Of a stretch of 64,000 nt of DNA, positions 1-64,000 are shown piece by piece. Source of the DNA: Haladaptatus sp. DJG-WS-42 (lineage in GTDB: Archaea > Halobacteriota > Halobacteria > Halobacteriales > Halococcaceae); contig NZ_CP147243.1 in the NCBI RefSeq assembly GCF_037198285.1, forward strand, positions 1,364,001 to 1,428,000, given 5' to 3'. The notes beneath the pieces are model-generated. The model had not been told where the DNA came from, did not search any database, and was given only the letters and a program-made list of their open reading frames with translations. Made by a program: the position numbers and the translations under genes. How positions within the stretch are numbered: position 1 is the first letter of the stretch; each line of letters begins with the position of its first letter.

Positions 1-69
1 CAACTCGGCGACCGGGCGAAACTCGGTCACGGGGTCGTCGAGATGGGGATTGTCGTCGCCGGTGGTCAT
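1..69 (-). CDS. 5' end of an unknown gene, clipped by the window edge
   Basis: An ATG at position 69 on the minus strand opens 23 codons with no stop before the window edge. The peptide begins MTTGDDNPHLDDPVTEF and is acidic, as expected for a halophile. It lies 24 bp downstream of the end of the next minus-strand gene, so the two may be cotranscribed. Only the first residues are visible, so no function can be assigned. Confidence 0.45.
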   Translation of the reverse strand, partial: MTTGDDNPHLDDPVTEFRPVAEL

Positions 70-93
70 TACCGGGTGATTGGTCGCCCGGTG

Positions 94-483
94 TTAAAAT
101 CTCGGGGAGAGGGTTTCGATGGGTTCGAGTTCGTCGGCACACCGCTCTGCGAAGGCGAGCAGGTCGAGGTCTGCGTCTGGTTCCATCGAGACGGTGACGC
201 CCGTGTTTTCTTGGAAATAAAACCGTAAGATGAGCGCGTCGTCGAATCGGGCAACGCTCCAGTGGACGGCTCCGAGGCCGAAGGTGTCTTCGACCGAGAT
301 GGTTTGCTCGCCGCTTTCGGTGAGATACGACGAAATCTTCGGGACGTACTCCGCACGGCTGTCTCGCACGTCTCTGCGGGCAATGAGGAGATGGTGTGTC
401 TCGTCGTGGTGGTAGCGTGCGATGCGAAGCTGGTCGCCCAATTCAGTTTCTAAAAACGAGATGAAACCATCGAAATTGCCCAT
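94..483 (-). CDS. Small acidic conserved haloarchaeal protein, function unknown
   Basis: This 129-residue acidic soluble protein has no signal peptide or membrane segment. Its sequence alternates short hydrophobic strands with charged turns (for example VHWSVARFDDALILRFYFQ near residues 73-91) and reads like the small alpha/beta proteins of unknown role that are common in haloarchaea. The ATG at 483 sits about 25 bp after an A/T-rich TATA-like stretch near 505-512, which suits a leaderless message. It is divergent from the aminotransferase gene on its right. I do not recognise the family with certainty. Confidence 0.7.
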   Translation of the reverse strand: MGNFDGFISFLETELGDQLRIARYHHDETHHLLIARRDVRDSRAEYVPKISSYLTESGEQTISVEDTFGLGAVHWSVARFDDALILRFYFQENTGVTVSMEPDADLDLLAFAERCADELEPIETLSPRF

Positions 484-616
484 TGCGTGCGGTTTTTACA
501 CTGACAATATCTTACATCTTTCGGAGGTGTCGGGCTTCGTGTGTGAACACGGACTGACACTGGCGACACTTGGTCAGACCCACAGGCGTTATCTGTTGGG
601 CCTCGAACGGAGAAGT

Positions 617-1789
617 ATGTCGGAGGAGTTCCTCCTGTTGAATCCAGGACCAGTTCCGATCACCGATGCGGTACGCAGAGCCATGGACGGGTCGATGGTT
701 TCTCACCGCTCGGCCGAATTCGAAGCCACCTACGCTCGCGCACAGGACGGCCTTTCGTACATCTTCGAGTGTTCGACACTCGACGGGTCGTCTACGTCCT
801 CGGGAGGAACCAGCCTCATCCTGAACGGCACGGCCACGATGGGGATGGAAGCCGCTGTGGCGAACCTCACGGACGACGACAGCGAGGTCGTCGCGCTCGT
901 AAACGGGAAATTCGGCCGTCGGTTCAAGCGCATCGCAGACCGCCACGCACAGGTCTCGGCCGTCGAAATCGAGTGGGGCGAGTCGTTCGACCTTGACGAC
1001 GTTGCAGACGCCATCACCGACGACACGGACGTCGTCACGATGGTCCACAACGAGACCTCGACGGGTGTGTTGAACCCGGTCGAACAGGTCGGCGAACTCG
1101 CTGCCGCCGCGGACGCTCGCTTCGTCGTAGACGGCGTCACCAGCATCGGCGGTGACGTGTTCAAAATCGACGACTGGAACGTTGACATCGCCATCACCGA
1201 CTCCCAGAAGGCGCTCGCCGCGCCACCGGGCGTGAGCGCGATGTACGTCGCAGACCGCGCTGTTGAGTACATCGACGGCGAGGGCGCGCCGTTCTACGAA
1301 GACTTAGACTGGCATCTGCGCAAAGCCGAGTCCCATCAGACGCCGTTTACGAGCGCCGTACCGTTGTTCCGCTCGCTCGCGGTCGCCGTCGAACAAATCG
1401 AAGACGAGACGATGGAAACGCGCATCGCCCGCCACCGCCGCCAGTCCGCGGCGTTCCGCGCTGGTTTCGAGGCAATGGGCCTCTCGCTGTTCGCGTCGCT
1501 CAACGAGGATTCGGCCTATTCGAACACGCTCACGTCGGTTGCGCTTCCTGAGTCGGTCACAGCATCGCCATCCGACTTCTTCGATGCGGTCAAAGCACGA
1601 AACGTCTCCATCAGTGGCGGACAGGCCCACCTTGGTGGGCACATTTTCCGCGTCTCAAACATGGGCAACCTCGAAGCCGACCAGATCCTTCGCGGGATTC
1701 GGACGATTGGCGAGGCCATGACCGACGTCGGTGTGGATGCGGATACCGAAGCCGCACTCACCGCCGCGCGCGCCGAACTGGACGACTAA
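617..1789 (+). CDS. Class V PLP-dependent aminotransferase (serine-pyruvate / alanine-glyoxylate type)
   Basis: This 390-residue enzyme belongs to the class V aminotransferases that move amino groups between serine or alanine and glyoxylate or pyruvate, in the cytoplasm with pyridoxal phosphate. The N-terminal LLNPGPVPI motif and the SHRSAEF motif are typical of the SPT/AGT branch. HNETSTGVLNPV and VVDGVTSIGG form the cofactor pocket, and ITDSQKALAAPPG carries the Schiff-base lysine at about residue 198. The frame stays open 195 bp upstream, but ATG 617 was chosen because family similarity begins there. A run of six T at 1798-1803 follows the stop and may terminate transcription. Substrate choice cannot be read from sequence; with serA/serB nearby, a serine-linked role is possible. 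Confidence 0.88.
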   Translation: MSEEFLLLNPGPVPITDAVRRAMDGSMVSHRSAEFEATYARAQDGLSYIFECSTLDGSSTSSGGTSLILNGTATMGMEAAVANLTDDDSEVVALVNGKFGRRFKRIADRHAQVSAVEIEWGESFDLDDVADAITDDTDVVTMVHNETSTGVLNPVEQVGELAAAADARFVVDGVTSIGGDVFKIDDWNVDIAITDSQKALAAPPGVSAMYVADRAVEYIDGEGAPFYEDLDWHLRKAESHQTPFTSAVPLFRSLAVAVEQIEDETMETRIARHRRQSAAFRAGFEAMGLSLFASLNEDSAYSNTLTSVALPESVTASPSDFFDAVKARNVSISGGQAHLGGHIFRVSNMGNLEADQILRGIRTIGEAMTDVGVDADTEAALTAARAELDD

Positions 1790-1884
1790 TAGCGACCTTT
1801 TTTGCGACGTCTTTCGCGCCTGTGTAGTCGCGCCGTCAAACCGCCTGCCACTTACGTGTCTCTCGTCCACAGAATCGGACGCAA

Positions 1885-2253
1885 ATGGCCGAAAAGAAAT
1901 TCGCAATCCTCCTGAACGCAGACAAGACGAGTGTCGGCCCCGCGGCGAACGGGCTTGAGTACGCGCTTGACTTAGACGACGCTGGCTACACCGCGGAAGT
2001 CTACTTCGACGGCGCGGCGACCGAGTGGCCAGCCGTCCTCGACAGGAAGCCGGACAACCCCGTGAACAAGTACTTCAACGAGGCCGTAGAGCGTGGCCTC
2101 ATCGGTGGGGCGTGTGGCTACTGTGCGAACGCGTTTGGCGTCTACGACGACGTGGACGAGGCGGGCGTCGAACTCCTTGGCGGGCGCGAGAATCACGGCC
2201 CGGACGTCGGCGCGCTCGTCTCAGAAGGCTACGAACTCATCACCGTCGGGTAA
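1885..2253 (+). CDS. DsrE-family small protein
   Basis: This 122-residue cytoplasmic protein has the DsrE/DsrF-like layout: an N-terminal strand (KFAILLNADKT), an alternating alpha/beta core and a conserved cysteine pair, GGACGYCANAFG, near residues 75-86. DsrE-like proteins are small multimeric sulfur-carrier or regulatory proteins. The CxxC-like pair here suggests redox or persulfide chemistry, but the partner is unknown. The gene stands alone behind the aminotransferase (95 bp gap). Its stop touches the stop of the convergent MFS gene with no spacer, so the two transcripts must overlap at their 3' ends. Confidence 0.78.
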   Translation: MAEKKFAILLNADKTSVGPAANGLEYALDLDDAGYTAEVYFDGAATEWPAVLDRKPDNPVNKYFNEAVERGLIGGACGYCANAFGVYDDVDEAGVELLGGRENHGPDVGALVSEGYELITVG

Positions 2254-3450
2254 TCAGCGCCCGGCTTCCGCCCCGAACAGGGACTGTTTTTCGAGTTTCA
2301 AACGCACGAACACTGGGAGCGTGAGCAGCGCAATCCCGATTTCGAGACCGCCCGCGACGAGGAAGGCGGCTAAAAAGCCGTAGGTGTCGGCCACCGCGCC
2401 ACCGACGACGATACCCGTGAGAAAGCCAATCGAGCCGAAGATGTTGAACCCGCCCATGGCAACCCCGCGTTCGGTGTCCCGGGAGAGGTCGTTCACGAGC
2501 GCCATCGTCGCGGGCGCCATGAGCGCGCCGAGGACGCCAACGACGACCATGCCGGCGCGGGCGGCGTTCAGCGTGGGGACGAGGCCAACGGCGATGACTG
2601 CAACCCCATACAGGCCGGAGCCGACGACGACCGGCCCCACTCTCCCGACTCGGTCTGAGAGCACGCCAAAGGGGTACTGGAGCAGGGCGAAGGGGACGAA
2701 AAACAGCGCGAGCACGAGGCCGGTCTGGGCGGCGTCTAAGCCGAACGCGGTGCGAAAGTAGAACGTCCCGACGAGGGCGAAAAAGCCCGCCGTGAGCCGG
2801 TCGATGAAGCCAAAGGCGTAGGGCAGGAGGAGGACGGGCGTTTCCCTGAGTCCAGAGAGGGTGGCCGCGACACCGTCGTGGTTTTTCGGGGCGCGGTCGG
2901 TGACGAAAATCGTGAGAACCGCTCCAAGTGCGAGCAGGCCGCTTGCGAGATAGAGCGGCGCGAGCGGGTCTATCGTCGTGAGTCGCCCGCCGAGCGGTGC
3001 GCCAAGGGCGGTGCCGAGACCGATGGCGATGCCCGCCGCACCCATGTTCTTGCCGTGGCCGCCGTCCAAATCCATCAGCATGGTCATCGAAAGCGAGAAC
3101 GCAGCAATGGTGACCGCCCCTTGGATGAATCGAAGCACGAGCACGGCTCCGAAGGCGGTGATGCCGACGATAGGCAGAACGGCGAGCAGCGCGTAGCCAA
3201 CTGCGCCGCCAAGCGCCCCGAGGGCGATGTACGGCGCTCTTCGGCCCGTGGTGTCGCTCAAACTCCCCCAAACGCCCGCGAAGAGGACGAATCCCACAAA
3301 CTCGGCGGTGAGAAACCACATCCCCGCATCGAGGCTTGTGGTCGCGCCGAGGGCGGCGAGGAGGTCTGGGACGCCGGGGTAGAGGAGCACCTGCGCGAAC
3401 AATACGACGAACACGACGAGTGCGAGGCGTATCCGGTCTGTCCCGGCCAT
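2254..3450 (-). CDS. Major facilitator superfamily transporter
   Basis: This 398-residue integral membrane protein has about twelve hydrophobic segments. The MFS loop motif between helices 2 and 3 is visible as GSLSDTTGRRAPY near residues 63-75, and its pseudo-repeat in the second half is GVLSDRVGRVGP. The family uses ion gradients to move small solutes or drugs; the exporter-like antiporter arrangement is suggested but the substrate cannot be inferred. The start at ATG 3450 places the first transmembrane helix within ten residues. It is convergent with the DsrE gene. No regulator is adjacent. Confidence 0.88.
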   Translation of the reverse strand: MAGTDRIRLALVVFVVLFAQVLLYPGVPDLLAALGATTSLDAGMWFLTAEFVGFVLFAGVWGSLSDTTGRRAPYIALGALGGAVGYALLAVLPIVGITAFGAVLVLRFIQGAVTIAAFSLSMTMLMDLDGGHGKNMGAAGIAIGLGTALGAPLGGRLTTIDPLAPLYLASGLLALGAVLTIFVTDRAPKNHDGVAATLSGLRETPVLLLPYAFGFIDRLTAGFFALVGTFYFRTAFGLDAAQTGLVLALFFVPFALLQYPFGVLSDRVGRVGPVVVGSGLYGVAVIAVGLVPTLNAARAGMVVVGVLGALMAPATMALVNDLSRDTERGVAMGGFNIFGSIGFLTGIVVGGAVADTYGFLAAFLVAGGLEIGIALLTLPVFVRLKLEKQSLFGAEAGR

Positions 3451-3639
3451 GTGGGGTAAAAAGACTTGAACGGGCTAAATCTCTGTGCTCGAGATTGCGG
3501 TCCCGTTTCAACGAGAAAACCGCGTGCTGTGAACGTTCTTCCGGACTGGCCTATCTCGGTAGTTAGTACGTCTTTAACGTTGGTATTACCTGATTTACGA
3601 TATGACTCTCTCGCGTATGAGTCTGCAGGGGACAGAGAC

Positions 3640-4722
3640 ATGCGATTTGCTATTCGCCGGTCAGACCGGGGGATGTCGCCACTGGTGGGGGTGATTACGA
3701 TGGTTGCGGTGACCATTCTCTCGGCTGCGCTTACGACGGGGATGCTGTATGGAATGACCGATGCAGCGGGCGGTCCGGCACCGGTGATAATTATGACCGA
3801 TTCGGCTCGTGCGTCGCAGGTCGGCGACCAGACCTACGCCGACTTGCTGTTCTACCACGAGGGTGGCCAGCAGGCGAACGTCGAAGATTTGGAAATCATC
3901 GTTCGAAACGGCGGCTCCTCGACGCACCACACCATCTCGAAAACGGGTGATGTTGCAGACGGGCTGTGGACGGGTGGAGAATTGCTCTCAGTTTCGCTCT
4001 CGGGTGAGGAAGTCTGTGCAAGCGGTGGTGAGTATCTCGACGTGTACTTGGTGCACAAGCAAGACGAAAAGCGGTCGTCCATCATCGCAAAGCGCACGGT
4101 TCCGGTTGAACGTGAAGAACAGCTCGTGCCCATCACGAGCAGCGACTTCGACATCGTAGAAGGTGCGGTCGTACCCGGGGCTGACTACGATGCAGAAGTC
4201 GTCCTCCTCGGGACGGCCATCTCAGACGGACACGGTTCTGACATCCCCGTGTACATCGAATTCCAAGTCGGTGACGACACCATCGTTCCGTGGCCCGGCG
4301 ACGTGAACGACGGCGAGAATCCACGAACCACGGAGTTCATCGGACGCACCGCGGGTGAGGCAATCTCCGTGAAAGCAACGGGACTGCTCTCCGCTCTATC
4401 TACCGAAGAGACCGAGCAGGTACTCGTGTTGCGCGACGGTGATGAAGTGCCAGACATCGAAGGGTTCGAAGATCAGTCGAACGCAGAGGAGTTCGTCAGA
4501 GACTACATCGTAGATGGGAAGATAAGCCTCGAAGAGAACGAGGCTATCTTCCTCTTCGAGATTGGGACTGATAACCTCAACAGCAATGCTGCGGACTTCC
4601 AGGATGCGGTTGTGCTCGTCAGCATGTCGCGGCTCGAAGAGACCACCGAGACCGAGAACGTAGTCGAAGCGTCCCAGATCCAAGACGTGCGCTCACACCG
4701 AACCATCATCTGCGCTGCGTAA
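3640..4722 (+). CDS. Pilin-like secreted/membrane-anchored protein with archaeal type IV pilin N-terminus
   Basis: The predicted protein has 360 residues. It opens with a short basic leader (RFAIRRSDRG) followed by MSPLVGVITMVAVTILSAAL, the class III signal-peptide pattern used by archaeal type IV pilins and cleaved by a PibD-like peptidase after the glycine. After the single hydrophobic helix comes a long acidic extracellular domain rich in beta strands, with no similarity I recognise. It is much longer than an ordinary pilin (about 120-170 residues), so it may be a minor pilin, adhesin or membrane-anchored surface protein. The start could also be ATG 3673 at the MSPLVG methionine, but that would delete the leader. 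No pilus assembly genes are next to it. Confidence 0.72.
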   Translation: MRFAIRRSDRGMSPLVGVITMVAVTILSAALTTGMLYGMTDAAGGPAPVIIMTDSARASQVGDQTYADLLFYHEGGQQANVEDLEIIVRNGGSSTHHTISKTGDVADGLWTGGELLSVSLSGEEVCASGGEYLDVYLVHKQDEKRSSIIAKRTVPVEREEQLVPITSSDFDIVEGAVVPGADYDAEVVLLGTAISDGHGSDIPVYIEFQVGDDTIVPWPGDVNDGENPRTTEFIGRTAGEAISVKATGLLSALSTEETEQVLVLRDGDEVPDIEGFEDQSNAEEFVRDYIVDGKISLEENEAIFLFEIGTDNLNSNAADFQDAVVLVSMSRLEETTETENVVEASQIQDVRSHRTIICAA

Positions 4723-4785
4723 GGCGAGTGCAGGTTTTGCCTATACTCACAGTTATAGAAAGCTCCAGGAATATGAGTCACACAC

Positions 4786-6057
4786 ATGAACCACTCCGAG
4801 TGGCCGGGGTTCTCTACACGCTGTCTTCACGCGGGACAGGAGCCAGACCCGGCGACAGGGGCGCGCGCCCCACCCATCTATCAAACGACTTCGTACGTCT
4901 TCGAGGACGCCGCCACGGCTGCTTCTCGGTTCGCCCTCGAAGCCGACGGTAACATCTATTCGCGGTTTTCAAACCCGACAACGGCGATGCTCGAAGCCCG
5001 TCTCACCGCCCTCGAAGGTGGGAGCGCGGCGCTCGCCACCGCCGCGGGCATGGCCGCGCTCGACGCCGCGACCACGACGCTCGCCCGTCCCGGCGACAAC
5101 ATCGTCTCTGCGGCGTCCATCTACGGCGGCACGCACTCGTACTTCTCGAACACCGCTGGAAACCGTGGAATTGAGCCACGCTTCGTTCCGACGCTTGATT
5201 ACGACGCCTACGCCGAGGCCATCGACGAGGACACCGCCTACGTCCACGTCGAGAGCATCTCGAATCCGGCGCTCGTCACCCCTGATTTAGAACGCATCGC
5301 AGCGATTGCCCACGACAACGATGCGCCGCTGTTCGTGGACAACACGTTCGCGACGCCGTATCTGTGCAATCCCTTTGAACACGGCGCAGACCTCATCTGG
5401 CACTCGACCACCAAATGGCTCCACGGGTCGGGAACCACCGTTGGCGGCGCGCTCATCACTGGCGGCGACTTCGACTGGGGCGACTACCCCGAAGTCGGCC
5501 AGCCAAATCCGGCGTTTCACGGGACGAACTTCACCGAGCGGTTTGGTGACCGCGCGCTCGTCGAAGCCGCCCGCCACCGCGCCGTGCGGACGACCGGAAG
5601 CGGCCAGTCGCCGTTCAATGCATGGCTCACGTTGCAGGGCATCGAGACGCTCCCGCTCCGGATGGAGCGCCACTGCGAGAACGCACAAGCAGTGGCCGAA
5701 TTCTTAGAAGACCATCCGGCCATCGACTGGGTCGCCTACCCTGGCCTCGAAAGCCACGAAACCCACGACAACGCCTCGAAGTACTTAGACGGTGGCTACG
5801 GCGGCATGATTGCCTTCGGACCGAAAGGCGGCTACGACGCCGCGAAACGGCTGTGTGAGGAGACGCAACTGGCGAGCTTCCTCGCAAACGTCGGCGACTC
5901 GAAAACGCTCATCATCCATCCGGCGAGTACGACTCACGCTCAACTCACAGAGCAAGAACAACTCGAAAGCGGGGTCAGCCCCGACCTCGTTCGGTTTTCG
6001 GTGGGTATCGAAGATGTGGATGATATCATTACAGACCTTTCGGAGGCCCTGCCATGA
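4786..6057 (+). CDS. metY: O-acetylhomoserine sulfhydrylase (aminocarboxypropyltransferase), first paralogue
   Basis: This 423-residue PLP enzyme of the Cys/Met-metabolism family joins O-acetylhomoserine with sulfide to give homocysteine in methionine synthesis. Family motifs run in order: [20 protein letters not shown] at the N-terminus, [33 protein letters not shown], and [11 protein letters not shown] with the Schiff-base lysine at about residue 210. Its last four bases overlap the ATG of metX (ATGA), a clear operon pair supplying the acetylated substrate. An out-of-frame ATG at 4773 precedes the chosen start. A second paralogue lies at 7625 and shares long near-identical nucleotide tracts with this gene. 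Confidence 0.93.
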
Positions 6058-7250
6058 GCGACGACGGCGTCGCGCAACTGGGCGAGTTCGAGTTCGAGTG
6101 CGGCGAGTCCATCCCGAATCTGGAGATTGCCTACGAAACCTACGGCGACTTTACGGGCGACAACGCGGTGCTCGTCTGTCACGCGCTCACGGGCAGTGCC
6201 CACGTCTCCGGGCTTCGCCGCGCGAGCCACGGCGGGCAGGCGACGGCGTGGTGGGACGACATCGTCGGGCCGGGGAAGGCCATCGACACGACCGAGTACT
6301 TCGTCGTCTGTGCGAACGTGCCGGGGTCGTGCTACGGGTCGAGCGGCCCGTCGAGCGAGGGGCCGGACGGCGAACCGTGGGGAACCGACTTCCCGCCTGT
6401 GACCGTCGGCGACTGGACGCGCGCCCAGCGCGACTTGCTCGACCACCTCGGGGTGCCGAACCTCCACGCCGTCGTCGGCGGGAGCGTCGGCGGCATGAAC
6501 GCCCTCGACTGGGCAAAACAGCACCCAGACCACGTCGACCGCATCGTCGCGGTGGCGACCGCCGCTCGCCTCGACCCGCAGTGTCTCGCCCTCGATGCGA
6601 TTGCACGCCGAGCGATTACGACCGACGCGAACTGGAACGGCGGCGAGTATTATGGCGGTGACCTGCCGAAACACGGCCTCGCGCTCGCCCGCCAAATCGG
6701 TCACACGATGTATCTCTCAAAAGATTCGATGGACCGGAAGTTCGGTCGGCGGTCTGCGGGCAGAGACGCCGCTCGCGATGCGTTTCCGGTTGACCCCGCG
6801 GCCGGTTTCTTCCCGTACCGTGACGTGGAATCCTACCTCGATTATCAGGCAGAAAAGTTCGTCGAGCGCTTCGACGCCAACAGCTACCTCTACCTGACGC
6901 GAGCGATGGACAACTACGACCTGTCTGCGGGGTTCGAATCCGACGCCGACGCGCTCGCGGCGTTCACCGGCGAGGCGCTCGTCCTCTCGTTTACCGGCGA
7001 CTGGCACTTTACGACCGAGCAGGCAGAGACCCTCGCCGTGGCGTTCAGAAACGGCGACACACCGACGGCTCATCACAAGATTACGTCAGACCACGGCCAC
7101 GACGCGTTTCTCGTGGAACCTGAAAAAGTCGGCCCGCCGCTCGCAGATTTCCTCGAAGTTGGCGTCTCCGGCAAGGCCGTGACCGACACGGTGTCGAGCA
7201 ACTCTGACCGCCAGTTCGCGCCGGTTCACACGAGCCTGTTCGGGAAGTGA
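6054..7250 (+). CDS. metX: Homoserine O-acetyltransferase
   Basis: This 398-residue alpha/beta-hydrolase-fold enzyme transfers acetyl from acetyl-CoA to homoserine, the first committed step of methionine synthesis. The nucleophile elbow [12 protein letters not shown] has serine at about residue 144. The acid is in TGDWHFT (Asp about 316) and the histidine in [10 protein letters not shown] (about 349). The [11 protein letters not shown] block near residues 90-100 is typical of MetX. The start overlaps the metY stop by four bases. The C-terminal tail after about residue 365 is a short acidic extension. Acetyl versus succinyl specificity is inferred from overall resemblance and from the neighbouring sulfhydrylase. 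Confidence 0.94.
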
Positions 7251-7508
7251 TTACTCGGCGCGCACGATGAGTGCGAGGCCGACGACCACCGCGAGCACGT
7301 AGGCGGGTTGTGCGCTTGCGAACTCGACGAGGTGCGTCAGCGTCAGCCCCATCGTCGCCGACGCTGTTCCTTCGACTGCCGCAGACAATGACCGATAGGC
7401 GACCCGCCCGCCTGCGAGCACCGCGATGAGCCCTGCTGTTTTGAGTGGATAGTCACTCACCACGCCCACAAACCGCCGCGAAATCGCCCGAAGCATATCC
7501 ATTCTCAT
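7251..7508 (-). CDS. Small two-helix membrane protein, unknown function
   Basis: This 85-residue protein has hydrophobic segments near residues 23-37 and 66-82 and a positively charged N-terminus (MLRAISRRF). Its stop codon abuts the metX stop with no gap, so it is convergent with the met operon. Possible ATG starts are at 7508, 7502 and 7496; the first is used here. It lies divergent from the second sulfhydrylase gene. No family recognised. Confidence 0.6.
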   Translation of the reverse strand: MRMDMLRAISRRFVGVVSDYPLKTAGLIAVLAGGRVAYRSLSAAVEGTASATMGLTLTHLVEFASAQPAYVLAVVVGLALIVRAE

Positions 7509-7586
7509 TCGCCGGACGACTCCTAAACGTTCGCACTCCCGTCACGTGTCATAGCCTTGGGCAATTATTGCAAAGCATAGTGCGTA

Positions 7587-7597
7587 CTTTTATATTA
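7587..7597 (+). promoter_or_regulatory. Archaeal TATA box of the second sulfhydrylase gene
   Basis: A CTTTTATATTA element lies about 30 bp before the ATG at 7625, in an otherwise GC-rich context. At the usual archaeal spacing, transcription would begin only a few bases before the start codon, giving a very short leader. Confidence 0.6.
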
Positions 7598-7624
7598 CCT
7601 GTGGAAATAATACTGGCACGAACA

Positions 7625-8914
7625 ATGTCAGACGAGCATACTCCACGCTTCGCCACTCGGAGCCTGCACGCAGGCCAGGAACCGGACCCGGCGACTGGCG
7701 CACGCGCACCACCGATTCACCAGACGACCTCCTACGTGTTCGACGACGCAGACCACGCCGCCCGCCTCTTCGCGTTAGAAGAGGAGGGCCACATCTACTC
7801 ACGGCTCATGAACCCGACCGTGTCGATGCTCCAAGAGCGCCTCGCCTCGCTCGAAGGCGGCGTTGGCGCGCTCGCGACCGCCTCGGGAATGGCCGCGTTC
7901 GACCTCGCAAACTTCGTCCTCACCGAGCAGGGCAAGAACGTCGTCTCCTCGTCGGCCATCTACGGCGGCACGCACACCTACCTCAGCCACTCAGCGCCGC
8001 GTCGTGGCGTCAACACGACGTTCGTCGATCCGCTCGACTACGACGGCTACGCCGAGGCCATCGACGAGGACACCGCCTACGTCCACGTCGAGACAATTGG
8101 CAATCCCGCGCTCGTCACGCCGGACTTCGAGCGCCTTGCCGATATCGCCCACGACAACGACGTCCCACTGCTCGTGGACAACACGTTCGCGACGCCGTAT
8201 CTGTGCAATCCCTTTGAGCACGGCGCAGACCTCATCTGGCACTCGACCACGAAGTGGATTACCGGTGCGGGCACGACGATTGGCGGCGCGCTCATCGACT
8301 CCGGTAACTTCCCGTGGGAGGATGGCGACTACCCCGAAATCACCGAAGACAACCCGGCCTACCACGGCGTGAACTTCCGCGAGCGCTTTGGCGAAGCCGC
8401 GTTCACCGTCACCGCACTCGCCCGCGGGCTTCGTGACCTCGGCAACCCACAGTCGCCGTTCGACGCGTGGAACGTCCTCCAGAAGTTGGAGACGCTGCCA
8501 CTCAGAATGGAACGTCACTGCGAGAACGCGCTCATCGTCGCCGAGTTCTTAGAAGACCACCCAGACGTATCGTGGGTCACCTACCCCGGCTTAGAAAGCC
8601 ACGAAACCCACGACAACGCCACGAAATACCTGAACGGTGGCTACGGCGGCATGCTCACCTTCGGCTTAGATGGCGGCTACGACACGGCGAAAAAGATGAC
8701 CGAATCGACCGAACTTGCGAGTCTGCTCGCAAACGTCGGCGACGCGAAGACGCTCATCATTCACCCCGCAAGCACGACCCACCAGCAGCTCACCGACGAA
8801 GAAAAAGAATCGAGCGGTGTCCGGCCTGACCTCGTCCGGCTTTCTGTCGGCCTCGAAGACCCAGCCGACATCCTCGCGGACTTAGACCAAGCAATCGACG
8901 CGGCCTCGAACTAG
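7625..8914 (+). CDS. metY: O-acetylhomoserine sulfhydrylase, second paralogue
   Basis: This 429-residue PLP enzyme is of the same family as the gene at 4786 and has the same motif order: [46 protein letters not shown], and [11 protein letters not shown] with lysine at about residue 210. The upstream frame is open from 7445, but ATG 7625 fits both the family start and the TATA box at 7587-7597. It has its own promoter rather than sharing the metX operon, which suggests separate regulation or a different acceptor (for example cysteine synthesis or another sulfur donor). Its 3' end overlaps the convergent serB gene by four bases. Confidence 0.92.
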   Translation: MSDEHTPRFATRSLHAGQEPDPATGARAPPIHQTTSYVFDDADHAARLFALEEEGHIYSRLMNPTVSMLQERLASLEGGVGALATASGMAAFDLANFVLTEQGKNVVSSSAIYGGTHTYLSHSAPRRGVNTTFVDPLDYDGYAEAIDEDTAYVHVETIGNPALVTPDFERLADIAHDNDVPLLVDNTFATPYLCNPFEHGADLIWHSTTKWITGAGTTIGGALIDSGNFPWEDGDYPEITEDNPAYHGVNFRERFGEAAFTVTALARGLRDLGNPQSPFDAWNVLQKLETLPLRMERHCENALIVAEFLEDHPDVSWVTYPGLESHETHDNATKYLNGGYGGMLTFGLDGGYDTAKKMTESTELASLLANVGDAKTLIIHPASTTHQQLTDEEKESSGVRPDLVRLSVGLEDPADILADLDQAIDAASN

Positions 8915-9546
8915 AGGACGCCGTCTTCTGCGAGCACTTTTTGCAGCCGGTCCATCCGCGCGACGACGATTTGACAGTGTGGGCGAACGGCGGGCTTTGG
9001 CAGGTAGCCAATCGACAGCCCCGCGACCTTGAGCATCGGGAGGTCGTTCGCGCCGTCGCCAACGGCCACGGTGTCCCGGAGGTCGATGCCGAGTTTTTCT
9101 GTCAGGTCGGAGAGCGCCGTGTCTTTCGTGCCTTCGATGAGCGGCCCCTCAACTTCGCCGGTGAGCGCGCCGTCTGCGACGAGCAGGCGGTTTGCGACGA
9201 TGGTATCCACCGAGACGCCTTCGCGGGCGAGCGCCGCCTCGACGCCGCGTTCGAAGCCACCCGTCAAGATAGCGACGTGGACGCCCGCCTCGCGCAGCTC
9301 GCGGATGAGGTCAGCCGCGCCGGGTCGCAGGCGCACCTTGTCGAAGGCGTTCTGTGCCTCTTCGTCTGCGAGTCCGGAGAGCAGGTCTGCCCGCGAGCGC
9401 AGGCTCTCTGCGTAGCTGAGTTCGTTGTTCATCGCCCGTTCGGTGATGTCTTCCATCTCTGCTGCGACGCCACAGCGCTCACCGAGCAGGACGGTCATCT
9501 CCGAATCCGAGAGGGTGCCGTCAAAGTCGAACGCGACAAGTTCCAT
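8911..9546 (-). CDS. serB: Phosphoserine phosphatase (HAD family)
   Basis: This 211-residue cytoplasmic HAD-superfamily hydrolase removes phosphate from phosphoserine, the last step of serine synthesis. Motif I is AFDFDGTLSD with nucleophile Asp7 and acid Asp9. Motif II is AILTGGF with threonine in place of the common serine. Motif III and IV residues are a lysine in EGTKDTALS and GDGANDLPML. ATG 9546 was preferred over an upstream in-frame start because the DFDGT motif must be near the N-terminus. It is divergent from serA, which supplies the same pathway. Confidence 0.9.
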   Translation of the reverse strand: MELVAFDFDGTLSDSEMTVLLGERCGVAAEMEDITERAMNNELSYAESLRSRADLLSGLADEEAQNAFDKVRLRPGAADLIRELREAGVHVAILTGGFERGVEAALAREGVSVDTIVANRLLVADGALTGEVEGPLIEGTKDTALSDLTEKLGIDLRDTVAVGDGANDLPMLKVAGLSIGYLPKPAVRPHCQIVVARMDRLQKVLAEDGVL

Positions 9547-9691
9547 ACGAAATCGCCCGGGTGACGAGACTTGAGCATTGTGTCTTCGGCAGACCTCGCC
9601 CATCGCCGAAGGCGTGTGCTACCGCGGCGAGAACGCGGCATTTTCCGCGAATGAAGAAAGCGTTAACCTTCGCGCCCTGTTCTCCCGACAC

Positions 9692-11275
9692 ATGAACGTA
9701 CTCGTCACGGATCCTATTGCTGAGGCCGGGCTTCAGCAACTCCGTGAAGCGGGCCACGACGTAGAGACGGCGTACGATGTCGAGGGTGACGCGCTCCTCG
9801 AAGCAGTGTCTGCTATCCACGCGCTTATCGTCCGGTCAGGGACGGACGTCTCTGCAGACGTGTTCGAAGCCGCAGACAACCTCATCATCGTTGGCCGGGC
9901 CGGGATTGGCGTTGACAACATCGACATCGACGCCGCGACCGACCACGGCGTCATCGTCGCAAACGCCCCCGAGGGCAACGTCCGCGCCGCTGCAGAACAC
10001 ACCGTCGCGATGGCGTTCGCCGCCGCCCGCAACATCCCACAGGCCCACATCCGCCTCAAGGCAGGCGAGTGGGCGAAAGGCGACTACCTCGGCACCGAAG
10101 TCAACGGCAAGACGCTTGGCATCCTCGGCCTTGGCCGCGTCGGCCAAGAGGTCGCAAAGCGCCTCGGCGCGCTCGGTATGGACCTCGTCGCCTACGACCC
10201 GTACATCTCAGAAGAGCGCGCCGCCCAGATTGGCGCAGAGCTCGTGGACTTAGACGACTGTCTCTCGCAGGCTGATTTCCTCACCATCCACACGCCGCTC
10301 ACCCCCGAGACGGCGAACCTGATTGGCGAAGCAGAACTCGCCCAACTCGAAGGCGGCTACGTCGTCAACTGTGCCCGCGGTGGCATCGTGGACGAAGCCG
10401 CCCTCGCCGCCGCCTGCGAAGACGGCGTGCTCAAAGGCGCGGCCATCGACGTGTTCGCAGACGAGCCAATCTCGCCCGACAACCCGCTGCTCTCGGTCGA
10501 TAGCGTCGTCGTAACGCCCCACCTCGGGGCGAGCACGGAAGCCGCCCAAGAGAGCGTTTCGACGAGTATCGCAGACCAGATTATCGCCGCGTTCGCAGAG
10601 GAGCCGGTCATGAACGCGCTCAACGCGCCGTCGATGGACGAGAGCGCCTTCCCACGGGTCAAGCCGTACATCGAACTCGCAGACACCGCGGGCAAGGTCG
10701 CCGCCCAACTCTACGGCGACCGCATCGGCAAGGTCGAAATCACCTACGCGGGCGACATCGCCGCAGAGGACATCGACCTCGTCACCGCGAGCGCGCTCAA
10801 GGGCGTGTTCGAGCCGCTCGAATGGCAGGTCAATGCCGTGAACGCGCCGCGCATCGCAGAGGAGCGCGGCATCGACGTGATTGAATCGAAGTCCCACCAA
10901 TCAGAGGACTTCCAGAGCCTCATCACCGTCACCGTCGGGAACACGGAAGGCGATGAACTCAGCGTCTCCGGCACCCTGTTTGCGGGCAACGACCCGCGCA
11001 TCGTCCGCATCGACGGCTACCGCGTGGACGCCATCCCGCACGGCCAGATGCTCGTCGCCCGCAACTACGACGCACCCGGCGTCATCGGGTTCATCGGGAC
11101 GGTCCTCGGCAACGCAGAAATCAACATCGCGGGGATGTTCAACGCCCGCGAGACCATCGGCGGGGAAGCACTCTCGGTGTACAATCTGGACGACAAACTC
11201 TCGCCAGAAGACAAGGAAACCATCGAGAACGACGAGCGCATCATCGAGATTCGCACGATTACGCTCGACGACTAA
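9692..11275 (+). CDS. serA: D-3-phosphoglycerate dehydrogenase, long form with ACT domain
   Basis: This 527-residue enzyme oxidises 3-phosphoglycerate with NAD to open the serine pathway. The N-terminal substrate domain (NVLVTDPIAEAGL) is followed by a Rossmann domain with LGILGLGRVGQEVAKRLGA near residues 140-158. The active-site arginine is in VNCARGGIVDE and the histidine in VVTPHLGASTEAA. The second half holds the intervening ASB domain and a C-terminal ACT domain (LVARNYDAPGVIGFIGTVLG), so serine feedback control is likely from family knowledge. Length matches type-1 enzymes. ATG 9692 is the family start; serB is divergent on the left. Confidence 0.95.
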   Translation: MNVLVTDPIAEAGLQQLREAGHDVETAYDVEGDALLEAVSAIHALIVRSGTDVSADVFEAADNLIIVGRAGIGVDNIDIDAATDHGVIVANAPEGNVRAAAEHTVAMAFAAARNIPQAHIRLKAGEWAKGDYLGTEVNGKTLGILGLGRVGQEVAKRLGALGMDLVAYDPYISEERAAQIGAELVDLDDCLSQADFLTIHTPLTPETANLIGEAELAQLEGGYVVNCARGGIVDEAALAAACEDGVLKGAAIDVFADEPISPDNPLLSVDSVVVTPHLGASTEAAQESVSTSIADQIIAAFAEEPVMNALNAPSMDESAFPRVKPYIELADTAGKVAAQLYGDRIGKVEITYAGDIAAEDIDLVTASALKGVFEPLEWQVNAVNAPRIAEERGIDVIESKSHQSEDFQSLITVTVGNTEGDELSVSGTLFAGNDPRIVRIDGYRVDAIPHGQMLVARNYDAPGVIGFIGTVLGNAEINIAGMFNARETIGGEALSVYNLDDKLSPEDKETIENDERIIEIRTITLDD

Positions 11276-11331
11276 GAAAAAGACGAGGACGCTGGTTTTC
11301 ACCCTCCGGGAGTCTGGTGGGAGATGGACCG

Positions 11332-11607
11332 TTATCGGGTCAGGAACGACTGCACGCGATTTTTCGCCCCCTGATCTGTCTGGGAGTCCGAGTCGTGATT
11401 TTCTGGGTGCCTCGTGCGTGCTTCGAGAATCTGTTCGTACTGGTCTACGATGGCCTCAGTGCGCTGTTCTGCTGCCTTGAGTTCTGCTTCGAGACTTGCG
11501 ATGTGGCCTTTGAGCGCGGCAATTCTCGTCTGATACAGTGCGCGTTGGCTGGATGAGAGGTCGCCATCCACCCCACGCGGATTGTCGAGCCGACTTCGTT
11601 GGGACAT
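11332..11607 (-). CDS. Small coiled-coil protein, unknown function
   Basis: This 91-residue hydrophilic protein has a central heptad-rich helix of about 40 residues (RIAALKGHIASLEAELKAAEQ and onward) that should form a coiled coil. N- and C-terminal tails are polar and probably disordered. It lies between serA (convergent) and thrC on the same strand, 105 bp downstream of the thrC stop. I recognise no family. Coding status rests on the open frame and acidic, heptad-patterned composition. Confidence 0.55.
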   Translation of the reverse strand: MSQRSRLDNPRGVDGDLSSSQRALYQTRIAALKGHIASLEAELKAAEQRTEAIVDQYEQILEARTRHPENHDSDSQTDQGAKNRVQSFLTR

Positions 11608-11660
11608 GAGTCAGGGGAGTTAGACTATGACACACACCCACATGAAGTTCAGTCAGACGA

Positions 11661-11693
11661 GTGTGAGACGAGAGGCACACGTCTGTCTCACAC
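11661..11693. repeat. Perfect 9-bp inverted repeat between thrC and the coiled-coil gene
   Basis: GTGTGAGAC at 11661-11669 pairs with GTCTCACAC at 11685-11693 across a 15-base spacer. It is just past the thrC stop and upstream of the small minus-strand gene. It could be a 3'-end hairpin of thrC mRNA or a binding site at the next promoter; no T-run follows on the minus strand. Confidence 0.5.
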
Positions 11694-11712
11694 ACCCGCG
11701 CAGTCGTTCGAT

Positions 11713-12972
11713 TTAGCTCTGTAGGTGGTCGAGAACGCCTTCGGTGGTTCCGGGGACTGGTTCCGGGTCACGGCCCGCGGCCGCCGCAGCGTCCGGGTCT
11801 TTGAGCAGGTGACCCGTCGTGAGACACACGACGCGCTCGTCGGCCGAAACGACGCCCTGTGCGCGGAGTTTGCGCAGGCCCGCCACAGAGGCGGCGCTCG
11901 CGGGTTCGACGCCCACGCCTTCTTCGGCGAGCAACCGCTGGGCGTCGGTAATCTCCTCGTCTGAGACGGCGATGGCGGTGCCGCCCGTCGCGCGAATGCC
12001 GGGCAGGGCTTTCGGTGCGTTCACCGGATTGCCGATACGGATGGCCGTTGCCTTCGTCTCCACCGAATCCCAGCGCGTGACTTCGTCCGCGCCGTTTTCG
12101 ATGGCTTCGACCATCGGTGCTGCGCCTTCTGCCTGCACGCCGGTCAGTTTCGGCACCTCATCTTCGGCCAACTCGCCGGATGCGACGAGTTCGCGGAACG
12201 CCTTGTAGAGCGCCGCCGTGTTCCCGGCGTTCCCCACAGGAAGGACGATTCGGTCGGGGAACTCTCCGGTCTCGTCGCGGACGGATTCGAGAATCTCCAG
12301 ACCAATCGTCTTCTGGCCTTCGAGGCGGAACGGATTGAGCGAGTTGAGCAGATACGCCTCGCCGCGGGCTGCGAGGTCGGAGACGATGTCGAGGCAGGTG
12401 TCGAAGTTGCCGTCCACTTCGAGGATGCGCGCGCCGTGGAGACTGGCTTGGGCAACCTTCCCGGCGGCGACTTTCCCAGCAGGGAGCAAGACGAGCGTTT
12501 CAAGCCCTGAGCGGGTGCCGTAGGCGGCGAGTGCTGCAGACGTGTTCCCGGTGCTCGCACACGCCAGGCGGTCGACGCCGAGGACGCGGGCGACCTGCAC
12601 GCCAACGGTCATGCCGCGGTCTTTGAAACTGCCCGTCGGATTCATGCCTTCGTGCTTGACGCGCAGATACTCGACGCCGACTTCGTCCTCGATTTCAGGG
12701 ACTGGGTAGAGCGGCGTGTTCCCCTCCTGTAAGGTAACGCCCATCTCGACGGGCATGGTCGAACGGTAGCGCCAGACGCCGCTTCCGGAGAAATCGTCGA
12801 AGGTCGGGTAGGAGTCGTAGCGCGCTTCGAGCAAGCCATCGCACGCAGGGCAGGTGTAGAGGATGTCGTCGAACGGTGCGTGGGCTTCGCCACACTCGAT
12901 ACACGCGAGCCAAACGCCGTCGTCTGCGACCTCTGGAACCTCGGGGTCTGGTTCCAACTGGAGATTCGTCAT
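11713..12972 (-). CDS. thrC: Threonine synthase
   Basis: This 419-residue PLP enzyme converts O-phosphohomoserine to threonine. It begins with a small zinc-ribbon-like segment (CIECGEAH and YTCPACDG, residues about 24-47). The fold-type II core then follows, with NPTGSFKDRG carrying the PLP lysine near residue 118, a STGNTSAAL phosphate-facing loop, and the glycine-rich PVGNAGNTAALYKAF. The upstream in-frame extension to 13059 is not family-like, so ATG 12972 is used. It competes with metX for homoserine-derived intermediates. No homoserine kinase is visible in the window. Confidence 0.93.
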   Translation of the reverse strand: MTNLQLEPDPEVPEVADDGVWLACIECGEAHAPFDDILYTCPACDGLLEARYDSYPTFDDFSGSGVWRYRSTMPVEMGVTLQEGNTPLYPVPEIEDEVGVEYLRVKHEGMNPTGSFKDRGMTVGVQVARVLGVDRLACASTGNTSAALAAYGTRSGLETLVLLPAGKVAAGKVAQASLHGARILEVDGNFDTCLDIVSDLAARGEAYLLNSLNPFRLEGQKTIGLEILESVRDETGEFPDRIVLPVGNAGNTAALYKAFRELVASGELAEDEVPKLTGVQAEGAAPMVEAIENGADEVTRWDSVETKATAIRIGNPVNAPKALPGIRATGGTAIAVSDEEITDAQRLLAEEGVGVEPASAASVAGLRKLRAQGVVSADERVVCLTTGHLLKDPDAAAAAGRDPEPVPGTTEGVLDHLQS

Positions 12973-13082
12973 TGTCCGCGCCAAAGCACTGGGGGTGCAA
13001 AAAGGAGGCGGTTGGTGGAAAAATACACGGTGTCGTCCAGCAACAGAAATTGTTAACACTCCGATACTATTGTGTCATTCAT

Positions 13083-13262
13083 ATGGCGTCTCCACTCGAA
13101 AATCCAGCCCTCCGGTATGGAATTGGTCTCAGTAGTGCTGCGGTTATCGCAATTGTCGCGTTTCTCTATCTCCACGGGACGGTGCAGTTGGTCGCGTACG
13201 GGATGGCGGCCTTCGAAGCCGTCGCCGTCCCACAAATTCTGAAACTGAGCGCGACCCAGTAA
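13083..13262 (+). CDS. Small membrane protein, unknown function
   Basis: This 59-residue protein has two hydrophobic segments (about residues 15-31 and 35-52) and few charged residues. ATG 13083 is preceded by an A/T-rich stretch suitable for a short-leader promoter. It is divergent from thrC and convergent with the HTH gene. Proteins of this size and pattern are frequent in haloarchaea, but no role is known to me. Confidence 0.6.
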   Translation: MASPLENPALRYGIGLSSAAVIAIVAFLYLHGTVQLVAYGMAAFEAVAVPQILKLSATQ

Positions 13263-13275
13263 GTGCTGAACTGCG

Positions 13276-13668
13276 CTACGCCTGCGTCTCCTCACCGAAC
13301 TCGTCGATGCGGTTGTGGACGTAGGCAGCCCACTCATCGAGCGTCTCGTGCATGAGTTCGCGGGCTTCGGGCAGGTTGGTTGCCGTGTACTGATAGACGT
13401 GGCCACCGCCGTCTAACAGGCGGCGTTCGCGCATTGCAAGCCCCTTGTCGAGCAGTGTGGCGAGCGAGCGGTTCACGTTGCTCCGGTCGCGCTCCATTTT
13501 GTCTGCCAGTTCGGCGACGGTGCTGCCGGGGTTTTCGAGCAACATGAGATAGGTGCGACTCTCGTGGGTCTGGATGCCGAAGACGCACGTCATCACGCCC
13601 TCGAAGCCCGGCTCGCCGCCGACCATCAAATCACGAAATCGCTGGGGGTCTGGATCGGCTGATACCAT
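13276..13668 (-). CDS. Winged-helix transcriptional regulator (TrmB/MarR-like)
   Basis: This 130-residue protein has a winged helix-turn-helix core: a helix pair around TYLMLLENPGSTVAELADK and a recognition helix in DRSNVNRSLATLLDKG, followed by the wing (ERRLLDGGGHVYQYTA) near residues 80-96. A C-terminal amphipathic helix probably dimerises. There is no ligand domain, so it resembles the short TrmB- or MarR-like regulators of haloarchaea. Its target is unknown; neighbouring candidates are the arginine operon and the small membrane gene it faces. Confidence 0.75.
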   Translation of the reverse strand: MVSADPDPQRFRDLMVGGEPGFEGVMTCVFGIQTHESRTYLMLLENPGSTVAELADKMERDRSNVNRSLATLLDKGLAMRERRLLDGGGHVYQYTATNLPEARELMHETLDEWAAYVHNRIDEFGEETQA

Positions 13669-13716
13669 GCCTTCGATATGTCTGGGCCGTGAATAAATCC
13701 CGGCGTTACCGGCGGC

Positions 13717-13971
13717 TTACCCCGACTCGTCGGCGTCGTCGCGAGTGTAGCCGTTTTTCAGGATGCAGGTTCGCATCTCGGCTTCGGTCGTGTGCTTGTG
13801 CAGTCGCGTCGGCGTATCGCAGTAGTACGTCTCGCCGTCAAAGCGCAGCGTCACCTGCTTTTGCGTGCCAAAGAGCGAGGTGTTCACGACGATGCGTTGA
13901 CCGTCGTGGAGTGCCGCAACAAGTTCGTCTGTACTCAGTTCGCCCGCGTCGACGACGACTGGTGATGGCAT
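13717..13971 (-). CDS. Small conserved haloarchaeal protein, unknown function
   Basis: This 84-residue soluble protein starts at ATG 13971 (MPSPVVVDAGEL); an in-frame start at 13983 would add four residues. The middle part alternates strands (RIVVNTSLFGTQKQVTLRF, then TYYCDTPTRL). It ends 45 bp before the wHTH gene starts on the same strand and begins 30 bp after argF ends, so it may be a trailing member of the arginine operon. The function is unknown. Confidence 0.6.
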   Translation of the reverse strand: MPSPVVVDAGELSTDELVAALHDGQRIVVNTSLFGTQKQVTLRFDGETYYCDTPTRLHKHTTEAEMRTCILKNGYTRDDADESG

Positions 13972-14001
13972 TGACGAACCCACGCGCCGGGAGCCTATCA
14001 G

Positions 14002-14907
14002 TCACTCGGCGTCCGCGAGGAACGTGAGCAACGCTTTCTGGGCGTGCATCCGATTTTCTGCCTGTTGCCAGACAATCGACCGGTCAGATTCCATCACTGC
14101 GTCGGTAATCTCTTCGCCGCGATGGGCAGGTAAACAGTGCATGACGAGCGTGTCGTCGTCGAGGAACGTCTCGTTGAGCTGGAAGCCGTCGAACGCTTCG
14201 ATTTTCATCGCCCGCTGGCTCTCTTGACCCATGCTCACCCAGACGTCGGTGTACACCACGTCTGCGCCCGCAACAGCCTCGTCGGGGTCGGTCGTGGCTT
14301 CGGGAGCTTGTCCGAGTCCGGCGGCGGTTTCGATGACTGCCTCTGCAATCTCGTAGCCCTCCGGCGTCGCCACGGTCACGTCGAGGCCGACCATCGCCGC
14401 GCCGAGAACGAACGACTGGGCGACGTTGTTGCCGTCACCGACCCACGCCACGGACACGTCGTCGAATCCGTCGAACCGCTCTTTGATGGTGAGCAAGTCA
14501 GCGAGCGTCTGGCACGGGTGGGCGTCGTCGGTCAGCCCGTTTACGACCGGCACGTCTGCGTACTCAGCCAGTTCTACGAGGTCTGCGTGTTCGAACACGC
14601 GCGCCATGAGGAAGTCGACGTAGCGCGACACCGCCCGCGAGGTGTCTTTCAGCGGTTCGCCGCGGCTCAACTGGATGTCGTCGGGGCCGAGGAAGATGGC
14701 GTGGCCGCCGAGTTGAGTCATGCCCGTCTCGAAGGAGATGCGGGTTCGCGTACTCGGCTTTTCGAACAGCATTCCGAGCGTCTGGTTCGGGAGGCGCTCG
14801 TGGGCTTCACCGGCTTCGACGGCGGCTTTCAGGTCGGCCGCGGTGTCGAGGACGGTGTCCAGTTCGGCAGTCGAGAGGTCGTCGATGTCGAGGAAGTGAC
14901 GGGTCAT
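14002..14907 (-). CDS. argF: Ornithine carbamoyltransferase
   Basis: This 301-residue cytoplasmic enzyme makes citrulline from ornithine and carbamoyl phosphate. The carbamoyl-phosphate loop is KPSTRTRISFE near residues 50-60. HPCQTLADLLTI follows in the middle, and the ornithine-side HCLPAHRGEEI lies near residue 258. The length is normal. It is the last catalytic gene of the LysW-arginine operon; its ATG overlaps the argE stop by four bases. Specificity for ornithine rather than aspartate is supported by the HCLPAHRG motif and the operon. Confidence 0.95.
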   Translation of the reverse strand: MTRHFLDIDDLSTAELDTVLDTAADLKAAVEAGEAHERLPNQTLGMLFEKPSTRTRISFETGMTQLGGHAIFLGPDDIQLSRGEPLKDTSRAVSRYVDFLMARVFEHADLVELAEYADVPVVNGLTDDAHPCQTLADLLTIKERFDGFDDVSVAWVGDGNNVAQSFVLGAAMVGLDVTVATPEGYEIAEAVIETAAGLGQAPEATTDPDEAVAGADVVYTDVWVSMGQESQRAMKIEAFDGFQLNETFLDDDTLVMHCLPAHRGEEITDAVMESDRSIVWQQAENRMHAQKALLTFLADAE

Positions 14908-15941
14908 GCTTTGAGTTTTTTACAGACAGCTTCGAGCACCGACACCGCGCGGTCGTACTCCGCGAGCGGCAGGTGTTCGTTCGGTGCGTGGTCTAAGTCC
15001 GAGTCGCCGGGGCCGTAGGTCACCATCGGGCAGTCCCACTCCCCGGCGAAGATGTTCATGTCGCTCGTGCCAGTTTTCCGGAGCAGCCGAGGCGTCCCAT
15101 CTTCGGCACGAATCGCCACGCGAAACGCCCGCGCGACGGCGGTGCGCGGACTCATCATCACGGGCGGGATGTGGCGACGCCACGTTATCGTGCCCGTGTG
15201 CAGGTGGGACTCCGCAATCTCACGAATGTCGTCTGCGGTGAGACTTGGCGGGATGCGAAACTGGATGGTCGCGGTGGCTTCGACGGCGAGGCCGTCTTCT
15301 GACGTCCCGCCGTGGAAATCGGTCGGCTTCGCGGTCACCTGCTCGAAGACGGGCGTGTCTTCCGGCACCGAGAAGTCCTCTGCGACCGCGCTCCACCACG
15401 CGATGGCGTCCTGCAGCGCGTTGTTCTCGGGCCGCGAGGTGTGCCCGGACTCGCTCGTGGCGATGTACGTGCCGGGGAGGAAGCCGCGGTAGCCGAGTGT
15501 GATGCCGTTCCAGCCGCTCGGTTCGCCGTTGATGACGGTGTCAGGAACCGTTTCGCGGGTTTCGACGAGATGGCGCGCGCCGAGTGAATCGGTCTCCTCG
15601 CGCACCACGCCGACGAAGCTCACGCCGGTCGAGACGGCCGCGGCGGCCATCGACGCGAGCGGCCCCGTCGCGTCAACGCTGCCCCGGCCCCAGAGCGCGT
15701 CGCCCGAGCCGTCTTCTGCGGGGGCGATTTCCACGGGAATCTCGCCGGGGACGGTGTCGATGTGTGAGGTGAGCAGCACGCTGTCGTCCGCCGGTGCACG
15801 CACGTTGCCGACCTCGTCTATCCACACCTCGCGGTCGTGTTCCTCGAAGTAGGCGGCGAGCCGTTCTGCGGCAGCAGCTTCGTCGCCGCTCACCGAGGGA
15901 ATCGAGACGAGGTCTGAAAGAAGGGTCTGTGCGTCGGTCAT
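14904..15941 (-). CDS. argE: [LysW]-ornithine (or -lysine) hydrolase, M20 peptidase family
   Basis: This 345-residue metal-dependent amidase releases ornithine from the gamma-linked carrier LysW. M20 features are seen: LLTSHIDTVPGE (first metal ligands), GRGSVDATGPLASM, and GVVREETDSLGARH with the general-base glutamate pair. GTSDMNIFAGEWDCP and DLDHAPNEHLPLAEY close the second metal site. The gene overlaps argD upstream and argF downstream by four bases each. In related archaea one enzyme can serve both lysine and arginine routes; no alpha-aminoadipate synthesis genes appear nearby, so an ornithine role is favoured. Confidence 0.9.
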   Translation of the reverse strand: MTDAQTLLSDLVSIPSVSGDEAAAAERLAAYFEEHDREVWIDEVGNVRAPADDSVLLTSHIDTVPGEIPVEIAPAEDGSGDALWGRGSVDATGPLASMAAAAVSTGVSFVGVVREETDSLGARHLVETRETVPDTVINGEPSGWNGITLGYRGFLPGTYIATSESGHTSRPENNALQDAIAWWSAVAEDFSVPEDTPVFEQVTAKPTDFHGGTSEDGLAVEATATIQFRIPPSLTADDIREIAESHLHTGTITWRRHIPPVMMSPRTAVARAFRVAIRAEDGTPRLLRKTGTSDMNIFAGEWDCPMVTYGPGDSDLDHAPNEHLPLAEYDRAVSVLEAVCKKLKA

Positions 15942-17065
15942 TGCAGTATCTCTGCGAGGGCGTCAACGACCGCGTCTGCGTGTTCCTCCTCGATGACGAG
16001 CGGCGGGAGGAAGCGCACGACGGTCCGCCCTGCAGGCAGTGCAAGAATCTGGTGGTCGAGTGCGAGGTCGCGGAGCATCCGATTTGCGCCGCGTTTGACC
16101 TCGACGCCAATCATCAGGCCCTCGCCGCGGATGTCGCGGACGTTGTCGCCGACTTTTTTCGCTAACTCGCTCGTGAGATACTCGCCCATTTCGGCTGCGT
16201 GGGCGGGAATCTCTTCGTCCACGAGCGTCGAGAGCGTGGAGTTTGCCGCTGCGCAGATGACCGGGCCGCCGCTGAACGTCGAGCCGTGTGGCCCGGCGTC
16301 TGCGGCGATCCAGTCTGCAACGAGTGTCGCGCCGACCGGCAGGCCGTTTGCGAGGCCCTTTGCGCTCGTGAGGATGTCGGGGGTGACGCCCGACTGCTCG
16401 CACGCCCAGAGCGTGCCCGTCCGGCCGAGGCCGGTTTGAATCTCGTCGAAGACGAGCGCCGCACCGGCTTCGTCGGTGAATTCGCGAGCGGCTTGCAGGT
16501 AGCCCTCGGAGGCGGGATTGATGCCGCCTTCACCCTGAATCGGTTCGAGAAGTACGGCGGCCGTCTCGTCGTCTACGGCCTCTGCCAAAGCCTCTTCGTC
16601 GCCGTAGGGGACGAACTCCACGTCGCCCATGAGCGGTTCGAAGGGGGTTTTGTACTTCTTTTTCCACGTCGCAGACAGCGCGCCTGCGGTGCGGCCGTGG
16701 AACCCGCGGGTGGTCGCGACGATTTTGGTGTTGTCGGTCGCGCTCCGGGCGAACTTGATGGCCGCTTCGTTTGCTTCCGTGCCCGAGTTGCAGAGCCAGA
16801 CGTTCTCTATGTCGCCCGGTGCGAGGTCTGCGAGTCGCTCGTACAGCTCGTCGCGGGCGGAAACGGGGTACGATGCCTGCACGTAGGTCAGCGTCTCGGC
16901 TTGGTGCTGGACGGCTTCGGTGACCGCCGGGTGGCAGTGGCCAAGTGGGGTGCAGGCGTAGCTTGCGCCAAAGTCGAGGTAGTCGGTGCCGCCCTCGTCG
17001 GTGAGGGTGACGCCGCTTCCTGAATCGATACGAATCGGTTTTTCTGAAAAGACAAAGCCGCTCAT
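15938..17065 (-). CDS. argD: [LysW]-glutamate (or -aminoadipate) semialdehyde transaminase
   Basis: This 375-residue class III aminotransferase uses glutamate to aminate the carrier-bound semialdehyde. Motifs include YLDFGASYACTPLGHCHPAV, CNSGTEANEAAIKFAR, TRGFHGRTAGALSAT and LVFDEIQTGLGRTG. ILTSAKGLANGLPVGA provides the PLP lysine near residue 228. It is embedded in the LysW operon, overlapping argB and argE by four bases each. The same family includes classical acetylornithine aminotransferases; the presence of argW and argX argues for a carrier-bound substrate. Confidence 0.93.
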   Translation of the reverse strand: MSGFVFSEKPIRIDSGSGVTLTDEGGTDYLDFGASYACTPLGHCHPAVTEAVQHQAETLTYVQASYPVSARDELYERLADLAPGDIENVWLCNSGTEANEAAIKFARSATDNTKIVATTRGFHGRTAGALSATWKKKYKTPFEPLMGDVEFVPYGDEEALAEAVDDETAAVLLEPIQGEGGINPASEGYLQAAREFTDEAGAALVFDEIQTGLGRTGTLWACEQSGVTPDILTSAKGLANGLPVGATLVADWIAADAGPHGSTFSGGPVICAAANSTLSTLVDEEIPAHAAEMGEYLTSELAKKVGDNVRDIRGEGLMIGVEVKRGANRMLRDLALDHQILALPAGRTVVRFLPPLVIEEEHADAVVDALAEILQ

Positions 17066-17886
17066 GACTGGAGTGCGCCGGGGGTGATGTGGGTACCGCC
17101 GCCCTTGACGGCCGCGGTGAGTGGTGCCTCTGCGTTCGCGTCTGCGACGACGACTTCGCTCGCGCCGCCCGAGAGCGCCTCAGTCGCGGCCATGACCTTC
17201 TTCGTCATGAACCCTTCTGCGGCGTCTTCGATGACGGCGAACTCTTCTGGCGTCGTCGCCTGCGAGATGAGTGTCGATGCGTCGTCCGGGTCTTCGAGGA
17301 TGCCCGGCACGTCCGTGAGGACGACGAGCGTCGCGCCGAGCGCGCCCGCAATCGCGGCCGCCGCCCGGTCTGCGTCTGCGTTGACGGGAACCCCGTCGTC
17401 TGCGAGCATCGGAACCGTCGCAACGGGCGTGTATCCGCCTGCGAGCAAGGTTTCGAGCAAGTCTGCGTTGACCGCGGTAATCTTCCCGGAGTGGTCGCCG
17501 CGGCGAATCTTCTTCTTGCCGTCTTCGAGCACGCGTACGGCCGATTTCCGCGGGCCGGTGAGGAGTTTACCGTCCACACCGGAGAGGCCGACCGCGTTCA
17601 CGCCTGCGTTCTGCAGGAGCGTCGTGAGGTCGGTGTTCAGCAGGCCGGGCATGACCATCTTGAACACTTCAATCGACGTCTCGTCGGTAAACCGTCCGAC
17701 GACGCCGCCGGGGGTTTCGACGTATTCGGGTTCCTCGCCAAGGCGCTCTAAGGTGTCGTCGACGGCGGTCGAACCCCCGTGAACGACGACGACCTGCTCG
17801 CCCTGCTTGACGAGGGCTGCGATGTCCGCGACTGCGCCCTCGGGGTTGACCGCGCGAGCGCCGCCGATTTTGACTACCACTGTCAT
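17062..17886 (-). CDS. argB: [LysW]-glutamate (or -aminoadipate) kinase
   Basis: This 274-residue member of the amino-acid kinase family phosphorylates the carboxylate of the carrier-bound amino acid. Residues 1-8 (TVVVKIGG) form the ATP loop. VVVHGGSTAVDDTL, NADLLETLLAGGYTPV and a late LTDVPGIL with downstream KVMAATEAL match N-acetylglutamate kinase and LysZ homologues. It is one base downstream of argC and overlaps argD. Unlike bacterial ArgB, feedback by arginine cannot be judged from sequence. Confidence 0.93.
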   Translation of the reverse strand: MTVVVKIGGARAVNPEGAVADIAALVKQGEQVVVVHGGSTAVDDTLERLGEEPEYVETPGGVVGRFTDETSIEVFKMVMPGLLNTDLTTLLQNAGVNAVGLSGVDGKLLTGPRKSAVRVLEDGKKKIRRGDHSGKITAVNADLLETLLAGGYTPVATVPMLADDGVPVNADADRAAAAIAGALGATLVVLTDVPGILEDPDDASTLISQATTPEEFAVIEDAAEGFMTKKVMAATEALSGGASEVVVADANAEAPLTAAVKGGGTHITPGALQS

Positions 17887-17887
17887 C

Positions 17888-18931
17888 TCAGGGAGCCCCC
17901 ACAGGGTGCAGGCCGAGGAAGTCGAGCCCTGCGGTTTCCTCTAAGCCGAGCGCGATGTTGGCCGCGTGAATCGCCTGTCCGGCCGAACCTTTCATCATGT
18001 TGTCGATGGCCGAGAACACGACGAGCCGCTTGTTGCGTGGGTCGAGTTCGAAGCCGACTTCGGCGAAGTTCGTCCCGGCGACGGCCTTCGGTTCGGGGTA
18101 GCGATAGACGCCACCGCCGCCAGCGGCCATGCGAACGAACGGTTCGTCCTCGTAGCTGCCGCGATACGCCTTCCAGAGGTCGCCCTTCGTGACGCGCTCG
18201 TTCGGGAAGACGTGGCAGGTGGCCGATGCGCCGCGAATCATGTCCACGGCGTGGACGGTAAAGGAGACGCGAAGGCCGAGTTCCTGTTCGATTTCCGCCT
18301 CGTGGCGGTGGGTGATGGGCGCGTAGGGGCGGACGATGCCCGAGCGCTCTGCGTGCGAGGAGGCTTTCCCCCCGCTCGCGCCACCCTCTGAGGAACCGAC
18401 TTTCACGTCAACGACGACCTGCTCATCGCCGCCGAGGATGCCGGCTTGGAAGAGCGGGTACAGCCCCATAATCGTCGCCGTGGCGTTACAGCCACCCGCG
18501 GCGATGAGGTCTGCGCCGGGGAGGTCCTCGCGGTGGAGTTCCGGCAGTGCGTAGACGGACTTTTCGAGCAGTTCGGGGCGCTCGTGGCCGTCGTACCACT
18601 GGTCGTACTGATCTGCGGTCTGGAGGCGGAAGTCCGCGCTCAGGTCGACCACCGTATCCGCGGCCTCCTGAAAGCCGTCGATGTGTTGCATCGAGACGCC
18701 GTGGGGCGTCGCGGCAAACAGGATGTCAACGCTCGCTAGGTCGTCAGGTGCAGAAAACCGGAGGTCGGTGCCCCGAAGATTCGGGTGGACAGACCCCACG
18801 GACTTGTTCGCGTATTGGCGGCTCGTTGCCTGGGCCACCTCGAAATCGGGATGGCCGGTCAGCAGGCGCAGGAGTTCGCCGCCGGTAAAGCCGGAGCCGC
18901 CGACGACGGCGGCTGTGAGTTGGTCGCTCAT
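17888..18931 (-). CDS. argC: [LysW]-glutamyl (or -aminoadipyl) phosphate reductase
   Basis: This 347-residue NADPH-dependent reductase forms the semialdehyde. The N-terminal Rossmann start AAVVGGSGFTGGELLRLL (residues 8-25) and the catalytic cysteine in IAAGGCNATATIMGL near residue 150 match ArgC/LysY. KVGSSEGGASGGKASSH and RPYAPITHRHEAEI follow in the expected order. Its ATG shares one base with the argX stop (TGATG), indicating coupled translation within the operon. Confidence 0.94.
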   Translation of the reverse strand: MSDQLTAAVVGGSGFTGGELLRLLTGHPDFEVAQATSRQYANKSVGSVHPNLRGTDLRFSAPDDLASVDILFAATPHGVSMQHIDGFQEAADTVVDLSADFRLQTADQYDQWYDGHERPELLEKSVYALPELHREDLPGADLIAAGGCNATATIMGLYPLFQAGILGGDEQVVVDVKVGSSEGGASGGKASSHAERSGIVRPYAPITHRHEAEIEQELGLRVSFTVHAVDMIRGASATCHVFPNERVTKGDLWKAYRGSYEDEPFVRMAAGGGGVYRYPEPKAVAGTNFAEVGFELDPRNKRLVVFSAIDNMMKGSAGQAIHAANIALGLEETAGLDFLGLHPVGAP

Positions 18932-19791
18932 CAGGCAGGAACCTCGACCTTCACTTTGGATTCGAGCCAGTCGACGACCTTCGCGGGCACGTCTACGTCC
19001 GTCGCGTCGGTGAGCGCCTTGAACTCGACGGTGTGGTTGACCTCGTGGACGGTGTAGCCATCACCGGTCTCCATGAGATCAATGCCGAGCAGACCGCCGC
19101 CGACGGCGTCGCTTGCTTTCTTGACGAGTTCTTTCGCTTCATCGTCGAGCTCGAACGATTCCGTCGTCGCGCCCTTCGCGGCGTTGGTGAGCCAGTGGTC
19201 TGAACTGCGCACCATCGCGGCGATGGGTTCGCCATCGGTTGCGAGCACGCGGATGTCGCGGCCGGGTTTGTCCACGAACTCCTGGATGTAGAACACCTTG
19301 TGCTCGTAGTGGCCAAGCGTTGCTTTGTGTTCTAAGATGGCTTCGGCTGCGTCACGCGAGTCGAGTTTGGCCATCAGGCGGCCCCACGAGCCGACGACGG
19401 GCTTGAGCACGCAGGGGTAGCCGAACTTCTCGATGGACTCCATCGCGCTCTCTTTGGTGAACGCCACGTCCGTCGCGGGCGTCGGCACGCCCGCCTGTGC
19501 GAGTGCGAGGCTGTTTTTCGCCTTGTCGGCGCACACCTCAGCGGTCTCCGGGCTGTTTACGACCGGGATGCCGTAGGCGGCGACGTACTGGGTTGCGTAC
19601 TTGCTCCGGCTCGTGGCGAGACAGCGGTCTAAGACGATGTCGACGTCGTCGAAGATTTCGGGTGCTTCGGTCAGCCCGAACTGCACCTTGCGGACGTCGA
19701 TTTTCGTGACCCCGTGGCCGCGCTCGCGGAGTTCTGCGAGCAGGAGTTTCTCGTCTTTGCGGATACGCGAGTAGAGGATGCCAACGTTCAT
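18931..19791 (-). CDS. argX: Glutamate-LysW ligase (RimK/ATP-grasp family)
   Basis: This 286-residue ATP-grasp enzyme attaches glutamate (or alpha-aminoadipate) to the C-terminal glutamate of LysW. Visible features are an N-terminal domain (NVGILYSRIRKDEKLL), RCLATSRSKYATQYVAAYG, a central ATP-grasp region with PCVLKPVVGSWGRLM near residue 125, YIQEFVDKPGRDIRVL, and the metal-binding LGIDLMETGDGYTVHEVNHT near the end. ATG 19791 was preferred over the in-frame GTG at 19800 because GAGGTG lies six bases before it as a Shine-Dalgarno match. It follows argW by 42 bp. Confidence 0.92.
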   Translation of the reverse strand: MNVGILYSRIRKDEKLLLAELRERGHGVTKIDVRKVQFGLTEAPEIFDDVDIVLDRCLATSRSKYATQYVAAYGIPVVNSPETAEVCADKAKNSLALAQAGVPTPATDVAFTKESAMESIEKFGYPCVLKPVVGSWGRLMAKLDSRDAAEAILEHKATLGHYEHKVFYIQEFVDKPGRDIRVLATDGEPIAAMVRSSDHWLTNAAKGATTESFELDDEAKELVKKASDAVGGGLLGIDLMETGDGYTVHEVNHTVEFKALTDATDVDVPAKVVDWLESKVKVEVPA

Positions 19792-19833
19792 GCGAGCCAC
19801 CTCGTCGTGGTGTGGGAGTTCGTGACTTGCAAT

Positions 19834-19998
19834 TTACTCCCCCCAGTCCTCTTCCAGCTCAGGGGCCTTCTCGAGGACCGGCGGGTTGACGTCCACTACT
19901 TCGAGTTCAGCGCCACAGGTTGTGCAATCTACGATTTCGCCAACTTCTAAGTCGTCGTGAAGCGCCACGTCGGCTCCACATTCGACACATTCTGCCAT
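19834..19998 (-). CDS. argW: LysW amino-group carrier protein
   Basis: This 54-residue acidic carrier protects the amino group of glutamate (or aminoadipate) through its C-terminal glutamate during ornithine (or lysine) synthesis. A zinc ribbon is formed by CVECG (Cys4, Cys7) and CTTCG (Cys25, Cys28). The chain ends in the hallmark EDWGE. ATG 19998 was preferred over an in-frame upstream start because it gives the family-length protein. It heads the operon argW-X-C-B-D-E-F and is essential to interpret the later genes as carrier-dependent. Confidence 0.96.
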   Translation of the reverse strand: MAECVECGADVALHDDLEVGEIVDCTTCGAELEVVDVNPPVLEKAPELEEDWGE

Positions 19999-20022
19999 GG
20001 TGATTGCTCCTCCGACACGCAC

Positions 20023-20032
20023 CCCTATAAAC
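20023..20032 (-). promoter_or_regulatory. TATA box of the argW-F operon
   Basis: On the minus strand this reads GTTTATAGGG, centred about 30 bp before the argW ATG. The spacing predicts transcription start within a few bases of the start codon. A GGAGGAG stretch at 20007-20013 also precedes the ATG, so a slightly longer leader from another start is possible. Confidence 0.55.
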
Positions 20033-20166
20033 CCATCGAACTTGTCAGAGAAAAATAATAAACAGACTCCCGTCTAACCGCACCGAACTGGCAATTTTCT
20101 CGTGTTCTGAATTCGCATTATCAAATTACAGATGTATTATTCGTCCCTCGAAGGGACGGCGGTCGT

Positions 20167-21621
20167 TCACACATACTGATTCACCTCGTCGTGGAGTTTG
20201 GCGCGGGTCGTCGTGAGCTGCTCACGGTGGTATGCCACGCACTCCTGGTCTGAGTCGAGTGCTTCGGTCGCCGCCGCGAGGTGGGCCGCCACCGCCTCTG
20301 CGGCGGGGCCACCCTGCGAGTCACGGCTCTCGACACTGGCTGCAGGGTCGAGCGCTGCTTCGACGGCTTCCTGTGAAACGTAGTCAGAGAGCGGCGCGCC
20401 GAGCAGGTCCTCTGCGGCCGCCGCAATCGTCTCGTAGTCTTGGCCTTCCTCCGCCGCGGTCGCCACGACCTCGTGGGCCGTGCGGAATGGGACGCCGGAC
20501 ATCGCAAGCAGGTCGGCGACGCCGGTCGCCGTCGAGAAGCCAGCTCCCGCCTCCGTGGCGAGGTAGTCTTCCTGCCAGTCGGCCGTCGCCACCGCACCCG
20601 CCGCGACGTTCGTCGCTTCGACTACAGCGTCCGCGGCCGCCCACGCGTGGGGCGTCGCGTTCTGTAAGTCGCGGTTGTACGCGCGGGGCAGCCCCTTCAG
20701 CGTCGTGAGCAGGCCGTTCAGCCCCGCGCTCGCGTTGCCCGCCGTCGAACGCACGAGTTCGAGCGTGTCGGGGTTTTTCTTCTGGGGCATAATCGAGGAG
20801 GTCGAGGAGTAGTCATCAGACAGTTCGACGTACCCCTTGTTCGCGAACACGATGATGTCCTCTGCGAGCCCAGACAGCGTCGTTGCAAGCGTTGCGAGCG
20901 CGCTTACGCCTTCTACGAGGAAGTCGCGGGCCGAACTCGCGTCCATCGAGTTTTCGAGGACGCCGTCGAATCCCAGTAACTCGGCGGTGCGCTCGCGGTC
21001 GATGTCGAACGGCGTGCCCGCAAAGGCCGCCCCGCCGAGAGGTGACTGATTCACGCGTGCGTAGGCGTCCATGAGCCGCGCCGTATCCCGGCTCAGTGCC
21101 TGCTCGTAGCTGAGCAGGTAGTGGCCAATCGTCGTTGGTTGGGCGGGCTGAAGGTGAGTGAAGCCGGGCATCAGCGTTTCCGCGTGTTCCTCAGCCACTT
21201 CACAGAGCATCTCGCGCAGCGCGAGGGTCGCCGCTGCGGCGTCGAGGAGGTCTTCGCGGAACCGGTGGCGGATGCACGCCGCCACCTCGTCGTTGCGACT
21301 GCGGGCGGTGTGCATCTTGCCGCCGACAGGGCCAATCTGGCCGATGACCGCCGTCTCGATTGCGGCATGGATGTCCTCGCCGTCCGGGAGTGCCGAAAAG
21401 CCCTCCACTTCGACGACGTTGAGCGCCTGCAGAATCTGGCCTGCCTCGTCCTCGCCGATGATGCCCTGTTCTGCGAGCATCAGGACGTGGGCGCGGTCGA
21501 CCTCTAAGTCGGCCGTGAAAATGCGAGTGTCTGCGTCCATCGAGGAGAGGAATCCGCGGGCAGGGCCGCCGCTGAAGCGTTCCCGGCGAACCACGTCACC
21601 GTCTGCGGACTCCTCTACCAT
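20167..21621 (-). CDS. argH: Argininosuccinate lyase
   Basis: This 484-residue member of the fumarase/aspartase superfamily cleaves argininosuccinate to arginine and fumarate. The start MVEESADGD at 21621 was chosen because the longer open frame upstream lies inside argG. FSGGPARGFLSSMDADTRIF, VGGKMHTARSRNDEVA and the signature SSIMPQKKNPDTLELVR are present in order, with the catalytic histidine in GFTHLQPAQPTTIGHYL. It lies one base downstream of argG, so both are translated from one message. The C-terminal part is alanine- and glutamate-rich. Confidence 0.95.
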   Translation of the reverse strand: MVEESADGDVVRRERFSGGPARGFLSSMDADTRIFTADLEVDRAHVLMLAEQGIIGEDEAGQILQALNVVEVEGFSALPDGEDIHAAIETAVIGQIGPVGGKMHTARSRNDEVAACIRHRFREDLLDAAAATLALREMLCEVAEEHAETLMPGFTHLQPAQPTTIGHYLLSYEQALSRDTARLMDAYARVNQSPLGGAAFAGTPFDIDRERTAELLGFDGVLENSMDASSARDFLVEGVSALATLATTLSGLAEDIIVFANKGYVELSDDYSSTSSIMPQKKNPDTLELVRSTAGNASAGLNGLLTTLKGLPRAYNRDLQNATPHAWAAADAVVEATNVAAGAVATADWQEDYLATEAGAGFSTATGVADLLAMSGVPFRTAHEVVATAAEEGQDYETIAAAAEDLLGAPLSDYVSQEAVEAALDPAASVESRDSQGGPAAEAVAAHLAAATEALDSDQECVAYHREQLTTTRAKLHDEVNQYV

Positions 21622-21622
21622 T

Positions 21623-22861
21623 TCACTGGTCCTCGCCGCCGTCTGCCATCGGCGTTGGTGCTTCCTGCTTCGCGCCTTGGAGAATCGAGTTCGCCAGACG
21701 CGACTGGAAGCCGTGGTACTTTGCGACGCCCGTCGCGTCGGCCTGCGTGATGCCGTCGACCGTCTCGGTGTTGAACGAGGCGGCCGATTCCGAGTACACC
21801 GCGTACTCGCTCTCGCGGGCGACGACGCGCGCTTGGCCACCCTGGAATTTCACGGTGACCGTGCCCGTGACGCGCTCTTGGGTCGTGTTGATGAACCCTT
21901 CGAGCGCCGTGACGAGCGGGGCGTTGATGAGGCCCTCGTAGGCTTTCTCGGCCCACTGGTTGTCGATCTGCGTCTTGAACGAGCGCTCTTCTTTGGTGAG
22001 GACGAGCTGTTCTAAGCCTTCGTGGGCGTTCAGGAGCACCGTCGCGGCGGGGTGCTCGTAGTTCTCGCGCACTTTGAGCCCGAGCATGCGGTCTTCCATC
22101 AGGTCGGTGCGGCCGATGCCGAACTTGCCCGCAAACTCGTTCAGGTACTCAATGAGCGAGACGGCGTCCATCTCCTCGCCGTCTACGGCAACCGGGTAGC
22201 CGTTTTCGAACGTAATTTCGACGAGTTCGGTCTCGCCGGTCGGCGCGGTCGTCCACTCGTAGATGTCCTCAGGCGGGACGTAGGCGGGGTCTTCTAAGTC
22301 GTCGCCTTCGACCGAGCGACTCCAGAGGTTCGTGTCGATACTCCACGCGCCCTCGTTGCCGCTCTCGACGGGGAGGTTCTTCTCTGCTGCGTACTCGATT
22401 TCCCACTCGCGGGTGAGGCCGAGTTCGCGCACGGGGGCGATGACTTCTAAGTCTGATTCGCGCCAGACGGCCTCGAAGCGCAGTTGGTCGTTGCCCTTGC
22501 CCGTACAGCCGTGGGCGATGCCGGTACAGCCGACTTCTTTTGCCTTTGCGAGGATGGCTTCGGCGATGATTGGACGGGCGAGGGCGGTGCCGAGCGGGTA
22601 GCCCTGATAGTCTGCGTTCGCTTTGACGGCGTCGAGACAGAGGTTTGCGAACTCGGCTTTCGCGTCGATGACGTAGTGTTCTAAGTCGAGGGCGTCGGCG
22701 GTCTCTTCTGCCTCGTCGAACTCAGCTTCTGGCTGGCCAACGTCGACGGTGATGCCGACGACTTCGTCGTAGCCGTATTCTTCTTTGAGCAGTGGGACGC
22801 AAACGGTCGTGTCGAGCCCGCCGGAGAAGGCGAGGGCGATTTTGGTGGATTCTGTGGTCAT
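21623..22861 (-). CDS. argG: Argininosuccinate synthase
   Basis: This 412-residue ATP-dependent enzyme joins citrulline and aspartate. The N-terminal P-loop-like IALAFSGGLDTTVCVPLL (residues 8-25) is diagnostic. AHGCTGKGNDQLRFE near residue 115 binds citrulline and aspartate, and the normal C-terminal domain follows. It is the first gene of the argG-argH pair, placed just upstream of the argW operon on the same strand. Two palindromes lie before it (22899-22926 and 22965-22978) and are candidates for regulation by arginine supply. Confidence 0.95.
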   Translation of the reverse strand: MTTESTKIALAFSGGLDTTVCVPLLKEEYGYDEVVGITVDVGQPEAEFDEAEETADALDLEHYVIDAKAEFANLCLDAVKANADYQGYPLGTALARPIIAEAILAKAKEVGCTGIAHGCTGKGNDQLRFEAVWRESDLEVIAPVRELGLTREWEIEYAAEKNLPVESGNEGAWSIDTNLWSRSVEGDDLEDPAYVPPEDIYEWTTAPTGETELVEITFENGYPVAVDGEEMDAVSLIEYLNEFAGKFGIGRTDLMEDRMLGLKVRENYEHPAATVLLNAHEGLEQLVLTKEERSFKTQIDNQWAEKAYEGLINAPLVTALEGFINTTQERVTGTVTVKFQGGQARVVARESEYAVYSESAASFNTETVDGITQADATGVAKYHGFQSRLANSILQGAKQEAPTPMADGGEDQ

Positions 22862-22898
22862 TGGGTGTGTGCTGTGGGATGGGTTGTCGGATGTGACA

Positions 22899-22926
22899 CT
22901 CAGAACAAGCAGTTGTACGTTCTGAG
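22899..22926. promoter_or_regulatory. Perfect 8-bp inverted repeat in the argG leader
   Basis: CTCAGAAC at 22899-22906 and GTTCTGAG at 22919-22926 are separated by 12 bases. They lie 38-65 bp before the argG ATG. If transcription starts near 22935, they form a hairpin at the 5' end of the mRNA; otherwise they could be an operator. The function is inferred from position only. Confidence 0.5.
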
Positions 22927-22957
22927 GAAGTGAGGCGAACCGGACGTTGAAGAATTG

Positions 22958-22978
22958 GTATTAAGGGCCTAGAGGCCC
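22958..22978 (-). promoter_or_regulatory. Candidate argG promoter with an adjoining palindrome
   Basis: On the minus strand a CTTAATACC box is immediately preceded by GGGCCTCTAGGCCC, a perfect six-base palindrome with a two-base centre (22965-22978). The palindrome occupies the place where the BRE and activators bind. The predicted transcription start would be about 75 bp before the argG ATG. Confidence 0.45.
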
Positions 22979-23139
22979 GGTCGCGGTCGCACGGAGGCGA
23001 TAACGGACGCCGTGCTCACCGAGAGCGGCGAGCCAACGACGGCAGTCCGTGACATGTGTTGAAAGCATGAGAGAGAAGCATACAAAAGTGTTGCGCATTC
23101 TGGAGGCAAAATCGCCTGCCGTGCGTGAGAATGTGTATC

Positions 23140-23661
23140 TTAGACGAGCGTCTTCGGCCGCGTCGAGAGGTAGTCAAACACTGCGCCGAGAGTGAAACCG
23201 TAGGCGAAGTGGGCCAACAGCGTCACCACGAGGTAGAGCACGAGCGCGAGCCCGGCGTAGCCGGGGTAGAACGCGGGCGCAAAGCCAGTCCAGAGCACGA
23301 ACCCAAAGGAGACGCCCTTGAGGGCGAATTTTTCGCCCGGAAGATACGACCCGAGCGAGGCGAGCAACAGCGGCCAAACCACCATCCCACCGAGCACGAA
23401 AATGACGTAGCCAACGGCCGTCGGATTCGCGGGATAGAGCGCATCGAGGCCGAGCAGTGTCGCAAACGAAGCGAACTCACTCACGTCGAACACATTGAGC
23501 GAAGCGCCAACGAGCAACCCCATCGTCATCGCCGCCGTCCCAACCAGCCCGCCAACCGCGCCGACGAAGCCATCGGTGATGACACCGGTCAAGTGGTCAA
23601 AGTCCGGGTCTGCCACGTCCTCTGACATTTCTCCTAAATATTGCGCATCGTTTTCGGCCAT
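23140..23661 (-). CDS. Multi-pass membrane protein next to the oxidase locus, unknown function
   Basis: This 173-residue protein has an acidic N-terminal tail (about 25 residues) followed by four or five hydrophobic helices. A TDGFVGAVGGLVGTAAMTM segment opens the membrane part. ATG 23661 (MAENDAQYLGEM) was preferred over an upstream start at 23688. It is divergent from coxB, as similar proteins often are in haloarchaea, so it may be linked to respiration. No catalytic or heme-binding motif is evident. Confidence 0.68.
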   Translation of the reverse strand: MAENDAQYLGEMSEDVADPDFDHLTGVITDGFVGAVGGLVGTAAMTMGLLVGASLNVFDVSEFASFATLLGLDALYPANPTAVGYVIFVLGGMVVWPLLLASLGSYLPGEKFALKGVSFGFVLWTGFAPAFYPGYAGLALVLYLVVTLLAHFAYGFTLGAVFDYLSTRPKTLV

Positions 23662-23841
23662 GGTATTAGTTACCATGACTACTGCCAAAAACGTTCCCTC
23701 TCTTGCTAGAATACATACAGTTTCAATTTCTTATATGTCTGGGTGACTTGTGCGGATAATGCGGGCATTAATCCGTCTGAAATCCGCGAATTCCCGAAAT
23801 CACTAAATGTGTGAATATACATATAATAATAGATTGTGATA

Positions 23842-24591
23842 ATGATTTGGGTGCCACTTGTCACGAGTATTTTCCTCGCGTCTGGGCTTGGGGGGCTCAT
23901 TCCGGGGGGGACGCGCGCGAACGTGTTTGAACGAATCTTCGTGGTATTCCTCATCCTCGGCACGCTCGTCGGGGTTGTCGTTATCACCTACATGTTGTAC
24001 AATGCGTACAAGTACCGCGACCGACCCGCCCTCGCAGAGTCGGACGCGAAAGACCGCCCACGTCTCGGCGAGATTCCGACCGGCGGTGGTGGCGGGCGAA
24101 AACTGTTTGTCTCGTTTTTCTTGAGCTCGATTATCGTGCTCTCGCTTATCACCTGGACCTACGGAACGTTGCTGTTCGTCGAAGCCGGAGACGTCCCCCA
24201 AGAAGACGAGTTTGTCGTCAAAGTCACCGGCTTCCAGTTCGGCTGGAAGTTTGAGTACCCGAACGGGCACACAACGTCGGGTGAGCTGCGCATTCCAGAG
24301 GGCCAGCGCATCCGCCTTCTCGGCACCTCTGAGGACGTGTTTCACGCCTTTGGCATCCCTGGGTTGCGGGTGAAAATGGACACCATCCCCGGCCAAGAGA
24401 CCTCAACGTGGGTGCTGGCGGATGAACCGGGGTCGTACCAAGCGCAGTGTTACGAACTCTGCGGGGTGGGCCACTCCTACATGACGGCTGACATCATCGT
24501 CATGGAGAACGCTGACTTCGAGGCGTGGTACGCGAACACGACGGCGACAGCGAACGAAACGGCGACGGCAAATCAAACGGTGGCAGCATGA
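23842..24591 (+). CDS. coxB: Cytochrome c oxidase subunit II (CuA subunit)
   Basis: This 249-residue membrane-anchored protein receives electrons for the terminal oxidase. Two helices (about residues 31-54 and 88-112) are followed by an extracellular cupredoxin domain. The CuA ligands are complete: His168 in VFHAF, then Cys203, Glu205, Cys207, His211 and Met214 in [12 protein letters not shown]. The tail is threonine/asparagine/alanine-rich. GTG 23836 is an alternative start; ATG 23842 was chosen. A/T-rich DNA at 23813-23829 is the likely promoter. Its stop overlaps the next gene by four bases. Confidence 0.95.
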
Positions 24592-27083
24592 CAACCAACG
24601 ACCGAGGACCAGTGGATGGAGAGCAGGGAAGCGACCATATCGATGAGGCTCTTCCGACACCGGGTGCAGAAGACGAGTTAGTCCCCGTCGAAGGCGGGCT
24701 GCCGCCTGCGGCCTCGGTCAAACGCTGGCTCGTCACGACGAACCACAAGGACATCGGCATCCTCTACACCGTGACGGCGCTGTTCTTCCTCATCTTCGGC
24801 GGTGTCCTCGCCTTGCTCATCCGCGCCCAACTCTGGATGCCGGGCGAGAGCATTCTCTCTGCGACGGCCTACAACCAGACCGTCTCGCTCCACGGGCTCA
24901 TCATGGTGTTCTGGTTCCTCTCGCCGCTCGCGTTCGGGTTTGCGAACTACGTCGTCCCACTCCAACTCGGCGCGAAAGACCTCGCATTCCCGCGGCTCAA
25001 CTCGCTTTCCTACTGGCTCTATCTGTCTTCTGGCCTCTTGCTCGGTGTTTCCTTCTTCCAAGAGGGGACGTTCTCGGGCGGGTGGACGATGTACGCGCCG
25101 CTCAACGTGCCCGTGTTCACCCCGGAAGTGGGCGCGAGCACGGCGATTCTCGCGCTCATGTTGTTCGTCGCTTCGGTCACCGTTTCGTCGGTGAACTTCC
25201 TCACGACGATGCATCGCATGCGCGCGAAGGGCCTCACGCTCCGGCGGATGCCGCTGTTCTCGTGGACCATCCTGCTCACCGTCTGGATGATGCTGTTCGC
25301 GTTCGCCGCGTTGCTCGCCGCGCTGTTGATTCTCCTCTCAGACCGCCTGCTCGGGACCACCTACTTCCTGCCCGACAATCCCGGCGGCTCCATCCTCTGG
25401 GCGCACCTGTTCTGGTTCTTCGGCCACCCCGAGGTGTACATCGTCTTCTTCCCCGCCCTTGGAGTGATGGCAGAAACGTTCCAGACGTTCACCGGCCGCC
25501 GCCTCGTCGGGCGACGCTGGTTCATCGCCTCGATGGTGCTCGTGGCGATTCAGAGCTTCATGGTGTGGATGCACCACATGTTCCTCACCTCGATTAACCT
25601 CAACATCAAGACGCTGTTCATGGCGACTACCATCGGCATCTCGCTGCCCTTCGACCTGATGGTGTTCGCGCTCATCTACACCATGATAAAGGGCAGAATA
25701 CGCTTTACGACGCCCTTCTTGTTCTCGTTTGGAGCACTCTTGCTGTTCATCATCGGCGGCATCACTGGGGTGTTCCTCGGCGCAGTCGTCCTTGACTACG
25801 AGTTCCGGGGCACCTACTGGGTCGTCGCCCACTTCCACTACGTGATGGTCGGCGGCGTCACCGCGCTGTTCGGTGGCCTCTACTACTGGTACCCGAAAAT
25901 GAGCGGGCGGATGTACAACGAGTTCCTCGGGAAGGTGCACTTTGCGCTCTACTTCGTCGGGTTCAACCTGCTCTACTTCCCGATGTTCATCGCGTGGGAG
26001 ACCCCGCGTCGGGTGTTCGAGTACAACGTCGCGCTCATTGGCTGGCACCAACTGGCCACGATTGGTGGGTTCATCCTCGGGGCGTCGTTCCTCGTGATGT
26101 TCTACAACCTCACGGTGAGCCTCTGGACGGGCGAAAAAGCAGCGGACAATCCGTGGGTGTACGCCACAACCGCAGAGTGGGCCGTCTCCTCGCCGCCGCC
26201 GCTTGATAACTTCCCCGGCACCCCGAGCTACGGGTCGGGGATGCTCACCTTCTCCGACGGCACGCCCGAAGCCACCGACGGCGGAGTTGCCGTCGAGGGG
26301 CACGACCACCACCCGAGCCACGCAAGCAGCTGGCCGTTCGTCGTCGGTGTGGGGTCGTTCTTTGCGTTCCTCGGGCTGTCAGGGTTCAGCAGAGGCGTTC
26401 TCGCGCCCGACTTCGCGGGTGGCTTCTACGTCATCGTGGGCGTGTTCGGCTTTGGTCTTGGTCTCTACGCGCTCGTCTCGATGGGGCTAGAGAAGTTCCA
26501 CGGCCCGGCAGAACCGATGGGCGAGCGTTGGCCGTTTGCGAACATCGAGAACATGAAACTCGGCGTCTGGATTTTCCTTGCCTCTGACGTGGTGCTCTTT
26601 GGCGCGTTCATTGGGTCGTACGTGTTCATCCGCGTCGCCGCAGGCTGGATCGCGTGGGAGCCGGTTCCCCACGACCCTGTGCCGGGGCTGATTAACACCT
26701 ACCTCCTGCTCACGAGCAGTTTCAGCATTGTGCTCGCGCTCGTCGCCGCCGAACGAAAGAACAAGCGCCTGCTCATGGCGACGCTCGCCGCGACGTTCCT
26801 CCTCGGCGTGGGCTTCCTCATCAACAAGGGAATCGAGTGGTACGAACTGTTCCACGAAGGCCTCTGGCTGTCGACGAACATCCGCACCTCGACGTTCTTC
26901 CTCACGACGGGGTTACACGCCGCCCACGTCATCGTCGGCCTCATCGTCATCGTCTATCTGTTCGCGCGCGCCTCGCGGGGGGCATACCTTGAGGACAACC
27001 GCTCTATCGAGTACTTCGGGCTGTACTGGCACTTTGTCGATATTGTCTGGTTGTTCCTCTTCCCGCTGTTCTACATCCTGTAG
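24588..27083 (+). CDS. coxA: Cytochrome c oxidase subunit I-subunit III fusion
   Basis: This 831-residue polytopic protein combines the catalytic subunit I (about residues 45-545) with subunit III (about 575-831). Subunit I shows [18 protein letters not shown] with a heme ligand, and [20 protein letters not shown] with the CuB histidine and its Tyr partner plus the channel glutamate. [10 protein letters not shown] (CuB histidines) and HFHYVMVGG (both heme irons) follow. The linker near residues 545-580 is acidic and histidine-rich ([14 protein letters not shown]). Subunit III helices follow without a stop or frameshift. Fused I-III oxidases are known in some archaea and bacteria. It is coupled to coxB by an ATGA overlap. 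Confidence 0.95.
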
Positions 27084-27092
27084 GTGACCATC

Positions 27093-27353
27093 ATGACATC
27101 CACAAAACTCTACGCGGCAATCTACGTCGTCCTCTTCGTGATGGCGACGGCACAGGTGTTAATCGAATTCGCAAACCTCGCCTACTGGGTGGCGTTTGGC
27201 GTCATCATCGTCCTCTCGTTCGTGAAGGCGTTGTTCGTCGCGGGCTACTACCAGCACTTGCTCAGCGAACCGCGCTCTGTGAGCTTCGTCATGCTCATTG
27301 GCCTGCTCGCCGCGCTCGCGCTCACCCTCGCGGCGTCGTATTCGATCACATGA
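27093..27353 (+). CDS. Cytochrome c oxidase subunit IV-like membrane protein
   Basis: This 86-residue protein has three hydrophobic helices. The central FVKALFVAGYYQHLLSEPR resembles the helix-loop of the prokaryotic subunit IV / CyoD-like family. It starts 9 bp after the coxA stop; a GTG at 27084 is the only other start. It probably helps assemble or stabilise the oxidase. It overlaps the next gene by four bases, continuing the operon. Confidence 0.82.
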   Translation: MTSTKLYAAIYVVLFVMATAQVLIEFANLAYWVAFGVIIVLSFVKALFVAGYYQHLLSEPRSVSFVMLIGLLAALALTLAASYSIT

Positions 27354-28015
27354 CTTCGATGGTGCGCACACGACACCGCTTGCCCGCAGACCTGCCCTTC
27401 TGGGCGGCGTTGGTGGCGATTGAACTCCTCTCGATTCTCGCCTACCTCGGCTTTACCAACACGGACGTGAGCAGCTACCGGTATCTGGTCTATCCGTTTC
27501 TCTGGATTAACGTCGCGCTTTGGGCGGTGTTTCACACGCGACCAACGCAGGCCAGCCCTCGCATCAAAGCGGTCGCACTCATCGTCTCGCTCGGCTACCT
27601 ACTCGGCCTCTCGATGCTCTCTGGACTGGTCGAACTCTCCGGGTTACAGGCCGCCCACAGCCACCTGCCGAGTGGATTGCAGGTCACGATGTCCGCACCC
27701 GGGTGGGGGCCGCGCGTGTTCTATACCGGGTCGTTTGGCCACCTTTCGTTCATTCCCTACCGGGTGATAGGCTACCTCGCGCTCAGCTACCTGCTCTACG
27801 TCACTGTCCTCGACGTGGCGGTGGCCACGGTCTCCGCGCTGTTCGGCGTTGCCTCGTGCATCGCCTGTAGCTTCCCGCTCGTTGCAACGCTTCTCGCGGG
27901 CGTGACCGGCGGCTCTACGGGACTGATAACGAGCCTCTCTGTCTACTCACTCGATATTTCAACGGCGGCGTTTCTCGTCTCGGTCTGTCTGTTATACTGG
28001 CGACCCAGTCGGTAG
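27350..28015 (+). CDS. Membrane protein of the oxidase operon with a CIAC motif
   Basis: This 221-residue protein has about six hydrophobic helices. A Cys-Ile-Ala-Cys pair sits in the segment GVASCIACSFPLVATL near residues 165-180, just inside a helix. HSHLPSGLQ near residue 102 offers histidines in an extracytoplasmic loop. It is translationally coupled (ATGA) to the subunit IV-like gene, so a role in heme or copper delivery or oxidase assembly is reasonable, but this is inference. Its stop abuts the convergent next gene. Confidence 0.7.
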   Translation: MTSMVRTRHRLPADLPFWAALVAIELLSILAYLGFTNTDVSSYRYLVYPFLWINVALWAVFHTRPTQASPRIKAVALIVSLGYLLGLSMLSGLVELSGLQAAHSHLPSGLQVTMSAPGWGPRVFYTGSFGHLSFIPYRVIGYLALSYLLYVTVLDVAVATVSALFGVASCIACSFPLVATLLAGVTGGSTGLITSLSVYSLDISTAAFLVSVCLLYWRPSR

Positions 28016-28450
28016 CTACCCGACGGTGACGAGTTTGACGATGACTGCACCGAGAAACAGCAGACCAATGCCCCAGCCGCCGATGGCGGTTGCCTGCGCG
28101 CTGGTCAGTCCACGGGCACGTGCAGAGCCGTACACCCCGGAAAAGAGAAAGCCTGCGAGCACGCTCAGCGCCACGACGACCAGCACGACGCCGACGCTCT
28201 GTTTGAGCACGGCCGGAACTTCCTCGCCGCTCACGTAGAGGATGATTCCTCCACCGAAACCGAGCGAGAGCGCGAGAAAACCCGCGACCCAACTCGCCGG
28301 ATGGTGGGCGAGTCGGGTGGCCGTGCCGACAACGTCTCTATCGGGTTCGGCAAGCGTCCTGATCGGCCCATTTCGGACGAGAAATATCGCCACGGCGACC
28401 AAGAACAGCCCCATCAACAGGGGAATCAGGAGGGTGTCTGCTTGAACCAT
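28016..28450 (-). CDS. Four-helix membrane protein, unknown function
   Basis: This 144-residue protein has hydrophobic segments near residues 7-25, 54-74, 83-105 and 121-142. It carries no conserved histidines in the membrane and no motif I recognise. It is convergent with the oxidase operon; the two stop codons are directly adjacent. The pattern is that of small haloarchaeal integral membrane proteins often found near coxABC, but function is unknown. Confidence 0.65.
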   Translation of the reverse strand: MVQADTLLIPLLMGLFLVAVAIFLVRNGPIRTLAEPDRDVVGTATRLAHHPASWVAGFLALSLGFGGGIILYVSGEEVPAVLKQSVGVVLVVVALSVLAGFLFSGVYGSARARGLTSAQATAIGGWGIGLLFLGAVIVKLVTVG

Positions 28451-28607
28451 GAGTGCAACCTTCCCTAGTCATACGCCATTGTTCGTTATAATTGTATGTT
28501 GACCACTCGCCGTGAGTAGACTCTTTCCTGACATCTCCTCAGTGAATACAATTCTCTAGACAGTCGTTTGCCGGAGTATTTTTATTGAACCGTGTTAATT
28601 TGTGTCT

Positions 28608-28793
28608 ATGTCAGACGCACTCAGTTCAATCAACATCGGGGACCTGCTCAAGCTTCTGCTGGGCCTTACCGTGGTTTGGGTCGCCCTCGAAATCGTCCTC
28701 CGGGTTCTCGACTTCGCCGTCGAGTTCATGAGCTCTATCATGGGGCTCATCATCATCGCCCTTATCGTCCTCTGGTTCCTCGACACTATCTGA
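28608..28793 (+). CDS. Small two-helix membrane protein
   Basis: This 61-residue protein (MSDALSSINIGDLLKLL onward) has two hydrophobic helices covering most of its length. ATG 28608 follows a TTTTTAT element at 28579-28585 by about 25 bp, consistent with a leaderless message; an in-frame GTG at 28602 is less likely. Its stop is directly followed by the GTG of the next gene, so they form an operon. No function is known. Confidence 0.65.
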   Translation: MSDALSSINIGDLLKLLLGLTVVWVALEIVLRVLDFAVEFMSSIMGLIIIALIVLWFLDTI

Positions 28794-29270
28794 GTGTACA
28801 GCCTGAACGTCCCAGTTCCTGGTGAGGTGTCGCGCCTCGCTGCGGACCTGTTTCCACAGCTTGTTGGCTTCGACCGGATTCGCGAGCGCCACACCTTGCT
28901 CGCAAAACGGCTGGGTGACGAAGAGTTTTACACGCTTGAGACACGGCTCCGACAGGCGCTCTCGGGTGCACCCGCCTTCGAAGTGCAGGTGACGGGCATC
29001 GACCAGTTCGACCAGCCAACGCGTGGCCCCGGGCCGGTCGTCTACCTCGCCGTCGAAAGCCCCGGCCTCATGGACCTCCACAACCGTCTCACGGAGACGT
29101 TCACGACTATCGACGGGCTTGAGGGTAACGACTACACCCCACACATCACCCTTGGGCGCGGCGGGACGCTTTCTGCGACCATCGAACCGATTACGTGGAC
29201 GGTCTCACAGCTCGAGTTGTTCGACGCGAAACACCGCGAAGTCGCAAGCCGGATTCGCCTTCCCGCTTAG
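28794..29270 (+). CDS. 2'-5' RNA ligase/2H phosphoesterase family protein
   Basis: This 158-residue protein starts with GTG immediately after the previous stop. It holds the two short H-x-T motifs of 2H phosphoesterases: RERHTLLAKRLG near residues 32-43 and YTPHITLGRGG near 108-118. The family cleaves or joins 2',5' or cyclic phosphates in RNA or nucleotides. It is shorter and more diverged than the ThpR-like gene at 59477. Its 3' end overlaps the convergent helicase by four bases. The substrate is unknown. Confidence 0.8.
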   Translation: MYSLNVPVPGEVSRLAADLFPQLVGFDRIRERHTLLAKRLGDEEFYTLETRLRQALSGAPAFEVQVTGIDQFDQPTRGPGPVVYLAVESPGLMDLHNRLTETFTTIDGLEGNDYTPHITLGRGGTLSATIEPITWTVSQLELFDAKHREVASRIRLPA

Positions 29271-31441
29271 GGCGCAGGCGGTCCCTCTGGCCCCCACGCA
29301 TCCTTATCGCCGTAAAAGTTGAGCATCGCAAATTTGAGCTTCTCTGGCGCGATGTCGAGCATCTCTGTTCGCTCTTCTGGCGGGAACGTCCCGCGAACGC
29401 TGTACTTGCCCATGTCGCGTCGGGCCGCCTCCGTGTATCGCTTGTCCACGAGCGCTCGCACCCCGAAATCCTCGGGCGAGCGAATCACCCGGCCAAGCGC
29501 TTGGCGCGTCTTCCTGACCGTTGGAATCTCGACGGCGTACTCCCAGCCTGCGTCCCGTCCGCGGTCGGAGAAGGCGGCGTCGTAAGCCGCTTGGACGGCT
29601 TCCATCCGGTCGTTTAGATGTGGGTACGGAACGCCGACGACCACGACGCTTCGCGCGTCGTTGCCGTCGAAGCTCACGCCTTCAGTGAGGGTTCCCCAGA
29701 GCGAGGTAAAGAGGGCCGCGTGGTCGTGATTCGAAAATTCCTGCCTAATGTCTTCGACCGACTGGCCGGGTTCGTCGCGGTAGAGTTTCGCGTCCACCGT
29801 CCCCGACACCAGCTCGAAGTAGCGTTCTGCCTCGGCGTAACTCGGGAAGAAGGCGAGCGTGTTGCCCGGCGTCATTCGAATTGCGTCTCTGAGTACGTCC
29901 GCAATCTCGGCTTGCGTCTCGGGGTTGCCCCGTTCGCTCGAAAACAGCGCCGGGGTTTCGACGGCGAAGGTGCGGCGATTTTCTTCGGGGAATTGGAGGC
30001 CGTAAGCCATCGTTGCCGGGTCTTCGAGCCCAATCACGTCCTCGAACACGTCGAACGGGCGCAGCGTCGCGCTCATCAGGATGCTCGCGTGGACTTCATC
30101 GAATAGGTCACGGGTGACCTGTTGGGGGATGCAGGTGTACAGTTCAGCGCGGGCGTACACCTCGTTTGTCTGCTCGTTGCGTCGCACCGAGACCACAGGA
30201 TACTGGCCGCCCTTCCCGCCTTCGGCCATCCAGAGCGCGATGAAGCGGGCGGCCTGCAGGGTTTGACACTCCTGTCTGGTCGTGGTCTCGCCGTTCTTGT
30301 AGGCGTCTTCGTACTCCTGGTCTAAGGCCGCCCCGAGCGCTTGGGCCTGCTCTAAATCGGCGTTGATGCCCTGTCCCGAGTAGGTCTGGAGAAACGCGAG
30401 CGTGAGGTCATCGCGGCGGTCGTCGTTGGCAATCGGGAGGTCTTTCCAGTTCTCTTTGACCCGCTTTTTCTCGCCGTAGCTGAGCGTGTCGTCGAGCACC
30501 TGTGAGAGCGCCCGGCGGAACGCCCCAATCACGTTCTTCGCCGGTTGTCTACGCGGGTCGTCGGTGTCTTCGAGTTCGTCGAGCGACTGGTCTACCGTGT
30601 TCTCGGTGAGCGTTTTCGAGGCGTGTTTGCGCGCGGCGTCTTCGACGTTGTGGGCCTCGTCGAACGCGACGATGATGTCCTCGGGGTCGCGGTCTAACCA
30701 CCGGAAGAACTGCTCGCGTATCATCGGGTCAAGGAGGTGGTGGTAGTTACAGACGACGAGGTCGACGCCCTCCATCCCTTCTTTCAAGAGTTCGTAGCCA
30801 CAGAGGTGGCGCTGTTCTGCGTACTCGTACACGTCGTCCGGGGTGCGTACGTCCGCGAACAGCCACGAGAAGAACTCGCTCGTGTCCGCGGTCAGGTTGT
30901 TGTAGTAGTGTTCACAGACGTTCGATTTGAGGTCAGAGAGGTCGTCACCGAGCGTTTCGAGTTCGCTCATGACGGTGCTTCTCGCCTCCGCCGCGCCGTC
31001 TTCGCCTGCCTGACTCGCTTCGAGCAACTCCTGTTCGCGCTGTTCTAACTGTTCGCGGTCTTGCTCGGTGTCGACGTACTCGCGGGTGGTATCCCGAAGC
31101 ACCTGACACTCCTCGTAGCCCACGTCGATGTGGCACATCGATTTTTTGCCCTTGAACACGACGGTGCGAATCGGCTCTTTGCGCGTAATCGCCCGGGCTT
31201 CGGCGATGAACTGACGCATCTGCTGGTGGACGTTCGTCGTGATGACGACGGTTTTGCCCGTTTCGCGGGCGTATTCGAGGGCGGGGACGAGCGCAGAGAG
31301 GGTCTTGCCAGTCCCGCAGGCCCCTTCGAAGAGGACGTCCTGCTCGCGGGCGAGTGAGTTGTAGATGCGGTCCATCGCCTCGCGCTGGTTGTCGTACGGC
31401 GCGTCGTAGGGGAAGAATCGCAGGTACCCTTCGTCTGCCAC
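29267..31441 (-). CDS. XPD/Rad3-type Fe-S DNA helicase
   Basis: This 724-residue superfamily 2 5'-3' helicase is likely active in DNA repair. Walker A is GACGTGKT at residues 40-47, and the DEAH box is at 261-264 in IVAFDEAHNVED. Four cysteines suitable for the 4Fe-4S domain are at about 103, 112, 176 and 214. A glutamate-rich coiled-coil insert of about 50 residues separates the second and third cysteines. The C-terminal motif region includes LGRVIRSPEDFG near residue 655. The start is a GTG at 31441; upstream the frame closes soon. Several haloarchaeal helicases share this form, so orthology to eukaryotic XPD is not claimed. Confidence 0.9.
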   Translation of the reverse strand: MADEGYLRFFPYDAPYDNQREAMDRIYNSLAREQDVLFEGACGTGKTLSALVPALEYARETGKTVVITTNVHQQMRQFIAEARAITRKEPIRTVVFKGKKSMCHIDVGYEECQVLRDTTREYVDTEQDREQLEQREQELLEASQAGEDGAAEARSTVMSELETLGDDLSDLKSNVCEHYYNNLTADTSEFFSWLFADVRTPDDVYEYAEQRHLCGYELLKEGMEGVDLVVCNYHHLLDPMIREQFFRWLDRDPEDIIVAFDEAHNVEDAARKHASKTLTENTVDQSLDELEDTDDPRRQPAKNVIGAFRRALSQVLDDTLSYGEKKRVKENWKDLPIANDDRRDDLTLAFLQTYSGQGINADLEQAQALGAALDQEYEDAYKNGETTTRQECQTLQAARFIALWMAEGGKGGQYPVVSVRRNEQTNEVYARAELYTCIPQQVTRDLFDEVHASILMSATLRPFDVFEDVIGLEDPATMAYGLQFPEENRRTFAVETPALFSSERGNPETQAEIADVLRDAIRMTPGNTLAFFPSYAEAERYFELVSGTVDAKLYRDEPGQSVEDIRQEFSNHDHAALFTSLWGTLTEGVSFDGNDARSVVVVGVPYPHLNDRMEAVQAAYDAAFSDRGRDAGWEYAVEIPTVRKTRQALGRVIRSPEDFGVRALVDKRYTEAARRDMGKYSVRGTFPPEERTEMLDIAPEKLKFAMLNFYGDKDAWGPEGPPAP

Positions 31442-31510
31442 GTTGGACGAGGGTTCGCCGTATTCGCTTAAAATACTTCGCCGACCGGAACGAACGTGAC
31501 CGAAAGCGGC

Positions 31511-32458
31511 TCAGTCCAACACTTCGGGTTCGATGTACACTTTCTTCACACCTGGCTCGACGCGTTTCAGGGCCTGCTCCATCTCGGTGATGATGTCGTC
31601 GATTTCCTCGGTGTCGAAGCCGTTGCCAAAGGCCACGTCTGCGACGACGATGACCTGTTCTGGGCCGAAGTAGACCGTCCGGAAATCCTCGAGGTTCTCG
31701 ACGCCGTCCCAGTTACGCACGATGTCCCTGAGTTCCTGTTCGTCAGACGCAGGCAGGCTCTCTCCGAGCAGGAGGCGCTTGTTCTCCCACGCGAGTGCGA
31801 GGGCGAAGAACATGAGCATCAGTCCGATGAGGAGCGCCGCCGTCGCGTCGTAGATGGGGTTTGCCGTCACCCGCGTCAGGTAAATGCCCGCGAGCGCGAT
31901 GCCGGCCCCGCCGATTGCGATGGTGTCCTCCGTGAGGGCGGTCAGGGTCGTCACGTCGCTCGTCTTCTTGAACGCCTCGCGGAAGCCAGACCACCCGTGT
32001 CTGTCGATCTGGAGTTTCATGGCGGTGTAGGCCTTCTTGAAGGCGTAGGCCTCGAACAGAATCGCGCCGATGAGCACGGTGTAGTTCACCCAGACGCCCG
32101 GAATGGTCGCGCCGAGCAGGGTCGCGGACCCGGTGTTCGGGACGTGGGGGTGGACAATGGCGTCGTAGCCGTGGCGTGCACTCTCCCAGCCCGCAATCCC
32201 AAAGAGCAGGACGCTCACGAGAAACGAGTAGAAGAATTGGGCTTTCCCGTAGCCGAAGGGGTGGTCTCGACTCGCCTCTTTTTCACCGTACCGGATGCCG
32301 ATGAGGAGGAACACCTGATTGCCCGTATCCGAAATCGAGTGGTACGTCTCAGAGAGCATCGCGGGGCTTCCCGTCAGCAGGAAGCCGAAGAACTTGAGTA
32401 CAGAAATCGCCCCGTTTGCGAACAAGGCAGCGTAAACGACGGACTTGCTTCCGGCCAT
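31511..32458 (-). CDS. Cation diffusion facilitator family metal transporter
   Basis: This 315-residue protein has six membrane helices and a cytoplasmic C-terminal domain (residues about 230-315). Metal-site patterns typical of the family are HSISDTGNQVFL in helix 2 and TALTEDTIAIGGAG in helix 5, preceded by the DHPFGYGKA loop. The family exports zinc, manganese, iron or related ions using the proton gradient. A long open frame on the opposite strand is an antisense shadow. It ends 69 bp from the helicase start and is divergent from the phosphoesterase. The metal is unknown. Confidence 0.9.
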   Translation of the reverse strand: MAGSKSVVYAALFANGAISVLKFFGFLLTGSPAMLSETYHSISDTGNQVFLLIGIRYGEKEASRDHPFGYGKAQFFYSFLVSVLLFGIAGWESARHGYDAIVHPHVPNTGSATLLGATIPGVWVNYTVLIGAILFEAYAFKKAYTAMKLQIDRHGWSGFREAFKKTSDVTTLTALTEDTIAIGGAGIALAGIYLTRVTANPIYDATAALLIGLMLMFFALALAWENKRLLLGESLPASDEQELRDIVRNWDGVENLEDFRTVYFGPEQVIVVADVAFGNGFDTEEIDDIITEMEQALKRVEPGVKKVYIEPEVLD

Positions 32459-32524
32459 TACGCATTCGTGTCATCCTGTGGCCAAAATCGTTCCGGGGTA
32501 GTCTTGTGTCACCGACGCGTACCG

Positions 32525-33046
32525 ATGGCCATGATTACGGTCGTCTCAGACACCCACGGCAACACCGGCCACCGCCTTTCGGGACGCGTGCTCGACGCCG
32601 TCTCAGCGGCCGACCTCGTGTTGCACGCCGGCGATTTCTACACCGAAGCCGCCCTCTCTGCGTTCGAACAGGAAGCGACGCGACTGGAGGCGGTGTACGG
32701 GAATACCGACGTCCACGCGGTTCGCTCGCGGCTCCCTGCAGAGCGCGTCGTCGAATACGACGGCCTCAGAATCGCGCTGGCCCACGGCCACGAACATACC
32801 GACACCTCGCTCACCATGTTCGGGCGACAGGCGAACGCCGACCTCGTCGTGTTCGGCCACTCACACGAACCGGGATTCGAGCGGCGCGGTGACATCGGTT
32901 TTCTGAATCCGGGGAGCCACGCAGACCCGCGCTGGTATCGCCCGGGCTACGCGGAACTCGAGGTCGGTGGAGACCACGCGGAAGGCCGCCTCATCGAACC
33001 AACCGGGGCGACCTTCGACACGTTTAGAATAGAATTGGAGGGCTGA
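32525..33046 (+). CDS. YfcE-type metallophosphoesterase
   Basis: This 173-residue calcineurin-like phosphoesterase has all the metal motifs: ITVVSDTHGN (residues 3-12), LHAGDFYT, VYGNTDVHAV, LAHGHEH and VFGHSHEPGF, ending with NPGSHADPRW. Small YfcE-like enzymes hydrolyse phosphodiesters with a dimetal centre; the natural substrate is not known. ATG 32525 and ATG 32531 are both possible starts, differing by two residues. The gene is divergent from the cation diffusion facilitator gene. Confidence 0.9.
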   Translation: MAMITVVSDTHGNTGHRLSGRVLDAVSAADLVLHAGDFYTEAALSAFEQEATRLEAVYGNTDVHAVRSRLPAERVVEYDGLRIALAHGHEHTDTSLTMFGRQANADLVVFGHSHEPGFERRGDIGFLNPGSHADPRWYRPGYAELEVGGDHAEGRLIEPTGATFDTFRIELEG

Positions 33047-33149
33047 CCCCACACGGTCAGCGCCAGCGGGTGTAGGCGGGCATATCGCCGCCCCATCTGG
33101 TGGGATGCGTGGTGCGTAAATGTAATCTCGGTAAGGTCAAAGACGGATT

Positions 33150-33836
33150 TCACCTATCCGTATAGGCTCGCACACTCCACGCCAGCAATACGACTGCGCC
33201 GCCCGCGAAAAACAGCGCACCTGGTGGGACACCCACCGCGGTGGCCGCCCCGGTCGTCAACTCCGCTGCGTTGCTCGCCGTCTGCGTGGCCGTCTCCGTC
33301 ACCGTCCGTGTGGTCACCTCTGCGATGCTGAACCCGCCGCTTTGTTCTACCGCCGTGGCCGTCGTCTGTGTCGCCGTCTCCGTACTTCCACCCGGCACGC
33401 CGCGCCGACTCGCCCACGCTTCCACTGCGAGACTCGCGCCCGCGAGAATGGTAACGCCCGAGAACAGCCGCGTGATGACACTCTTGAGGCCGCCGGTTTC
33501 CTGTTCTCGACCGGCGAAAATGACGAGCGGTTTGTCGGCGGGGGCGTAGACGTTCATCTCGCGGCCTTTCTCCGAGTAGATGGTGTCGACCACGGCAATC
33601 GCCCCCGCCGATTCGAGGCGTTCTAAGTGGTACTGGGCGTTCTGCAGTGAGGTTCCGATACGGGCTGCGAGCGCGGAAGGTGGGGCAGGCTCGTCGTGGA
33701 GCGCAGTCAGCACTCGTCGGCCGGTTTCAGAAGCGAGCGCGCCGAGCAGCGCGTCTGCATCTTCGCTATCGACGCCGATGACGCGCGGGGTCGCATCGTC
33801 GCCGTCGGCACTGGAAGAGGAGGGCAACAGCGGCAT
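33150..33836 (-). CDS. ArsR-like winged-helix regulator with membrane-associated C-terminus
   Basis: This 228-residue protein has an N-terminal winged helix (residues about 25-100): ALLGALASETGRRVLTALHD, a recognition helix in RIGTSLQNAQYHLERLES, and a wing near YSEKGREMNVYAP. A hydrophobic segment at about 125-145, a threonine-rich stretch in which TETATQT occurs twice, and a final hydrophobic helix near residue 205 follow. Such membrane-anchored HTH proteins are common in haloarchaea and may sense envelope stress. The target is unknown; the small membrane gene at 33939 is divergent. Confidence 0.8.
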   Translation of the reverse strand: MPLLPSSSSADGDDATPRVIGVDSEDADALLGALASETGRRVLTALHDEPAPPSALAARIGTSLQNAQYHLERLESAGAIAVVDTIYSEKGREMNVYAPADKPLVIFAGREQETGGLKSVITRLFSGVTILAGASLAVEAWASRRGVPGGSTETATQTTATAVEQSGGFSIAEVTTRTVTETATQTASNAAELTTGAATAVGVPPGALFFAGGAVVLLAWSVRAYTDR

Positions 33837-33938
33837 TGCCTCACGGTTTTTCGCACTAACATATCAACCCTTTCACAGAACTGCCTCCCCGAAACGACTT
33901 TCCCCGCTCGGCGGGAACGCAACTGCATGATATTTGGC

Positions 33939-34067
33939 ATGGACGCCAACACGCTCGTCCTCGTCGGGCTTGTCGTGGTGTTCCTCTCGTTCATCCTTGC
34001 GGTCTATCTGTTCATGCGCCGGACGCTCCTCGCCTTCCGCGAGGGGATGGACGGAAGCCGGCGTTAG
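33939..34067 (+). CDS. Very small single-helix membrane protein
   Basis: This 42-residue protein starts [16 protein letters not shown], with one hydrophobic helix (residues 5-27) and a basic C-terminal tail rich in arginine. ATG 33939 follows a GC-rich stretch; an in-frame ATG at 33927 would add four residues. Its stop overlaps the convergent threonine aldolase end by four bases. Coding is supported by the clean membrane-protein pattern despite the size. Confidence 0.55.
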
Positions 34068-35071
34068 CGGGTCTTCCCGACGGCGTCGATGACGGTTTCT
34101 ACGTCGTCAGCCGAGACGTTCCAGTGGGTACAAAAGCGCACGACGCCGTCCGCGAACGGCACGCCGAGGACGCCCTGTTCTTCGCACGCTTCGAGGAACT
34201 CATCGGTTGATTGACTACCTGTTTCGACGAGCACGATGTTCGTCTCCGGCTCTTTGACGGTGAGCCCGTGGTCTCTCAGCCCCGCAGCCAGTCGTTTGGC
34301 GTTCTCGTGGTCGTCTGCGAGCCGCGACCGGTTTTCGAGCGCGAGCAGGCCGGGTGCAGCAATCATCCCCGCCTGCCGCATGCCGCCGCCCATGAGTTTG
34401 CGGACGCGGTGGGCTGCGTCGATGAATGCTTCGCTCCCGGCGAGCATCGAGCCGACGGGCGCGCCGAGCCCCTTTGAGAGACAGAACATCACCGAATCGG
34501 CTTCCGCGACGAGGCGACTCGCGGGGACGTCAGCTGTGGCTGCGGCGTTGAAGATGCGTGCGCCATCGACGTGGAGCGGGACGCCGAGGTCGTTGGCCGC
34601 CTCTGCGGCGGCGTCCATTTCGGCTGGCGAGACGACGACGCCACCTTTCGCGTTGTGCGTGTTTTCGACGCATACGAGGCCGGTTCCGGCTTCGTGGTCG
34701 CTCTCCTCGACGGCGTTTTCGCGGATGGCTTCCGGCGTGAGGACGCCGCGGTCGCCGCCGTCTATCGTGCGCACCTGCAACTGGGAGTGGTGGGCGAGGC
34801 CGCCGAGTTCCCACTTGTAGATGTGGCTTTCGCGTTCGACGAGCACCTCGTGGCCGGGATTCGTGTGCACCTTCGCGGCGATCTGGTTGCCCATCGTTCC
34901 CGACGGGACGAACAGCGCGGCCTCTTTGCCGACAATCTCTGCGGCGCGGGCTTCGAGGTCGTTCACTGTCGGGTCTTCGCCGTACACGTCGTCACCGACC
35001 GTGGCTTCGGCGGCGGCTTCGCGCATGGCATCGTCGGGCAGGGTCACGGTGTCGCTTCGCAAATCGAGCAT
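34064..35071 (-). CDS. ltaE: Low-specificity L-threonine aldolase
   Basis: This 335-residue fold-type I PLP enzyme cleaves threonine or allo-threonine to glycine and acetaldehyde. The N-terminus [11 protein letters not shown] is diagnostic. [35 protein letters not shown] and the PLP-lysine motif [14 protein letters not shown] near residue 203 follow. The length is typical. It stands alone; the next gene is divergent with a 177-bp gap that contains a small inverted repeat (GTTCTCG/CGAGAAC at 35154 and 35182). Confidence 0.92.
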
Positions 35072-35248
35072 ACCTGCTCGTTTTTCGGGATACCCGAAAT
35101 AGGTCGTGGTCGATGCATGGTCAGGAGTGTTTCACACGAGACCATCCTCTCGCGTTCTCGTCGTGAAGCGAGACGCTACGGCGAGAACTGCGCTCCCCTC
35201 GTTATGCCCACCCGAAAGGGGTATCGGGAACCTGCATGAATATCCAGT

Positions 35249-36340
35249 ATGGACCCGCGTATCCGCGAACATGCACAGGTCATCGTCGAACACTCGACGC
35301 GCGTAGAGAAGGGTGACAACGTCGTCATCGTCGCGCCGTCGGTCGCCGCCGACCTCGTCGTGGCACTCCACGAACTCATCGGCGACAAGGGGGCCCACCC
35401 GTTCTACATGGCAAGCGATTCTCGCGCCGCCCGCGCCTATCTTCGGGCGTCCGACCCCGAGGATTTCGAGACGCCGAGCCACATCATGGCCCTGTTCGAA
35501 GAGATGGACGTGTACATCTCGGTTCGCACCGAGGTGAACGCCACCGAGACGAGCGACGTGGACCCAGAAGTACTCGCCGCCCACTCTCGGACCATGTCGC
35601 CCACGCTCGAAGAACGCCTTTCGAAGCGCTGGGTCGCCACGCAGTTCCCGGGCACGGGGAGTGCCCAACTCGCCGAGATGAGCCTCGAAGGCTACGAGAA
35701 CTTCGTCTGGGACGCCATCAACAAAGACTGGGACGCCCAGCGCGAACACCAACAGCAACTGGTGGAAATTCTGAATCCGGCCTCAGAGATTCGCATCGTG
35801 AGCGGCGACACGACGGACGTCACGATGCGCCTCGACGGGATGATTACCATCAACGATTCGGGGATGCACAACATGCCCGGCGGCGAAGTGTTCACCGCAC
35901 CCGTGCCCGACTCAGTTGACGGAGAAGTCCTGTTCGACCTGCCGCTCTACCACCAAGGCCGCGAGGTCACGGGCGCGTGGCTCAAGTTCGAGAATGGCGT
36001 TGTTGTCGAGCACTCGGCGGAGAAAAACGAGGACGTGCTCACCAACATCCTCAACACGGACGAGGGTGCGCGTCGGCTTGGTGAGTTAGGGATTGGGATG
36101 AACCGGGACATCGACCGGTTCACCTACAACATGTTGTTCGACGAAAAGATGGGCGACACCGTCCACATGGCCGTCGGTCGCGCCTACGACGAGTGCGTCG
36201 GTGCGGGCGCAGAGCAGAACCAGAGCGCCACCCACGTCGATATGATTGTGGACATGGCCGAAGATTCGTTCATCGAAGTGGATGGGGAAGTCGTCCAGCG
36301 CAATGGGACGTTCATCTTTGAAGACGGCTTCGAAGAATAG
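35249..36340 (+). CDS. M29-family aminopeptidase
   Basis: This 363-residue metallopeptidase of the aminopeptidase T / AmpS family trims N-terminal residues from peptides in the cytoplasm. The N-terminal domain (IREHAQVIVEHSTRVEKGDNV) is normal. NMPGGEVFTAPV near residue 210, ALGxG-like LGIGMN near 283 and the closing THVDMIVDM region supply the dinuclear metal ligands in family order. ATG 35249 opens without a leader after an A/T-poor region. The gene is monocistronic. Confidence 0.9.
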   Translation: MDPRIREHAQVIVEHSTRVEKGDNVVIVAPSVAADLVVALHELIGDKGAHPFYMASDSRAARAYLRASDPEDFETPSHIMALFEEMDVYISVRTEVNATETSDVDPEVLAAHSRTMSPTLEERLSKRWVATQFPGTGSAQLAEMSLEGYENFVWDAINKDWDAQREHQQQLVEILNPASEIRIVSGDTTDVTMRLDGMITINDSGMHNMPGGEVFTAPVPDSVDGEVLFDLPLYHQGREVTGAWLKFENGVVVEHSAEKNEDVLTNILNTDEGARRLGELGIGMNRDIDRFTYNMLFDEKMGDTVHMAVGRAYDECVGAGAEQNQSATHVDMIVDMAEDSFIEVDGEVVQRNGTFIFEDGFEE

Positions 36341-36366
36341 CCACACGTAACGCAGTTTTTCGACTT

Positions 36367-36804
36367 TTACATCCGCAAGAGCGCACGCCCACGGAGGAGC
36401 GACGCAATAATGGCGACTGCGACGATGGCGTGCAGGACGAACGCAACCACGGTCAGCGTCGTCGTGGAACCGGGCAGGGTTGGGACGACCGTGAACAGTG
36501 GGAAGAGGAAGAAAATGAACACGAGCGCGGCGACGGCGAGGAAGTTTCGAGCGACCTTCTTGGTGAATCGGTCGAGCAGGCCGTAGACGAGCGTGGCGAC
36601 GAGTGCGGCGCTGGCGGTGACGGTGAGCATCTCACCCCACGCGAGCGGGTTGAACTCGGTTGGCACCGAGAGGAATGCGCCGACGAGTCCGCGAACAATC
36701 GCCACGGCGACGAACGAAACGACGAGTGCGAGCGCCCCGCGTTGGACGAGGTTGGACATCGTGAGTCGGGTACGAACCGGCGGCGTCGCTGTTGTGGATG
36801 CCAT
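36367..36804 (-). CDS. Four-helix membrane protein, unknown function
   Basis: This 145-residue protein has a polar N-terminal tail of about 22 residues and four hydrophobic helices. ATG 36804 (MASTTATPPVRTRL) was preferred to 36819. The pattern resembles small haloarchaeal membrane proteins of the DUF6069-like kind, but this assignment is tentative. It is followed on the same strand by none; the peptidase is convergent with it. There are two more membrane genes upstream on the same strand. Confidence 0.65.
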   Translation of the reverse strand: MASTTATPPVRTRLTMSNLVQRGALALVVSFVAVAIVRGLVGAFLSVPTEFNPLAWGEMLTVTASAALVATLVYGLLDRFTKKVARNFLAVAALVFIFFLFPLFTVVPTLPGSTTTLTVVAFVLHAIVAVAIIASLLRGRALLRM

Positions 36805-36855
36805 ACGACTGATACGCACTCGCGTTTCGAGAAGATAGACGTTACTGCTGGTAAC

Positions 36856-37356
36856 TCACGGCCGACCGGTGCGGGGTACGAACGCACTCGCAAGTCGGTA
36901 GATGAGCGAGTCAATCAGCCCGAACGCCGCGCCCACGAGTCCACCAACGATGGCGGCGACGGGGATGCCAACGACGACCACGACGAGTGTGGCAATTTCG
37001 AGGCCCAGTGAGACAAGAAACACGAGCACTATCGCCACCACGAGGAACACCGTTCCTGTCACAGCACCGCCGAGATAGCTCCACATGAGCACTCGACTGA
37101 ACCGATTGTCTGGGTTCTCGGGGTCGAGCGGTGCGCGAGTGAGCACCCAGCGCGTCGTCCACCACGTGATAGCCCAGAGGGCGAAAAACAGGACGAACCC
37201 GGTGAGCGTGTCGAGACCTGCGAGCAGGCGACCCACAGAGGCCGACGAGTGGAGCGCAAAGAGACCGGTCGTGGTGAGGAGCGTGACGTGGAAGGTGGCG
37301 AGTCCGAAGACGAGCAGCGGGGCTGGTGGTGTTGAGGCTGCCGTGTCTTCAGCCAT
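36856..37356 (-). CDS. Integral membrane protein, unknown function
   Basis: This 166-residue protein has about four helices, with tryptophans clustered at a membrane edge (ALWAITWWTTRWVL near residues 59-72). A glycine/alanine-rich final helix contains GGLVGAAFGLIDSL. Its ATG lies inside the end of the CopD-like gene (8-bp overlap), so both are cotranscribed. No ligand motif is visible. Confidence 0.65.
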   Translation of the reverse strand: MAEDTAASTPPAPLLVFGLATFHVTLLTTTGLFALHSSASVGRLLAGLDTLTGFVLFFALWAITWWTTRWVLTRAPLDPENPDNRFSRVLMWSYLGGAVTGTVFLVVAIVLVFLVSLGLEIATLVVVVVGIPVAAIVGGLVGAAFGLIDSLIYRLASAFVPRTGRP

Positions 37357-37795
37357 GAGCGAGCACCTCCGCGAGCGCGAGCAACCCGACCAGATAGAGC
37401 ATCGTGACGGCGTAGGCCCGCGATAGGCTCGCAGCGACGTTCACGGACGTGTCCGCCTCACTCAGTTTGTGGACGACGACCGTCCGGACCGCCGAAAGCA
37501 AGAGCAACCCGAGTACTGCCACGAGCTTCACGTACAGCACCAGCCCCCACTGGGTCGTGGTGGTCGGTACGGCAGGTGCGAGTGCGCCGAGATTGCCCAC
37601 ACCGGTCATGACGAGCGTGCCAAGTGCCGCCCAGAACAGCCATTCGTAGCCTTCAGCGAAGCGAAGCAGAGCGGCGCGTTCGGCGGGGAGCGGTGCGCGC
37701 GTCCGAATCGCCCACCAGAGGCTTATACTTCCGCCGAGCGCCACCGCCATCGCCAGCACGTGAACGCCGCGGACGAAAACATGTGAGAGCGCCAT
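37349..37795 (-). CDS. CopD-like membrane protein
   Basis: This 148-residue protein has four membrane helices. HVFVRGVHVLAMAVALGGSISL (split here by helix ends) near residues 5-24 and the later YVKLVAVLGLLLLSAVR fit the CopD copper-resistance membrane domain. Histidines at the N-terminal helix are the expected metal or heme ligands. A role in copper uptake or heme binding is inferred from the family only. It overlaps the next gene on the same strand. The cupin gene is divergent. Confidence 0.72.
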   Translation of the reverse strand: MALSHVFVRGVHVLAMAVALGGSISLWWAIRTRAPLPAERAALLRFAEGYEWLFWAALGTLVMTGVGNLGALAPAVPTTTTQWGLVLYVKLVAVLGLLLLSAVRTVVVHKLSEADTSVNVAASLSRAYAVTMLYLVGLLALAEVLAHG

Positions 37796-37876
37796 ATCCT
37801 GTAACTACTCAGCGAGCTAACAAAATGATTTCAGTTCGGGCGATACGACCACTACCCTGTAGCCCGTGGTCGGGCC

Positions 37877-38392
37877 ATGGAGAAAGTCAGGGTTGACGCA
37901 GTCGAACAGGTGAAAGACCCCTATCCGCGCTCGCCGGGACCGTTCCGGGTCGGACTCGCACTCGGGGCGACGGATGTCGGGCTCAACTACTTCGAACTTG
38001 GCGCAGGCGAGGCGTTCTCGGGCGGATATCACACCCACCACGACCAAGAGGAGATTTTCTACGTCCAGTCGGGGACGGCCACGTTCGAGACTGAGGCTGG
38101 AACCGAGCAGGTGACCGCGGGCGAAATCATCCGTTTTGGGCCGGGTGAGTTCCAACACGGCTACAACGACGGCGACGAACGCGTCTCGGGACTCGCCATC
38201 GGCGCACCGTTTGGCAGCGACGACGTGGAAATCCTGAAAGAATGTCCCGACTGCGGCGACCGTACCTTTCACCGCCGCCGGTCGCTGCTGAGCGACGATG
38301 TGACCAGCGAAGACCTGCAACTGCTCTGCCCCGACTGTGGAACGAAGATGATTCCGACGCATCGCGGCGAGGAAGGCGAACCGGAGCGGTAG
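37877..38392 (+). CDS. Cupin protein with C-terminal zinc ribbon
   Basis: This 171-residue protein has a cupin barrel with metal ligands in GGYHTHHDQEEIFYVQSGTA (near residues 50-69) and EFQHGYNDGD near 95. A separate zinc-ribbon tail with two CPDCG knuckles (ECPDCGDRTF and LCPDCGTKM, residues about 120-157) follows. Cupins bind small ligands, sugars or act as dioxygenases; the zinc ribbon suggests nucleic-acid or protein contact. The function is unknown. It is monocistronic; a tRNA gene follows on the other strand. Confidence 0.82.
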   Translation: MEKVRVDAVEQVKDPYPRSPGPFRVGLALGATDVGLNYFELGAGEAFSGGYHTHHDQEEIFYVQSGTATFETEAGTEQVTAGEIIRFGPGEFQHGYNDGDERVSGLAIGAPFGSDDVEILKECPDCGDRTFHRRRSLLSDDVTSEDLQLLCPDCGTKMIPTHRGEEGEPER

Positions 38393-38483
38393 ACCGTCAC
38401 TGCACTATTCTTTGCAGTTGATTTACTGTCTCAGAACCGAACAGCAGACTCCTCTCAAAACCAATCGGAGAACGAGCAAAACA

Positions 38484-38678
38484 GAGCACGATGGGATTCG
38501 ACCGACGCCGAGACGGTCGCTCGCTTCGCTCGCGCTGCGACTCGTCTCCTTCAAATCCCATGACAGCCGTTCCTTCTCACTGTCGTTTGTCGGAAATGAC
38601 GAGCACGATGGGACTGAGCAAACGCGGAGCGTTTGCGAGGTACATCGTGCGAGTGAGAAATCGCTCCGCGATTTCGAA
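38484..38678. repeat. Two partial copies of the tRNA-Arg 3' end with palindromes
   Basis: Reading the plus strand, an 18-base copy of the tRNA-Arg 3' end (GAGCACGATGGGATTCGA) lies at 38484-38501. A 13-base copy, GAGCACGATGGGA, lies at 38601-38613. The functional gene's own copy starts at 38680. Between them are palindromes: GCAAACGC/GCGTTTGC at 38618-38636; GAAATCGC/GCGATTTC at 38657-38675; GCACGATG/CATCGTGC at 38603 and 38643; and a large imperfect hairpin at 38491-38561. All copies are in the same orientation, downstream of the tRNA. This is not a CRISPR, because spacers are palindromic and unequal. Confidence 0.85.
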
Positions 38679-38753
38679 CGAGCACGATGGGATTCGAACC
38701 CACGACCGTCGGATTAGAAGTCCGACGCTCTATCCAGACTGAGCTACGTGCCC
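38679..38753 (-). tRNA. tRNA-Arg (anticodon TCT)
   Basis: This 75-nt minus-strand tRNA folds fully: acceptor GGGCACG pairs with CGTGCTC (one G-U pair), the D-arm contains AGCTCAGTCTGGATAGAGC, and the anticodon loop is CTTCTAA. GTTCGAATC forms the T loop, with discriminator G. No intron and no encoded CCA are seen. It decodes AGA/AGG. Its 3' end is duplicated twice downstream. Confidence 0.95.
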
Positions 38754-38799
38754 TACCGGTCGTTCTCGGTGACAGTCAAAAATTGTAGCGGTCTGCGTT

Positions 38800-39177
38800 T
38801 TACCCGTCGAAGCGGTACAGCGAGGTGACGAAGGGGAGGAGATTGAACATCCAGTAGGCGATGGGGAGGCCGATGATAGTGATGGCGAAGAAGGCCGCGA
38901 TGTTCGCCCATGCGAGGCTGAGCCACCAGCCGATGACGATGAAGTAGATGAGTCTGACGACCAGTGAGTGCTGTCCACGGGTCGAATCGGGTGCAGAGAG
39001 CGAGCGCGGCTCTTTCAGCGTGAGGGCGGTCGGGACGAGGTTGATGAGTTTGATGCCGAGCGGGAGGAGGATGATGGTGGCGTTCAGGAACCACGCGATG
39101 TTGATGAGCGCAGGGGTGAGCCACCAGCCAATGGCGACAAACCAGAGGGCGCGGACTAACAGGGGGCGTTGTGCCAT
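38800..39177 (-). CDS. YccF-family membrane protein
   Basis: This 125-residue protein has two repeats of the same hydrophobic unit, WFVAIGWWLTPALINIAW near residues 12-29 and YFIVIGWWLSLAWANIAAF near residues 77-95. Each unit is followed by a short second helix containing the LPLGIKLIN or LPIAYWMFN half. This internal duplication is the YccF domain. The function is unknown. ATG 39177 was chosen over an upstream start at 39240 that overlaps the next gene's leader. It lies upstream of tRNA-Arg on the same strand. Confidence 0.82.
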   Translation of the reverse strand: MAQRPLLVRALWFVAIGWWLTPALINIAWFLNATIILLPLGIKLINLVPTALTLKEPRSLSAPDSTRGQHSLVVRLIYFIVIGWWLSLAWANIAAFFAITIIGLPIAYWMFNLLPFVTSLYRFDG

Positions 39178-39260
39178 GGCTGTCGTAGGTGATGAAGGGA
39201 GAAAAGTCGCACTCAATCGGAGCAGAGGGCTTATGCGCATCTCACGAGTACGCCGACGTA

Positions 39261-39851
39261 ATGCGTGTTATCGGTATCGTCGGACTGCCGGGAAGCGGCA
39301 AAAGCGAGGCCGCGACGGTTGCGAAGGAACTCGAGATCCCCGTGTTGACCATGGGGGACGTCATCCGGGCTGAGTGTCGTGAGCGTGGCCTCGACATCAC
39401 GGAGGACAACATGGGGCTGGTCGCCACTGACCTACGGGAGCACGGCGGGCTTGCGGCCGTGGCAGACCGGTCGCTCCCGCTCATCGAGGCGCGGCTGGAA
39501 GACAGCGACGTCGTGCTTGTCGATGGGATTCGCGGCGCGGCGGAGGTCGAACGCTTCGAGGAGGCGTTCGGTGACGAGTTCGTCCTCGCAAGCATCGAAG
39601 TGCCCTTCGAGACGCGGCTTGCCCGGATTCGAGACCGTGGCAGAGACCCGACGGCCGAAGCAAAGGCTGACCTGCGTGAACGCGACGAACGCGAACTCGG
39701 CTACGGCATGGGCGAGGCCATGGAACTGGCGGACGTGGTCATCGAGAACACGACCTCGCTCACCGCATTTCACGAATCGATTCGGACGCTTCTCGAAGAC
39801 GGTATCGACGCCCTTGAGACAGTACCGGATGAATCGGAGGACACCGAATGA
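39261..39851 (+). CDS. UPF0200-type P-loop nucleoside kinase-like protein
   Basis: This 196-residue protein has a Walker A at residues 8-15 (GLPGSGKS) and a DVVLVDGIRGAAEVERF region matching the P-loop kinase fold related to dephospho-CoA kinase and adenylate kinase. LARIRDRGRDP is a lid-like basic segment. The C-terminus is acidic. It is coupled by ATGA to the following RNA-binding-like gene, a pair conserved in archaea. The substrate is unknown. Confidence 0.87.
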   Translation: MRVIGIVGLPGSGKSEAATVAKELEIPVLTMGDVIRAECRERGLDITEDNMGLVATDLREHGGLAAVADRSLPLIEARLEDSDVVLVDGIRGAAEVERFEEAFGDEFVLASIEVPFETRLARIRDRGRDPTAEAKADLRERDERELGYGMGEAMELADVVIENTTSLTAFHESIRTLLEDGIDALETVPDESEDTE

Positions 39852-40267
39852 TATACTCCGTCGATGTCGAAATCACGGCTCCAGTCAAGGGGACTGAGGT
39901 CACAGACCGCGTGGCTGATGCAATCACGAACATCTTTCCCGAGGCAACGGTTTCGACGCAGCCAAGAGAGTTGGTGGCAGAAGCCCACAGCATGGATCAC
40001 TTCTCGCAGTGCCTGCACAAACAGCAGATTCTCGACACCGCCCGCGGTGAGTTCTTTTCGACGCTCGAAGGCGACACGTTCTCCTTTGAGTTGAAAAAGC
40101 AGGCGGCGTTCAAGGGCGTCGTGAACTTCTCGGTGGGCAATCCCGGTGAACTCGGCGACCTCTCGGTTCGCGTGCGCGTGCACGAACCAGACGTTGAACA
40201 GTTCATCGACCACATCGCGCCGCCGACGGAGGACGGAAAGCCGGTCACTCCCGAGGACGCTCGTTGA
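39848..40267 (+). CDS. UPF0201-type RNA-binding-domain protein
   Basis: This 139-residue protein has an RNA-binding-domain-like alpha/beta fold: IYSVDVEITAPVKGTEV at the start, the central LHKQQILDTARGEFFSTLEG, and SFELKKQAAFKGVVNFS. It belongs to the archaeal UPF0201 group. It is coupled to the kinase-like gene by a four-base overlap. Its 3' end overlaps the convergent molybdoenzyme gene by 23 bp. Confidence 0.85.
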   Translation: MIYSVDVEITAPVKGTEVTDRVADAITNIFPEATVSTQPRELVAEAHSMDHFSQCLHKQQILDTARGEFFSTLEGDTFSFELKKQAAFKGVVNFSVGNPGELGDLSVRVRVHEPDVEQFIDHIAPPTEDGKPVTPEDAR

Positions 40268-41321
40268 ATCCACTCACGAAAATCGCCAGCCATTCGCTCA
40301 CGTCTCTTTGTTCTCGCAGCTCGATTGCGGTAATCCACTTGACCCACTGAAAGCCGCGTCTCCCCGGAGCGACCAGTCTGAGCGGCGCACCGTGACCGTG
40401 GGCGAGCGCCTCGCCGTCTACGTGGGTTGCAAGAAGTGCGTCGCGGGCTTCCGCAAGGGGGAGACTCCACCGGTAACCGGTCACCGATTGGAACGAAACC
40501 CAGCGTGCCTTCGAGGTGGGTTCTGCGAGGTCTATGAGTGCGCCAACGCGAACGCCCTGCCAGTCGTGGTCTGAGTACCAGCCACTCGTACAGTCGAGGA
40601 TGGCGCGGGTTTCGTCTTCTGCTGTGAGGTCGTCGTAGCGAAACGAGCGTGGCTGTTTGAGTTCACCAGTGAGCGAAAGTGTCCAGTCTGTAACCTCGAT
40701 TGGGGCTGGGTCGTCTGCGACCCAACTGGTCAACGGGAAGGCGTTTCCCGCATTGCTCCCCCGTTCTTTCGAGCCGGTGAATCGTCTGGTTGCGCCGGGG
40801 AGGGCGAGGAGTCGGTTTGTTGCCTGTTGAACGCGCCACGTGAGCGCGCCGAACACGAGGAGTGAGCCGTACTGGAGGGCGGTTCGACGGTCGATGAAAT
40901 CAGCGGGTTGTGGCGTGTGGTAGTGGCGTCTCAGGTGGAGCAAGAGGACGGGGACGACGAGCAGGCCAAGCGCGATGTGGACGTTGAGTGCGTTCCAGAC
41001 CACGAATCGAAAATCACCACCAAACGCCCAGTACACGCCGGTTGCGAGCGCGCCAACGGTGAGTGCAACGAGGAGTATTGAGAGTGTTGTCGTCCACTTC
41101 CCAGCAACCCGTGTTCTGAGTCGAGGAGCGACGCGCCGGAGTTTCCAGCCAACGAGCACGGTGAGAATGAAGCCGAGCACACCGTGGCTGACGAAGAGGA
41201 TGGCGTCCGCGGCTTCCCCGGAGACGAGGCTGATGAGACCGGTTGCGACTTCGAGGGCGACGACCAGAAACAGCGTCCAGTCGAGCGTTCGAGCAGACGG
41301 TTCGAACCGGAAGCGCGCCAT
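40245..41321 (-). CDS. Membrane-anchored molybdopterin oxidoreductase (sulfite oxidase-like)
   Basis: This 358-residue fusion has an N-terminal domain (residues about 10-130) with four helices and membrane histidines (SHGVLGFIL, VHIALGLLV, LHLRRHYHTP) like a cytochrome b561/DUF4405-type diheme module. A C-terminal sulfite-oxidase-like molybdopterin domain (about 195-355) follows. The Mo-ligating cysteine is in LDCTSGWYSDHDWQGVRV near residue 242. The ligand-rich late segment is ALAHGHGAPLRLVAPGRRG. The arrangement resembles YedY-YedZ fused in one chain; the substrate is unknown. It is convergent with the UPF0201 gene. Confidence 0.85.
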   Translation of the reverse strand: MARFRFEPSARTLDWTLFLVVALEVATGLISLVSGEAADAILFVSHGVLGFILTVLVGWKLRRVAPRLRTRVAGKWTTTLSILLVALTVGALATGVYWAFGGDFRFVVWNALNVHIALGLLVVPVLLLHLRRHYHTPQPADFIDRRTALQYGSLLVFGALTWRVQQATNRLLALPGATRRFTGSKERGSNAGNAFPLTSWVADDPAPIEVTDWTLSLTGELKQPRSFRYDDLTAEDETRAILDCTSGWYSDHDWQGVRVGALIDLAEPTSKARWVSFQSVTGYRWSLPLAEARDALLATHVDGEALAHGHGAPLRLVAPGRRGFQWVKWITAIELREQRDVSEWLAIFVSGFNERPRE

Positions 41322-41420
41322 TGTCGTGTGGTGGTAGGTGGTGGACGAATTTAGCCCTCCTGCCGGTGGCGCGACAGGGTTGTGACTCTCCGGTGTGAAT
41401 TTGGAAGGGAGCGGAGTCGC

Positions 41421-41618
41421 TTAGAACTCGTGTTCGACCTTGTCCTGGTCTGCTTTCTGGATGATGATCTTCCCCTCGCGTACGCGGACGAACACTTCGT
41501 CGCCGATATCCATCCCTGCAACTTTCAGCTCGTCTTCGTGCAGGTTCAGGTGCACGTTGTGGTAGTCCCCATTTTCGTCTTTTGCCCCACTCGGACTGAG
41601 CTTCTTTTTCCGTACCAT
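41421..41618 (-). CDS. Small AbrB-like/swapped-hairpin protein
   Basis: This 65-residue protein has a basic start (VRKKKLSPSG), a beta-rich middle and a MDIGDEVFVRVREGKIIIQKAD end. The latter resembles the second hairpin of AbrB/MazE-type domains. It could bind DNA as a dimer or be an unrelated beta protein. A TACTTAAGT-like element (minus strand) near 41651-41661 could be its promoter. It is divergent from MC1. Confidence 0.6.
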   Translation of the reverse strand: MVRKKKLSPSGAKDENGDYHNVHLNLHEDELKVAGMDIGDEVFVRVREGKIIIQKADQDKVEHEF

Positions 41619-41884
41619 CGCGGTATCTTATTCGCAGGTTCGCTGTAGTGGATACTTAAGTCTACCGTGAGTCGGCCTGTATTGAAGCGTCAGGGCGTTC
41701 GAGGCGTCATCATATTTAAAATGAGGGGTGCGTGCAAGGGTTGCATATACCAGTCGAGTCCCCGATTTTCGCTCGAATCAGCCAATTTCCCTGAATCACG
41801 TATATAAAGATGGCGTCGGAGTACCCCGATTTTGGGGATATCTTTATTAGGTGGCATGTGCTCGTTTGACATGGAGCCAAAACC

Positions 41885-42199
41885 ATGGCACGTAGTGAGG
41901 ATTCAAAGCGCAACTTTGCCCTGCGCGACAAGAGCGGTAAGGAATCGAGCGTCTTCTCAGGACGAACCCCACGACAGGCAGCTCTCAAGGCGGCCCGTCG
42001 GCTGAAACCAGCGAAAAGTGAGAGTGCGGCAAAGCGCACCGAGCTTCGCCTGCGCGAGAAAGGGACGACGAAAGTCCACATCTACGATGGCTGGGCCTGG
42101 AAGGAAGAAGCGCCCGATGATAAGCCAAACTGGATGCCCTCCGTCATCACCGAGGCCAACGTCTCGAAGAAGGGTATCGAACACTTAGAAGAGATCTAA
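41885..42199 (+). CDS. Non-histone chromosomal protein MC1
   Basis: This 104-residue DNA-bending protein of the MC1 family compacts archaeal chromosomes. RNFALRDKSGKESSVFSGRT at residues 9-28 and PRQAALKAARRL follow the family pattern. ELRLREKGTTKVHIYDGW and the end region PNWMPSVITEANVSK complete it. The start is ATG 41885; a TATA-like CTTTATTA at 41842-41849 precedes it with normal spacing. It is placed just before the rRNA promoter region, which may reflect chance. Confidence 0.93.
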   Translation: MARSEDSKRNFALRDKSGKESSVFSGRTPRQAALKAARRLKPAKSESAAKRTELRLREKGTTKVHIYDGWAWKEEAPDDKPNWMPSVITEANVSKKGIEHLEEI

Positions 42200-42535
42200 G
42201 CTCGCATTCATCGCATTTTTCGGCCATACTTACTCTTTCCGCACGCTCGCGTATCGCGCTCGGACAGGGTGCTCCTCGCGAGACCGTGTCTCCTATACCA
42301 CTCCTACTCGTAGATTCGTCTGCGCGGCCAACACCCGACCAGACCTGACGCGACAGGCGAGGGATGATCGGTCGGCCTCCATCCGCGCGACACCATTCAT
42401 CGAGCAGTCTGTGTGACGAGCTGCCGCGCTGTTTGTTCTGAACCACTGTGTACCGTGGGAACTGTGTGGCTCTCCTCTCGCGGGTCGTGTCGTCAGTACC
42501 CATGAAACCGCATGACGAAGCGCCCTTCGTTCGAC
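42200..42535. other. Gene-free stretch before the rRNA promoters
   Basis: Between MC1 and the first rRNA promoter there are about 335 bases with no convincing gene. Open frames here are short and lack haloarchaeal codon character. It may hold MC1 transcript termination signals or upstream rRNA control sites; I can identify neither with confidence. Confidence 0.5.
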
Positions 42536-42538
42536 GGC

Positions 42539-42545
42539 CTTAAGT
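42539..42545 (+). promoter_or_regulatory. rRNA promoter P1 (CTTAAGT)
   Basis: TCGACGGCCTTAAGTGTAAC contains the haloarchaeal rRNA TATA-equivalent CTTAAGT, with a TTCGA-type element just before. Unlike P2-P4 it lacks the mirrored arm downstream. It is the most distal of four spaced 82-95 bp apart. Confidence 0.8.
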
Positions 42546-42633
42546 GTAACCCCCCCATCCGGAATAATGTGAAGCAGCGCAGGAGGGTCGGACGCCCGAC
42601 CTGGCCTCGTTGCACCGGATTGCATCCGTAGCC

Positions 42634-42640
42634 CTTAAGT
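42634..42640 (+). promoter_or_regulatory. rRNA promoter P2 (CTTAAGT in a palindrome)
   Basis: The element sits in GCCCTTA-AGTGTG-TAAGGGC, a perfect 7-bp inverted repeat (42631-42650). ATTCGGGATTAATAAGC follows in the start-site region. Confidence 0.8.
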
Positions 42641-42715
42641 GTGTAAGGGCATTCGGGATTAATAAGCGCGGGACGCCCGGAAATCGATACCCGGCGTCCA
42701 CCTGATTCCGATGCC

Positions 42716-42722
42716 CTTAAGT
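42716..42722 (+). promoter_or_regulatory. rRNA promoter P3 (CTTAAGT in a palindrome)
   Basis: It has the same 20-base palindrome as P2 (42713-42732), preceded by ATTCCGAT. The predicted start site is in GGATGTAATGTGAAGCGCG. Confidence 0.8.
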
Positions 42723-42806
42723 GTGTAAGGGCGCTCGGATGTAATGTGAAGCGCGGGAGGTCGGAGCCACCCTCCGACACCCAACTTCGAATCGGAATCC
42801 GACGCC

Positions 42807-42813
42807 CTTAAGT
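42807..42813 (+). promoter_or_regulatory. rRNA promoter P4 (CTTAAGT), proximal
   Basis: GCCCTTAAGTGGGTAAGGAC is the same design with one mismatch in the second arm. It lies about 320 bp before the 16S 5' end. Confidence 0.8.
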
Positions 42814-42999
42814 GGGTAAGGACATTCCGAATGAATGCAGACAGAAAGCAAGCGTGACTGGGCGACGGTTGAATCCCGTCCCCACTCATGGGCCGACACG
42901 CCCCGTTCGATGGGTTTATGACCCATCCCGGAGTATGTTCAGGTCCGAAGGAAATGAGGATTCCACCCCTGCGGTCCGCCGTAAAGATGGGATCTGATG

Positions 43000-43031
43000 T
43001 TAGCCTTGATAGTTCGGTGACACCCGATCGG
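43000..43031 (+). other. 5' strand of the pre-16S processing stem
   Basis: TAGCCTTGATAGTTC (43001-43015) and CCCGATCGG (43023-43031) pair with GAACTATCAAGGCT (44689-44702) and CCGGTCGGG (44673-44681). Between the helices small bulges remain, matching the bulge-helix-bulge motif cut by the archaeal splicing endonuclease in pre-16S maturation. Confidence 0.8.
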
Positions 43032-43135
43032 TAATCGTGTGTCGTCGAACTTGTGATACCAATAGCGATTTAGCGATATGGTAGCTGTGTTTCATACACA
43101 GCTCCCGCCACACCCCCCTGGTTTACCAGGGGAAC

Positions 43136-44608
<1,473 letters not shown>

Positions 44609-44671
44609 AAAGACCGGGATCGGGCTTCGGCCCGACCCACCTTAACTGGTTTCACAGTTCGACCGCGTTTC

Positions 44672-44704
44672 ACCGGTCGGGCACCTTAGAACTATCAAGG
44701 CTGA
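44672..44704 (+). other. 3' strand of the pre-16S processing stem
   Basis: CCGGTCGGG and GAACTATCAAGGCTGA here close the long helix with 43000-43031, so mature 16S lies within one loop. The tRNA-Ala begins 23 bp later. Confidence 0.8.
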
Positions 44705-44727
44705 CAGCTGCCTTCCAGTTGGAAGGC

Positions 44728-44799
44728 GGGCCCATAGCTCAGTGGTAGAGTGCCTCCTTTGCAAGGAGGATGCCCAGGGTTCGAATCCCTGTGGGTCCA
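44728..44799 (+). tRNA. tRNA-Ala (anticodon TGC)
   Basis: This 72-nt tRNA lies in the 16S-23S spacer. Acceptor GGGCCCA pairs with TGGGTCC, the anticodon loop is TTTGCAA and the T loop is TTCGAATC, with discriminator A. Its position between 16S and 23S is the usual archaeal arrangement. No intron is seen. Confidence 0.97.
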
Positions 44800-44829
44800 T
44801 GCAAACGTGTTCAATCACGAACCGTGCCC

Positions 44830-44836
44830 CTTAAGT
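44830..44836 (+). promoter_or_regulatory. Internal rRNA promoter in the 16S-23S spacer
   Basis: CCCCTTAAGTGTGGGACGG repeats the CTTAAGT core of P1-P4, downstream of tRNA-Ala and 175 bp before 23S. Spacer promoters of this kind are known in Halobacterium. It may top up 23S/5S synthesis. Confidence 0.65.
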
Positions 44837-44950
44837 GTGGGACGGCGCTTTGATTGAATACCTGCAAGAACCGATGCACCACTCCGTGTAAGCGCGAGTG
44901 GGAAGGGTTGAACGCATCATCTTACCCGATGTGTGCGTGATGACGCTGTG

Positions 44951-44991
44951 TGTACGTGCAATCCAGACGTCCACTGGACGCGTTCCGAGTC
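44951..44991 (+). other. 5' strand of the pre-23S processing stem
   Basis: TGTACGTGCAATCCAG (44951-44966) pairs perfectly with CTGGATTGCACGTACA at 47967-47982. GGACGCGTTCCGAGTC (44976-44991) pairs with the near-complement at 47941-47957. The interruption between helices is compatible with a bulge-helix-bulge site. Confidence 0.8.
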
Positions 44992-45010
44992 ACAACCGGA
45001 ACAAACAATC

Positions 45011-47926
<2,916 letters not shown>

Positions 47927-47940
47927 CCGCATTACGGATG

Positions 47941-47983
47941 GACTTCGGAACGAGTCCAGGCGTAAACTGGATTGCACGTACAT
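47941..47983 (+). other. 3' strand of the pre-23S processing stem
   Basis: This is the complement of 44951-44991. It bounds the mature 23S and separates it from 5S by about 70 bp. Confidence 0.8.
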
Positions 47984-48053
47984 TACAGCACATACCACCG
48001 ATAACTGGTGTTCACCACACACGGTGCCAGTGGTTCGATTCCACAGATCGGCG

Positions 48054-48284
48054 TTAAGGCGGCCAGAGCGGCAGGGTCACTCCCGTACCCATCCCGAACA
48101 CGGAAGATAAGCCTGCCTGCGTTCCAGTGAGTACTGGAGTACGAGAGTCTCTGGGAGAGCTGACCCGCAAGGGTGACAAGGTACAGTCCCAGGACTGCCA
48201 TCCATAGTACACGCAGGGTTTGTCCCGGTGGAATTGGAGAACAGTCCGTTATAACGGTCTGCCACCAGTGGTTCGCCGCCTCCA
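48054..48284 (+). rRNA. 5S ribosomal RNA with a long internal insertion
   Basis: TTAAGGCGGCC at the 5' end, CCCGTACCCATCCCGAACACGG in the middle (loop region) and TTCGCCGCC at the 3' end are standard haloarchaeal 5S. The total length is about 231 nt instead of about 122, because 48157-48268 interrupts the sequence after CTCTGGGA. This is the length and position known for Halococcus morrhuae 5S rRNA. Terminal pairing GGCGGC/GCCGCC is intact, so the RNA should fold and function. Confidence 0.93.
48157..48268 (+). other. Insertion within 5S rRNA
   Basis: About 112 bases, replacing about four in ordinary 5S (net about 108), sit between CTCTGGGA and TGGTTCGCC. The segment is itself structured: CAGTCC-CA-GGACTG (48184-48197) is a perfect hairpin, and CAGTCCGTTA/TAACGGTCTG (48242-48261) is a near-perfect one. 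No ORF, tRNA or splice-site motif is recognised in it. Confidence 0.85.
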
Positions 48285-48303
48285 TTCATACTTCATTCAT
48301 CAA

Positions 48304-48331
48304 GCCTAGAGCGAGAGCTCTGGGCTTTTTT
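48304..48331 (+). terminator. Hairpin plus T-run after 5S rRNA
   Basis: GCCTAGAGC (48304-48312) and GCTCTGGGC (48317-48325) form a nine-pair stem with one wobble and a four-base loop, followed directly by six T. Oligo-T alone is enough for archaeal termination; the hairpin makes this a strong end for the rRNA transcript, before tRNA-Cys. Confidence 0.75.
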
Positions 48332-48421
48332 CATTTACAGACGGCGAGTGACAACGCTCACGTCTGGTGATTCGTCACAGACCGCTACGCTTAAGCGACT
48401 CACCCCTCTACCATGTGATGC

Positions 48422-48497
48422 GCCAAGGTGGCAGAGTCCGGCCAAACGCAGCGGCCTGCAGAGCCGCCCATCGCCGGTTCAAATCCGGCCCTTGGCT
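48422..48497 (+). tRNA. tRNA-Cys (anticodon GCA)
   Basis: This 76-nt tRNA has acceptor GCCAAGG pairing with CCTTGGC, anticodon loop CTGCAGA and T-arm CCGGTTCAAATCCGG. Its discriminator T is the cysteine identity base. It follows 5S, beyond a strong terminator, so it probably has its own promoter (CGCTTAAGCG near 48387-48396). Its 3' 24 bases recur 99 bp downstream. Confidence 0.96.
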
Positions 48498-48887
48498 CTT
48501 CTGACCGAGTGCTACGAGGTCTGAGAGACATCTGGTCGATTTCGAACCCTGAGACGAGCGAAGTGAGTCTCACCGGTTCAAATCCGGCCCTTGGCTTTCT
48601 GTTGCGAACAAATTCGTGAGCGACAGCGCCTACCGGCGTTCTCCTCGGCCTGTCGCATGCGTTCTGGGTTGGAGATAAGTCCGTTAAGACTTCCGTAGTA
48701 GCACGTTATACACTCTCTATCTCTTGTTTGAACTGTTTTGGCGCATGCAGATTCTCGCCCAGAACCTGTTTGTTACCCATACTTTATCTACTTGAAACTG
48801 GATAGCATACGTGACAATGTCTGCGTCTTTGCTTTTATCTGCCCGTGCTTCGGTAAGGGTGTCCGTTGTCCGAAGAGGCGGTATGGT
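48498..48887. other. Non-coding gap after tRNA-Cys
   Basis: Apart from the partial tRNA copy at 48573-48596, about 390 bases hold no convincing gene. The A/T-rich part near 48700-48850 may be the promoter of the sensor kinase. The open frame that starts at 48738 joins the kinase frame but its first 50 residues are cysteine-rich and unlike coding sequence. Confidence 0.5.
48573..48596 (+). repeat. Partial copy of the tRNA-Cys 3' end
   Basis: The last 24 bases of tRNA-Cys (48474-48497, CCGGTTCAAATCCGG then CCCTTGGCT overlapping) recur exactly at 48573-48596. The copy is preceded by the palindrome TGAGAC/GTCTCA (48550-48572) around GAGCGAAGTGA. The rest of the tRNA is absent, so it is not a second gene. 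Confidence 0.88.
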
Positions 48888-49178
48888 ATGACCGCCGAGC
48901 GCGCTTCAAACCTGAGCGAACGCGCCGTCCGAACGGGGAGTATCGGCCTCATCGCTGCTGTTGGCACTATTTTAGCGGGCTTTGAACTCTGGCACACCGC
49001 TCAGATGCAGTCGCTTCTCGGTAAAGTTGTTCAGGCGGTGTTGCCGCTGACCATGGCGCTCATCCTCATCGCCGCCAGCTACGGGCTGTACCGAAGCGAG
49101 ATTGAAACCGCCGAACTACGCAGAATCACCACCTGGTTCGTCATCGGTCTCCTTGGGATGTCGCTGGTAGTTGGTTAG
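48888..49178 (+). pseudogene. N-terminal fragment of a sensor kinase, ended by an in-frame TAG
   Basis: Ninety-six residues contain two full membrane helices (near residues 18-36 and 51-67) and the start of a third (RITTWFVIGLLGMSLVVG). The frame stops at TAG 49176-49178, yet translation resumes in the same frame with VIGHQFIRGMAFHHWQF, continuing helix three and four into the histidine kinase at 49206. A single G-to-A change of TGG (Trp) would explain it. It could be a real nonsense mutation, a sequencing error, or a readthrough stop. Confidence 0.75.
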
Positions 49179-49205
49179 GTTATCGGCCACCAGTTCATTC
49201 GTGGG

Positions 49206-51137
49206 ATGGCGTTTCATCACTGGCAGTTCGTGGTTGTAGGCAGCATGACGGTGGGGGGGTTGGTTGGGTTGTTGATTGGGGTGTACGATGCGCACAGACG
49301 AATAGAACACCGCGCGGCCGAACAGACGAGGCAAGCGGTTGGTGCATCGAGAGACGGCATAGCCATCCTCACCGAGGCGGGCGAGTACGAACAGGTAAAC
49401 CAAGCCCACGCGGAAGTGTACGGCTACGACGACCCCGAGGTGTTCATCGGACGGACGTTTCACATGTGCTACGAGGATGCAGAAGCCGTCCGCATCGAAG
49501 ACGAGGTTTTGCCCGCGCTCTCAGAGACGGGAAGTTGGCGGGGCGAACTCACTGGCCTGCGGTGGGACGGGGAAACGTACCCACAGGAAATCACCTTCTC
49601 ATCGCGGCCACAGGGTGGTTACATCTACGTCGTTCGCGACATCTCAGAGCGGGTTGAGTTCGAACAGCAACTCATCACTCGCGAGTTGCGGCTGCGGACG
49701 ATTCTCGAAAATATGCCAATCATTCTGTTCGTCGTCTCTGCTGACCGCACGATTACCCTGGAGGTCGGCAAGGGCTTAGAACAGGTTTCACGTGAGCAAA
49801 ACCAGCATGTCGGCTCGACTGTTGTAGACCTGTTTGGCACGGAACGCGAGATTACCGACGCGATCGAACGCAGCTTCGACGGTGCGTTCGTCGATGTGAT
49901 ACTCGATATGTGGGGCCGAACATATCAGGTATGGGGCCAACCTGTAGAGGAATCTGGTGAAATCACGAGCGTCATCGCCGTTGCAATGGACGTGACCGAG
50001 CGGCACAAACGTGAGCGTGGAATCAGCGCGCTCAACGAAGCGACGCAGGCGATGATGCAAGAACTTACCCACGAAGAGATTGCACAGCTTGCGGTTCTCA
50101 CTGCACAGAACGACTTCAACCTCTCACGCCCCGGCATCTGGTTGCAAAGCGATGACGAATCCCTGAAGCCAGTTGCGTGGGCGACTACCGCTGACGTTTC
50201 GGCCGACGATTTGCCGACGTTCACCCCCGAAAGCGGTGCCGTGTGGGAGGCCTACGAGAGCGGTGAGATTCAGATTGCTGACGATGTCGAGCGCGGATTT
50301 GCGGACGCGGACACAGTTGGTGGTGAGTTAATCGTTCCGCTCGGTGAGTTCGGTGTGTTGGTCAGCGGTAGTTCAACCGCCCATCAGTTCGATGAAACAG
50401 ACATGGTACTCGCACAGCTACTCGTCGAAAATACGCGGACCGCACTCGAACGGGCGGCGCGCGAAAAGGACTTACAGCGCCAGACAGAGCAGATGGAGTT
50501 TTTCAACTCGATTCTCCGTCACGACGTATTAAACGGGATGACGGTGATACGGTCGCGCGCCGAGTTCCTCGTAGAAGACCTCGACGCCGACCAGTCAAAA
50601 GACGCGGAGACGATTATCAATTGGAGTAACAACATCATCGGCATCGTCCGTCGGGTGCGAACCATCCTCGATACGCTAAGCGGTAATACAGACCCGAACC
50701 TCGAAGACACGTCCCTCTCGTTGGTGCTCAGAGATGAGGTCAACCGAATCCAAGACACCTACCCCGAAGTCGAGTTCGAGACCATCATCCCCGATGATAT
50801 CATGGTTTTCGCAAACGAACTGCTCGGGGAGGTGTTCGGCAATGTTCTCACGAATGCAATAAACCACAACGACGAAGACGGACTCCGTATTTCGGTGACT
50901 GCAGCGGTGTCCGAAAACCGCGCCACGGTTCGCATCGCCGACAACGGCTGTGGGATTCCAGACGACCGCAAAGAGCGTATCTTCCGGCGCGATGAGACGG
51001 GCCACGCCAAATCGACTGGCTCTGGCTTTGGCCTCTTTTTCGTCGATTCGATGGTCACAGAGTACGGTGGTTCCATCTCGGTTGAGGACAACGACTCTGA
51101 CGGAGCCGTGTTCGTGATTGAACTTCCGCTTGCCTAA
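49206..51137 (+). CDS. PAS/GAF sensor histidine kinase (downstream part of an interrupted frame)
   Basis: The 643 residues from ATG 49206 carry one membrane helix (residues about 6-25), two PAS-like domains (about 40-150 and 165-270), a GAF-like domain (about 285-410) and the kinase core. The phospho-acceptor is His439 in NSILRHDVLNGM. The N box is FGNVLTNAINHND, and the G boxes are ADNGCGIPD and GSGFGLFFVDSMV. This organisation, with a four-helix N-terminus, is typical of haloarchaeal kinases; here the first helices are cut off by the TAG at 49176. ATG 49206 has no good Shine-Dalgarno. The response regulator at 51220 is the likely partner. Confidence 0.85.
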   Translation: MAFHHWQFVVVGSMTVGGLVGLLIGVYDAHRRIEHRAAEQTRQAVGASRDGIAILTEAGEYEQVNQAHAEVYGYDDPEVFIGRTFHMCYEDAEAVRIEDEVLPALSETGSWRGELTGLRWDGETYPQEITFSSRPQGGYIYVVRDISERVEFEQQLITRELRLRTILENMPIILFVVSADRTITLEVGKGLEQVSREQNQHVGSTVVDLFGTEREITDAIERSFDGAFVDVILDMWGRTYQVWGQPVEESGEITSVIAVAMDVTERHKRERGISALNEATQAMMQELTHEEIAQLAVLTAQNDFNLSRPGIWLQSDDESLKPVAWATTADVSADDLPTFTPESGAVWEAYESGEIQIADDVERGFADADTVGGELIVPLGEFGVLVSGSSTAHQFDETDMVLAQLLVENTRTALERAAREKDLQRQTEQMEFFNSILRHDVLNGMTVIRSRAEFLVEDLDADQSKDAETIINWSNNIIGIVRRVRTILDTLSGNTDPNLEDTSLSLVLRDEVNRIQDTYPEVEFETIIPDDIMVFANELLGEVFGNVLTNAINHNDEDGLRISVTAAVSENRATVRIADNGCGIPDDRKERIFRRDETGHAKSTGSGFGLFFVDSMVTEYGGSISVEDNDSDGAVFVIELPLA

Positions 51138-51219
51138 TGGCGGCTCGTTATCGAATTGTTTGCTTCGGATATTTCGAGACAAAGTATCAAGGGGTATGCA
51201 TCCGTACACTGTGAGTATC

Positions 51220-51816
51220 ATGGTTACTGCTGCGCAGCCAACCGTGCTCATCGTCGAAGATGAGTTAGACGTGGCCGAGACCTACGAGCGGTGGCTGGCA
51301 GCTGACTACACCGTCGTCCTTGCAACGTCCGGGAGCGAGGCACTCTCGAAACTCGACGATTCGGTCGATGTCGTCCTCTTAGACCGGATGATGCCGGAGA
51401 TGTCCGGCGATGCGGTGCTCGAAGAAATCCGTTCGAGAGATATCGATTGCCGAGTGGCGATGGTGACAGCCGTAGACCCCGATTTCGACATCATCGAAAT
51501 GGGCTTTGACGAATACGTCACGAAACCGCCCACACGCGACCAACTGCGTGACACCGTCGAACGCCTGCTCGCTCGCGGTGCGGTCGCAGGCGACTTACAA
51601 CAGTATTTCTCGCTCGTCGCTCGCAAAGCCGCGCTCGAAGCCGAGTTCACCCGTCGCGTACTCGAATCGAACGAGGAGTACAACGACCTCGTCGCCCGAA
51701 TCGAACGCGCGCGAGCGAACCTCGACACGTCGTTCGATGGGCTCTCATCTGATTCTGATTTTATTGGGGTGTTGCGTGCGATTGTCGACGACGACTCGTC
51801 TTCTGACACGTCGTAA
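51220..51816 (+). CDS. HalX-type response regulator
   Basis: This 198-residue protein has a receiver domain (TVLIVEDELDVAETYERWL near residues 7-25) with the phospho-aspartate at Asp55 in VVLLDRMMPEMSG. The switch threonine is in VAMVTAVD and the lysine in DEYVTKPPT. A C-terminal HalX helical domain (about 130-185) contains KAALEAEFTRRVLE. No DNA-binding domain is evident, as usual for the group. ATG 51196 would add eight residues. It follows the kinase gene by 82 bp on the same strand. Confidence 0.87.
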   Translation: MVTAAQPTVLIVEDELDVAETYERWLAADYTVVLATSGSEALSKLDDSVDVVLLDRMMPEMSGDAVLEEIRSRDIDCRVAMVTAVDPDFDIIEMGFDEYVTKPPTRDQLRDTVERLLARGAVAGDLQQYFSLVARKAALEAEFTRRVLESNEEYNDLVARIERARANLDTSFDGLSSDSDFIGVLRAIVDDDSSSDTS

Positions 51817-51822
51817 GTCGGC

Positions 51823-52791
51823 TTACCAGATGGGCGCGAGCAGAATCACCACGGTGAGCGAGATGAAGATGAGCTTCAGCCCCGTGTTCACGGCGATGAC
51901 TTTCGACCCGAACTCTGCGCCCCAGATGCCGTACTGGAACGGAATCGAGCGTTTGAACGTGGTGACGGCAAACGAGATGATGCTCCCGACGAGCATCGTC
52001 GCCACGGCCGCCCGCGCGGTGAACGTCCCGTTTTCGATGAGTGGGGCGAGCACAAGCGCGCCGTTGGTCGTATCGAGGGTGAGCACGGCGATAACCGGCA
52101 CCGCCGCGCCGGGAAGCCCCACGGCTTCGACGAGCGGGTCTGCAAAGGCCGTGGCTGCGGCAACGTCGTAACGCGTGGTGAGGAACACGACCAGCGTGTA
52201 GATGATGGCGAGGCGCGGGACGATGTCGCGGAGTTTCTTGGCCGTGTTCGTGGCTGCGTCTGTGAGTTTCTCCGGGACTGACTGCGTTTCGACGTCCGGT
52301 GTCTCGATGGTATCGGGTCGCGCCGCGTGGTTTACGTTGCGCTCGGAGAGCAGGAGTGCACCCGCGCCGATTCCGACGAGGGTGATGGCGAGGGCGATGA
52401 GTGCCCGCGCGCCGACGTACATGAGGCCAACCCGGAGGCCGAGAATTGGGATGAGGACGGGCGCGTAGAAGGTGAAGATGTGCTGGGCAAAGCCGAAGAA
52501 CGTGTTGATGGTGACCGCAACGAGAGTTGCCCGGTCGTCGAGCATGCCCGATTCGCGGAACTCTGCGAGCATCCCGTACCCGGCGGTGGTCGAGGCGGTC
52601 GTCGTCAGAATCGCGGTGCCGACTTCCTCGGGCAGGTTCGCGGGCTGGGTGAGCGGCCGCGAGAGCGCAGCAATTTTTCTGACCGCGCCAAAGGCAACGG
52701 CGAGGTTTGCGAGGAAGACGCCGATGGCGATAAATACCGAAATCTTCGCCACGCGCGGGCCGACGGTCCAGAGGAGGTCACCGAACTGCAC
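51823..52791 (-). CDS. Nucleoside-recognition (Gate) domain membrane protein
   Basis: This roughly 322-residue membrane protein has eight to ten helices in two halves, separated by a charged linker (residues about 155-195, TIETPDVETQSVPEKL). The Gate/nucleoside-recognition pattern GTAILTTTASTTAGYGMLAEF is near residue 60, and a related segment VAVLTLDTTNGALVLAPL is in the second half. The GTG at 52791 was preferred over a TTG at 52818. It is next to MgtE-like genes, so solute or metal transport is likely but unproven. It is convergent with the response regulator, six bases apart. Confidence 0.75.
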   Translation of the reverse strand: MQFGDLLWTVGPRVAKISVFIAIGVFLANLAVAFGAVRKIAALSRPLTQPANLPEEVGTAILTTTASTTAGYGMLAEFRESGMLDDRATLVAVTINTFFGFAQHIFTFYAPVLIPILGLRVGLMYVGARALIALAITLVGIGAGALLLSERNVNHAARPDTIETPDVETQSVPEKLTDAATNTAKKLRDIVPRLAIIYTLVVFLTTRYDVAAATAFADPLVEAVGLPGAAVPVIAVLTLDTTNGALVLAPLIENGTFTARAAVATMLVGSIISFAVTTFKRSIPFQYGIWGAEFGSKVIAVNTGLKLIFISLTVVILLAPIW

Positions 52792-52830
52792 GTGTGTCCT
52801 TCGGGACGAGCGGGGCAAATGTTCGTCGGT

Positions 52831-53388
52831 TCAGATAAAAATGCGGACGACGAGAAACAGGATGATGACCCCAAGCACGTCAGAGGCGTTCGTGACGACG
52901 GGAATCACCACGTCGTCGGGGTCCAGTTCGAAGCGGTAGGCTGCGTACGTCGCGATGAAGGTGATGACGACGGCCACCACCGCGAGGGTCGCCCCGCTCG
53001 TCACTGAGACGAGCAACACCGTCACCATCGGGAGGTCAGTGCCGACAGTCAGCCACGCGAGCACCCACGCACCGACGCCAACCACGGGGAAGACGGTGAG
53101 CGCGAGGCCGATTGTCGCAAGCGCGTTCCCGAGGAGGGTTTCGTCCGCCCAACCAAAGGAGAGCAGTCCGAGGTGAAATGCCGTCGAGAGTCGCGCGGCG
53201 AGGATACTTCCAAGATTCCCGGCGGTGCCGATGGTGACGGGGACGAGCACGAGCAGTGTGGGATACCGAAGCAGCGTGGTCTCGAACGTTCCGAGGACCA
53301 GCCCACTGCCGATTTCAACGAGGGTGAGCGGGAGTAAGACGGGGAGCATCGCACGAGTAATCGCCTTGACGGTCCACTCGGTGGGCAT
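52831..53388 (-). CDS. MgtE-like membrane domain protein, subunit B
   Basis: This 185-residue protein contains only the five-helix membrane half of the MgtE family. Signature segments are PVTIGTAGNLGSILAARLS near residues 50-68 and DVVIPVVTNASDVLGVIILF near the end. The cytoplasmic N and CBS domains that gate bacterial MgtE are missing. The preceding gene (53389) encodes a second such half, stop and start adjacent, so the two probably form a heterodimer. Mg2+ or another divalent ion is the expected cargo. Confidence 0.82.
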   Translation of the reverse strand: MPTEWTVKAITRAMLPVLLPLTLVEIGSGLVLGTFETTLLRYPTLLVLVPVTIGTAGNLGSILAARLSTAFHLGLLSFGWADETLLGNALATIGLALTVFPVVGVGAWVLAWLTVGTDLPMVTVLLVSVTSGATLAVVAVVITFIATYAAYRFELDPDDVVIPVVTNASDVLGVIILFLVVRIFI

Positions 53389-53967
53389 CTACCCACCCCC
53401 CAGCGCGAGGACGGTTCGCACGGCGAGCAACAGAAAGGCGAGACCGAACACGTCACCGGTCGTCGTCACGACGGGGCCAACGAGCGTGTCTGGATTGTGC
53501 CCGCGACGGTATCCCGCGAAGACGACGGTCACGACAACCCCCGAGAGCGCAATTCCAGAGAGTAGGCCCGCGATGAGCGCAATTGCGAGTAACGTTCCGA
53601 GCGGTGCGACCGGTCTCGATAACCCGCCGAGGACGAAAAACGTGAGCGACGCCGCGAACAGACTGGCTAAAATACCGTTGGCCATCGCTGCCGCCACTGC
53701 CGACTGGAGTCTGCGGTCGCCGTTGAAGACGTGGGGTTCGACAAGCCCTTGATGGAGGCCGGTTGCGAGGCGCGCCCCGAGCGAGCCGTAGACGTTCCCG
53801 CGGGTGGCGAGGAGGGCGGGAATCAACACGAGAAGACCGGCGACATCCTGCAGTTCGGCGCGCATCCCGCTCAAGACAACCCCGGCGAACAGGCCGCCCG
53901 CAACACTCGCAGTGAGCGCCGGGAGGGCTTCCCGGTACGCCTCTAGTGCGATGTCGCGGGCACTCAT
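53389..53967 (-). CDS. MgtE-like membrane domain protein, subunit A
   Basis: This 192-residue partner of the next gene has the matching segments PALLATRGNVYGSLGARL near residues 49-66 and TLVGPVVTTTGDVFGLAFLL near 155-175. Again there is no CBS domain. The paired genes abut with no intergenic bases, which implies coupled, balanced expression. The two halves are diverged from each other but aligned end to end, indicating an old duplication. Confidence 0.82.
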   Translation of the reverse strand: MSARDIALEAYREALPALTASVAGGLFAGVVLSGMRAELQDVAGLLVLIPALLATRGNVYGSLGARLATGLHQGLVEPHVFNGDRRLQSAVAAAMANGILASLFAASLTFFVLGGLSRPVAPLGTLLAIALIAGLLSGIALSGVVVTVVFAGYRRGHNPDTLVGPVVTTTGDVFGLAFLLLAVRTVLALGGG

Positions 53968-54013
53968 GGTCTGACTGTGCGCCCGCAGGGATAAAAAACC
54001 AGTTTACGGCGAC

Positions 54014-55402
54014 TCAGAACGGCCCCATGCCGCCAAGCCCGCCCATGCCGCCACCGCCCTGTTTCTCCATCCGCTTCATCATCCGCTGCATGTCGCCGTC
54101 GCCCATGCCACCGAACTGCTTGAGCGTCTGCTCCATCATCTTGTGTTGTTGGAGCAGTTCACGCACCTTCTCCTCTGAGGTGCCAGAGCCACGAGCAATG
54201 CGTTTGACCTGGCTCGCGCTGATAGAACGGGGGTTCTCCAACTCGTTTTCGGTCATCGAATCCATGATAAACTCGAAGACGCGCATCCGGTCTTTGGTCA
54301 CGTCCATCGCGTCGTCAGGGAGCTGGTCTTTCAGCCCGCCACCGAGGCCGGGAATCATGTCGAGCACTTGGTCTAACGGCCCCATCTTGTTCATCGCCTG
54401 CATCTGGCGGCGCATGTCGCGCAGGGTGAACTTGCCTTTCAGCATGTCCTCCGGGTCCCAGTCGTCGTCTTCGTCCTGGGTTTCCGCCATCGCGCGCTCG
54501 ACGCGCTCGGTGAGTTGCTTCAGGTCGCCCATCCCGAGCAGCCGAGAGATGAAGCCACTCGGCTCGAAGCGTTCGATGTCTTGGACCGTCTCCCCCATCC
54601 CGAGGAAGGCAATCGAGGAGTTCGTCTCCTTGACCGCGGTGAGCGCACCCCCACCTTTCGCCGTCCCGTCGAGTTTCGAGATGATGACGCCGTTTATTCC
54701 AACCGACTCGTCGAACTGCTGGGCCTGCTCTTTTGCGCCCTGCCCGATGGCCGCGTCAAGCACGAGCAGCGAGCGGTCCGGGTTCACAGCCGCACGAATC
54801 TCCTCAATTTCTGCGATGAGGTCGTCCTCTAAGGCGTGGCGACCGGCCGTGTCCACGATTTGCACGTCGGCGTCGCTCGTCGCCTCGAGGCCCTCGCGGG
54901 CGATTTTGACAGGGTCTTCTTCGTCAGGGTCGCCGTAGAAATCGACTTCCGCCCGGCGGCACATCTCTTTGGCCTGGTCGTAGGCACCCGGCCGGAAGGT
55001 GTCGGTCTGGATGACCGCGGGGCGCAGGCCTTTCTTCGAGAACCACCACGCCATCTTCGCGGCGGAGGTCGTCTTCCCCGACCCCTGCAGCCCCGCGAGC
55101 ATGATGGTCTGTTTTTCGAGCGGGAGTTCCGTGCTCTCGCCGACGAGGTCTACGAGTTCTTCGTAGACGATTCGCAGGACGTGGTCGCGCGCGGAGGTGC
55201 CTCCCGGCGGTTCTTCCTCCAGTGCGCGTTGTTTGATGTTGTCGGAGAGTTCCATCACGAGGCCGACATCGACGTCGGCCTGCAGGAGAGAACGCTGAAT
55301 CTCCTTGACGATCTCCTCGACATCCTCCTTGCTGAGACGAGATTTACCGCGGAGTTTGTCGAGGGTGCCCCGAAGGGAACTCCCGAGATTGTCAAGTACC
55401 AT
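54014..55402 (-). CDS. ffh: Signal recognition particle protein SRP54
   Basis: This 462-residue GTPase binds SRP RNA and signal peptides for co-translational targeting. It has an N domain (residues 1-90), a G domain with [19 protein letters not shown] (about 105-123), [22 protein letters not shown] and [10 protein letters not shown], and a methionine-rich M domain (about 300-430). The M domain contains [19 protein letters not shown] for RNA contact. The tail ends in MGGLGGM repeats. It lies 60 bp downstream of ftsY and is the last gene of the cluster. Confidence 0.96.
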
Positions 55403-55462
55403 GTTACGCGAGCCTAGGCGGTCGAAGTGATAAAGGCTTTTTCTCGGGCGGTGGCCCCGAGA

Positions 55463-56683
55463 TTATGCGCCAAGGAGGCGCTCGAGCATCTGTTCGGGGT
55501 CGAACCGCTCGATATCGTCGTACCCCTGCCCGACGCCGAGGAAAAGAATTGGCTTGCCCGTGACGTGTGCGATGGAGATGGCCGCGCCGCCGTTCGAGTC
55601 GGCGTCGGCTTTCGTCAAGATTGCGCCGTCGATGGCCGCGGCGTTGTTGAACGTCCGGGCGCGCTCGACGGCGTCTTGTCCGGCCACTGCTTCGTCCACG
55701 AAGATAGTCATGTCCGGCCCGACGACGCGGTCGATTTTTTCGAGTTGCGCCATCAGGTCGTTGTTCGTGTGCAATCGACCGGCGGTGTCACCGAGCACGA
55801 CGTCGATGTCGTTTGCCTTCGCGTACTCGACGGCGTCGTAGATGACGGCCGTCGGGTCGCTGCCCTGGTCGTGGGTGATGATTTTCTTCTCGAGGAGGCG
55901 CGCGTGCTCTGCGAGCTGCTCGTTTGCACCCGCCCGATACGTGTCGCCGTTCGCGAGGACCGTCGAGAGGCCCTGCTTCTCGAAGTACTTCGAGAGCTTG
56001 GCGATGGAGGTCGTCTTCCCGACGCCGTTTACACCGGTGAAGATGATGACGACGGGCTTGTCCGCCTCCCGAACTCGCTGGTTGAAGTCAAACTGCCCGA
56101 CGCTAATCACGTCGTAGAGTGCGTCGTGCAGGGCTTCTTCGACGATGTCGCCCGTCGATTGCCCGCGGACGCGCGTCTCGCCGACGAGTTTCTCACGGAT
56201 GCGGTCTAAAATCTCCTCTGCGACGTTCATCTCCACGTCGCTTTGGATGAGCGCCATCTCCAGATTCCAGAGCGGGTCTTCTAAATCCTCTTCGTCGATG
56301 ACGACTCGACCGGTGGCGAACAGCTTCGCGCGCTCGCCGAGGCTTCGACCGTTCGTTTCCTCGGCTTCATCGGCCTCGCCGTCCGGTTCGACTGCCGTCT
56401 CTCGCTCGGATTCGGCGGCTTGCGCTGGCTCGGACTCCGCTTCCGGTTCAGCCTCCGCTGGCTCCGGCTCTGTGTCCGTTTCCGGCTCAGACTCCGGTTC
56501 TGGCTCCGGCGTCGCGTCTGGTTCGACAGATTCCGGTTCGGACGCGGCGGCGTCCTGCGCCGCCTGCTCCTCGACTGCGTCCGTATCGGCTGCTGGCGAG
56601 TCGTCGGCGTCTGCTTCGACTTCGGCCGACTCCTCGACGTCCTTTCGGAAGCTCGAAAGCTTCTCTTTTAGTCCATCGAACAT
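55463..56683 (-). CDS. ftsY: SRP receptor FtsY with acidic N-terminal extension
   Basis: This 406-residue protein has an N-terminal A-domain (about residues 15-115) composed almost entirely of Glu, Pro, Ala, Ser and Asp with repeated PE/SE steps, probably a disordered membrane-binding or salt-adapted extension. The NG core follows with FTGVNGVGKTTSIAKL near residue 207, NGDTYRAGANEQ, DTAGRLHTNNDLM and LTKADADSNGGA. It docks Ffh to the membrane. It starts six bases after pfdA ends, in the same operon. Closely spaced repeats in the extension are visible at DNA level. Confidence 0.95.
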   Translation of the reverse strand: MFDGLKEKLSSFRKDVEESAEVEADADDSPAADTDAVEEQAAQDAAASEPESVEPDATPEPEPESEPETDTEPEPAEAEPEAESEPAQAAESERETAVEPDGEADEAEETNGRSLGERAKLFATGRVVIDEEDLEDPLWNLEMALIQSDVEMNVAEEILDRIREKLVGETRVRGQSTGDIVEEALHDALYDVISVGQFDFNQRVREADKPVVIIFTGVNGVGKTTSIAKLSKYFEKQGLSTVLANGDTYRAGANEQLAEHARLLEKKIITHDQGSDPTAVIYDAVEYAKANDIDVVLGDTAGRLHTNNDLMAQLEKIDRVVGPDMTIFVDEAVAGQDAVERARTFNNAAAIDGAILTKADADSNGGAAISIAHVTGKPILFLGVGQGYDDIERFDPEQMLERLLGA

Positions 56684-56689
56684 CCTGCC

Positions 56690-57145
56690 TTATTCTTCGT
56701 CGCCTTCGCCCTGCTGTTGCATCTGCTGCATCTGCTGTTGCATCTGCTGTTGTTGCATCTGCTGGGCCTGCTGCTCTAACTGCGAAGACTGCTCTTCGAT
56801 TTCTGCGACTTCGTCCTGCAGCTCGCTGATTTCTTCGTCAACCGTCTCCTTCTTGTGCTTCAGCGTCTCGACTGCGTCTTCCTGCTCGCGCTCTGCGGCG
56901 TAGCCACCGCCGAGGGTGACGACGACTTCGTCGATGTCCTGAATCTCTGCGCGGAGGTGCGCGCCGCCGCCGAGTGGCACCTGCACCGTCGAGCCGGATT
57001 CTAAGAGTTCGAGGGCTTCGATTGCCTCGTCCATCGACTGTTTTGCTTCGCGCTTCTGTTCGATTTCGGCTTCGACTTCTTGGCGCTCTTCGTCCAGCGC
57101 TTGAAGCTGCTGGGAGAGCTGCTGCATCTGCTGTTGGGCGCTCAT
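56690..57145 (-). CDS. pfdA: Prefoldin alpha subunit
   Basis: This 151-residue chaperone subunit captures unfolded proteins for the thermosome. Two long coiled coils (residues about 1-50 and 90-140) flank a beta-hairpin core containing [15 protein letters not shown] and [13 protein letters not shown]. The C-terminus is a low-complexity tail with MQQQ repeated four to five times before GEGDEE, longer than in most archaea. Its ATG overlaps the eL20 stop by four bases. Confidence 0.95.
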
Positions 57146-57333
57146 GCTGCGACCTCCTCTGCCGCTTCGACGGAATCAATGGTGATTTTCGTTCGGTCGA
57201 GACCGTGTTTCGAGCCGAACTGCGTGAAAATGCGCTCTTGGGCAACGTTCTCGTTTGGCGCGTCGATTGTCTTGGTGTACGACTCCCAGCCACGGCTCGT
57301 CTTGAACTGACCAGTCACGGTGAATTGACTCAT
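57142..57333 (-). CDS. Ribosomal protein eL20 (L18Ae/LX)
   Basis: This 63-residue small ribosomal protein begins [20 protein letters not shown], typical of archaeal LX/L18Ae. Acidic insertions reflect halophily. ATG 57333 was used instead of an upstream in-frame start because the family begins here. It heads the pfdA-ftsY group and is separated from eIF6 by 114 bp. The C-terminal [10 protein letters not shown] tail is acidic. Confidence 0.92.
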
Positions 57334-57447
57334 GGAACAACTTTCGGAGAGCGAGCGGGAAGTATCTTCCCTTCTCTTCACGAGCGAATGTCGCCTCGAC
57401 TGCAGTGGGGTGCCAAGAAAAGTGGCTCCCGCCCAGCGGGCAGGCAG

Positions 57448-58113
57448 TTACGCGATGTAGCCAAGGGCGTCTTCGATACGGCCGAGTTCGGGGCCGGTCG
57501 TATCTTTTCCGGCGACGTAGCCGGTGTCGTTTGCGATGAGTCCGGAGCCAACGAGCGGGGCACCGTAGTTGATGGTGCCGATGTCGGCGGGGACGCCGAG
57601 CAGGGCTTCGATTGCGTCGAGTTCCTGATCGGTCGCTTTCGGGTGACAGAGGACGCCGTTGTTGGTGGCAACCGCCGCCGCGCCAACGGTTCTGACGCCT
57701 GCGAGGTCGCCGCGTTCGACGGGCACAGAGAGGCCGTCGCGTACCGCTTCGACCGCCTCATCGCTGAGGTCGGGGTGGACGTACGCACCGGTGTCGTTTG
57801 CGAGAATCACGTTTCCAGCGGCGTTGATGCGCCCGGGCAGTTCGTACACCGGGACGGAGACGCTGTCTGCGAGACGCTCGTATTCGTACTCACTGATGCG
57901 GCTCGAAACGAGCAGGCCGTTTTCGTTTCCGGTGACGAGTGCGCCGAGCGCGCCCGACCCGCCGACCGTCGTTTGCACTATTTCGACGCCGAGTTCGTCT
58001 GCGATGTCGGAGACGAGGGCGTCATCGACGTCGGGGCGAACGACTACGCAATCGTCAGTGGCCCGCGCAAAGATACCGACGTACGCGGAACCAGAGAATG
58101 CCGCACGAAGCAC
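57448..58113 (-). CDS. Translation initiation factor 6
   Basis: This 221-residue pentein-fold protein keeps ribosomal subunits apart. It begins with GTG 58113 ([20 protein letters not shown]). The repeats [57 protein letters not shown] and [16 protein letters not shown] are the expected near-fivefold units. It follows eL31 by four bases, in the usual archaeal eL39-eL31-eIF6 order. Confidence 0.95.
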
Positions 58114-58117
58114 AGCG

Positions 58118-58396
58118 TTACTCTGCCGGTTCGGCTTCGACGATGCGAGCGCCGTCCTCTTCGAAGCGTGCTGCGCGAACGCGGAGTTTGCGCGGCGGAC
58201 GCTTCTGACCCTGAGACCAGATGGCCTCGTTGATAGCTGGGTCGAGGCGGACGTCTTCTGCGTCGACTTTGAAGTTCTTCGCGAGGTGTTCGCGGATGAT
58301 TTTCATCGCGCGGTTTGCTCGCTGGTGCTTTGCTACTGCCGTCACGTCACGAAGCGGCACCGTGATGATGCGCTCCTCGAAATCGCTTGCGCTCAT
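58118..58396 (-). CDS. rpl31e: Ribosomal protein eL31
   Basis: This 92-residue large-subunit protein begins [37 protein letters not shown] and [20 protein letters not shown] are characteristic. It lies two bases downstream of eL39. The C-terminus [14 protein letters not shown] is a halophilic acidic tail. There is no internal start ambiguity: ATG 58396 is the first start in frame. Confidence 0.96.
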
Positions 58397-58398
58397 GA

Positions 58399-58551
58399 TT
58401 ATTCGTCAGTGTCGCTTCGCCGCCAGCTGCGGCGCTTGTAGTTCTGTCGGACTTCCATGTCCGTCTTCATCATGACCCACGCGGGAACGCGCGTGTTCTG
58501 GCGAGTGAGTTTGGCCAGGCGCTTTTTCTTGGCCTTCGACTTCTTGCCCAT
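58399..58551 (-). CDS. rpl39e: Ribosomal protein eL39
   Basis: This 50-residue basic protein was read directly from the sequence: [20 protein letters not shown], then VPAWVMMKT and [13 protein letters not shown]. The VPAWVMMKT core and the basic N-terminus are diagnostic of eL39 in the exit tunnel. A TATA box (ATTTAAGCC on the minus strand, 58574-58582) precedes the ATG by about 25 bp, predicting a leaderless transcript for the eL39-eL31-eIF6 operon. Confidence 0.95.
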
Positions 58552-58617
58552 AGTACACGGGCGTACCCCTTGATGGCTTAAATTCTTGTTCCTTTGACTC
58601 TGACCACCCTCACTGGT

Positions 58618-59415
58618 TCAGATGAACGCGAGGGGAACCATGATGAGCACGCCAATCACGAGCCCGGAGACGAGCTCAGTCCGCCCACCGCCGGGCACTG
58701 CCTTGCCCAGTTCGAGCGCCTCGGGGATGAACTCAGAGAAGACGAGGTAAATCATCGCCCCTGCCGCGAAGCCAAAGCCGAAGGGAAGGAACTCGCGGGC
58801 GATGCGGACGAAGTAGAAGGCGAGCACCGCACCAATCGGCTGGGGAAGGCTCGAAAACACGGCCCACCAGACCATCCGCCACTTCGAGACGCCCATCGAC
58901 TGGAGCGGGATGGAGATGGCGACGCCCTCGGGGATGTTGTGAATCGAGATGGCGACGGTCATGAAGATGGCGAGCAGCGGCACGCTGAATCCGAGGAGAG
59001 AGAAGCCACCGTCTAAATTCAAATCGGCGAACGAGACACCGATGGCCACGCCTTCTGGAAACGAGTGGACGGTGAGAATCCCGAGAATCAACAGCAGTTT
59101 GCGAAAGTCAGCCTGCTCATAGCGCTTTGGCGAGACTTCGACTCCCGAGATGATGCGGTGGCTCACGATGACGAGCACGACGCCCGCGAGCAGTCCAATC
59201 CCGAGTTCCATCGGTGTCCCGTTCGCAAGCCCCTCGCCGATGAGCCCGAACAGCGACGCAGATATCATGATACCCGACGCAAGCCCCCACAGCGCGACGT
59301 TCCATCGGTCGCTCACGCGGTCGACCAGAAAAAACGGCAACGCACCGATGCCCGTCGCCAGCGCGGTGATGAATCCCGCGACGAACACCAAGGCGAGATT
59401 CTCGAAGAAACCCAT
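58618..59415 (-). CDS. ZIP-family metal transporter
   Basis: This 265-residue protein has eight predicted helices. The metal-binding helices have HSFPEGVAIGVSF near residue 117 and HNIPEGVAISIPL near residue 158, the classic ZIP motif HxxPE(G). YLVFSEFIPEA follows in helix 7. The family moves zinc, iron or other divalents into the cytoplasm. It is the first gene after the ribosomal cluster, oriented the same way but not close enough to suggest cotranscription with eL39. Confidence 0.92.
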   Translation of the reverse strand: MGFFENLALVFVAGFITALATGIGALPFFLVDRVSDRWNVALWGLASGIMISASLFGLIGEGLANGTPMELGIGLLAGVVLVIVSHRIISGVEVSPKRYEQADFRKLLLILGILTVHSFPEGVAIGVSFADLNLDGGFSLLGFSVPLLAIFMTVAISIHNIPEGVAISIPLQSMGVSKWRMVWWAVFSSLPQPIGAVLAFYFVRIAREFLPFGFGFAAGAMIYLVFSEFIPEALELGKAVPGGGRTELVSGLVIGVLIMVPLAFI

Positions 59416-59476
59416 ACGCCTCCTTGTGCTGGCGCGGGCTTAAGAATTATCACACAGTTGAAGAGTTTTGGCTGGC

Positions 59477-60028
59477 CTAAATCAGTTCGACGCGCGAGCG
59501 CGTGACGTATATCGGGCCGTCGTCCGCAAGCAGACTCTCTTTGAGTCGCACCTCGGTCACCTGCATCGACCCGGCGTGAACGTCGGCTTCGAGTGCGCGC
59601 TGTACCGTCTCTTTGCCGCCGCCGTGGCGCATTCGCCCGAGGGTGACGTGCGGCGTAAATTCGTGGCTCTCTGGTTCGAATCCCTCTTCGATGAGGCGGC
59701 GCTCGATTGCTTCGTAGAGTCGCGTGAGTTCTTCTGCACCCTCACCCACGCCGAGCCACACGACGCGGATGTACTCTGCGCTCGGAAACGCGCCAAGCCC
59801 CTCGAACGTGGCGCGGAAGGGGCGGATGGCCGCGGTTCGCACCGCGTCTTCGAGGGCGGCTTCGATGTCACCAACGCCCTCTTCGCTGACCTCACCGAGG
59901 AATTTCAGCGTGATGTGGGCCTGTCCGGGGGCCACGAGGTCGAGGCCGCTCGCCGCCGAAAACGGTTCTTGGGCGGCGGCCACCGTCTCTTCGAGCCCTT
60001 CCAGGTCGATGCTCACGAACAGTCGCAT
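59477..60028 (-). CDS. thpR: RNA 2',3'-cyclic phosphodiesterase
   Basis: This 183-residue 2H-family enzyme hydrolyses 2',3'-cyclic phosphates on RNA. Both motifs are intact: QAHITLKFLGE near residue 37 and TPHVTLGRMRHGGG near residue 125. The N-terminus MRLFVSIDLEG is the family start, so ATG 60028 was preferred over an upstream start at 60070. It is divergent from the TPR gene. It is distinct from the shorter 2H gene at 28794. Confidence 0.92.
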   Translation of the reverse strand: MRLFVSIDLEGLEETVAAAQEPFSAASGLDLVAPGQAHITLKFLGEVSEEGVGDIEAALEDAVRTAAIRPFRATFEGLGAFPSAEYIRVVWLGVGEGAEELTRLYEAIERRLIEEGFEPESHEFTPHVTLGRMRHGGGKETVQRALEADVHAGSMQVTEVRLKESLLADDGPIYVTRSRVELI

Positions 60029-60112
60029 ACCCAATCGTTCGCCGGTCGAGACGATTACTCTGCGGGTCACTGTGGCGTAGCCCTTAATGCGCGTGATTGC
60101 CTACGCCCGGCA

Positions 60113-60847
60113 ATGACCGACCCCGACCGCGACCACCACCGGTTCTCGGAGGGACAGGGATTCTCGGACCCGTACGACGAGTTTGACCTCGACCCACCCG
60201 AACTGAAAGTTGACCCTTCGAAGGTTGACCCGGTTGACGCGCGCGTCCTCACCGACCTGCTCGACCAGCGCCAGCTCGCGACAGACAACGTCGATGCGCC
60301 ACAACTGCTCGAAGTCGGCCTCGGCTACATGCAGATCAACCGCTACGAACAGGCGACCGACGCCTTCGGGCGGGCCGCACAGTTCGCAGACGACGACCTC
60401 ACCGCCCAAGAAGCGTGGGTGAACAAGGGCGTCGCCCACGCCGAACTCGAAGAGTTTGACGAGGCAATCGGCGCGTATCAGGAAGCCCTCTCGCTCGACG
60501 ACCGCTCAGAACACGCCGCGAGCGCCGAGACCAACCTCGCCTACGCGCTCTGGGAGTTCGGCCGCCCAGAACAGGCACTCGAACACGCAGAACGCGCCGT
60601 CGAAATCGACCCACGCTTCCCACAGGGCTGGTACAATCGCGGCTTCTTCCTCCTCGAACGCGGTCTCGCAGACGAAGCGCTCAACTGCTTTGACAACGCC
60701 GTCCGCCTCGGCTTCCGGAGCATCGACCTGTTAGAAGAGAAAGCCCGCGCCCACGAGAAAGTCGGCGAAGACGACCTCGCAGAGCAGTTCGCCACAGAGG
60801 CAGAAGAGCTGCGCCAAGAGGCAGAACGCAAACTGGTCGACGAATGA
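60113..60847 (+). CDS. Tetratricopeptide-repeat protein
   Basis: This 244-residue acidic protein has a disordered N-terminus followed by three to four TPR units. The clearest are LEVGLGYMQINRYEQATDAF, WVNKGVAHAELEEFDEAIGA and YALWEFGRPEQALEHAERAV. A further helical pair, WYNRGFFLLERGLADEALNC, is near residue 180. TPRs scaffold protein complexes. ATG 60113 lies about 30 bp after a CCCTTAATG TATA-like box. It overlaps the DUF424 gene by four bases, so both are cotranscribed. Confidence 0.88.
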   Translation: MTDPDRDHHRFSEGQGFSDPYDEFDLDPPELKVDPSKVDPVDARVLTDLLDQRQLATDNVDAPQLLEVGLGYMQINRYEQATDAFGRAAQFADDDLTAQEAWVNKGVAHAELEEFDEAIGAYQEALSLDDRSEHAASAETNLAYALWEFGRPEQALEHAERAVEIDPRFPQGWYNRGFFLLERGLADEALNCFDNAVRLGFRSIDLLEEKARAHEKVGEDDLAEQFATEAEELRQEAERKLVDE

Positions 60848-61137
60848 TTGTAAACGAGCGCGAAACCCCGGAAGGCTTGCTCGTCTCTATCTGCGATGCG
60901 GACATCCTCGGCGAGACGTTCTCCGAGGGCGATGTCACCATCTCGGTGAGCGAGAGCTTCTACGGCGGCGAGGAGATGACCGAAGCGGGAGTCATCGCAA
61001 GCCTTCGCCGGGCAACGGTCGCAAACATCGTCGGCACGCGCTCGATTGCGCTCGCGGTCGAACACGGCTTCGTCGATGAGAGCACGGTGCTCACGATTGG
61101 CGACACCCGCCACGCACAGGTTCTCCGTCTCGGCTAA
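60844..61137 (+). CDS. DUF424-family protein
   Basis: This 97-residue archaeal protein of unknown function has the family layout: a start IVNERETPEGLLVSICDAD, a ISVSESFYGGEEM segment, and VANIVGTRSIALAVEHGF. It is coupled to the TPR gene by ATGA. DUF424 members often sit near translation or RNA genes, but no activity is known. Confidence 0.85.
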   Translation: MIVNERETPEGLLVSICDADILGETFSEGDVTISVSESFYGGEEMTEAGVIASLRRATVANIVGTRSIALAVEHGFVDESTVLTIGDTRHAQVLRLG

Positions 61138-61273
61138 CCGCTCGATTTCACGGTCCCTCTCTGTTTTCGTTGTCCCCACTCTCCCGCCGTCTCACGGCGT
61201 TTTCGCGCGTTTCAGCCGTCGAAGCAACCGCCGACCGAAGGAAAGTTCAGTCTCCGCTTCTAACTCTCAGCCA

Positions 61274-62527
61274 ATGGGAACCCAAGAGTCAGCACCACTC
61301 GACGTCGCGCGTTTGCGGGAGGATTTCCCGATTCTTTCGCGGACCGTCGGGGACGACACGCCGTTGGTGTATCTCGACAACGCCGCGACCAGTCAGACGC
61401 CAAACCGCGTCATCGACATTTTCGGAGACTACTACCGGGGGTATAACGCGAACGTCCACCGGGGCATCCACTATCTGAGTCAGGAGGCCTCCATCGCCTA
61501 CGAGGAGGCCCACGACCGCGTTGCGGAGTTCGTCGGCGCGGACGGCCGCGAGGAGATGATTTTCACGAAGAACACGACCGAGAGCATCAACCTCGTCGCC
61601 TACGCGTGGGGGCTGAACGAACTCGGTGAAGGCGACAACGTCGTGCTCACGGAGATGGAACACCACGCCTCGCTCGTCACGTGGCAGCAGATTTGCAAGC
61701 GGACGGGCGCGGAGGTGCGCTATATCCACGTCACCGACGACGGGAAACTCGACATGGAGCACGCGCGAGAACTCATAGACGACGACACCCAGATGGTGAG
61801 CGCCGTCCACATCTCGAACGTCCTCGGGACGGTGAACCCCATCTCCGACCTCGCCAAACTCGCTCACAACCACGACGCCTACATCTTCGCAGACGGCGCA
61901 CAGGCCGTCCCGAACCGCCGCGTGGACGTGAAGGATTTAGACGTGGACTTCTACGCGTTCTCGGCGCACAAGATGTGCGGGCCGACGGGCGTTGGTGGCC
62001 TCTATGGCAAGAAAGCCATCCTCGAAGACATGGAGCCGTTCCTCTACGGCGGCGAGATGATTCGGAAGGTCACCTACGAGGATTCGACGTGGAACGACCT
62101 GCCGTGGAAGTACGAGGCGGGGACACCACTCATCGCGGAAGGCATCGCCTTCGCTGAGGCGTGTGACTACTTAGATGACATCGGGATGGACAAGATTCAG
62201 GCCCACGAACACCAACTTGCCGAGTATGCGCTCTCGCGCTTTGCAGAGTTCGATGACGTGACCACCTACGGGCCGGGTCTTGGCGAAGACCGCTCTGGGC
62301 TCGTGGCGTTCACGCTCGACAGCGTCCATGCCCACGACCTCTCCAGTATCGTCAACGACTACGGTGTGGCCATCCGCGCGGGCGACCACTGTACGCAACC
62401 GCTCCACGACCGACTTGGCATCTCTGCGTCGGCTCGTGCGTCGTTCTATCTGTACAACACGCGCGACGAAATCGACGCGCTCGTAGACGCCGTAGACGCC
62501 GCTCGCGAACTCTTTGCTGATATCTAA
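61274..62527 (+). CDS. sufS: Cysteine desulfurase SufS
   Basis: This 417-residue PLP enzyme takes sulfur from cysteine for Fe-S assembly. VYLDNAATSQTPNRVID opens the catalytic domain. The PLP lysine is about residue 233 in SAHKMCGPTGVGG, and the persulfide cysteine is about residue 373 in RAGDHCTQPLHDRLG, a SufS-type loop. ATG 61274 follows a stretch of mixed composition. It is separated from sufU by 478 bp of unusual DNA. The sufBCD genes are not in the window. Confidence 0.94.
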   Translation: MGTQESAPLDVARLREDFPILSRTVGDDTPLVYLDNAATSQTPNRVIDIFGDYYRGYNANVHRGIHYLSQEASIAYEEAHDRVAEFVGADGREEMIFTKNTTESINLVAYAWGLNELGEGDNVVLTEMEHHASLVTWQQICKRTGAEVRYIHVTDDGKLDMEHARELIDDDTQMVSAVHISNVLGTVNPISDLAKLAHNHDAYIFADGAQAVPNRRVDVKDLDVDFYAFSAHKMCGPTGVGGLYGKKAILEDMEPFLYGGEMIRKVTYEDSTWNDLPWKYEAGTPLIAEGIAFAEACDYLDDIGMDKIQAHEHQLAEYALSRFAEFDDVTTYGPGLGEDRSGLVAFTLDSVHAHDLSSIVNDYGVAIRAGDHCTQPLHDRLGISASARASFYLYNTRDEIDALVDAVDAARELFADI

Positions 62528-63005
62528 TCGGTTCTACTGGCTTACAAACTTTTGAAAAACGCGCACGATAAACCCCAGACACCCCTCCTTGTTTCCGCTC
62601 CCATCCCCATGAGCCAGTGTGGTAAATCGTTCCCCAACGAGCCACAACGGTTCACCCCCATGAACCTCCCCCCTGTTGCTGTATGATCCTTTTCGCGCCC
62701 CCCACGCGAACTCGGTCTGAAACCGAGACAGACTCAGCAGTTTGCTGCAATTCCCCCTAATTTCCCTCAGTTGATACCTCATCCCAAGAACTCGGAATCT
62801 CTGGTATCAACCTAATAATGAACCTAATAGATAATAAAGCTATTGTTAATTTATCATTCTTGATAAGTAGAATCTGGGGCTTTCAGACTTTATTCCACAC
62901 ACTATCGGTTATTGATGTATTTATATATATTTTTCCAGACTGTTTCTACACGCACGTTTTTGGCTGCGGAATCCTTTTAGGGCGCTCTCTCATACTCAGG
63001 ACAAT
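62528..63005. other. AT-rich intergenic region with inverted repeats
   Basis: No gene is evident. GTTGATACC (62770-62778) and GGTATCAAC (62803-62811) form a perfect 9-bp inverted repeat. CTCGGT/ACCGAG at 62711 and 62722 form a short hairpin. The segment 62812-62950 is very rich in A and T for this genome (runs such as TATTTATATATATTTTT). A CCTTTTAGG element near 62974-62982 is the probable sufU promoter, giving a start close to 63003. Confidence 0.6.
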
Positions 63006-63425
63006 ATGGGACTGGGTTCGGACATGTACCGACAGCAGATTCTCGACCACTACAAAAACCCGCGTAACTACGGGAATTTGGAGAATCCGACGTTCACCCA
63101 CGTCGGCGAGAATCCGCTGTGTGGTGACGAGATTAGTATGGACGTCGTCTTAGACGAGGACGAGGAAACGATCGTCCGCGTTGCCTTTACTGGCGACGGC
63201 TGTGCCATCAGTCAGGCAAGCGCCAGCCTCCTCTCACAGAAACTGCCGGGGATGACCGTAGACGAACTCGAAGCCTTAGACCGCGACGACATGATCGACC
63301 TGCTCGGCGTTGACATCAGCCCGATGCGCGTAAAGTGCGCCGTGCTCGCAGAGAAAGTCGCCCAAGACGGTGCGGAGATTTACTTCGGCGAGAAAGAACT
63401 CGATAAGACCGTCACCGAAGAGTAG
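63006..63425 (+). CDS. sufU: SufU-type Fe-S scaffold/sulfur-transfer protein
   Basis: This 139-residue protein has the three cysteines of the IscU/SufU family: Cys39 in NPLCGDEI, Cys66 in GDGCAISQAS and Cys111 in RVKCAVLAE. DHYKNPRNYGNLENPT is the conserved start. The spacing fits SufU, which accepts sulfur from SufS and binds zinc. It starts with ATG 63006 at a predicted leaderless start. It is downstream of sufS on the same strand. Confidence 0.93.
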   Translation: MGLGSDMYRQQILDHYKNPRNYGNLENPTFTHVGENPLCGDEISMDVVLDEDEETIVRVAFTGDGCAISQASASLLSQKLPGMTVDELEALDRDDMIDLLGVDISPMRVKCAVLAEKVAQDGAEIYFGEKELDKTVTEE

Positions 63426-63498
63426 TCGCGCACGCCGAAAGCAGTTGTTTTCAGTTTTCACTCACGGGAGCGACGCGAACGAGAAAAATAGAGCCGGC

Positions 63499-64000
63499 TT
63501 ATTCTGGTTTCAGCCCTTCGCCTTCGACGCGCATGACCGCTTCGCCGTCGGGGAGGTTCGGGGCGTCTACGAGGCGGACGATACGCTTCGTCCCCTTCGA
63601 CTTGCGCAGGTACATCCGGAACGTCGAGGTGTGGCCAAGGATGTTCCCACCGATTGGCTGGGTTGGGTCGCCGAAGAACGAATCGGGGTTCGAGGAGACC
63701 TGATTGGTCACGAGCACGGCGGTGTTGTTGAGGTCGCCAACGCGCATCAGGTCGTGGAGGTGTTTGTTGAGTTTCTGCTGGCGCTGGGCGAGTTGGCCAC
63801 GGCCAACGTACTCAGCACGGAAGTGGGCGGTAAGCGAGTCCACACAGAGCAGGCGCACCGGCCACTCGGTGTCCTGTGAGTCGCCTGCGATCTCCTTTGC
63901 TTTCTGGGCGAGCAGCATCTGGTGGTTCGAGTTGAACGCCTTCGCGACGTGGATGTGGTCTAAGAAGTCCTGGATGAGCAGCTCCATGGCTTCGTCGTCG
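63499..64000 (-). CDS. radA: RadA recombinase, C-terminal part (5' end outside the window)
   Basis: About 167 residues of the RecA/Rad51-family recombinase are visible; the gene continues past the right edge, so the start and Walker A are not seen. [36 protein letters not shown] in part (Walker B), [11 protein letters not shown] and [15 protein letters not shown] match archaeal RadA. The C-terminus [14 protein letters not shown] is normal. It acts in homologous recombination and is convergent with sufU. Confidence 0.94.

Follow-up and report, generated by a model that had tools for sequence, protein, structure and literature searches.

What does the 5S rRNA gene of the haloarchaeon Haladaptatus sp. 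DJG-WS-42 gain from being almost twice the usual length, does its additional sequence adopt a specific fold, and where did it come from? The gene lies in the window analysed here, a 64,000-nt stretch of contig NZ_CP147243.1. Expanded 5S rRNA of this size, with the extra sequence at this site, has been known in Halococcus morrhuae since 1981, where it is the cell's only 5S rRNA (Luehrsen 1981, in the account given by PMC7812874). Stepanov and Fox (PMC7812874) described expanded 5S rRNAs in 15 archaeal strains of four genera, Halococcus, Halalkalicoccus, Halomarina and Halodesulfurarchaeum, noting a V shape in which the distal stem-loop is the most conserved part. Cryo-EM has shown density for the H. 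morrhuae insert in the 50S subunit, the structure of the insert being called unknown there (PMC7530397). Expanded 5S rRNA of the Halococcus type is, then, already published and the window locus is a further member; new here are a covariation-backed structure, a bulged-G signature at its tip and a deeper distribution.

The rRNA operon in the window runs in the order 16S, tRNA-Ala, 23S, 5S, tRNA-Cys. The 5S gene (48054-48284; all features given here are on the plus strand) starts with TTAAGGCGGCC and ends with GTTCGCCGCCTCCA. It is complete, with every core landmark present, and its 231 nt and insertion site equal those of the H. morrhuae locus (L029). Compared with the normal 5S genes of relatives, an expansion segment of 113 nt (48157-48269, its 3' edge being arbitrary by a few nucleotides since the last bases pair with the core) replaces about five nucleotides where core loop E (GGGA) meets the 3' strand of helix V. 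In the normal relative L003 the junction reads CTCTGGGA-ACACC-GGTTCGCCGCC, so that the spacing of the two flanks is 5 nt there as against 113 in the window, a net gain of 108 nt. The initial annotation, which described a 5S gene with all standard landmarks interrupted after CTCTGGGA by an insertion of about 108 nt and likened it to that of H. morrhuae, was right on both counts: the site is the loop E/helix V junction (core position 104.1-105), as in the Halococcus-type segment, and L029 aligns along the whole insert.

When folded against the Rfam 5S_rRNA covariance model (RF00001), the gene matches well above the gathering score (70.5 bits against 38), with the match restricted to its first 119 nt (48055-48173). 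The match ends early because the model reads the first hairpin of the insert as the 3' end, the same boundary error being described for expanded 5S genes in PMC7812874. The expanded gene is the sole 5S of the genome, a single contig of 2,782,331 bp (assembly about 97.6% complete) in which no normal 5S locus was found, and the two sister species (G001 and G002) have one 5S apiece, each with the insert. An assembly artefact is ruled out by the presence of the same insert in 40 further genomes. Downstream of the gene lies a terminator-like stem-loop with a T tail (48302-48327). Further on, the last 27 nt of tRNA-Cys (48471-48497) recur with 96% identity at 48570-48596, 99 bases downstream, a repeat resembling the duplicated attachment site that an integrating element leaves behind.

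The secondary structure of the insert was drawn on 18 inserts and tested on 30 (29 distinct) aligned by covariance model. Across the 29 distinct inserts the pairing is kept, as standard pairs, in 97.7% of cases, and two-sided, compensatory changes are seen in 18 of the 27 pairs. The covariation score is 0.582, compared with 0.209 for shuffled alignments, a contrast inflated by kinship among the sequences, and with no more than 0.116 once partners are shifted by one to three columns. The alignment of 30 was itself fitted to the structure, but a model built without the inserts of Halorutilaceae and of a small-genome family (f2, see below) still detects both, with E-values of 1e-16 to 1e-10. On this comparative evidence the insert consists of a mostly GNRA-capped hairpin together with a long arm of stacked helices.

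The short arm is helix A (48163-48174), the hairpin ACCC-GCAA-GGGU, in which AU, CG, GU and UA pairs replace one another with 100% of cells paired; its GNRA tetraloop is GCAA in the window, and the caps across inserts are mostly GNRA (GCAA, GAAA, GAGA). The long arm begins with helix B, which pairs 48183-48188 with 48257-48262 and shows two-sided changes in five of its six pairs, the A-C/G-U exchange in the outer pair being an isosteric wobble change. Helix C (48192-48197 with 48242-48247) has such changes in four of six pairs and again 100% of cells paired, and helix D (48201-48204 with 48235-48238) has them in all four. From sequence comparison, these results argue for one particular secondary structure in the largest known archaeal 5S insert, and they uphold the earlier proposal of a structured insert subject to selection. 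The accompanying idea of two self-complementary hairpins stands only in part. Covariation confirms the hairpin at 48163-48174. The palindrome CCGTTATAACGG at 48246-48257, probably the second one meant, is by contrast not conserved as a hairpin, and its ends belong to two long-range helices.

Conservation is highest at the tip of the long arm. Here AGUA (48206-48209), found in 28 of the 29 distinct inserts, faces GAA (48231-48233; GAA, GAC or GAU in relatives), and the two enclose helix E and its terminal loop (48210-48230), whose sequence, CAC.C.GGG-UUUGU-CCC.G.GUG, is nearly invariant. The tip as a whole (alignment columns 56-83: AGUA, helix E, loop and GAN) averages 1.74 bits per column, compared with 0.69-1.06 in helices B-D. 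With so little variation, covariation is a limited test for helix E and the bulged-G motif; the register of helix E is backed by a C-G to G-C change in G358 and an A-U to G-C change in G018 and G034. An alternative register for helix E offered by RNAalifold was dropped, as it is broken by G358.

Sarcin-ricin loops, like loop E of eukaryal and archaeal 5S rRNA, are marked by a bulged-G signature in which AGUA faces GA(N) and a Watson-Crick pair closes the motif. This signature is present, closing pair included, in the window and, by our count, in 26 of the 29 distinct inserts, the closing C-G becoming G-C in G358, and the 5S core of relatives bears the same signature (AGUA...GGGAA). Deviants are G187, with AGCC for AGUA, and two Halorutilus-type inserts with GGA for GAA. 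Judging by its sequence, the tip would form a three-dimensional bulged-G motif of the loop E/sarcin-ricin kind. Neither PMC7530397 nor PMC7812874 mentions this signature in the insert tip; the short motif can now be named as a target for mutation or as a feature to seek in a map.

A covariance-model survey found the insert in 41 of the 394 genomes of the order, of which 354 have any 5S match, and in 12 of the 95 genera. A scan of named genomes with a fixed tip pattern favours conserved tips. Conservation was assessed from the survey instead, whose model was built in part from the scanned set and so keeps some of that bias. Carriers include, besides the window genus, Halococcus, Halalkalicoccus, Halomarina, Halodesulfurarchaeum, Halocatena, Actinarchaeum, Halorutilus salinus, the Ca. 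Ordosarchaeia MAGs Ods01 and Ods02 (PMC10873845) and f2, a family of small (about 1 Mb), G+C-poor genomes (39-49% at the loci) that, judging from size and position, may be the Hikarchaeia (PMC7599335). The insert reaches deeper haloarchaeal branches than reported in the literature we found, among them Halorutilus, described as a sister taxon to Halobacteria (PMC10134839). The 295 genomes sampled across the phylum yielded no carrier outside the order.

Some individual genomes deserve comment. Two carriers with two 5S genes (G227 and G391) have the insert in both copies. Within one genus (g64), the gene in G187 (L083) is expanded with a decayed tip and those in G251 and G314 (L109 and L110) are normal, a pattern that is possibly a loss in progress. 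A Halodesulfurarchaeum MAG (G185) has a normal match (C149:2586-2707) and an expanded 5S (C262:3214-3329) on different contigs, reflecting either contamination or a true mixture, and a small contig of an f2 MAG bears a further 5S (L013, G018:C103), normal in length and clearly different from the first, perhaps from another archaeon. Shortened or partial 5S matches in G368 and G005, and zero matches in the well-completed G096, G059 and G119, may reflect either rRNA contigs absent from the assemblies or additional 5S genes of unusual form.

The initial annotation called the origin of the insert unexplained, and in terms of source sequence it is so still. Duplication of the 5S core was considered and rejected, local alignments of insert and core being not clearly above shuffles in six of seven cases and showing no consistent similarity, and the covariance-model survey found no second copy of the insert elsewhere in its own genome. 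In rRNA and RNA polymerase trees a group comprising Halorutilus, Ods01, Ods02 and the normal-5S genome G027 (f9) is, with full support, sister to all other haloarchaea; the backbone order after it is well supported under LG+G4 and collapses under a mixture model, and our conclusions do not lean on it. Presence and absence of the insert require seven to eight changes on these trees, and a single gain followed by losses only would need, by our own count, ten to twelve losses. Markov ancestral-state models allowing regain, run on several trees with unit lengths for bootstrap trees lacking branch lengths, put the probability of presence at the base at 0.76, 0.53 or near 0 across runs.

One explanation of the whole distribution is transfer, the insert having originated within a single haloarchaeal clade and reached the others when it recombined into their 5S genes; PMC7812874 proposes horizontal transfer for Halomarina and Halodesulfurarchaeum. 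The patchy distribution, with at least seven changes, speaks for it. So does the insert alignment. In AU tests it rejects the species tree inferred from RNA polymerase (p about 0.001 or less), and still does so when only one strand per helix is kept (p 0.0006), which makes some transfer likely; a species tree with Halalkalicoccus and Halodesulfurarchaeum placed beside Halococcus is not rejected (p 0.08). The insert shared by Halococcus and Halalkalicoccus (f14) indeed looks like a transfer: the inserts differ by 3.5-10% and the rRNAs by 10%, and the ratio of insert to RNA polymerase distance is 0.40. Elsewhere among the 36 group pairs, however, that ratio is 1.1-2.4, implying old separation for most pairs: insert divergence tracks RNA polymerase divergence, also for those involving f9 and f2 (1.4-1.9) and for Halomarina to Halococcus (1.6). 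Furthermore, the deepest lineage carries the insert, and viral contigs, in the narrow test of an exact match to the tip pattern, gave none.

Transfer as the full explanation thus seems unlikely to us, and an ancient single origin with losses and some transfer is favoured over it. Probably the insert was gained once, long ago, near the haloarchaeal base, was then lost many times and was later transferred at least once, between Halococcus and Halalkalicoccus. A bolder version can be offered tentatively, as a proposal a little short of even chances. The expanded 5S would be ancestral, gained once on the stem of Halorutilus/Ca. Ordosarchaeia, f2 and Halobacteria, and the 122-nt 5S of most haloarchaea would be derived through some ten independent losses or replacements, with the tip, another module of the loop E type, docking onto a ribosomal partner. 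With the deeper distribution, the choice between transfer and ancestry plus losses becomes decidable by a resolved phylogeny.

As to function, transcription of the rRNA operon would include the segment, which most likely persists in the finished 5S rRNA, by analogy with H. morrhuae, in which direct RNA sequencing and cryo-EM show that the mature 231-nt molecule retains its insert (PMC7812874, PMC7530397). Introns and intervening sequences removed from the mature RNA do exist in other rRNAs, but RNA sequencing of the H. morrhuae 5S showed the insert in place, the 50S subunit of that species has density for it, and the base of the insert is spanned by the pairing of helix V; removal is accordingly highly improbable. 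The insert folds as an independent V-shaped domain at the loop E/helix V junction. The long arm (helices B-C-D) would act as a spacer selected for shape rather than sequence, closed by the almost invariant hairpin that follows the bulged-G, loop E-like motif. The tip could then present a fixed recognition surface to a partner on or near the central protuberance, which could be an rRNA element (H38, for instance), a protein or some other factor. Docking by such a surface is suggested by conservation of arm shape and tip sequence; against it speaks the H. morrhuae arm, which is flexible, poorly resolved and not docked in the cryo-EM map (PMC7530397). Faint density towards H38 in that map, which its authors were unable to distinguish from noise, is compatible with docking.

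The same flexibility would suit a neutral, tolerated ornament without function, its structure kept merely to spare 5S folding, as would the fact that most haloarchaea lack the insert with no obvious consequence, even inside one genus (G251 and G314 compared with G187). Yet avoidance of misfolding alone predicts the opposite of what is seen, namely that conservation peaks at the distal tip, farthest from the core, and we consider neutrality rather improbable. Our verdict is that the insert is real and functional-looking. With good confidence overall, we read it as a retained, flexible ribosomal arm, conserved in shape, whose fixed tip would dock a partner, and which was probably gained anciently, lost many times and transferred at least once.

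Comparison with known systems places the window locus as follows. The bacterial 5S expansion segments of Thermoanaerobacterales and others (PMC7812874) are likewise extra folded 5S modules, but their insertion sites and structural types are unlike those of the window. With the bulged-G (sarcin-ricin/loop E) motif, the insert tip has in common AGUA opposite GA(N) with Watson-Crick closure, a putative assignment made from the sequence. The closest match is the 231-nt 5S of H. morrhuae, which is likewise the only 5S of its cell, is just as long, and has a homologous insert at the same site; Halococcus inserts and those of the window genus differ at about 29% of positions on average, and a mature RNA with the insert has been reported for H. 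morrhuae. More broadly, the archaeal segments of PMC7812874 have the same V-shaped domain, with a short hairpin and a long arm ending in a conserved distal stem-loop. To the four genera of that set the present work adds the window genus, Halocatena/Actinarchaeum, Halorutilus, the Ca. Ordosarchaeia MAGs and the small-genome lineage.

Follow-up and report, generated by a model that had tools for sequence, protein, structure and literature searches.

Introduction

Haloarchaeal sensor kinases of the HisKA_4TM family (PF16926) also carry PAS, GAF and HATPase_c domains. Response regulators with REC and HalX domains are widespread in Halobacteria, and the available extract of the paper that describes them gives their output function as undocumented (PMC5847659). 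In-frame TAG codons are a feature of pyrrolysine genes. According to the available extract of a review, Sec and Pyl readthrough are the only kinds demonstrated in archaea (PMC8211752). Pyl pairs of a halophilic methanogen have been tested in Haloferax volcanii, and the extract of that report at hand mentions no Pyl system native to haloarchaea (PMC11467909).

Here we analyse a kinase and regulator locus of Haladaptatus sp. DJG-WS-42, contained in a 64,000-nucleotide stretch of its genome (hereinafter the window), in which the kinase frame is interrupted by TAG. The literature on haloarchaeal pyrrolysine, stop codon readthrough, HalX kinases and kinase pseudogenes yielded nothing that appears to concern this gene. 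The genus sample comprises three species genomes, namely that of the window (G000), G001 and the sister species G002.

Results

The kinase frame and its domains

Translation confirms the initial annotation of one 750-codon frame at 48888-51137, consisting of 96 codons, TAG, 652 sense codons and TAA; the TAG and the TAA at 51135 are its only in-frame stops (Table 1). Hydrophobic segments peak at residues 16-34, 43-61, 82-100 and 114-132. The TAG corresponds to residue 97 and, as initially described, falls within the third of these four segments. Base composition by codon position is that of coding DNA both 5' and 3' of the TAG. An alternative in-frame start, TTG at 48738, lies upstream of the inferred start.

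Table 1. Features of the locus, in window coordinates
Feature	Position	Strand	Basis or remark
tRNA-Cys(GCA), closing the rRNA operon and immediately preceding the kinase	48422..48498	+
Kinase 5' part: start, helices 1 and 2, most of helix 3, ending at TAG	48888..49178	+	Start codon inferred
In-frame TAG; TGG (Trp) in the G001 orthologue	49176..49178	+	Alignment
Kinase 3' part: end of helix 3, helix 4, PAS, PAS, GAF, HisKA-like, HATPase_c; 652 open codons	49179..51137	+
First in-frame ATG past the stop, possible restart; Val in the orthologue	49206..49208	+
Regulator leader	51177..51206	+	28/30 bases conserved in G002, DNA upstream wholly different
REC-HalX response regulator, intact partner gene	51220..51816	+	Both domains over cut-offs; 87% identical in G002

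With the stop read as Trp, HisKA_4TM (26.0 bits, cut-off 22.6), PAS_4, GAF_2 and HATPase_c (75 bits, cut-off 26.4) all score above their Pfam cut-offs. Together with the four hydrophobic segments, these matches bear out the four-helix/PAS/PAS/GAF/kinase architecture proposed earlier, as does the REC-HalX gene for the downstream response regulator. The HisKA phosphoacceptor region scores 18.9 bits, under its cut-off of 26.9, and an RHD motif was seen by eye. By eye, the catalytic motifs downstream of the TAG look intact. Scanned alone against Pfam, the 96-residue piece before the TAG matched no family.

The gene is a disrupted member of the HisKA_4TM family. Specifically, its domain order and hydrophobic segments are those of the haloarchaeal members, but a stop at 49176 interrupts the frame and takes the place of the consensus Trp in helix 3. 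Because 652 codons are open with coding base composition, and because identity to an orthologue is 60% across the stop, the frame is judged to be a real gene and not a chance one.

A G-rich run with seven consecutive G (49253-49281) lies in the part encoding helix 4 and is one of three G/C runs of seven or more in the window. As a candidate signal it was dropped, with 19 such motifs on the window plus strand.

The residue at the stop position in relatives

In its own genome, 26 places match the kinase protein at E ≤ 0.001, and the window copy alone has an internal stop. G001 contains one full-length orthologue, located on a contig of 330,897 bases and 60% identical over residues 10-746. The codon in the TAG column is TGG, and a REC-HalX regulator (68%) then follows, the gene order kinase to REC-HalX being common to the window and G001. 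This is the one full-length orthologue found, so Trp at the exact column in the closest subfamily is the residue of a single sequence.

The wider search covered 392 genomes of the order. Matches at E ≤ 1e-120 occur in 10 of them, including the window genome, with the stop in the window copy only. The membrane part, used as query, matches 81 of the 392 genomes at E ≤ 1e-25; among the matches listed, the stop is confined to the window copy, and many of these matches begin past the stop position and are uninformative about that column.

We then consider the multiple alignment of the window kinase with 12 relatives, from which near-identical copies were removed. Trp occupies the stop column in 7 of the 10 relatives with a membrane region and a two-residue gap in the other 3, a count that excludes two relatives (L100 and L105) aligned in the PAS part only. 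Pairwise alignments give Val or Ala in that column for L013, L015, L016 and L018, which makes the Trp of L015 and L016 less certain, and Val for L087, where the multiple alignment has a gap. By this alignment Trp is the family consensus at the position of the stop, and a single base separates TAG from TGG. The one-base change of TGG suggested initially thus agrees with the orthologue. Natural splitting of the gene at this point, a check raised along with that suggestion, is not seen in any aligned relative. Viral contigs held no second copy with TAG or TGG, in a collection not expected to contain one.

The kinase probably lost full-length translation when a single-base nonsense mutation turned TGG into TAG in membrane helix 3. 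Translation would stop after residue 96 and yield a fragment without signalling domains, and little or no kinase would be produced from the downstream part. The mutation would have arisen in the window lineage once it had separated from the sister species. G001 supplies the intact orthologue expected for a pseudogene made by nonsense mutation, its sense codon TGG differing from TAG by one base. The counterpoint to inactivation is that the whole downstream frame is open, as it would also be if it were still being used.

About 5 kb away from the G001 orthologue lies a partial kinase paralogue (L017, G001:C3:81714-82439) whose match contains an in-frame TGA; broken kinases of this group may occur in G001 too.

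Accuracy of the sequence around the stop

The equal lengths of four neighbouring genes (331, 185, 192 and 462 aa) in the sister species, together with a single closed contig and a completeness of 97.55%, argue against an error of sequencing or assembly, and against a mutation confined to the sequenced culture, under either of which the natural gene would be intact. The neighbouring genes give no hint of low sequence quality. A lone substitution with nothing else damaged is nonetheless what an error would leave. In a 55-row comparison with G002, the window stops, placed by judging against the window ORF list, fall in antisense frames, ahead of start codons of the window, within the rRNA region or in the ambiguous frame 11299-11721. 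We regard such an error as unlikely and take the mutation to be probably real. The ambiguous frame, of 149 codons, is open in G002 and has a stop in the window, and is a candidate gene.

Two of the neighbouring genes are short and adjacent (52831-53388 and 53389-53967, 185 and 192 aa), with equal lengths in G001 and G002. An MgtE domain is present in the second, the one of the two that was scanned, and the transporter may be produced as two half-size proteins.

Decoding of TAG

TAG ends 14 of the 58 mechanically chosen ORFs of the window, the truncated kinase piece included. Three ORFs (62919-63422, 28019-28594 and 17891-18997) end at the same position in the window and in G002, one species using TAG there and the other TAA or TGA. 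TAG also terminates genes of known families in both the window and G002 (PLP enzyme at 7445, HAD at 8911, COX1 at 24525 and the MgtE half at 53389). From these same-position ends and shared TAG-terminated families, we infer that TAG is an ordinary stop in this genome.

A PylS search of the own genome gave no match over the cut-off (best match 23 bits, cut-off 178.15 bits). The same search matches in 13 of 14 control genomes as well, and above the cut-off in one. The anticodons of all 44 Rfam tRNA matches in the genome were read (30 from the Rfam match loci, 13 from fetched stretches and one being the window tRNA-Cys), and none is CUA, with the proviso that a tRNA too aberrant for the Rfam model might escape this search. 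tRNA-Trp is absent from the Rfam matches, presumably missed by the model through an intron. A search with a pattern for haloarchaeal tRNA-Trp, open to both CCA and CUA, found one place, with anticodon CCA.

RNA folding on either side of the TAG gave no sign of a readthrough element. For the 145 nt from the stop onward, 199 of 200 shuffled sequences reach an equal or better fold (z +1.92), and the 147 nt before the stop are ordinary (z −0.31).

The window kinase shares an in-frame TAG with pyrrolysine genes, but it occurs without PylS or a seen CUA tRNA, it is not a methylamine methyltransferase and its relatives have Trp. Pyrrolysine or suppressor decoding was rejected, with PylS under the cut-off, no CUA tRNA seen and TAG a normal stop. 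Programmed readthrough through a suppressor or pyrrolysine tRNA, which has the open frame past the stop as the one point in its favour, is highly improbable, since it also meets no unusual RNA structure and a stop that is not conserved, with TGG in the only full-length orthologue. Among the three options of the initial annotation, the point mutation is strengthened by Trp in the orthologue and in the consensus, whereas regulated readthrough gains nothing from the PylS, tRNA, RNA-fold, stop-usage or orthologue comparisons.

Possible restart past the stop and age of the lesion

Restart at the ATG at 49206, 27 bases past the TAG, is the main functional rival to loss of the kinase. The product, of 643 residues, would comprise helix 4, both PAS domains, GAF and the catalytic core, and would still act on the HalX regulator. 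The frame past the TAG is intact, as restart needs, and the available extract of one report documents termination-reinitiation for pairs of overlapping genes of Haloferax volcanii (PMC6728339). However, the Met at this position is Val in the orthologue and the ATG is therefore not a conserved start, no clear Shine-Dalgarno motif precedes it by eye, and the sensor bundle would be without three of its four helices. Restart is quite unlikely, and a frame that has stayed open only briefly would need no use to explain it.

How briefly is indicated by a neutral simulation without indels of the 1,956 bases past the stop, in which, at 0.04 substitutions per site, the frame stays free of new stops with a probability of about 0.07-0.11, and at 0.06 with one of about 0.02-0.04. 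If the downstream frame is neutral, its openness limits the age of the lesion to some 0.04-0.06 substitutions per site. Because this limit is below the synonymous divergence between the window and G002 (0.25-0.50 across five neighbouring genes, including the regulator), the lesion would postdate the species split by far, unless the downstream part is still in use. The case is most likely an ordinary recent nonsense mutation in one sensor kinase, with a sister species lacking the kinase as an added point.

The HalX regulator in the absence of an intact kinase

The genome of G002 is collinear with the window through the operon, tRNA-Cys, the regulator and the downstream genes, at DNA identities of 96.2% and 91.1%. 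The 2.5 kb of the window that include the kinase correspond to about 250 bases of unrelated sequence in G002, where the regulator stands directly behind tRNA-Cys with its conserved leader retained (L128, 8378-9005). Between tRNA-Cys and the regulator of G002 there is no kinase remnant, only the flanks and chance-size matches, and elsewhere in the G002 genome there is no full-length or comparable kinase match. The corresponding chromosomal site of G001 is without kinase or regulator, the pair being on another contig. As the two genes stand together in both G000 and G001, loss of the kinase from G002 by deletion is the simpler reading; insertion of the kinase between tRNA-Cys and the regulator in G000 is the less simple possibility.

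The window regulator has both domains of REC-HalX proteins, but the adjoining kinase is interrupted here and absent in G002. Its dN/dS against G002 is 0.15, compared with 0.02-0.07 for four neighbouring genes, values that average all time since the split and do not date selection to after the loss of the kinase. By this measure the regulator is under purifying selection, looser than that on its neighbours. The leader is probably the regulator's own promoter region, and with it the regulator is probably still made. Because G002 keeps the regulator at the same site without the kinase, the sensor looks dispensable in this genus.

A broader proposal is that the HalX regulator outlives the kinase in the genus, the kinase having been lost by deletion from one species and through a nonsense codon in another, while regulator and leader stay under purifying selection. 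The regulator would then act through another kinase or without phosphorylation. The nearest paralogous kinase in the own genome, whose frame is open over 933 codons (54% identity over residues 254-748, 44% over the membrane part), may serve the regulator. We put this proposal forward tentatively and think it possible, though doubtful.

As a stop in one of many haloarchaeal sensor kinases, the mutation is of little importance. If it is real, two related species are without the kinase by different routes and have kept the HalX regulator, which makes a small natural experiment. The species pair could show whether HalX regulators need a neighbouring kinase.

The 3' end of tRNA-Cys (48471-48497) is repeated 99 bases downstream at 48570-48596, with 26 of 27 nt identical. 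The flank that follows tRNA-Cys in G001 and G002 stands after the second copy of the repeat in the window. The repeat resembles a scar left by insertion at the end of the tRNA, and of the three species only that of the window has it.
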